Shown in pieces: positions 1 to 32,345 of a stretch of 32,345 bases of DNA. A model generated the notes under the pieces. It saw only the letters and a program-made list of their open reading frames with translations. It ran no database searches and was not told the origin of the DNA. The stretch is taken from contig CAKZVB010000127.1 of assembly GCA_937922015.1 (NCBI GenBank), positions 1-32,345 of the forward strand, read 5' to 3'. Each line of letters begins with the position of its first letter. The stretch's first letter is position 1. The position numbers and the translations under genes are program-made. The DNA is from an uncultured Granulosicoccaceae bacterium (lineage in GTDB: Bacteria > Pseudomonadota > Gammaproteobacteria > Granulosicoccales > Granulosicoccaceae).

Positions 1-948
1 CTGTCCACAATTCACGTATAGAAAAGTATCCGATCCCAGGTATTCTGCAAAATCTATTACGCCTGTGCAGTTGGATTTCTCTGCATCGCAAAGGGAAATA
101 TGCTCAGGCCGGACCCCCATTGTAGTGACGGATTCTACTTCACCACCCTGTGCACCGAGATCTGATAAGGAAACACCGTTATGCCCTTCCAGTGAAAGTC
201 TGCCCTGCGTGTATTGGCAGTGCAGAATATTCATCTTGGGGCTACCGATAAACCCTGCCACAAACAGGTTATCCGGCTGTTCATACAACTCTACCGGCGT
301 ACCGGTTTGCATCACCAGGCCATCTTTCAATACCACTATCCGGTCTGCAAGTGTCATCGCTTCAACCTGATCATGGGTCACATAGATCATCGTGGTTTGC
401 AGCGTACTGTGGAGCCTGGCGATCTCAAAACGCATTTGTACACGCAGGGCCGCGTCCAGGTTAGACAATGGTTCATCAAACAGGAAACCTTCCGGCTCGC
501 GCACTATCGCACGACCGATGGCAACACGCTGACGCTGCCCGCCAGACAAGTCTCTGGGCCTTCGCTTAAGGTAGGGCTGCAGCTCCAGAATATCTGCAGC
601 CCGATCAACTTTTTCGGCAATTATTGATTTATCAGTGCCGGCTGTTTTTAAGCCGAAGCCCATGTTTTCACCGACCGACATATGCGGGTATAGCGCATAG
701 GATTGAAACACCATTGACAACTTCCGACCCGACGGCGGAATGGCGGTGACATCTTTTTCGTTAAGCCAGATCGTCCCTCTGCTGGTATCCTCTAGTCCGG
801 CTATCATTCGCAACAAGGTAGATTTGCCACAACCCGAAGGTCCGACAAACACAATAAACTCTCCGTCATTGATATCAATATCAACGCCTTTAATGACCTG
901 GACATCCCCAAACCACTTTTCAACTTTTGAAAGCCTTATTGCACCCAT
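1..948 (-). CDS. Sugar ABC transporter ATP-binding protein, MalK/UgpC/AglK type (3' end cut off by window edge)
   Basis: The first 316 residues of a cytoplasmic ATPase that powers import through the two permeases encoded upstream. The start is the ATG at 946-948, preceded by AGGA, nine bases after the hydrolase stop. Visible motifs are Walker [10 protein letters not shown] (about residues 36-44), the Q-loop in [12 protein letters not shown], the signature LSGGQRQR (from residue 134), Walker B FLFDEP and the switch THDQ. After about residue 235 comes the regulatory OB-like domain typical of MalK-type subunits, including the GVRPEH motif; the sequence then runs off the left edge in frame. Family members are usually 350-380 residues, so only the last 40-60 are missing. 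Position as last gene of a binding protein-permease-permease-hydrolase-ATPase operon matches aglK of the alpha-glucoside system. MalK-type ATPases often serve several importers, so the substrate cannot be read from this gene alone. Confidence 0.95.
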
Positions 949-957
949 GAGAGGTTC

Positions 958-2259
958 CTATGCCGCCATCTTTTGATGACTTGGTGAAGCCCATGCCAGC
1001 CAGATAGCAGCAGTCCAGGAAAAATCTGCACCAATGCACCCTTCACCACTGAATGGATTGAAACATTCGTAGAACCCTGATTTCTCTATCAGCAAAGCCA
1101 TATCGCGGCGAATATCCTCCGCCATACTGTTATGTCCCTGCTCATCCAGGCCTGTCGAAATAATAAAATTCATCTGCGGCCAAATGGGACCACACCAATA
1201 GCGTTGCGGGTCAAATTTTTCAGCATCAGGGTCCCAGCTAGGCATCATGTAGTCCACCTTGTCAGCTATGCGCTGCATGTTCTCGATCGTTTTAATGCGC
1301 TGAGTCTCTGTCCCTGCATCTGCATAAAAACAAAGTGCGCTCGCGTTACTAAAACCATTTGAGTATTCTCCGCTGACAATATTGCGGGCGGTAAACGCAC
1401 CGATAGTTTCATTCCAGAAATAGTCACTGCCTTGCACACCGAGCTCTATATATTTTTCAAGCTCTGCTGATTGTTCTGACAGATTTAATCGTTGAGCAAG
1501 CTTTAGCAAATCCCTGTTAGCTCTTAACAAAATAAAGTGTATGCCCGGGTCTGCCATTAAAAAGGGCCCGGTATCTGTCAGCGCCCGCTGATCCCAACCT
1601 GACTCGCGACCGTACTTCACGATCGATAGATATTTATCGTATTGTTCCTTGCTGGGTCGTTGTTCAGGGTTTGCATGTTCGGTATCTTTACGTACGTAGG
1701 GTTCCAGGCGGGGATCGATAGTCATTGTTGACAGACCCAGCTCCCAATCCGGACAGTTGTCGCGCCCCGTCTCCCACGGATGTACAGTAGCAACCACAGA
1801 TGCCGCAGCCGACGTTCGCTCTGTTTGATACCAACGATGCCATGAGAGCATTTTATCGATAAGCTGTGATGATCTTTGCAGATCATCAGCACCACCGGAT
1901 TCAACCAAGGCTAAAGCAACACTGGCAAGGATAGGCGGCTGGGAAATACCGGTGGAAGGTATAAGCGGTGGCGGCGTTGCAGATGTTTGCGTCTGCCACA
2001 CTGAAGGACCGGGAAAATAGTCAGGATCATCACTTCGAAAAATGATACTGGGGATCATGCCATTAGCCCACTGCCCTTCGAGCAACAACTCTAACTCTGT
2101 CCACGCCCTGTCGCGGTCAAAAGTCGAAAGGCCCAGAGCCGTAAACGCAGAATCCCAATTCCATTGATAGGGATACAACCGGGCAGTTGGTATTGTGTAT
2201 CCACCACGATCATTTTTTCTTAGTATTTCCCGCGCCTTGTTATCAAGCTCTATAGACAT
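958..2259 (-). CDS. Glycoside hydrolase, GH63/MGH1-like (mannosyl- or glucosylglycerate hydrolase-like)
   Basis: A 433-residue protein with no signal peptide, so probably cytoplasmic. It resembles the (alpha/alpha)6-barrel hydrolases that split mannosylglycerate or glucosylglycerate into sugar and glycerate. Supporting segments are the N-terminal YPYQWNWDSAF, WETGRDNCPDW (D167 the likely catalytic acid), GPIWPQMNF, and FNPFSGEG followed by DFSWTAA (E406 the likely base). The 239-residue spacing between D167 and E406 is close to that I recall for the Thermus mannosylglycerate hydrolase (D182/E419), and overall length is similar. The ATG has a good AAGGA site seven bases upstream and lies four bases after the permease stop, so it is translated within the transporter operon. 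It probably hydrolyses the imported glycoside. Substrate could instead be glucosylglycerol, trehalose or another alpha-glycoside; the family fit is firm, the substrate is not. Confidence 0.85.
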   Translation of the reverse strand: MSIELDNKAREILRKNDRGGYTIPTARLYPYQWNWDSAFTALGLSTFDRDRAWTELELLLEGQWANGMIPSIIFRSDDPDYFPGPSVWQTQTSATPPPLIPSTGISQPPILASVALALVESGGADDLQRSSQLIDKMLSWHRWYQTERTSAAASVVATVHPWETGRDNCPDWELGLSTMTIDPRLEPYVRKDTEHANPEQRPSKEQYDKYLSIVKYGRESGWDQRALTDTGPFLMADPGIHFILLRANRDLLKLAQRLNLSEQSAELEKYIELGVQGSDYFWNETIGAFTARNIVSGEYSNGFSNASALCFYADAGTETQRIKTIENMQRIADKVDYMMPSWDPDAEKFDPQRYWCGPIWPQMNFIISTGLDEQGHNSMAEDIRRDMALLIEKSGFYECFNPFSGEGCIGADFSWTAAIWLAWASPSHQKMAA

Positions 2260-2263
2260 TGGA

Positions 2264-3487
2264 TTATCCTTTTACACTACCGGCAGTAAGCCCTGCAACC
2301 AGAAACCGTTCAAACCACAAGAACAACACCAATACCGGCACGGTAGCAATCACAGCACCGGCCATCAGGTGTTGCCTGGGAATTTCGGAAGAATTAAGCG
2401 CCTGCACACCACGGGACAAGGTAAATATTCCGGGGTCGTCAAGAAACATGAAGGCAAACAAAAACTCGTTCCATGCAATCATAAAGATATATAAAGATAC
2501 TGAAGCGATAGCAGGCAGTGACAACGGCAGCGTTATCTTTGCGATCACTCCCAATCGAGTCAGACCATCCATTAATCCGGCCTCTTCGAGTTCATAGGGT
2601 AAACCACGAAAATACCCCTGCAACATATATACAGCGACCGGAATGGTAGTTGCCGGGTAAACCACAATCAAACCAAGCAGTGTATTACGCAAACCCAACT
2701 GGGAAAATACCGTATACAGTGGTATGACCAACACTATTGCGGGCACCATATAAATAAGCAAAATAGAACGCGACAACACTGCCTGTCCCGGAAATCTGAG
2801 TCTCGAGACTGCATAGGCTCCGGGAATTGAAAATAGCAAGGTTATAAGCACAGTAGACACTGAGACTATTGCCGAATTCAGCAGGAACGTACCGAATTGA
2901 TATTTAGAAAATAGCTCTATATAACTGCGAAACAATTGCTGCGGGCTTTTACTGAGATCGATCGATAAGTCCAGCGGATTAGACAATAGTGACTGCTGAC
3001 TCTTGAGGCTGGTCATTAACATGACATAAAAAGGCAGCGCCACTATTATGATAAAGAAAACAAATCCGAAGCCCTTCATGACACGAATAAAAATAACTTC
3101 TAACTGATAACGCCCCTGGCTCTCCGAACTAACCCCGTCAAGACATAAGTGCCAACTGACAGCGCTGATAATAAATACGGCGAGTGCAGTGGCAATCGGA
3201 ATGAGTGTAGAAAAGTCATTCGCATTTAACACGGAATTGAAAATCACCAGAGTAATAAACGCCACCACCGCTGTCACAGCCACCCACGCCCAGCCGCGTT
3301 TTTCCGGTGGCATTAAAATATATAGCCCAGCCCCTATAGCACCACTGACAAATGCGGCACCAATATCCGGTATCACCGTCTCACCTGTGATCAGCATAGC
3401 CAGAACGCTGAGTACGACGGTGTAAATCACCCCCCAGGCGGCACCGATAAAAGCGGCGATAAAGAATGCATTACCAATCTTCATCAA
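2264..3487 (-). CDS. Sugar ABC transporter permease, MalG/AglG type, with four extra N-terminal helices
   Basis: Inner-membrane permease subunit of 407 residues; MalG-type subunits are usually 270-300. From about residue 135 it is canonical: first core helix 138-159 (GFVFFIIIVALPFYVMLMTS), the conserved EAA loop (ELEEAGLMDGLTRLGVIAKI) that docks on the ATPase, and the C-terminal ending FVAGLTAGSVKG. Residues 1-135 hold four further hydrophobic segments (about 8-33, 42-59, 66-86, 94-116) joined by short loops, which ordinary MalG proteins lack. The reading frame is continuous and overlaps the upstream permease gene by four bases (ATGA), so this is not two misjoined genes. It forms the pore with the neighbouring MalF-like subunit. 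The extra helices might bind an accessory protein or sense membrane state, but nothing here shows that. Confidence 0.92.
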   Translation of the reverse strand: MMKIGNAFFIAAFIGAAWGVIYTVVLSVLAMLITGETVIPDIGAAFVSGAIGAGLYILMPPEKRGWAWVAVTAVVAFITLVIFNSVLNANDFSTLIPIATALAVFIISAVSWHLCLDGVSSESQGRYQLEVIFIRVMKGFGFVFFIIIVALPFYVMLMTSLKSQQSLLSNPLDLSIDLSKSPQQLFRSYIELFSKYQFGTFLLNSAIVSVSTVLITLLFSIPGAYAVSRLRFPGQAVLSRSILLIYMVPAIVLVIPLYTVFSQLGLRNTLLGLIVVYPATTIPVAVYMLQGYFRGLPYELEEAGLMDGLTRLGVIAKITLPLSLPAIASVSLYIFMIAWNEFLFAFMFLDDPGIFTLSRGVQALNSSEIPRQHLMAGAVIATVPVLVLFLWFERFLVAGLTAGSVKG

Positions 3488-4785
3488 CCATCATCCTGTG
3501 GTGAGTACTTAAAAAACAATAGCGCCGAACACAGTAAAACGACAAAAACGACAACCGCCACAGCAGCGCCGGCACCCAGATTTGATACCGCGAAAGCCTG
3601 TTCATAAACATCGACGGTCAAGGTGCGAGTGCCCGCTCCACCACCTGTTAACAGGAAGATGTCGTCAAACTTATTAAACGTCCAGATAAAACGCAGTAAA
3701 AAAAGCACCGCTAATATACCGGCAAGCTGGGGCAGAGAGATGTACCAGAATTGCTGCATGGGAGTGGCACCGTCCATTTCTGCGGCTTCGTAAGTCTCAC
3801 TGGACATTGATTGCATACGCGCCAGTATGAATAGAAAAGACAATGGAAAGTAGCGCCATACTTCAAAAGAAATAACCGTGGTTAGTGCCACCGGGAATCT
3901 GATAGTGAAACCAAACACGGTAATCGGCACTGAGCGCTGACCCAGAAAGTTGACCGGACCATCTATGGCACCGATTTTCATTAAAATCGCGTTGAGAGTT
4001 CCACCCGGTCCTGCATCAAGCAATAGCACCCATGCAAACGCCACTGCTATCACAGGAGCAACGTATGGGAACAGAAAAAAACCACGCAATATACCGCGTC
4101 CGGGAAATGTCGCGCTGAGTAGCTGCGCCGCGAACAGACCAAATACAAGCGCACCTATCGTACCGAAGACTGTGTAGTACAACGATACACGCAATACCCC
4201 CCAGAATTCGGAGGCTGAGAATATTTTTCGATAGTTTTCGAGGCTGAAAACAGAATTAGTTAATATGTTATCGGCGTCACCGGAGATAACAGGTTTGCTT
4301 TGTCGTGGTTTAACGGGATCATCAATATACGACTGTGACACCACCACCGGAATTTTCAATGTTTCCCGTTTGCCAGCAGCATATGCCCCCAGGTTGCAGT
4401 CCAGCACTCTGTCTGAAATGCTACAGCGCTGATCAATATCGCCATCTATTGTCAGTCCCTCCGGAAGACTGTCGCTGAACACCACATTGTCTATATCGCC
4501 GCGCTGTGAAGAATTTCGCAAGCGATAACTTATTTCAGAAAGATCACCCGCGGCCTTTGGCACTGGTCGCATGCGTTCATTTGCGATGACCGTTGGCGGA
4601 CGCAGATCCCCCAGCTGTACCGGCTTAAAACTGATCCAGAAATTGGCCAGTAAGGGCAGCAGCACGATGGACATCACGATCAACAGCGTGGGTAAAATCA
4701 TCAGGTACGCCAGCCGCATTTCCGAATGACTTAAGGGCCCACGGCCTTTCGGAGGCGTACTTTTAGATGCTGTGCTTTCTGCCAT
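3484..4785 (-). CDS. Sugar ABC transporter permease, MalF/AglF type, with a DUF11-like periplasmic insertion
   Basis: Inner-membrane permease of 433 residues. The first helix is about 26-50; the conserved NYRKIFS segment that normally follows within 30-40 residues appears only at 184-190. Between them lies an insertion of about 120 residues. Within it, 82-150 reads like a DUF11/conserved-repeat (immunoglobulin-like) module: a SDSLPEGLT strand, two cysteines at 121 and 130, NLGAYAAGK and a final beta strand. The rest is canonical, with the EAA loop TYEAAEMDGATPMQQFWYI and six predicted core helices ending in a short cytoplasmic tail. Enterobacterial MalF also has a large folded P2 loop that contacts the binding protein, so a similar docking role is a reasonable inference. 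The gene overlaps the next permease by four bases. Confidence 0.93.
   Translation of the reverse strand: MAESTASKSTPPKGRGPLSHSEMRLAYLMILPTLLIVMSIVLLPLLANFWISFKPVQLGDLRPPTVIANERMRPVPKAAGDLSEISYRLRNSSQRGDIDNVVFSDSLPEGLTIDGDIDQRCSISDRVLDCNLGAYAAGKRETLKIPVVVSQSYIDDPVKPRQSKPVISGDADNILTNSVFSLENYRKIFSASEFWGVLRVSLYYTVFGTIGALVFGLFAAQLLSATFPGRGILRGFFLFPYVAPVIAVAFAWVLLLDAGPGGTLNAILMKIGAIDGPVNFLGQRSVPITVFGFTIRFPVALTTVISFEVWRYFPLSFLFILARMQSMSSETYEAAEMDGATPMQQFWYISLPQLAGILAVLFLLRFIWTFNKFDDIFLLTGGGAGTRTLTVDVYEQAFAVSNLGAGAAVAVVVFVVLLCSALLFFKYSPQDDG
4336..4542 (-). other. DUF11-like domain inside the MalF-type permease
   Basis: Residues 82-150 of the permease. The pattern (SDSLPEGL, a cysteine, another cysteine nine residues later followed by NLG, then AAGKRETLKI) is the usual signature of DUF11 repeats found in bacterial surface proteins. 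Topology places it in the periplasm between helices 1 and 2, where C121 and C130 could form a disulfide. Assigned by eye, not by profile search. Confidence 0.6.
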
Positions 4786-4907
4786 GTTTTAGAGGTCGAT
4801 CAGACAATAATCAATAAGTATCCAGCTAGCTGCGTTATCCCAGCCGGGCATCCGGCCAGTGTGGATTTGGCCGGTCAGTTATTCGGGTGTGGTGCAGAGC
4901 TGGAATC

Positions 4908-4930
4908 AAAGGCGGGATATCCCCGCCTTT
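4908..4930 (-). promoter_or_regulatory. Intercistronic stem-loop between binding protein and permease genes
   Basis: Nine-base-pair perfect stem (4908-4916 with 4922-4930) around a five-base loop, lying in the 172-bp gap after the binding-protein stop. The tail is only TTT, so it is at best a partial terminator. Hairpins at this position commonly protect the binding-protein mRNA and lower permease expression, which would give more binding protein than membrane complex. Confidence 0.6.
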
Positions 4931-4957
4931 ATCGCTGACAACAACTGCTAAAGTGCT

Positions 4958-6298
4958 TTAGAGCGCTTTATGTTTCTCAACAATTGCTTTTAATGCATCA
5001 TCCAGAGACAGATCACCATCTATATACTGACGGATCACTTGCGACATAACACGTGCATTAACTATCTTTGAAGCTGTTGCCAGATTACCTGATTCAACAC
5101 CCCAACGATCACCTACTGATAGCCCGGCGACGATATCGTCAATCACTGATTTTGGATAGATATCACCCAGTGGTGCTTTGCGATCAACGCCCACAGGTAA
5201 GGTGGCCCAAAGCTCTTCATACTCAGTGCTGCCGGCTGCATTGCCACGACGCACCGGGAATTTGCCTTCAGGAGCCTGGCTTAACCAATCTCCATATCCC
5301 TCGGAAACCACATACTGCACGAACTCTGAAGCGACGTCGGTGTTGGCATCGGCGGTGATACCCAGGTATCGAACATCCGCGTAAGCCGCCCCGGCATCGT
5401 TACCCGGTCCTGCAAAGACAGTGACAAAACCTGTTTTCTCGGCAAGCTCCTTTGAAGTGGTATCACTGGCATAGGTCACTGGTGCGCTGTCACGCAGGCC
5501 ACCCAACTCGTCAAGTAGTGACGGAGACCAGATAATCATTGCAGCCCTGCCGTCAAGGTATTGCTCGCGTGACTGCTTCCAGAATAGCTCACCTTTTGGA
5601 GAGGCATCGGCAATGACTTTGTAGAACTTCAGTACTTCAGCAAGTGCAGCGGTATCTTCATTGATTGAACCGTCAGCATTCACCGGGGAGTAACCCGCTG
5701 CAAGGGAGATATGTTCGATTAGCTGCATCATGTAGGTTTCGTCAATCTTGGTTGCCGTAACAAAACCGTACATTTCCGGTGGGTTGTGCAGCTTTTTGAT
5801 CGCCGCTTCGATATCTGCAAATGTCCTGGGTGGATTCAAATCGTTTTCGGCAAATAGATCTGAGCGATAGACCACCAGCTGAGTCCAGCCGTCGGTGGGT
5901 ACCGAGACAATCTCGCCATTTGATTTAGCCATATTGACAGGACCTGCCGCGTAGCTGTCTACACCCAGATCATTGACAACGTCGGTTGCTGCTGCGGTAT
6001 CCAGAATACCGGCTTCGGCAAACGGAAGTAAATGCTGTACTGTGTGATTTAATACGTCAGGTAGTTCACCGGCCGCAAATGCCGCTGTTGTGCGCGTGGC
6101 GATTTCTGCTTCTTCAACAGGTATTATTTCGACAACATGCCCTGTGCTGGCCTTAAAGCCATCAGCCATTTTTTGCTGAATGGCCATACGCTCAGGCTGA
6201 ATTTCCATGGTCCAGAACTTAATAGTATCTGCATGACTGACCGGCATTGCCAAAGCAGTCAATACCGCACTGGCGGTGAGTAGTTTATTTTTAAACAT
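4958..6298 (-). CDS. Sugar ABC transporter substrate-binding protein (extracellular solute-binding family 1, AglE/MalE-like)
   Basis: Periplasmic binding protein of 446 residues that captures the substrate for the two permeases. A Sec signal peptide is clear: lysines at the start, a hydrophobic stretch, then SHA with predicted cleavage after residue 23. The mature part opens TIKFWTMEIQPERMA, followed by HVVEIIPVEEAEI, features of family 1 sugar-binding proteins; several exposed tryptophans (SVPTDGWTQL, FWKQSREQY, IIWSPSL) are typical of glycoside-binding clefts. The ATG is preceded by AAGGG at seven bases and lies 20 bases after the LacI stop, so regulator and binding protein share a transcript. 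A stem-loop separates it from the permease genes. The ligand is inferred only from the operon: a glucoside, mannosylglycerate, glucosylglycerate or similar osmolyte. Confidence 0.93.
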   Translation of the reverse strand: MFKNKLLTASAVLTALAMPVSHADTIKFWTMEIQPERMAIQQKMADGFKASTGHVVEIIPVEEAEIATRTTAAFAAGELPDVLNHTVQHLLPFAEAGILDTAAATDVVNDLGVDSYAAGPVNMAKSNGEIVSVPTDGWTQLVVYRSDLFAENDLNPPRTFADIEAAIKKLHNPPEMYGFVTATKIDETYMMQLIEHISLAAGYSPVNADGSINEDTAALAEVLKFYKVIADASPKGELFWKQSREQYLDGRAAMIIWSPSLLDELGGLRDSAPVTYASDTTSKELAEKTGFVTVFAGPGNDAGAAYADVRYLGITADANTDVASEFVQYVVSEGYGDWLSQAPEGKFPVRRGNAAGSTEYEELWATLPVGVDRKAPLGDIYPKSVIDDIVAGLSVGDRWGVESGNLATASKIVNARVMSQVIRQYIDGDLSLDDALKAIVEKHKAL

Positions 6299-6318
6299 TC
6301 GCTAACCCTTGGTTCGTG

Positions 6319-7353
6319 TTAATGATAATTATTGGCCCTCGCGGGACCATCCGTTTTCCGCAGAACTAGCTCTGCACGTTTCAGGATCTGGTGTTTTGTT
6401 GGATCATCTCCATCGATGATTGCCAACAACATATCTGCAAGCTCACGACCTGACTGAGCCTGCGGCTGAGACATCGTGGTAAGTGGCGGGTTGGTGTGGC
6501 GGCCGATTTTCAGTCCGTCGTAACCTATAACTGAAACATCCTGACCCGCAGTCAGGCCACGTGCCCTGATTGCTGCAAGAACACCAATGGCCTGTGTATC
6601 CGAGACGCACATAAACGCCGTTGGTGGTTGCTCTGAGTCGAGCTGGTTGGCCGCAGCGCTTTCGCCGCTATCGTCATTCATCTCGGTAATTTCAACGATA
6701 GACTCATCCCATGGGATATCGTTATCAGCCAGCGCTTTCTTGTATCCCTCAAGTCGCTGGTAGGAAAAATTATAATATAGGGGGGCACCGATAAAAGCGA
6801 TGCGTCTGTGACCCAGACCCACCAGATGGTTGATCGCTGTTTTTATGGCCAGCTTGTTGTCGATATCGTACCAGGCGTAGCTGTTACTGATTCTGGAGCG
6901 GCCATGCACTACAAATGGAAAATTTGCCTTTTGCAGTAACTTGATTCTTGCGTCGTTGCGGAATGGCCGCGACAACACCACGCCACCAACACGGCCGGAA
7001 GTAATCAGTCGATGAATCTTTTCCGCTTCGTCTTCGGCACTACGTGAGTGGGAGACCAGCAAGTCCCACCCACGTCTGGATACGGAATCGTCAATACCCT
7101 GCAGTAACTGGGAAACAAAGGGCTCTGCCAGCGAGCTGTGGTTTTGCGGAATGACATAAGCCACCGCTTCTGCAACACCGGTTGCGAGCCTGCGGGCGTT
7201 TTGATTTGGCTTATAGCCCAGTTCAACTGCCGCGCTCTGAACACGTTCAACGGTACGCGAACTGATATCAGCGTAGCCGTTCAATGCCCGTGAGACCGTA
7301 CTCTCTGTAAGGTCAAGGGCGTTTGCCAAATCCTTAAGCGTTGTGCGTTTCAT
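6319..7353 (-). CDS. LacI-family transcriptional regulator of the downstream glycoside operon
   Basis: A 344-residue repressor. Residues 4-55 are the LacI helix-turn-helix and hinge helix (TLKDLANALDLTESTVSRAL, then NQNARRLATG). Residues 60-340 are the periplasmic-binding-protein-like ligand domain, with segments such as GVVLSRPF, GHRRIAFIGAP, AFMCVSDTQAIG and VSVIGYDG. It is the first gene of the operon, like aglR of the rhizobial alpha-glucoside locus, and probably releases DNA when the imported sugar or its breakdown product binds. A perfect palindrome with a central CG lies 26 bases upstream of its start, so autoregulation together with the transport genes is likely. No clear Shine-Dalgarno is visible before the ATG. 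Confidence 0.93.
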   Translation of the reverse strand: MKRTTLKDLANALDLTESTVSRALNGYADISSRTVERVQSAAVELGYKPNQNARRLATGVAEAVAYVIPQNHSSLAEPFVSQLLQGIDDSVSRRGWDLLVSHSRSAEDEAEKIHRLITSGRVGGVVLSRPFRNDARIKLLQKANFPFVVHGRSRISNSYAWYDIDNKLAIKTAINHLVGLGHRRIAFIGAPLYYNFSYQRLEGYKKALADNDIPWDESIVEITEMNDDSGESAAANQLDSEQPPTAFMCVSDTQAIGVLAAIRARGLTAGQDVSVIGYDGLKIGRHTNPPLTTMSQPQAQSGRELADMLLAIIDGDDPTKHQILKRAELVLRKTDGPARANNYH

Positions 7354-7378
7354 TTAATCATTAAGCGGATACATTCGC

Positions 7379-7392
7379 CGAAAGCGCTTTCG
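7379..7392. promoter_or_regulatory. LacI-family operator (perfect 14-bp palindrome)
   Basis: CGAAAGCGCTTTCG, a perfect inverted repeat with central CG as in most LacI/PurR/CcpA-type operators. It sits between the predicted promoter and the regulator start, at about +3 to +16, where a bound repressor would block transcription. I saw no second copy in the operon. Confidence 0.75.
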
Positions 7393-7401
7393 TAAAATAA
7401 G

Positions 7402-7431
7402 ATAGTATCCTGATACAGACTCAAAAATCAA
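7402..7431 (-). promoter_or_regulatory. Predicted sigma70 promoter of the LacI-led operon
   Basis: On the minus strand, TTGATT (7426-7431) and TACTAT (7402-7407) are separated by 18 bases. The -10 has four of six consensus bases. The expected start near 7395 places the palindrome at 7379-7392 just downstream. Predicted by eye. Confidence 0.5.
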
Positions 7432-7565
7432 GCAAACCGTTGGTCTGCAGACGGCAGTGATTTCTTAAGGGAGACAGTTAATCCAGGGGAATCGCACAAC
7501 CCTGGAGACTAACTACGCTGTTGATTTCATAAGGTAATCTACACCCAGACCAAACCAATGACTGT

Positions 7566-7590
7566 AAAAACGCCGGCGCTGCCGGTTTTA
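7566..7590 (-). terminator. Intrinsic terminator of the amino-acid transporter/TauE gene cluster
   Basis: On the minus strand the transcript reads AAAACCGGC, loop AGC, GCCGG, CG, then five U residues. It overlaps the stop codon of the TauE/SafE-like gene (7588-7590). The GC-rich five-pair core with A/U flanks and the U tract make it a good rho-independent terminator, isolating this cluster from the LacI operon. Confidence 0.75.
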
Positions 7591-8373
7591 AAAATTATAA
7601 TCTACCAGCCAGGGCAAGGCATTCAATACCAGCTTTATTGATATCAGAAAAAGGGCAACCTGCACTGCCAGAAAAAACCACTTTTCAGGCACCCGCTGCG
7701 TAAGATACTTACCCATTAAGGTCCCCGCGACGGCAGCCGGAAGCAGGATCATTGACAACTTCAGTGCAGCATCTGAGTAAGGTTGCAAATTCGCGTAAGG
7801 CACGACCTTCGCGAGATTAACTACCGCAAAGAGTATGGTGGTGGTTCCGGCAAAAACGTTTTTTGATAGCTTCTGCGGTAACGTATAAACCTGATACGGC
7901 GGCGAGCCGGCATGAGATACGAAACTGGTAAATCCTGAGATTGTCCCCCAGAACATCCCCTTGGCTATAGTGGCATGTTGTGCAGTATCGCTGCGGTTTG
8001 AGCGCAGCCACATATTGAGACAGAAACTTATACCCAGCAGTCCGATTAGAAAGGACACCATTTGCTCCGAAACAAATGACGCGGTTGCCCATCCGATCAG
8101 CACACCCGCTATTCCTGCGGGTATCAGGATCACAAGGTTTCTTGCGCTGTACTGGCGGCGATACAACCAAACACCAACCACGTCAGAGAGTATAAATATC
8201 GGCAGCAACAACACCGCAGCGACCACTGGTGAAATAACCAGAGACATTACCGGCACTGCCAACATGCCAAAACCGGGTAATCCGCCTTTGGATAATCCAA
8301 CAAACATTGCCGCCAGACAGAAGAGCCAGAACAATGGACTACCCAAGACTACTGATTGTGCGATATCAGTCAC
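7588..8373 (-). CDS. TauE/SafE (TSUP) family membrane transporter, probable anion/sulfite exporter
   Basis: A 261-residue integral membrane protein with about eight hydrophobic segments. Diagnostic pieces are the N-terminal AAMFVGLSKGGLPGFG and the mid-protein GTISGFTSFVSHAGSPPYQVY, the two inverted-repeat glycine/proline motifs of the TSUP family. Characterised members move sulfite, sulfoacetate or related sulfur anions across the inner membrane. The frame opens with GTG; the next methionines fall inside the first motif, so no later start fits. It follows the amino-acid ABC transporter ATPase by 71 bases on the same strand and ends in a strong terminator, so it is probably the last gene of that unit. 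Export of sulfite released from an imported sulfur amino acid or sulfonate would fit, but the family is broad. Confidence 0.85.
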   Translation of the reverse strand: MTDIAQSVVLGSPLFWLFCLAAMFVGLSKGGLPGFGMLAVPVMSLVISPVVAAVLLLPIFILSDVVGVWLYRRQYSARNLVILIPAGIAGVLIGWATASFVSEQMVSFLIGLLGISFCLNMWLRSNRSDTAQHATIAKGMFWGTISGFTSFVSHAGSPPYQVYTLPQKLSKNVFAGTTTILFAVVNLAKVVPYANLQPYSDAALKLSMILLPAAVAGTLMGKYLTQRVPEKWFFLAVQVALFLISIKLVLNALPWLVDYNF

Positions 8374-8444
8374 TATGAAACAACGCCTGCAAAGTCTGGC
8401 TTACAAAAGCAGACCACCAAAAATTTTCGCTCGAACAATGCAGG

Positions 8445-9179
8445 CTAGCCTGATACACGCGCAAGAAACTCGCGCGTTCTTTGTTTCACAGGGTCATTAA
8501 AAATTTGTTCAGGTGCGCCGGTCTCCACCACACGCCCTCGATCCAGGTAACACACTGTGTCTGCTATTTCGCGTGCAAATGACATTTCATGCGTAGCGAG
8601 CAACATGGTCATTTGTTGTGCTTTGAGCTTGCGTACTACATCAAGCACTTCACCGATAAGTTCCGGATCAAGCGCTGATGTAATTTCATCCAGCAGCAAC
8701 AACTCCGGTTCCATTGCCAGTGCACGTACAATAGCAACACGTTGCTGCTGACCACCGGATAAATGATCCGGATAGGAATAGGCTTTGTCTGCCAGTGAAA
8801 AACGTTCGAGGAGATCCAGTGCCTGATCACGGGCAATCGATTTTTCAAGACCCAACACTCTGCACGGAGCAAGCGTAATATTCGATAGAACATCCAGGTG
8901 CGGAAATAAATTAAAACTCTGGAATACAAGACCTATGCGACGCCTGATGGGGTCAGGTGGCAATGATGGCTCGGCAATATCAAAACCGTCCAGTAATATT
9001 TCTCCATCATCGATAGCTTCCAACAGATTGACACAACGCAACAGGGTAGATTTACCTGAACCGGATGCACCAATTAAGCAAACCATCTCACCAGTGGCAA
9101 CAGTCAACGACACGTCGTCGACCACTTTTTGCTGAGCAAAAGATTTAGTGACAGACTTTAATTCAAGCTTTGCGGTCAT
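8445..9179 (-). CDS. Polar amino acid ABC transporter ATP-binding protein (GlnQ/HisP type)
   Basis: Cytoplasmic ATPase of 244 residues, the standard size for PAAT-family subunits with no extra regulatory domain. Walker A GASGSGKST is residues 37-45, the Q-loop is in VFQSFNLFPHL, the signature LSGGQQQR begins at 140, Walker B LLLLDE is 160-165, and the switch histidine is H197 in ATHEMSFA. Its ATG overlaps the stop of the upstream permease (ATGA), so the two are translationally coupled. With the permease and binding protein it forms a complete importer for an amino acid or derivative. The homodimeric arrangement is expected because only one permease gene is present. Confidence 0.95.
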   Translation of the reverse strand: MTAKLELKSVTKSFAQQKVVDDVSLTVATGEMVCLIGASGSGKSTLLRCVNLLEAIDDGEILLDGFDIAEPSLPPDPIRRRIGLVFQSFNLFPHLDVLSNITLAPCRVLGLEKSIARDQALDLLERFSLADKAYSYPDHLSGGQQQRVAIVRALAMEPELLLLDEITSALDPELIGEVLDVVRKLKAQQMTMLLATHEMSFAREIADTVCYLDRGRVVETGAPEQIFNDPVKQRTREFLARVSG

Positions 9180-9997
9180 GCGATTCGTTGACGGCGCTGC
9201 TTAGCCATCAGATAGTCCGCATAACGAGTGATAGGAATAGTGACACAGAGAAATATAATTGCAGCACCCACGTAAGGGGTGAAATTCGCCATCAGTGATT
9301 TATACACATTGGCCTGACGCAACACTTCAATCGGACCGATAAAAGACAACAACGCCACATCCTTCAACAGTGCGATGACAAAGTTCATTAATGCGGGAAC
9401 CTGACGCCGGATAGCCTGAGGCAGAACCACATAACGCAATGTTTCCCCTTCGCTCAAGCCAAGCGATCGCGATGCGGCAATCTGACTGCTGTGCACTGAG
9501 TCGATACCGGCCCGGAACACTTCAGCTACATAAGCGGAATACCCGAGAACCAGAGCAACCGTACCCCAGATATAAGGTGAATTGTATGGACGTGCAAGAC
9601 CGAGACCCGGAATGCCAAAGCCGATCAGATACACCAGCAGTATCACCGGCACCCCTCTAAATAAATCGGTATACAGTGCGCCAAACAAACGCAACGGAAA
9701 TAACGATGGCCGATTTGTATTTCGTGCCAGAGCTATTGATAGAGATAAGACAAAGATTAACGGTGCCGACCACAGAAATATTTTGAGATCGACAACAAAG
9801 GCACTTAGCAGCTTCGGGAACGTTCTTACCAGAATATCCCAGTTGAAGAAGCTTGTTTTTACCGCCTGCCAGCCCGGCGCCAGCGGAATTAGTACGTATA
9901 GTGCAAACACCACCAACACCAGCGACAGCCCGGAAATAACCAGGCTGCGCCGCTGTATTTTTTGATCATGACGCTGGCGTCGGGTTAGCTGTGGCAC
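9176..9997 (-). CDS. Polar amino acid ABC transporter permease (HisM/GltK type)
   Basis: Inner-membrane permease of 273 residues. A basic N terminus (RRQRHDQKIQRR) precedes the first helix at about 18-40, then a periplasmic loop of 30-40 residues, and the five-helix core shared by the family. The EAA loop AASRSLGLSEGETLRYVVLP, which contacts the ATPase, and the segment DLFRGVPVILLVYLIGFG are classic HEQRo/PAAT permease motifs. GTG at 9995-9997 is the likely start, with a GGGGG tract close upstream. It follows the binding-protein stop by 48 bases and overlaps the ATPase start. Only one permease gene is present, so the pore is probably a homodimer. Confidence 0.93.
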   Translation of the reverse strand: MPQLTRRQRHDQKIQRRSLVISGLSLVLVVFALYVLIPLAPGWQAVKTSFFNWDILVRTFPKLLSAFVVDLKIFLWSAPLIFVLSLSIALARNTNRPSLFPLRLFGALYTDLFRGVPVILLVYLIGFGIPGLGLARPYNSPYIWGTVALVLGYSAYVAEVFRAGIDSVHSSQIAASRSLGLSEGETLRYVVLPQAIRRQVPALMNFVIALLKDVALLSFIGPIEVLRQANVYKSLMANFTPYVGAAIIFLCVTIPITRYADYLMAKQRRQRIA

Positions 9998-10045
9998 AAA
10001 CCCCCGGTATACGACAATGTTAGTGTTGCAACAGAACTTATCGGA

Positions 10046-10885
10046 CTATTTATCCAGATCTATGACAGGAACACCAGCGCCATCACCCAGCCACTCTGAT
10101 TCTATTTCACTCAATTTACCACTGGCGTTCAAACTGTTAATAGCTTCATCGATACAGACTTTCAGTTCACTTCCTTTTGCCATCAGCAGACCGAAGTTGT
10201 CTGGCTCTATAGATGCCTCTGACGGGAACTTCCCCAGGATCTTGCCACCATCAATCTGCACTGCTGTTGCAAACAGCGCGGAGGGCAGATCGAACACTAA
10301 TGCATCAATCTGATTAGCTGCAATGGCAGCGATCACATCGGCGTTGTCGTCGTACAACAGTAAATCCCGCGAGGGCTTGAGGACATTTTGTAGAAATGTC
10401 TGACTGGTAGTACCCGCTGCTGCACCAAACTGTAAATCACGAAGCGCCGATCCGGTCGTTGCCGTATCCGCCGCGGTGCTTCCAGCTTTCACCACAACCG
10501 CCACGGCCGTGGTGTAGTAGGACGCAGAGAAGTCGATCACCTGCTGACGCTCAGCATTGATTGAATACTGCTGTATATTAAAATCGAAGTTTTTTTCACC
10601 GGGCTGGATCGCCTCATCGAATGAGGTTCGTACCCAGTCAACCTGCCCTGCTTCAAATCCCATAGCATCAGCGACAGCATACGCGACTGCTGCTTCAAAA
10701 CCCCGGCCACTGGCCGGATCATCGTCCATTACCCACGGTGCGTAAGCAGGGTTACCGGTGGCGATTGTCAGCCGCCCTTCATTGAGAGTTTTACCCGCAG
10801 AACAACTGCCCTGTGCAAATACAGAGTTTGTCGCCAACGACGCGCCCAGCAACACAATGCTGAAAAGTGTACGAGACAGAACCAT
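10046..10885 (-). CDS. Polar amino acid ABC transporter substrate-binding protein (SBP family 3)
   Basis: Periplasmic protein of 279 residues with a Sec signal peptide (cleavage likely after VFA, residue 24). The mature domain starts with GRLTIATGNPAYAPWV, continues through GFEAAVAYAVADAMGF and has NIQQYSINAERQQVIDFS, the family-3 segment whose arginine normally binds the ligand carboxylate. Near the C terminus, IDEAINSLNASGKLSEIESEWLG is the usual family ending. It is the first gene of the transporter cluster. The ligand cannot be called from sequence; co-location with a TauE/SafE exporter and, upstream, dsrC raises the possibility of a sulfur-containing amino acid or sulfonate. Confidence 0.92.
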   Translation of the reverse strand: MVLSRTLFSIVLLGASLATNSVFAQGSCSAGKTLNEGRLTIATGNPAYAPWVMDDDPASGRGFEAAVAYAVADAMGFEAGQVDWVRTSFDEAIQPGEKNFDFNIQQYSINAERQQVIDFSASYYTTAVAVVVKAGSTAADTATTGSALRDLQFGAAAGTTSQTFLQNVLKPSRDLLLYDDNADVIAAIAANQIDALVFDLPSALFATAVQIDGGKILGKFPSEASIEPDNFGLLMAKGSELKVCIDEAINSLNASGKLSEIESEWLGDGAGVPVIDLDK

Positions 10886-11008
10886 GGTTTATACCTTGTG
10901 ATTTTCGTTGTGGTCAGATTATGACTACCGAATCCGAAAATCAAGACATCATTGAGGCACGGCCCTTATATACTTGTGCAGAACCCGATACCACGACCAC
11001 ACACACGC

Positions 11009-11344
11009 CTAGATGCAACCAGTCGGCTTTGGAAGACCTGCATATTTACAAGCCTGCCTGGCTGGTCCCAGGGGATAGAGTTCATATAAATACTGAGTGC
11101 TACCTTTTTCCCTGCCGAGCTTTGTGCCAATGGCTTTTGTTAGAACTCTGATTGCTGGCGCAATTTCATACTCGGTGTAGTATTCACGCAGAAAGGTTAT
11201 CACTTCCCAGTGGTTTTCCGACAAGTCACACCCCTCCATTGTCGCCATGAGCTCAGCAACTTCAGGCGTCCACTCCTCCATGTTTTCAAGATAACCTTCC
11301 TCATCAGTCGCAAGGCTTCTTCCATTGAACTCAATACAACTCAA
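11009..11344 (-). CDS. dsrC: DsrC-type sulfur relay protein (TusE/DsrC/DsvC family) with both C-terminal cysteines
   Basis: A 111-residue cytoplasmic protein strongly resembling Allochromatium DsrC as I recall it. Shared blocks include DEEGYLENMEEW, HWEVITFLREYY, IAPAIRVLTKAIG and the C terminus GLPKPTGC. The flexible C-terminal arm has C110 (penultimate) and C99, separated by ten residues. This pair forms the disulfide and trisulfide in true DsrC; TusE, the tRNA-thiolation relay protein, keeps only the last cysteine. The start is TTG at 11342-11344, with GGAG six bases upstream. No dsrAB, dsrEFH, tusBCD or heterodisulfide-reductase-like genes are in this window. Automatic pipelines may label it TusE. 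It may act as a sulfur carrier or redox sensor, or serve a dsr/sHdr cluster elsewhere in the genome. Confidence 0.92.
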   Translation of the reverse strand: MSCIEFNGRSLATDEEGYLENMEEWTPEVAELMATMEGCDLSENHWEVITFLREYYTEYEIAPAIRVLTKAIGTKLGREKGSTQYLYELYPLGPARQACKYAGLPKPTGCI

Positions 11345-11509
11345 AATGTTCTCCGAACACCGGCGTTTCGCACAATGTATCTGTTCTATTAACCTGGAGA
11401 AGAACCCGCAAAACGGTATTCTAAAATGCCAGGGATTTGAACCATCAACAACCGGCTTCGCAACCGTAATCGATACACTCTGATCAGAGCACTAACTACG
11501 GCAGGAGCT

Positions 11510-11532
11510 AAAGGCAAGCTACCCTTGCCTTT
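11510..11532 (-). terminator. Candidate terminator hairpin after the acidic membrane protein
   Basis: Nine-base-pair perfect stem (11510-11518 with 11524-11532), five-base loop, flanking AAA/TTT. A second hairpin, seven pairs with a three-base loop, is at 11551-11567, just after the same gene's stop. Neither has a long U tract, so termination is plausible rather than certain. Confidence 0.4.
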
Positions 11533-11568
11533 CAAACGAGTCTAAGCTGAACGGTCAGATTGACCGTG

Positions 11569-12195
11569 TTAACCGCCTGTTATCTTTTCCAGCAGAGTGC
11601 GAGCTACTTCTGCTTTTTCATTGTACTGACGCATTCCGTTTTTAACAGAATTAAGATCCGCCTTCAGATCGGTAATATCCTGCCCTGTATCTGCAGCGTC
11701 CCGCAATACGATTTTTTTAACCTCTACCGGGATATCTGCTGATGTTCTATCGATAGCGACAACCTCAAAGGCCGGGACGGCTTCTGCGGTCGAAGTATCG
11801 TCAGCGGCAGTGTTGTTCTCAGCAACTACATTTGCTTTAGTTGTTTCTTGTGTATTGCCTGCTGCAGCATCTGCTACTTCAACATCTGCCTTTTCGGGGG
11901 TGACCACTTGCTCAGTCGCCACTTGCTCTTGTTCTACTTGTTCGGGCGCTGCCTCTTCTGTGGCTACCACAGCGACTTTGGCGATGGCAGAGTCTGCTTC
12001 GGATTCTTCTGACTTCTGATCGCTCTCTGACGCCCCTTTACCGGCATCACCAACCACGGTCTTAGCGTCTGTAGCAACCCCGTCTGCAGAACTAACATCT
12101 GCCGGATATTCGGTCGAACACATTTTTAACGCCATCAAACAGAGTATCGCCGTTCCAATTATCAGTAACAGGCGCACATCCTTCAGCAAAGCCAT
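11569..12195 (-). CDS. Membrane-anchored acidic protein of unknown function
   Basis: I do not recognise this family. The 208 residues begin with a short cytoplasmic MALLKDVR, one hydrophobic helix (about 8-25), then a long stretch (30-140) that is rich in Ala, Glu, Val, Asp and Thr, has repeated glutamate/glutamine runs such as APEQVEQEQVATEQ, and is probably disordered. The C-terminal 50 residues (ITDLKADLNSVKNGMRQY and onward) look helical, possibly a short coiled coil. C26 after the helix does not fit a lipobox because LKM precedes it. The start is well supported: GGAGAG lies just upstream of the ATG. It is probably a periplasm-facing anchor or spacer protein. Coding composition and a good ribosome site argue it is real. 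Confidence 0.75.
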   Translation of the reverse strand: MALLKDVRLLLIIGTAILCLMALKMCSTEYPADVSSADGVATDAKTVVGDAGKGASESDQKSEESEADSAIAKVAVVATEEAAPEQVEQEQVATEQVVTPEKADVEVADAAAGNTQETTKANVVAENNTAADDTSTAEAVPAFEVVAIDRTSADIPVEVKKIVLRDAADTGQDITDLKADLNSVKNGMRQYNEKAEVARTLLEKITGG

Positions 12196-12244
12196 TTTGC
12201 TCTCCAGCTAAATTAATCAAACTTTCATCGCACTACTTCGCGCG

Positions 12245-12334
12245 AATCCACTAGTGTCAGTGATGGCCCGTCGCAAAGCAAGCCGCGCAATCCGGTAATT
12301 CACAAATGATCACCAAATCCATTAGTGCCAGTGA
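12245..12334 (+). repeat. Pair of 19-bp near-identical direct repeats
   Basis: AATCCACTAGTGTCAGTGA at 12245-12263 and AATCCATTAGTGCCAGTGA at 12316-12334 match at 17 of 19 positions, with starts 71 bases apart, in the gap upstream of the acidic membrane protein gene. The repeat could be a regulator site or a relic of duplication; nothing else in the 12196-12415 gap is recognisable. Confidence 0.5.
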
Positions 12335-12415
12335 AGCGCACGGATGGCCGGGCAATGCTCGCCGGCGCGGATATCACAGCAAAAACAAACAGATATCCGT
12401 TACCTGGTGTTCAAG

Positions 12416-12985
12416 CTAGGCTGGCACAATGCCGCGTTTGTTGTCGCTTTCCCTGAGCAGCCAAATCAATGGAATCGCAATCAGCACCATCCATGCTTTA
12501 CCAACGATTTGACCGGCCAGGTAGTCCAGACTGCCAAACGCCATCTGCAGAAATACCACGCTGTCAATCACCAGCCCCACCACGCTGCTGGCAACTACCG
12601 CCAGAATCAATCGACGTTCCTGCAATGGCGTGTAGACTGCAAAATCCGCAAGCTCGGAAAGAAGAAACGCAACTGCAGAGGCCCAGACGAGTTGCGGGGG
12701 TGCGAGAAAATAGGACAAAAATGCGCCGATAATGATCGCTACAACCGCCCAGACTTTACCAAGCCGACGCTGAACCAGATCTCGCAGCACCAGCGCCACT
12801 CCAACCAACAGAACCCCGCTGGGCGCCATCAACCCGAAACCGACTGGCAACAGGCACGGATTGTCAGGGGGACAAACTGTACCAACGTTGCCCAGCATCC
12901 AGTTGGCTGCAGGAATACATAAGGTGAACGCGACGAGGTACATAAACCCTTCGGTCATTTGTCTTTTATTTGCGGGCAGTGTCAT
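12416..12985 (-). CDS. VUT-family transporter (YhhQ-like, probable queuosine-precursor transporter)
   Basis: A 189-residue inner-membrane protein with five or six hydrophobic segments. Features of the VUT (formerly DUF165) family are MAPSGVLLVGVALVLRDLVQ, a helix after it, ELADFAVYTPLQ, and SSVVGLVIDSVVFLQ, where the acidic residues in membrane segments are characteristic. The characterised member YhhQ imports the queuosine precursors preQ0/preQ1 used to modify tRNA wobble bases; whether this one carries the same cargo is inference. An alternative start is the ATG at 12956-12958 (MTEGFM), which would remove nine residues and still leave the first helix intact. It is convergent with nothing and follows betA on the same strand after 117 bases. 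Confidence 0.82.
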   Translation of the reverse strand: MTLPANKRQMTEGFMYLVAFTLCIPAANWMLGNVGTVCPPDNPCLLPVGFGLMAPSGVLLVGVALVLRDLVQRRLGKVWAVVAIIIGAFLSYFLAPPQLVWASAVAFLLSELADFAVYTPLQERRLILAVVASSVVGLVIDSVVFLQMAFGSLDYLAGQIVGKAWMVLIAIPLIWLLRESDNKRGIVPA

Positions 12986-13102
12986 CAGAAAATTTCGCAG
13001 GTTTGAGGCGTAAAAGAATACGGCGCGGCATTATACCGCTAAGTTGCTCTGAGTTGTAAACAGAACCAGGCAGCGCATTTATAAAGTCTCAACGGCAAAC
13101 TG

Positions 13103-14764
13103 CTATCGCTGCGAAGTCCGCCAATTCTGACTTCGCCACGGTTGCAAATCAGACGGTGGTAACGGTGATTTACCCAGAATGGCGTCGGCCGCCTTTTCTG
13201 CTGTGACTATTGTCGGGGCGTTTAGATTTCCATTGGTTATACGAGGAAAAACAGAACAGTCAACGACACGCAGTCCATCGACACCAATGACCTGACAGTC
13301 AGCGTTGACTACCGATGCCGCGTCAGACTCGGCACCCATCCGACAGGTGCCGCAGGGGTGATAGGCACTTTCAACGTGCTGGCGAATAAAGTCATCGAGC
13401 TGTTGATCCGTCTGCAAATCATCTGCAGGTGCAATGGCGGGACCGGCATACGGCTTAAACGCATCTTGCTGCAATAACTCTCGTGTGAGGCGAATACACT
13501 TGCGGAAATCACTCCAGTCCTTGTCCGTTGACATGTAGTTGAAGAGTATTTCAGGAGCGTCGTCCGGGTTTGCAGAACTTAACGACACAGTGCCACGAGA
13601 GTCTGAACGCATGGGGCCCACATGCATTTGGAAACCGTGTGCTTCGGCAGCAGACTTGCCATCATATCGAATTGCCACCGGCAGGAAGTGATATTGAATA
13701 TCAGGATACGGCACGCCGGCGTCCGACCTTATAAAGGCTGCCGATTCGAACTGATTGCTGGCACCCAGGCCTGATTTCAGAAACAACCATTGCGCCCCTA
13801 TCAGCCCTTTGGACCACAAGTTAAGCTTCGAATAGAGCGTGATAGGCTGCTTACACTCAACCTGGAAATAAAATTCCAGATGATCCTGCAGGTTCTGACC
13901 GACACCGGGACGATTCGCTACAACCTCAATACCGTGTTCTCGCAGATGGGCTTCGTCGCCGACGCCGGATAACATCAACAGCTTAGGCGAATTAATAGAA
14001 GACGCACTGAGTATCACTTCACGTGCTGCACGCAATATCTTTATTTTGCCTCTCTGCATCACTTCGACACCAACCGCCCGCTTACCTTCAAACACAACCT
14101 TGCGCACAAATGCACGCTGCATATTCACATTGGGTCGTTTAAGTGCAGGTCGCAGATAGGCATTGGCCGTTGACCATCTACGGCCGCGCCAGACGGTTTG
14201 CTCCATCGGCCCGAATCCTTCCTGCTGTTCGCCGTTGTAGTCGTCCGTGGCCTCATAACCGGCTTCTACCCCGGCTTGCACAAAAGCGTGAAACAGCGGA
14301 TTTGTACGTGGCCCGCGGGTGACATGCAGCGGACCATCGCTGCCGCGCCAGCCACCGCTCTGGCCGCCGTGGGATGATTCCATTTTCAGGTAGTAGGGCA
14401 ACACATCCGCATAAGACCATCCGCTGGCGCCACTTTCTGCCCAGTGATCAAAATCCGCTGCGTTGCCGCGCACGTAGACCATTCCGTTGATTGAAGAAGA
14501 CCCGCCAATCACTTTGCCGCGGGGACAAGCCATCACCCGGCCCCCCAGCGCCGGCTCGGGCCGGGATTGGTAGCCCCAATCGTATCGCGACATATTCATC
14601 GGGTATGACAATGCTGCGGGCATTTGAATAAACGGCCCGGCATCAGTGCCACCGTGCTCGAGCACAGTGACACTGTACTTTCCATTTTCAGATAAACGGT
14701 TTGCCAGTACCGAGCCGGCAGACCCGGATCCCACGATGAGGTAATCGGCCGTATTATCTGCCAT
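13103..14764 (-). CDS. betA: Choline dehydrogenase (GMC-family flavoprotein)
   Basis: A 553-residue FAD enzyme oxidising choline to betaine aldehyde, the first step to the osmoprotectant glycine betaine. It tracks E. coli BetA closely: the dinucleotide motif GSGSAG at 12-17, [42 protein letters not shown], the [10 protein letters not shown] segment, and active-site HPCGTCRMG with H469, then [17 protein letters not shown]. The frame extends upstream to 14869, but the start at 14762-14764 is preferred because it has AGGTGG eight bases upstream and begins right at the flavin fold, as in the family. Neither betB (betaine-aldehyde dehydrogenase), betI nor betT lies in the window, so the second step must be encoded elsewhere. 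Other GMC alcohol dehydrogenases are close relatives; the agreement with BetA is nevertheless extensive. Confidence 0.85.
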
Positions 14765-15048
14765 GAGTTGATCCACCTGGTTGATTGGCCGATTCTCGTT
14801 GCGGCTTTCGCCCGACACCCGTCCAAAACAGAGATAGTACAACGATCCGCTGCCAATTGGGTGATCCACACGAAACCGGACAATCCAGATGCGACAACGG
14901 CATCAATCCGACACAGCCAAAGTGTATCGATTGCTTCACATCTGAGACTCTCAACATTGTAGATACGACGAATTTCGAGGCCTGTGTCCAGTTATTCATG
15001 TATCAAAAATGAAACAATGTATTCATCGAACCGCCCAGTGATGATGCT

Positions 15049-17223
15049 ATGTCGAAAAAACTGAATTGTATTTTTATCCTTTCAATATCGGCGATGTCGC
15101 TACTTTCCTGCTCTTCCGATGATTCTGCCACTCAATCAAATCAGGATGTCGACCGGGTTGTAATACAAACAGAAGACTGGGCCAGCAAGCTTTCTACCGC
15201 CACCCTGACCTGGCTGCCAATCCAGCTGGATGATGACCGGGGCCAGGCGGCAAAGCTGGTTGCGCAGGACAGTGGCCAGTGGAGCGACAGCGGACTTCCA
15301 ACTCTCACTTACGAGATCAACTTCAATCACACCGGCAGCTACCTGCTTAACGTACACGGCCGGCAGGACAGCGCTTACTACTCGCAAGCCGAAAAACAAG
15401 CGCTTATCACCTTTGGCAGTGACGACGGTGAAATCACTCATGCGATCAATGGTTTCGATGATCAGTGGCAATGGCGAAGCACCGATATTCATGGCCAGCA
15501 AATGAATATCGAGGTTAAAACACCCGGAGTGCATTTGTTTAAGGTGGCATCTGCCAGCACCGGAATCTCTCTCGAGCAAATTTCAATCAGCCGCATTGCA
15601 GAAAACACTCAGACCGATACTGCAGAATTCCACGACGACGCTTCACCCACTGACCAGACTGACCTGCCATCAGACACCGCCGGAAATACAAACCAGCCGC
15701 CCTCAGTATTCATCGATGGGCCCACACAGGCAACTGCCAACACAGCTGTCTCGTTAAAGGCTATAGCGACTGACGATGGCAAACCGCATGGTGCTATCTA
15801 CTATTACTGGTCAAAGATTTCCGGACCGGGAAATGTCAGTTTTACTGATCAGCAATCACGCGCTACCGGTCTGATTTTTGATACAAGCGGTCATTATTCT
15901 GTACAGGTAAGCGCCAATGACGGCGAACGCTATCACAACGCTGTTTACTCAGTCGTCGTGTCTGAATCATCGGAAAATCCAACTACGGATAACACGGCAA
16001 CCCAAAACATAATCGGCAATCAGGCGCCGACAATTACACCGATCAATACCATAGAGGCTTCTACCGGACAGGCGGTTAGCGTAAAAAGCCACGCCACCGA
16101 TGATGGCCTGCCACACGGTGGCATGTATTATTTCTGGTCAAAAATTTCAGGCCCGGGCTCTGTTATTTTCTCTGCCCAAAACGCCTCTGAAACACAACTT
16201 ACCTTCAACAGCGCAGGCTCTTACAGAATACAACTCAATGTTAATGATGGTGAGTTGTATAACAACAGCGAATTTCTCGTCAGCGTAACAAACAATACCA
16301 CTCATACTCCGGATACAACCAACCTCAACGGCACATGGAAAAAACAGGTTACGTCGGGACAAGTCAGCGCACGGCACGAAACGGGTGGCGTTACCGTCAA
16401 TGGCAAACTATATGTGATCGGTGGCCGTGGGAGTCGACCGGTAGACGTTTATGATCCGGCAACCAATCAGTGGAAGACCGTGGCAAATGCCCCCATGGAA
16501 ATGCATCATTTTCAGCCAGTGGCTATTGGCAGCAAGATCTACATCGTTGGCGCGTTTACCTGCTGCTACCCTGAAGAAAAAGTAGTCGATAACGTTTACG
16601 TTTTCGATACAGCCACCAACCAATGGAGTAAGAAACCAGGCATGCCTGCGCAACGCAAACGCGGTGGTGCGGGCGCTGCGGTCTATAATGGCAGGATCTA
16701 TTTGCTGGGTGGCAACACAAAAGGTCACTCTGGCGGCGCGGTAAACTGGTTTGACGAATACAATCCCGCCACCAATAAGTGGACCGCTCTTGCTAACGCG
16801 CCAGATGCCCGCGACCATGTCACCATTGCGATCTCAGGTACGCAACTCGTTGCCGCAGGGGGTCGCAAAAGCGCTTACCCGCAAACTTTCCACAACACAG
16901 TATCCCGAACCAATATTTACGATTTCACATCTAAAAAATGGAAAAATGCCGCCAACATTCCCACACCGCGGGCCGGTGCCATGACCGTCTCTACAGGGCC
17001 GGAGGTTATCGTGATCGGTGGCGAATCAGCTGCCTCTGTCAAAGCGCACAACAACGTTGAAGCGTATAACGTTGTTACCCGCAAGTGGCGCAAGCTGAAA
17101 CCATTGACAGTCGGCAGACACAGCGGAGTCGCCGCCTTGCTGGACGGCTTCATTCACGTAGTTACCGGAGGTGAAGGCAGAGGCGGCGCCGGAGAATCGA
17201 CTGTACATGAGGTGCTTCACTAA
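15049..17223 (+). CDS. Surface lipoprotein with PKD-like repeats and a six-blade Kelch propeller
   Basis: A 724-residue protein. The signal peptide ends in lipobox LLSC with C21 as lipidation site; serine at +2 favours the outer membrane. Residues about 35-185 form a beta-rich module beginning RVVIQTEDWA, which resembles carbohydrate-binding C-terminal domains of GH115-type enzymes. Residues about 215-305 and 323-415 are two PKD/REJ-like domains, near copies of each other (YYYWSKISGPG and YYFWSKISGPG). From about 440 to the end are six Kelch motifs, each with a glycine pair (VIGGRG, YIVGAF, YLLGGN, VAAGGR, VIGGES, VVTGGE) followed by YDPATNQW-like segments. It lacks the cysteine-tyrosine and copper ligands that would mark a galactose oxidase, as far as I can see. 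Likely a glycan-binding or adhesion protein. It is divergent from betA and ends at a terminator. Confidence 0.88.
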   Translation: MSKKLNCIFILSISAMSLLSCSSDDSATQSNQDVDRVVIQTEDWASKLSTATLTWLPIQLDDDRGQAAKLVAQDSGQWSDSGLPTLTYEINFNHTGSYLLNVHGRQDSAYYSQAEKQALITFGSDDGEITHAINGFDDQWQWRSTDIHGQQMNIEVKTPGVHLFKVASASTGISLEQISISRIAENTQTDTAEFHDDASPTDQTDLPSDTAGNTNQPPSVFIDGPTQATANTAVSLKAIATDDGKPHGAIYYYWSKISGPGNVSFTDQQSRATGLIFDTSGHYSVQVSANDGERYHNAVYSVVVSESSENPTTDNTATQNIIGNQAPTITPINTIEASTGQAVSVKSHATDDGLPHGGMYYFWSKISGPGSVIFSAQNASETQLTFNSAGSYRIQLNVNDGELYNNSEFLVSVTNNTTHTPDTTNLNGTWKKQVTSGQVSARHETGGVTVNGKLYVIGGRGSRPVDVYDPATNQWKTVANAPMEMHHFQPVAIGSKIYIVGAFTCCYPEEKVVDNVYVFDTATNQWSKKPGMPAQRKRGGAGAAVYNGRIYLLGGNTKGHSGGAVNWFDEYNPATNKWTALANAPDARDHVTIAISGTQLVAAGGRKSAYPQTFHNTVSRTNIYDFTSKKWKNAANIPTPRAGAMTVSTGPEVIVIGGESAASVKAHNNVEAYNVVTRKWRKLKPLTVGRHSGVAALLDGFIHVVTGGEGRGGAGESTVHEVLH

Positions 17224-17232
17224 CCTTTAATG

Positions 17233-17265
17233 CTGGCGGCTGAGACAACAGCTGCCAGTTGGTTT
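17233..17265 (+). terminator. Terminator after the Kelch lipoprotein gene
   Basis: Ten-base-pair stem with one G-U pair (17233-17242 with 17249-17258), loop AGACAA, followed by TTGGTTT. It begins ten bases after the stop codon. The U tract is interrupted but the stem is strong. Confidence 0.6.
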
Positions 17266-17447
17266 CACGGTGTTGGTAGTGGCACTTTGATACTAACTTT
17301 AGCACCGCAAATAAAATTCATATTATTCGTTTATCAAAAACGCCATACCGCGGCGCAAACTCCCGCCTCGATACCTCCGCACTTTCCCCTCAGCTGGCAG
17401 TCTGCCACACTAGCCATTCGATTCGACACACCGGACAGGGCAAAGCG

Positions 17448-18038
17448 TTGACAGAACTCCATACGATTCCCGCCAGACGCGGAAAAGCCGTTCCAATCAA
17501 AGCCGGTCAGGCACTGAAAATCATTAACACCCACGGCCATCAGGTGGTCGATTTCTGGGCGTTTGTGGCCGGACACCTGAGCGAATTTTCCGGTATGGAG
17601 CAGTGCCGCGCCACATGGCTGAAAATGTGTCCCGATGTCGGTGACCATCTGTATTCCAACAGGCGCCGCCCGCTCATGACACTGGAGGAAGACACCTCTC
17701 CCGGTCGCCACGATACCGTCATGGCCCCCTGCGATAACGAGAGATATGGCCTGCTGGGTTGTACCGATTATCACGACAATTGCCGGGACAACATGCACGC
17801 CGCTCTGCTGGAACTGGGATACAGCGTGCCATTCACCCCGGGCTCGATTAATCTATTTATGAATATCCCCTGGCAACAGGATGGCTCTCTGTCATTTGAC
17901 CCGCCACTATCTGCCCCGGGTGACTATGTTTTATGGCGCGCCAGGCTTGACTGTATCGCTGTGATGTCCTGTTGTCCGCAGGACATACTTGATATCAATA
18001 ACAAAACTACGGTCGAGGCTCACTACCAGATTTTGTAG
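17448..18038 (+). CDS. DUF1989 family protein (urea carboxylase-associated type)
   Basis: A 196-residue cytoplasmic protein of the DUF1989 family. Recognisable blocks are the N-terminal PARRGKAVPIKAGQALKIIN, VVDFWAF, the middle DTVMAPCDNERYG, CHDNC-like YHDNCRDNM, INLFMNIPW, and the C-terminal APGDYVLWRARLDCIAVMSCCPQD, in which the cysteine before PQD is nearly invariant. Some relatives sit beside urea carboxylase and act in guanidine-derived nitrogen metabolism (carboxyguanidine deiminase subunits); many others are uncharacterised. No urea carboxylase, allophanate hydrolase or guanidine riboswitch is nearby. The start is TTG at 17448-17450 with ACAGGG upstream; no ATG occurs before residue 51, so a later start would delete the conserved N terminus. 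Family is clear, reaction is not. Confidence 0.8.
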   Translation: MTELHTIPARRGKAVPIKAGQALKIINTHGHQVVDFWAFVAGHLSEFSGMEQCRATWLKMCPDVGDHLYSNRRRPLMTLEEDTSPGRHDTVMAPCDNERYGLLGCTDYHDNCRDNMHAALLELGYSVPFTPGSINLFMNIPWQQDGSLSFDPPLSAPGDYVLWRARLDCIAVMSCCPQDILDINNKTTVEAHYQIL

Positions 18039-18116
18039 TTAAACAGTTTCCTGGCAAGCAATCTGCCTCTGTAAGTACATGATTTTCAACTGACCAGCAC
18101 TTTCCTTGCACGACAC

Positions 18117-18145
18117 TTGACGGATGGAAGTGCCCGACTTACTCT
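18117..18145 (+). promoter_or_regulatory. Candidate sigma70 promoter for leuA
   Basis: TTGACG (18117-18122) and TACTCT (18140-18145) are separated by 17 bases. The -35 is near consensus, the -10 weak (three of six). A start near 18152 would leave a leader of roughly 350 bases. Confidence 0.4.
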
Positions 18146-18188
18146 TTACCCCATGTTCAACGCCCAAAACAATCGTTTGCTCCTTACC

Positions 18189-18215
18189 AACCCGGCGGCC
18201 TGAGGCCTCCGGGTT
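18189..18215 (+). promoter_or_regulatory. GC-rich hairpin in the leuA leader
   Basis: AACCCGG (18189-18195) pairs with CCGGGTT (18209-18215), then after one C/T mismatch GGCC pairs with GGCC around the loop TGA. Eleven pairs in all, with no following U tract, so a structural or RNA-binding element rather than a simple terminator. Confidence 0.45.
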
Positions 18216-18270
18216 ACGTGGTATTGATCGTCCATCGGACGAAAATTCAAGCAACACAAAGGGCGAAGAG

Positions 18271-20224
<1,954 letters not shown>

Positions 20225-20251
20225 GCTCCAGTGTTTAGACCGGCAGCCGGC

Positions 20252-20857
20252 TTAAGCTGTCTGCCGATCTTCTTCCAGGACAGGGGAGCGCTGCGTCTCC
20301 AGGGTATCTGGTAGCAGTGGTGCACACTCAGTCGTTACTGAAGTCTCTTCAAACTCTATTGGCTTCACCGTATCGATCACCACAAACTCATAGGGATTAC
20401 TTAACGCTGAGGTGGTAACACAATAATCCCCGGGGCTGGTCAACTGCACCGAGACAACTACCCTGCCAGTGTATTCATGTGCGCTCATCACAGTAACAAC
20501 ATAACCCCCACTGCGCTGTGTACCCATGGTGGAGAGCACTACCCTTTGACGGGTGAAGTCAATTTGTTTTGGCACCTCTACTGAGTATCGCGCAAGCACA
20601 GTGCGGTAATCTGCTTCAGTCTCAATGACCTCAAACCCTTTCATGGTCTGGCTGTCGTCGAGGTTGTAGTCGGCTTTGTGCAACACCGAAAAGCTCAATT
20701 TCTGAAGCACCGGATCTTCAACGATAGCTGGTTCGCTCGCTGCGTCATCAACCGCGTCAGTGGACCCGAAAAGACCGAAAGACGCACAACCGGTAACAAA
20801 GATGGACACTGTAATTACCAGCGGTCCGATACAAGCTAAACAAACTGACTTTTTCAA
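20252..20857 (-). CDS. Lipoprotein with a PrcB C-terminal-type domain
   Basis: A 201-residue predicted lipoprotein: lysine-rich start, hydrophobic stretch, lipobox VTGC with C24; alanine at +2 points to the outer membrane. Residues about 95-165 (RVVLSTMGTQRSGGYVV, then VVVSVQLTSPGDYCVTTSALSNPYEFVVID) match the PrcB_C pattern, named after the partner of the treponemal protease PrtP complex. No subtilisin-like protease lies nearby, so the domain name should not be read as function. Two cysteines (in DYC and TEC) could form a disulfide. The frame begins with TTG at 20855-20857; upstream GAGG lies eight bases away. The gene converges with leuA, leaving 27 bases between stops. Confidence 0.75.
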   Translation of the reverse strand: MKKSVCLACIGPLVITVSIFVTGCASFGLFGSTDAVDDAASEPAIVEDPVLQKLSFSVLHKADYNLDDSQTMKGFEVIETEADYRTVLARYSVEVPKQIDFTRQRVVLSTMGTQRSGGYVVTVMSAHEYTGRVVVSVQLTSPGDYCVTTSALSNPYEFVVIDTVKPIEFEETSVTTECAPLLPDTLETQRSPVLEEDRQTA

Positions 20858-21069
20858 GCGCCCTGCCTCGTTGCAAATTTATTGACAATAGTACTCTACA
20901 AAACCCCACCGGCAAGCACTGTTGTGGCACAGTAAGTTACGCTGTATCACTTTTGTAAGCCTGAACCAGTGCACCTCACAACTCCCCGTCAATCCTGTGA
21001 TAACATTCTATCTATCAATTATCCGGATATCTATTCCGGAGTTTTTCATCCACGGAGTAGTGGTATCCA

Positions 21070-21984
21070 ATGGCAAAAAAATCAAAATCAGACACGCTGA
21101 GCTCATCAGATACCGAAAAACTGATATACGACGGAAGCCGGAAATTTTCGATCGACAAAGTCAAAAATCGCATCGAACCGTTATACGAGTCTAAAAAAGA
21201 CTACCGCAAACAACTGGCAACAATGGTCAAAGAAATTGACGACCTGCAGGCCGTAATGAATGCGCAAAACCGCTATGGCCTTTTGTTAGTATTTCAGGCC
21301 ATGGATGCAGCCGGCAAAGACGGCACGATCAGACGCCTGCTGACTGGCGTGAATCCCGCCGGCGTGCAGGTTTATTCATTCAAGAAACCCAGTGACGAAG
21401 AACTGGATCACGGGTATTTGTGGCGCATCATTCAACGCATGCCGGAGCGCGGACGCATTGGCGTGTTCAATCGCTCCTACTATGAGGAAGTTCTGGTTGT
21501 CAGAGTACACCCTGAGATTCTGACCAGTTATCAGCGGCTACCCGTGGAACTTACCGTTGATACAGAGGCCGTTTTTGAAAGCCGGTTTGATCAGATAAGA
21601 AACTTCGAATCCTATGCCACGGCCAATGGTATTAACGTGATTAAGTTTTTCCTGAATGTTTCTCATGAAGAGCAAGGTAACAGACTGTTAGCGAGACTTG
21701 ATGATCCGGCCAAACACTGGAAGTTCTCATTCGCTGACGTGGAAGAACGTGAACACTGGCCAGCCTACATGAACGCGTTCGAGGATTGTATCAATGCGAC
21801 CGCCAGTAAAGAAGCCCCGTGGGCTGTTATACCCGCCGATGATAAGCTCAATATGCGGCTGCTGGTGACAAAAATAGTCTTGCAGGAATTGAAAAAAATG
21901 AAGCTCGCACCACCGGCGGCAGGCGCACGCCTGAAAGACGAAATGGACGACATCAAAGCACGACTTAAAAATCAAACGTCGTGA
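21070..21984 (+). CDS. ppk2: PPK2-family polyphosphate kinase / polyphosphate:nucleotide phosphotransferase
   Basis: A 304-residue cytoplasmic enzyme that moves phosphate between polyphosphate and nucleotides. The P-loop is AMDAAGKDG at 77-85 with TIRRLL after it; the lid and second motif GVFNRSYYEEVLVVRVHPE begin at 131. The order and the GKDGTI variant resemble one-domain class III members that phosphorylate AMP and ADP, but class assignment by eye is tentative. Other family blocks are GVQVYSFKKPSDEELDHGYLWR and the end-segment WAVIPADDKLNMRLLVTKIV. It starts 12 bases after GGAG, a long but workable spacing. The thioesterase-fold gene follows after 46 bases on the same strand, so the pair may be cotranscribed. 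It could help restore nucleotide triphosphates under stress. Confidence 0.9.
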   Translation: MAKKSKSDTLSSSDTEKLIYDGSRKFSIDKVKNRIEPLYESKKDYRKQLATMVKEIDDLQAVMNAQNRYGLLLVFQAMDAAGKDGTIRRLLTGVNPAGVQVYSFKKPSDEELDHGYLWRIIQRMPERGRIGVFNRSYYEEVLVVRVHPEILTSYQRLPVELTVDTEAVFESRFDQIRNFESYATANGINVIKFFLNVSHEEQGNRLLARLDDPAKHWKFSFADVEEREHWPAYMNAFEDCINATASKEAPWAVIPADDKLNMRLLVTKIVLQELKKMKLAPPAAGARLKDEMDDIKARLKNQTS

Positions 21985-22030
21985 TAGCCGTGTTTAGTCA
22001 ATAGCAAATAGCATCAGGACAAGCTGAAGT

Positions 22031-22816
22031 ATGGACTGTTTTTTCACCACCAATGACAACGACTGGTTTACTCCAACCAGCCATACCCGTGGCCCCTGGG
22101 ATACCGAGCATTGCCACGCCGGGCCACCAACCGGTCTGCTTGCGCGCGCACTTGAACATCTGCTGCCAACGCAGAGGCTGACCCGGCTGACTGTAAATCT
22201 GACTCGACCAGTACCATTCAAAGGCTTCAGAATAAGCGCCGAGATACAGCGCAGCGGTAGAACAGTGTCAGTGAGCAACGCGTCATTGATCGATGAAAAC
22301 GATAGAGTATGTGTTACCGCCAGTGCATTGCATATGACAGAGCAGCCCGTACACAATTTTCCAACACATACCCGGCCACCGCTGAATCCGAATGACGCTG
22401 AAACCGGTAAATTTCCAATTCAACAAACACTACACAAAAAACCTGCATTCAACGGCGACGGTGTAGAAATTAAATATCCACAGGGTCAATCCCATCACAC
22501 CGGCCCGACAATAGCGTGGATGAAAACCGTACCGCTATTGGCTACAGAAACACCATCACCTTTTCAACGCATATGCCCGCTGGCCGATTGCGGCAATGCC
22601 TTTGGCCGCAACGCAGACCCGACAGAGGTCAATTTCATGAATCCTGATCTGACCATTCTGCTGCATCGGGATCCTGAAGGAGAATGGTTGGGAACAGACG
22701 CTTGCGGCTACTGGGAGCCCAGCGGTATCGGTATGGCCGACGCGCACCTTTTTGACCGGCACGGCAGTGTCGGTCGCGCTTTACAAACATTGCTGCTGCG
22801 CCCTGCACTGGTTTAG
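22031..22816 (+). CDS. Acyl-CoA thioesterase-like protein (double hot-dog fold)
   Basis: A 261-residue cytoplasmic protein of the TesB-like/4HBT_3 thioesterase superfamily. The N-terminal hot-dog shows TRGPWDTEHCHAGPPTGLLARALE, RLTVNLTRPVPF and GRTVSVSNASLID, matching the first half of these proteins. The C-terminal half ends ACGYWEPSGIGMADAHLFDRHGSVGRALQTLLL, the second hot-dog with its characteristic GRALQTLL tail. Substrate is unknown; relatives hydrolyse medium or long acyl-CoAs. It follows the PPK2 gene by 46 bases. The next gene is over 200 bases away. Confidence 0.8.
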   Translation: MDCFFTTNDNDWFTPTSHTRGPWDTEHCHAGPPTGLLARALEHLLPTQRLTRLTVNLTRPVPFKGFRISAEIQRSGRTVSVSNASLIDENDRVCVTASALHMTEQPVHNFPTHTRPPLNPNDAETGKFPIQQTLHKKPAFNGDGVEIKYPQGQSHHTGPTIAWMKTVPLLATETPSPFQRICPLADCGNAFGRNADPTEVNFMNPDLTILLHRDPEGEWLGTDACGYWEPSGIGMADAHLFDRHGSVGRALQTLLLRPALV

Positions 22817-23029
22817 CGACCATTCTCACTTCACAAAACTCGATGTGACAATTCTCTGCAAGTATGTTTTGCAAGATGATGTTTTTAAAATCGAAACTCA
22901 CTTAACGCCAGATAAACACCCGCTTTAACGCTTAAAGAAACCCCCCGAGTGGACGATTCTGATCGCAGGAAATGATTTCACTATCTACTGTCCGCATGGC
23001 AAATCTGCCAGCCGATTCAAGGGGTCACA

Positions 23030-23515
23030 ATGAACTACCGTCACATGGTCTTAGCCAGCCTGATCGCAAGTGTTACCGCTGGCTGCTCACTGTTTCAGAA
23101 AGACCAGCCAAACGATGCAGCAGATCAGGTGATTCCTGAAACCACCCGTGTTGATCTGATCGAGTTGAAAGCAAGTTCACGGGCGCAAGTTCCGGCTGCA
23201 CACCTGAGCAATGAAACGGCCAGCCAGGCTCCGTTAATAACTCGCAAACGAGTTGAGTTTCTGATCGGTGGTCAGGACATCAATAAAGAGTCGGCCGGTT
23301 CGATAACCACGGCGGCTTCCGGTCCGGTGAATCGTGCTCCCAGCTATCCGGGACGCCCGGTTCCGTCACATGGTGCTTCTAAAGAACTGGTACTTTCCGA
23401 ACTGGGACAACCTCCGCACAAAATACCCGGCAAGGGCGGCTCCGAAGTCTGGGACTATGGAACTTTCAGAGTATTCTTTCAGTACGAAAAAGTGGCATTT
23501 ACCAAAGTCTGGTAG
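23030..23515 (+). CDS. Small lipoprotein of unknown function
   Basis: A 161-residue predicted lipoprotein: hydrophobic signal, VTAGC with C19, serine at +2 (outer membrane). AAGGGG sits five bases before the ATG. Residues 20-110 are polar and probably flexible. The final 40 residues (LVLSELGQPPHKIPGKGGSEVWDYGTFRVFF) are the best-conserved-looking part: the combination of LGQPP and WDYGTFRVFF resembles the BamE/SmpA fold core, in which a glycine-proline turn is followed by a beta hairpin. That relation is suggestive, not certain. It stands alone, 214 bases after the thioesterase and convergent with gph. Confidence 0.75.
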   Translation: MNYRHMVLASLIASVTAGCSLFQKDQPNDAADQVIPETTRVDLIELKASSRAQVPAAHLSNETASQAPLITRKRVEFLIGGQDINKESAGSITTAASGPVNRAPSYPGRPVPSHGASKELVLSELGQPPHKIPGKGGSEVWDYGTFRVFFQYEKVAFTKVW

Positions 23516-23537
23516 TACCGCTGCACACTGCACTTAC

Positions 23538-23560
23538 GCCACGCACATCAGTTGCGTGGC
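23538..23560. terminator. Hairpin between convergent genes
   Basis: Eight-base-pair perfect stem (23538-23545 with 23553-23560), seven-base loop, midway between the lipoprotein stop and the gph stop. No U tract on either side, so a weak bidirectional terminator or mRNA end-protecting hairpin. Confidence 0.4.
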
Positions 23561-23590
23561 TATCGATGCTCACATTGACTCTGTCTGCAA

Positions 23591-24271
23591 CTACTCTTGT
23601 CCAGGAGTGTTGAGTAATTTAAACAAAGCCCTGGAATTTTCCACTACATAGTCTGCACCCAGCGCGTGAACATCATCGGTGTAACCCCATGAAAATAACA
23701 CCACAGGAACATTAGCGGCTCGGGCGACACCGACGTCGGCTGCTGAATCACCAATCATCAACGCGGTAGAAGTTTTGCTCCCCAGCAACTCAAGACACAA
23801 CCGCAGAGGCTGCGCATCCGGCTTGCGGAACGGTGTAGAGTCTCCACCGACAACCGCCGTGAAGGTGCCAGATGGTGAGAGACGATCAACAATGCTGTCG
23901 GCCATTTTAACCGGCTTGTTGGTACAAACCCCTTGCTTGTATCCCAGCGCTCTGAAACCTGATAACAACTCTTCCATTCCCGGATAAAATACTGTTGTAT
24001 CACAGCAGTGGTCTTCGTAGTGCGCCAGAAAACGCCGATAAGATTCGTCACTGTCGTAGATATCCGATGCGCCTGCTTTTACAAAAGCCCTTTCCAGCAA
24101 TTTTGATGCACCGTTGCCGATCATGGTACGAACATCAGCATTGGCCAACGGCGACAGCTGGTAACTTGAGAGTACATTATTTACCGACGCTGCAATGTCC
24201 GACGCACTGTCGACCAGCGTACCGTCCAGATCCCAGACCAGTGTATCTATCGAGCTCAGGCTTATTGTCAT
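23591..24271 (-). CDS. gph: Phosphoglycolate phosphatase (HAD superfamily)
   Basis: A 226-residue HAD hydrolase. Motif I is DLDGTLVDS (D14 nucleophile, D16 acid/base), the cap lies between about 20 and 95, motif II/III are in VCTNKPVKMADS (the T-N-K pattern and its lysine), and motif IV is MIGDSAADVGVARAA near residue 170. It probably removes phosphate from 2-phosphoglycolate, a by-product of oxidative DNA repair. The rpe start lies upstream on the same strand with 90 bases between, the usual rpe-gph pairing in Gammaproteobacteria, which supports the specific name over general HAD phosphatase. The following gene in that classic order (trpS or trpE) is absent. Confidence 0.88.
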   Translation of the reverse strand: MTISLSSIDTLVWDLDGTLVDSASDIAASVNNVLSSYQLSPLANADVRTMIGNGASKLLERAFVKAGASDIYDSDESYRRFLAHYEDHCCDTTVFYPGMEELLSGFRALGYKQGVCTNKPVKMADSIVDRLSPSGTFTAVVGGDSTPFRKPDAQPLRLCLELLGSKTSTALMIGDSAADVGVARAANVPVVLFSWGYTDDVHALGADYVVENSRALFKLLNTPGQE

Positions 24272-24361
24272 AGGGGTTTATTTAAAATCACTCAGACGGA
24301 AAACGGTGCCAGGTGAGCAGCGACTGCTCCTGTAATTGCTGCCTCACTAAAAGAAGACACT

Positions 24362-25018
24362 TCACTGGCCGCGAATGGCGGAGATATTCGCTGCATAGTT
24401 GTCAGCATTGCCATCGGCAAACACAGCGGACCCGGCGACCAGAACGTTAGCACCTGCAGCCGCAACCTGAGCCGCATTATCTTTCGTCACACCACCATCG
24501 ACGGACAGATCGATGTTTCTGTCACCGATCATGGATCTTATTCTTGAGATTTTCTCAAGCTGGGATTCAATAAACGACTGTCCGCCGAATCCGGGATTCA
24601 CCGACATCACCAGAATTAAATCGAGCCGGTCCATCACATAGTCGAGTACATTTTCAGGCTTCGAAGGATTCAGTGAAACGCCTGCTTTAACACCCAGTTG
24701 GCGGATTGCCTGCAGCGATCGGTCAAGATGCGGCCCGGCCTCAGCATGAACGGTGATCATATCAGCTCCGGCGGCGACAAAGTCTTCCAGGAAAGCATCA
24801 CAGGGCGCGATCATCAGGTGTACATCCATTGGCCTTTTGGTGTGCGGACGCAGCGCCTTGACCACACCTGCGCCTATCGTGATGTTTGGTACGTAGTGAC
24901 CGTCCATCACGTCAACGTGTATCCAATCAGCGCCCGCTTCGTCTATAGCGCGAACTTCCTCCCCGAGTCGGGCAAAGTCAGCTGACAGTATGGATGGAGC
25001 GATAAGAGGGAGGCTCAT
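24362..25018 (-). CDS. rpe: Ribulose-phosphate 3-epimerase
   Basis: A 218-residue TIM barrel that interconverts ribulose 5-phosphate and xylulose 5-phosphate in the pentose phosphate pathway. The N-terminal [17 protein letters not shown] and [16 protein letters not shown] hold the metal ligands H34 and D36; H67 in DVHLMI, the [12 protein letters not shown] loop and the SVDGGV segment (D near 178) complete the active site. Length is usual for the family. It starts with ATG at 25016-25018, and the promoter region upstream (25043-25074) has TTGACC and TATACT, somewhat widely spaced. It is the first gene of a two-gene rpe-gph unit. Confidence 0.95.
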
Positions 25019-25146
25019 TTTCGGGCTCTGTGCAAAACCACTAGTATATCCCCTTTCCCCGGCAGTAAGGTCAAAAGTGCCCTGAAAAACTTAGCAGCAA
25101 GCGGCGGCTTTGCTTACTACGGAAAACACTTTCTGAGATCACTGGC

Positions 25147-25302
25147 GGGCTGTTTGGGAAGTTCGGAAACACGGATCGAAGCCACAGCCGCCATAGCTGT
25201 TTAAAAAAAATTCGACGCAGGCCCTGCTATGCCTGCATTTTTTCGCCTTGCTTTGACGACTGAGGCTGTAAAAAGTTTGTTACCGAACTTGCCGCACAGC
25301 CC
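25147..25302. repeat. Imperfect inverted repeat around a terminator
   Basis: The arm 25147-25171 on the plus strand and the arm 25278-25302 on the minus strand agree at 21 of 25 positions, both beginning GGGCTGT and containing AAGTTCGG. Farther in, ACAGCC recurs on both arms, and the centre is the GCAGGC/GCCTGC hairpin. The whole unit could fold into one long stem. No transposase, so at most a MITE-like or palindromic-repeat element. Confidence 0.6.
25203..25243. terminator. Bidirectional intrinsic terminator
   Basis: GCAGGC (25217-25222), an eight-base loop, GCCTGC (25231-25236), then ATTTTTT on the plus strand; on the minus strand eight U residues follow after a few bases (A run 25203-25210). 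No annotated gene ends here in either direction. Confidence 0.65.
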
Positions 25303-25604
25303 ACTAGCCTGCATTATCCCGGCAATTCCAATACATGCCCGCTATATCAGCCGGCCCTTTGTAAAGATTGTGTGGCACAATCAGCAAGCTCTAATAGTGC
25401 CCGTCCAGAAACAGGGCGTAGCGAGGATCACTCAGGTGCGTGAGGTTTTGCCTGCCACATGTGGACCCATCCGTTGCCAATAATGGGGCATTCATAAGTA
25501 ACTACATGTGGTCGGCGAAAGATTGCGTGCATGAGTGGTACGTGTAGTAGCGCTTGTTTCCGGATGGGCACTATTCAACCAGAACAGACTGAGTGAGAAC
25601 GCAA

Positions 25605-27032
25605 ATGGCAAGCACAAACAAAGAATCTTATTTCACCAGCGCGCAGCCTGCACTGGAGTCTTTGTGGCTTGAACACAACCTGCCTGCCAGCACGCTTGAG
25701 CAAATCAGTTTTACCGGAAACCATCCTGTGTTGTCTTCATCATTCGCCGTAAGCACCGCCGCACAGGCATCCATCGGCGCGGCCGCCGGCATGGCTGCTG
25801 TTATTGCACAGCAACGTGGCAACGAAAATTTGAGTTTAAGCGTTGACAGTATCGACGCTGCGCTGGAATGCAGCGGGTACTTTGAAATCGACGGTGTATC
25901 TCCGCCTCAATTTGCACCACTTTCAGGTCTATACGAAACCAGAGACGGTCATATACGATTGCATGCAAACTTTGATCATCACAGAGATATCGCACTAAAC
26001 GCCGCGGGCCTGCCGGCTGGATCAAAAACTTCAAAAGAGAAATTACAGAACGTCATTAGTAATCTGGACACCGAATCACTGGATGAGGCAATAACGGTTA
26101 ATGGGGGGGCATGCGCTTCTTTGCGTTCTTTTGAGCAATGGGATAAACATCCACAGGCACTGGCATTGCGACAGCTTCCTTTAATTGAGATCACAAAAAT
26201 CGGCGACGCGGATCCTCGATCACTTTCACCGATCAAATCAACACAACTACCCCTCACAGGGATAAGGGTCCTTGATCTGACACGGATACTTGCCGGTCCC
26301 GTTTGCGGTCGTACGCTCGCCGCCTATGGAGCTGAGGTGATGTTAATCAATTCACCGGACTTGCCAAACATCGATTCGATAGCCGAAACCAGCCGTGGCA
26401 AGTTATCAGCTCATGTTGACTTGCAATCTAAAAGCGGGCGCCAAACACTGCACAAACTGTTGGATTCAAGCAGTGTCTTTATACAGGGTTATCGACCAGT
26501 CGCGTTAGAGAAACTGGGTTTTGGTGCAGACGATATTGTTTCGCAATATCCGGGTATCGTGTACACCAGTCTAAGTGCTTACGGTAGAAGTGGCCCTTGG
26601 AATCAACGGCGAGGTTACGATTCACTGGTGCAAACGGCAACCGGCTTCAATGCTGCCGAAGCAAGTGCTTTTTCCAGCTCAACACCAAAAGCCCTGCCGG
26701 TACAGGCGCTGGACTACGCCACCGGTTTCCTGATGGCATTCGGAACCCAGGTGGCACTGCATCGCCAGGCACTTGAAGGTGGCAGTTATCATGTTCAGTT
26801 GTCACTGGCACGCACGGGTCAATGGTTACGCGACATGGGTCGGTCCACAGATTTCCTTAGCTGTGAGCCACTGAAGCCTGAATCTAGTCTGGTATCCTAT
26901 GCGTCCGCCTGGGGTAATTTATCGGCAATTCCACATGCTGCAAAAATTAAAACATTCGAGCAACAATGGAAATTACCATCGGTACCACCGGGCACCACCC
27001 CACCGGTCTGGCCCTCACAAACGACCGCCTGA
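25605..27032 (+). CDS. CoA-transferase, class III (CaiB/BaiF family), with a divergent N-terminal half
   Basis: A 475-residue cytoplasmic enzyme of the formyl-CoA-transferase family, which moves CoA between carboxylic acids. The C-terminal half is canonical: RVLDLTRILAGPVCGRTLAAYGAEVMLI near 220-250, GYRPVALEKLGFGADDI, YPGIVYTSLSAYGRSGPW, and DYATG with D370, the residue expected to carry the acyl anhydride. The first 200 residues contain partial family features (AQASIGAAAGMAAVI, GVSPPQFAPLSGLYETRDG, WDKHPQALALRQLPLIEI) but lack a second active-site block, so this looks like a half-degenerate duplicated architecture. The frame also opens at GTG 25593; the ATG at 25605 is chosen because it has better spacing to GAGTGAGA. 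Acid substrate unknown. Confidence 0.85.
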   Translation: MASTNKESYFTSAQPALESLWLEHNLPASTLEQISFTGNHPVLSSSFAVSTAAQASIGAAAGMAAVIAQQRGNENLSLSVDSIDAALECSGYFEIDGVSPPQFAPLSGLYETRDGHIRLHANFDHHRDIALNAAGLPAGSKTSKEKLQNVISNLDTESLDEAITVNGGACASLRSFEQWDKHPQALALRQLPLIEITKIGDADPRSLSPIKSTQLPLTGIRVLDLTRILAGPVCGRTLAAYGAEVMLINSPDLPNIDSIAETSRGKLSAHVDLQSKSGRQTLHKLLDSSSVFIQGYRPVALEKLGFGADDIVSQYPGIVYTSLSAYGRSGPWNQRRGYDSLVQTATGFNAAEASAFSSSTPKALPVQALDYATGFLMAFGTQVALHRQALEGGSYHVQLSLARTGQWLRDMGRSTDFLSCEPLKPESSLVSYASAWGNLSAIPHAAKIKTFEQQWKLPSVPPGTTPPVWPSQTTA

Positions 27033-27083
27033 TTGACCGTATAATTTTAACGTCGTTAAACCGGCCTCTACTGACTAGCACCA

Positions 27084-28331
27084 TTGCAATCAATTGAACG
27101 CAACATCAGAATTTATCCATGGTATCAGGCAGCTGCCAGCTTTCTACCGTGGATGCCGGTATTTTTTCTTTTTTTCTCAGATATGGTTTCACTTACCGAC
27201 GCCATTGAGCTGGGTGCAACCTACTATTTGTCTGTAGTTATTTTCGAAATCCCATCCGGATATCTGTCTGATCGATTCGGGCGACGCACTACCCTGCTAA
27301 CCGCTTCGTGTTTTGCGATTTGTGCGTATATTGCCTATTTGCTGGCGGCAGATTTTACCGGCCTGGTTGTGGGTCAAGTGCTTCTCGCAGGCGCTATTGC
27401 ATTCCAGTCCGGCAGTGACAATTCAATACTGTACGATTCACTGATTGAAATTGAACAGTCAGATAGCTACAGTCGCCATGAATCGAAATCCCAACAGTTC
27501 AGTATGATGTCGCTGTGCGCGTCGGTACTACTGGGCGGTCTAATAGGGATGGTCAATTTGCGACTACCATATGTTGTCGCACTATTGGCAGCATTCATCG
27601 CATTAGGACTTAGCTATTCATTTAAAGAACCGTCCAGAATAGACAATTCAAAAACCCGCGCTTTTGTACCGCAATTAATATCGACGGCGGGACTGATTAA
27701 AAACCCTGTCCTGATGTGGATATTTTTCTTCTATGTAGCCGGTTATGCGCTGCAGCACGTACCGTATGAATTCTACCAGCCCTACATCGCACTGCTCAAA
27801 GACGATAGCATCACCAGACTTCTGAAAGACAGCAACGCAGCTTTGATATCAGGCGTTGTAATTGGCATTTCGATGTTTGGTGGTGCCCTGGGTGCAAAAG
27901 CAAGCGATAGATTGGCAAACCGCTTTGGCGCAAAAAAGATACTGCTTGGCAGTATAGCAATTCAAACCATTATCATCGCCGGGCTGGGCTTATGGCTGCA
28001 CCCGGCCCTTTTGCTGTTAATAATGTTTCGCAATTTTTCAATGGCCATGGCACATGCACCGATGCATGCGTTGATCGCCCCGCGAGTAAGCAGCGCGCAA
28101 CGGGCGACATACCTGAGCATGCAAAGCCTCGCAGGCCGACTGGGTTTCTCAGTGTTATTATTTGCCATCGCAGCCAAGACCGGGGAAGGTCAGCTACTGA
28201 GCTGGGCAACATTGTCAACGGTATTACACTATTGCACACTGTTGGGGGTTATAGCATTACTGGCTCTGGTTTTATCAGCACGCCTGAGGCCGGATTTATT
28301 TTCAACGAAAGATAATAAATCCGGCCACTAG
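27084..28331 (+). CDS. MFS transporter
   Basis: A 415-residue inner-membrane protein with about 12 hydrophobic segments and a central cytoplasmic loop around 190-215. The signature motif A lies between helices 2 and 3 (GYLSDRFGRRTTLL, residues 59-72), with a degenerate copy after helix 8 (KASDRLANRFGAKKILL). The N terminus ERNIRIYPWYQAAASFLPWMPVFFLFF resembles MFS proteins annotated as drug or sugar efflux but gives no substrate. The start is TTG at 27084: an in-frame stop lies 12 bases earlier and no ATG comes before the conserved N terminus. No clear Shine-Dalgarno. It follows the CoA-transferase by 51 bases on the same strand, so it may export or import an organic acid related to that enzyme. 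It converges with metH. Confidence 0.88.
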   Translation: MQSIERNIRIYPWYQAAASFLPWMPVFFLFFSDMVSLTDAIELGATYYLSVVIFEIPSGYLSDRFGRRTTLLTASCFAICAYIAYLLAADFTGLVVGQVLLAGAIAFQSGSDNSILYDSLIEIEQSDSYSRHESKSQQFSMMSLCASVLLGGLIGMVNLRLPYVVALLAAFIALGLSYSFKEPSRIDNSKTRAFVPQLISTAGLIKNPVLMWIFFFYVAGYALQHVPYEFYQPYIALLKDDSITRLLKDSNAALISGVVIGISMFGGALGAKASDRLANRFGAKKILLGSIAIQTIIIAGLGLWLHPALLLLIMFRNFSMAMAHAPMHALIAPRVSSAQRATYLSMQSLAGRLGFSVLLFAIAAKTGEGQLLSWATLSTVLHYCTLLGVIALLALVLSARLRPDLFSTKDNKSGH

Positions 28332-28356
28332 CCCGCATTATTCACGAGGCTTCGCC

Positions 28357-31300
28357 CTACGCCGCGGCTTCTTTAGTTTTCACTTCAACCGCTATTTGTG
28401 CGTCGGGTTCATAAGCAAGGTTAGACGCCAGCCATTTCTCGACAACTTCTACCTGTATCCCCTGCCGTTTTGCGTAGTCTGTGACTTGATCACGGCCCAG
28501 CTTGCCCACACCAAAATAACGTGACTCCGGATGAGAGAAGTACCAGCCACTCACTGAAGACGCCGGCCACATTGCCAGTGATTCTGTCAGGGATATACCA
28601 GTATGTTCCTCAACTCTTAGCAATGACCATAACAATGGCTTCTGAGTGTGGTCGGGACAGGCTGGATAACCACTGGCAGGACGGATTCCACGATACTTTT
28701 CACTAATAATTTCTGCACGACTCAACTCCTCATCGGCTGCATAGCCCCAGTGTTTTTGTCGCACTTCACGATGAAGATACTCGGCAAAGGCCTCTGCAAA
28801 GCGATCACCGATCGCCTTAGCCATAATGCTGTTGTAGTCATCGTGAGCCTTGTCATACTCGGCGACCAGTTTATCCAGACCGGCACCTGCCGTCACCGCA
28901 AAGCAACCGATGTGATCCACAACCCCGGACTCTTTGGGTGCAATAAAATCTGCCAGAGCTGTATTTGGCTTTCCAGCTGGCATTGGCGCTTGCTGACGAA
29001 GACCCGGCAAGGTAGCGACCAGTTGATCAGGATTTTCGTTACTATAAATTTCAATATCTTCGCCGGCTACCGTGTTGGCAGGGAAAAAACCAAACACGGC
29101 GTGCGCCTTTATATCCGGTGAATCTATAAACGTTTGAATCATATTCTGAGCATCCGCGAACAACGATCGCGCCTGCTCACCCATCTTTTCATCTTCGAGT
29201 ATCTGCGGATAACGGCCACGCAACTGCCAGGTATGGAAAAACGGCGTCCAGTCGATGTAGTCAACCAACTGTTCAAACGGCATGTCCGCAATTGTCTGCG
29301 TGCCGGTCTGCGCCGGCACCGCCGGTGGATTAGCAGCCCAGTCAGTAGCGAAAGCATTGGCGCGCGCCTTGGTCAGCGGCAGTAAGTCACGTTCACGATT
29401 TTTGGCAGCAAAGCGCTCTCTGACTTTTTCGTAGTCAGCATCAAGCTCTTGTTTGAACAAAGTTCTGTGCTCTTCACTGATTAGCTTTCCAGTCACCCCC
29501 ACACTGCGGGAAGCATCAGCAACGTAGACCACCGGATGATCATAATGTGGCGCGATTTTCACCGCCGTATGCATTTTAGAAGTTGTGGCACCACCAATGA
29601 GCAATGGCAACGAAAAATCCTGCCGCTTCATTTCTTTGGCAAAGTGGCTCATCTCTTCAAGTGAAGGTGTAATTAGACCAGACAAACCAATGACATCTAC
29701 ATTTTCGGCGCGTGCGGTTTCAAGGATTTTTTCAGCGGGTACCATAACACCCAGATCAATCACTTCGTAGCCATTACACTGAAGCACGACACCAACAATG
29801 TTCTTACCGATATCGTGAACATCCCCTTTTACGGTAGCCATCAGTATCTTGCCATTGCTTTTTACTTCCTGACCCTCTTTTTCGGCATCCATAAAGGGCA
29901 GCAACCAGGCCACTGCTTTTTTCATTACCCGCGCAGATTTAACCACCTGCGGCAAAAACATTTTTCCTTCACCAAACAGATCACCGACGATATTCATCCC
30001 GTCCATTAACGGACCTTCTATTACGTGCAGTGGCCGGTCATGCTGCAAGCGGGCCTCTTCGGTATCCTCTTCAATAAAGTCAGCAATACCTTTGACTAAC
30101 GAATGTGCAAGACGCTCGTTAACCGGCAACTTTCGCCACTCTTGCGTTTGAACTTCTGCAACGGCACCGTCGCCGCGGTATTTTTCTGCAATCTCCAACA
30201 GGCGATCCGTGCCGTCTTCACGACGATTGAGAATAACGTCTTCTACACGCTCGCGTAGCTCTTCGGGAATATCTTCATAAATTGCCAGCTGTCCGGCATT
30301 GACTATTCCCATGCCCATGCCATTTTTTATAGCATGATATAAAAACACGCTGTGAATAGCTTCACGGACAATGTTGTTACCGCGAAATGAAAAAGACACG
30401 TTTGACACGCCACCACTGACCATTGCATGCGGCAATGTTTCTTTTATCTGTCTGGTCGCCTCAATAAACGCCAAACCATAATTATTGTGTTCCTCAATAC
30501 CAGTGGCCACAGCAAAGATATTCGGATCAAAAATTATATCTTCGGGAGCAAAGGCAAGCTCATCAACCAGTAAGCGATAAGCTCGTGTACAGATACGGAC
30601 CTTACTTTCCGTGGTATCTGCCTGGCCATTTTCGTCAAACGCCATAATCACAACCGCAGCACCATACTGCTGACATAACTGTGCATGACGTAGAAATTCA
30701 GCTTCACCTTCTTTCATACTGATTGAATTGACTACGCACTTTCCCTGCGCACATTTTAAACCGGCCTCAATTACATCCCACTTCGAGCTGTCTAACATCA
30801 ATGGCACACTGGCGATATCAGGCTCTGCAGCGATCAGGTTGACGAAGCGTTCCATCGCAACCTTTGAATCAAGCATGCCCTCGTCCATATTGATATCGAT
30901 AATCTGCGCGCCGTTTTCAACCTGCTGGCGGGCAACATTCAACGCCGTGTCATAATCACCTTCAACAATCAAACGTTTGAATACCGCAGAACCGGTAACG
31001 TTAGTGCGCTCACCCACGTTTACGAAAAGACTTTGTGCATCGATGGTGCAAGGCTCAAGACCCGATAAGCGGCACGCTACATCGATCTCCGGCGCTACGC
31101 GAGGTGCAAGTCCGGCCACCCCTTCGGCAATCGCCTTAATGTGATCAGGGGTAGTGCCGCAACAGCCACCAACAATATTTAAAAACCCGGATTCAGCCCA
31201 TTCTTTTATATGAGCCGTCATCTGTTCTGCAGTTTCATCGTACTCTGCAAACGCATTCGGCAATCCGGCATTTGGATGCGCAGATATAGCAACGTCTGAA

Positions 31301-32109
31301 ATTCTTGATAACTCCTGAACGTATTGTCTTAGCTCTGTCGGACCAAGCGCGCAATTCAGCCCAACCGAAACAGGATTTGCATGGCGGACAGAATTCCAGA
31401 ACGCCTCAGTGGTCTGGCCACTCAGGGTGCGTCCGGAAGCATCGGTGATTGTGCCTGAAATCATGATAGGCACTTCGACCCCGGTGTCTTTGAACATTTG
31501 TTTTAAAGCAAAGATTGCAGCCTTGGCATTCAGGGTATCGAATATGGTTTCAATCATCAGGATGTCTGCGCCGCCTTCCAGCAGACACTCTGCAGATTCG
31601 CGATAATTTTCGACCAGCTCGTCAAAGGTAACGTTGCGAAACGCTGGATCATTCACGTCCGGTGACAATGACGCGGTACGGTTGGTTGGGCCGAGTACCC
31701 CGGCGACATAACGCGGTTTGTCCGCTGTGCTGTATTGATCAGCCGCCTCACGCGCGAGCCGCGCTGACTCACGGTTAATCTCCGGGACCAGATCTTCCAT
31801 CTGATAATCCGCCATCGCAATACGCGTAGCGTTGAAGGTATTTGTTTCAACAATATCCGATCCCGCAGCCAGATAGGCCTTGTGGATGCCGGAGATAATA
31901 TCCGGCTGAGTCAGTGTCAGGAGATCGTTATTTCCACGCAAATCGGAGGGATAGTCAGCGTACCGTTCGCCACGATAATCAGCTTCCTCAAGCTTGTGCT
32001 GCTGGATCATGGTTCCCATAGCACCATCCAGAATCAAAATTCTCTCGCGCAAAATATCTGCTAACTCGCTGTTATTTTTATTTTTATTCTCTTCTTTGCT
32101 CATTGACAT
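28357..32109 (-). CDS. metH: Cobalamin-dependent methionine synthase
   Basis: A 1250-residue modular enzyme, close to the 1227 of E. coli. In order: the homocysteine domain ([11 protein letters not shown] at the start; zinc ligands in GLNCALG and [11 protein letters not shown]), the methyltetrahydrofolate domain ([26 protein letters not shown]), the cap and cobalamin domains with DVHDIG (H near 765, the lower cobalt ligand) and [10 protein letters not shown], and the C-terminal AdoMet-dependent reactivation domain ([15 protein letters not shown]). It transfers the methyl group from methyltetrahydrofolate to homocysteine. All domains are complete, including the reactivation module. Translation starts at 32107-32109; [13 protein letters not shown] is a short charged extension. 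No cobalamin riboswitch was recognised upstream, but a 14-bp palindrome is there. Confidence 0.97.
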
Positions 32110-32304
32110 GTTCCGGTTGGAAACCAGTTAGAATTAATTGGGTGTTTTCTAGCAAGAAATATACATATAAGGATATGTTTATAGCTTTATGCGCCAAGAA
32201 TAGCAAAGCGGGTATGAGATTACCACGACAAAGGGGCTATTTTCAGACACAGCTCATCTTTGCAGACGCTCGCAGCAGGAACGCTGCCCGAAGGTTCCCG
32301 GAAA

Positions 32305-32318
32305 GTTGATATATCAAC
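32305..32318. promoter_or_regulatory. Operator-like 14-bp palindrome upstream of metH
   Basis: GTTGATATATCAAC, a perfect inverted repeat about 196 bases upstream of the metH start. It is in the size range of operators of ArsR-type regulators (SahR) or other repressors of methionine-cycle genes, but the identity of the regulator is not shown by the sequence. The rest of the 32110-32345 gap has only AT-rich stretches and a short hairpin (32272-32287). Confidence 0.4.
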
Positions 32319-32345
32319 AAATTCACTGGATAGTACGACAAGCAG

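Follow-up and report, generated by a model that had tools for sequence, protein, structure and literature searches.

Studies of the accessory dock of the P2 type have centred on the maltose importer of enterobacteria, and biochemical work on MalF P2 was reportedly carried out by Daus and by Grote. P2 comprises residues 91-271 of E. coli MalF and touches the binding protein MalE in the solved complex (PMC3150292). DUF11 domains belong to a different setting, that of cell-surface proteins, where they confer stability on adhesins; a crystal structure of such a domain, also called CLIPPER, is available as 9ifr, and many members contain an isopeptide bond with a lysine in the triad, although some lack the bond (PMC12617251). 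A third point of comparison is provided by the GH63 hydrolases, which include a Thermus thermophilus enzyme whose entry 4wva is named mannosylglycerate hydrolase and a mycobacterial glucosylglycerate hydrolase with Asp182 and Glu419 as catalytic residues (PMC6608630). Here, elements resembling all three were found in one locus, in which a domain related to DUF11 occupies the position of P2 in an importer encoded beside a GH63 hydrolase.

The locus lies in the window (the whole analysed stretch of 32,345 nucleotides, contig CAKZVB010000127.1 of assembly GCA_937922015.1, from an uncultured Granulosicoccaceae bacterium of the Gammaproteobacteria) and consists of a six-gene operon at positions 1-7353 with the following genes.

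1..948, minus strand: MalK/UgpC-type ATPase truncated by the contig end, assigned from an open frame with a Walker motif and from the gene order of relatives.
958..2259, minus strand: GH63 hydrolase related to mannosylglycerate and glucosylglycerate hydrolases (MGH1-like_GH E 1.2e-104; 2z07 E 3.3e-96), without an apparent signal peptide.
2264..3487, minus strand: MalG-type partner permease (BPD_transp_1 E 8.6e-19), for which hydropathy shows a hydrophobic extension at the N-terminus (about 115 residues).
3484..4785, minus strand: MalF/UgpA-type ABC importer permease of 433 aa with an inserted DUF11-like domain (BPD_transp_1 over residues 213-422).
4958..6298, minus strand: extracellular solute-binding protein (SBP; SBP_bac_8 E 4.6e-15) with a signal peptide and without a lipobox.
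6319..7353, minus strand: LacI-type regulator (Pfam).

The order LacI, SBP, MalF-type permease, MalG-type permease and hydrolase is conserved across loci, with the SBP present in 100 of them, and a MalK-type ATPase follows the hydrolase in both relatives' loci that were read (n=2). All 64 SBPs that could be scanned lack a lipobox and should thus diffuse freely. The nearest solved enzyme to the hydrolase is TTHA0978 of T. thermophilus (E 3.3e-96), the enzyme of entry 4wva, followed by the mycobacterial hydrolase, and Asp167 and Glu398 are kept at the positions of the catalytic Asp182 and Glu419. The catalytic pair is thus common to the operon hydrolase and the characterized GH63 enzymes, but the score against the glucosylglycerate hydrolase equivalog NF047898 was 307 bits, far under the cut-off of 550, so that the protein is filed only as GH63 MgH/GgH-like, with its substrate a prediction. 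Because of this hydrolase, the importer probably takes up mannosylglycerate or glucosylglycerate, and the operon and its relatives look like a locus for uptake and cleavage of these compounds that is common in marine Alphaproteobacteria. No published description of the six-gene operon was found. In several loci (L013, L016 and others), the identities of the SBP, LacI regulator and hydrolase form two groups (SBP at ~53-60% and 68-77%) that do not track permease identity, which suggests either that parts of operons have been mixed or that the substrates differ. In addition, three to four hydrophobic helices are predicted before the usual first helix of the MalG-type permease (residues 1-118, positions 3134-3487, minus strand); this extension had no Pfam match, and most of the relatives examined likewise carry a hydrophobic extension.

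The 433-aa protein is an ABC importer permease by its match to BPD_transp_1 (PF00528, E 4.1e-14) and by its EAA loop. Its top NCBIfam match is UgpA (E 7e-19, far under the UgpA cut-off), its closest solved and named relatives are permeases of the LpqY-SugABC and UgpABCE type, and public plasmid records annotate members of its clade merely as 'sugar ABC transporter permease'. Its parts are as follows.

4627..4719, minus strand: transmembrane helix 1, residues 23-53 (hydropathy peak at 28-46; helix 17-53 in the AlphaFold2 model).
4246..4617, minus strand: periplasmic Ig-like insert of DUF11/CLIPPER type, residues 57-180 (Pfam, hhalign, AlphaFold2, Foldseek and VIA-align).
4330..4518, minus strand: stretch matching the DUF11 profile, residues 90-152 (loop positions 34-96).
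4423..4425, minus strand: codon of Cys121, invariant in 89 of 89 loops and opposite Cys130 across a predicted beta-hairpin.
4396..4398, minus strand: codon of Cys130, likewise invariant in all 89 loops.
3487..4251, minus strand: permease core, residues 179-433, with the cytoplasmic EAA loop EAAEMDGA at 333-340.

The insert of about 120 residues lies between helices 1 and 2, and since the EAA loop is cytoplasmic, the loop joining these helices is periplasmic. From the sequence alone, the initial annotation had described a DUF11-like pattern in residues 82-150 (positions 4336-4542, minus strand, a numbering that agrees with the coordinates of the permease) inside an insertion of about 120 residues before the NYRKIFS block. 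The insertion was confirmed, as helix 1 and NYRKIFS are separated by 133 residues compared with 14-26 in 20 distant permeases, and the interval proved to lie within the domain but to be too small for it. In one relative (L114, G750:C9), the permease frame is 487 aa long and reaches further upstream than in the others, its start codon being provisional.

By position, the insert corresponds to MalF P2. In a structural alignment, model residues 42..420 pair with MalF 79..510, skipping both P2 and the inserted domain, and the hhalign alignment of the cores begins at permease residue 183, equivalent to MalF 262, so that in both proteins a folded domain occupies the periplasmic loop directly before the conserved core. 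The window's operon also resembles MalFGK2-E in encoding a type I importer with a soluble binding protein, a partner permease and a MalK-type ATPase. It differs in that MalF P2 is larger (~180 residues) and has no sequence relation to the insert, and in that the extra N-terminal helices of MalF (PF20872) are unmatched in the window's permease. Homology to P2 was rejected: PF14785 (MalF_P2), which detects MalF itself at E 4e-61, was not listed for the permease at E<=10 in the Pfam search, and hhalign of the loop profile against MalF found no relation (probability 0.2%). MalF was also not among the 50 matches listed for the loop model in the structure search, which excludes nothing. The comparison with P2 made in the initial annotation is therefore right as an analogy of position, without homology. 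The same slot without a sequence relation seems to have been filled independently, here by a DUF11-type domain, which points to two separate origins of one solution.

The insert is related to the DUF11 domains of cell-surface adhesin repeats. In Pfam searches with DUF11 (PF01345), a check likewise proposed in the initial annotation, the whole permease gave 19.6 bits (E 0.0012, residues 97-151) and the isolated loop 21.9 bits (E 2.3e-4), under the gathering score of 24.6. The relation is clear at the level of the clade, for which permeases from 80 loci of species genomes, together with those matched in another 18 genomes from the same family, were aligned and 88 distinct loops extracted, making 89 with the window's own. 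DUF11 matches were obtained for 70 of these at E<=0.01 and for 24 at E<=3e-5 (best 5.8e-10), and the related DUF7933 profile matches 46. The window's genome itself contains many DUF11 repeats in surface-type proteins, among which the permease loop scores with the weaker ones. When 11 of these same-genome domains were compared with the clade-loop profile, hhalign gave a probability of 93% (E 3.1e-7), and the Gly, Asn, Cys-x8-Cys pattern of the clade loops recurred in four of them. A PDB sequence search with the loop profile returned insignificant matches only. Elsewhere in this organism, outside the window (G000:C16:16176-25733), an open frame of 3621 aa, matched 26 times by DUF11, is a candidate giant surface protein.

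Structure prediction of the loop, proposed as a check in the initial annotation, returned a folded domain without disorder. When modelled alone, it is a beta-sandwich of seven to eight strands (AlphaFold2, pLDDT 88.7); in the full-length model based on the clade alignment, most of residues 61-170 have pLDDT 87-95 and the transmembrane part roughly 35-80. In a Foldseek search of the PDB with the domain model, 9ifr was the second-best match (E 2.2e-4, TM-score 0.60), and VIA-align superposed 105 residues (Z 9.3, rmsd 2.7), although further Ig-like domains, among them those of integrin and AP2 mu, tie with 9ifr (Z within 1). The model and the 9ifr match thus give the Ig-like CnaA-type beta-sandwich of DUF11/CLIPPER, which the insert resembles further in its profile match and its G...N...D.LP pattern. 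Carbohydrate-binding modules, which also appeared among the Foldseek matches, were rejected as an identity, their resemblance being generic for beta-sandwiches.

Two differences separate the insert from the adhesin domains. It is present as a single copy in a transport protein, whereas adhesin-stalk DUF11 domains form repeats, and it has an invariant cysteine pair instead of the isopeptide lysine. No column of the alignment has lysine in more than half of the 89 loops, so no isopeptide bond is expected; since some DUF11 members have none, this does not exclude membership. Judging from the predicted strands, Cys121 and Cys130 would face each other across the hairpin, and a disulfide between them may stabilize the domain in place of the isopeptide bond.

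Throughout a family of sugar-type importers from marine bacteria, one membrane subunit contains this Ig-like domain. Among 385 sampled genomes of Alphaproteobacteria, the domain was present in 10, and a search of the same sample with the permease core recovered 10 proteins at 51-81% identity (TMD), all with a loop of 120-131 residues. After a gap in identity, permeases at <=40% core identity had loops of 14-26 residues in 20 of 20 cases measured, a set that holds more distant permeases and not SugA or UgpA themselves. The insertion is therefore found in all close homologues, a count that the initial annotation had also suggested making. A tree of the cores unites the permeases that bear the domain in a single clade (support 0.98) and places the lineage of the window among Alphaproteobacterial sequences (support 0.96), a nesting that suggests transfer into the gammaproteobacterial family of the window. 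Close relatives of the permease occur in 19 of 48 genomes of this family and in 4 of 369 sampled from the whole class, two of the four belonging to the family. Mean identity to the window is 41% for residues 81-151 versus 75% for the core (179-433); such faster divergence fits a species-specific interface, but weak constraint would explain it too. Five residues that do not belong to the fold motif (D60, R62, E70, R88 and R90) are invariant in the 89 loops, and are candidates for an interface with the SBP or with the permease itself.

Alongside the fold, the DUF11 relation, the position, the clade-wide conservation and the operon, which are computational results, stands a proposed function: the insert is probably an extra periplasmic dock for the soluble SBP of a mannosylglycerate or glucosylglycerate importer. 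In this reading, the permease is the MalF-like one of the two membrane halves of a type I importer, and a complete DUF11/CLIPPER-type Ig domain has replaced its periplasmic loop between helices 1 and 2. Placed where MalF has P2, above the periplasmic mouth, this domain would offer the SBP encoded next door an additional surface on which to dock, so as to be captured and oriented, and such capture may promote productive delivery of the substrate, which would be imported and then split in the cytoplasm by the operon hydrolase. The position of the domain and the soluble, non-lipidated SBP that always accompanies it make a second contact holding the SBP the most likely role. Against docking counts the fact that most type I importers function without such a domain. 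Evolutionary distances of loop and SBP are correlated given the core (partial r 0.27, permutation p 0.0005), and by ranks given the core, hydrolase and LacI regulator the partial r is 0.32, with the hydrolase and LacI near zero; since the core-half controls against the SBP gave 0.40 and -0.25, this signal does not discriminate.

The domain might instead be a passive structural element that helps the permease pair to fold, assemble or resist proteases without touching the SBP. This reading, which we consider unlikely while giving it some weight, would agree with the stability conferred by adhesin-type DUF11 domains (PMC12617251), the invariant cysteines capable of forming a disulfide and the divergence of the domain faster than the core; the invariant charged D60, R62, E70, R88 and R90, in place of which the DUF11 domains of the same genome have other residues, rather suggest an interface, possibly one with the permease itself. 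Quite improbable is a tether between the importer and an envelope component such as peptidoglycan, an outer-membrane porin or a glycan. Such a role would suit the usual occurrence of DUF11 in cell-surface proteins (PMC12617251), the large DUF11-repeat proteins of this genome (up to the 3621-aa frame) and the carbohydrate-binding modules among the Foldseek matches, but that likeness is the generic one noted above, a domain this short, present once and seated immediately on the membrane, does not by itself reach across the periplasm, and no porin gene was detected among the conserved operon genes from LacI onwards or downstream in two loci. Finally, a DUF11-like pattern arising by chance in an unstructured loop, for which the score of the window's sequence alone under the Pfam gathering score could be cited, is hardly credible and was rejected in view of the clade-wide DUF11 matches, the confident AlphaFold2 fold, the match to 9ifr and the profile match to the same-genome domains.

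Docking of the SBP remains the preferred reading. A fuller history, in which a MalF-type permease acquired an adhesin-stalk DUF11/CLIPPER module in a single event and this module turned into an SBP dock, convergent with the unrelated P2 in the same loop, appears about evenly balanced between true and false. According to the initial annotation, DUF11 domains are not known from transporter permeases, and no description of one was found in the open-access literature (subscription papers and Pfam architecture lists lay outside this scope). An importer of type I whose P2-like accessory domain comes from a different family is apparently new. If the proposed function is true, the P2-type dock would be a design used more than once, for which unrelated domains can serve, and DUF11 would gain a role outside adhesion. 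The insert also marks a widespread and uncharacterised importer operon of marine bacteria, probably for mannosylglycerate or glucosylglycerate.
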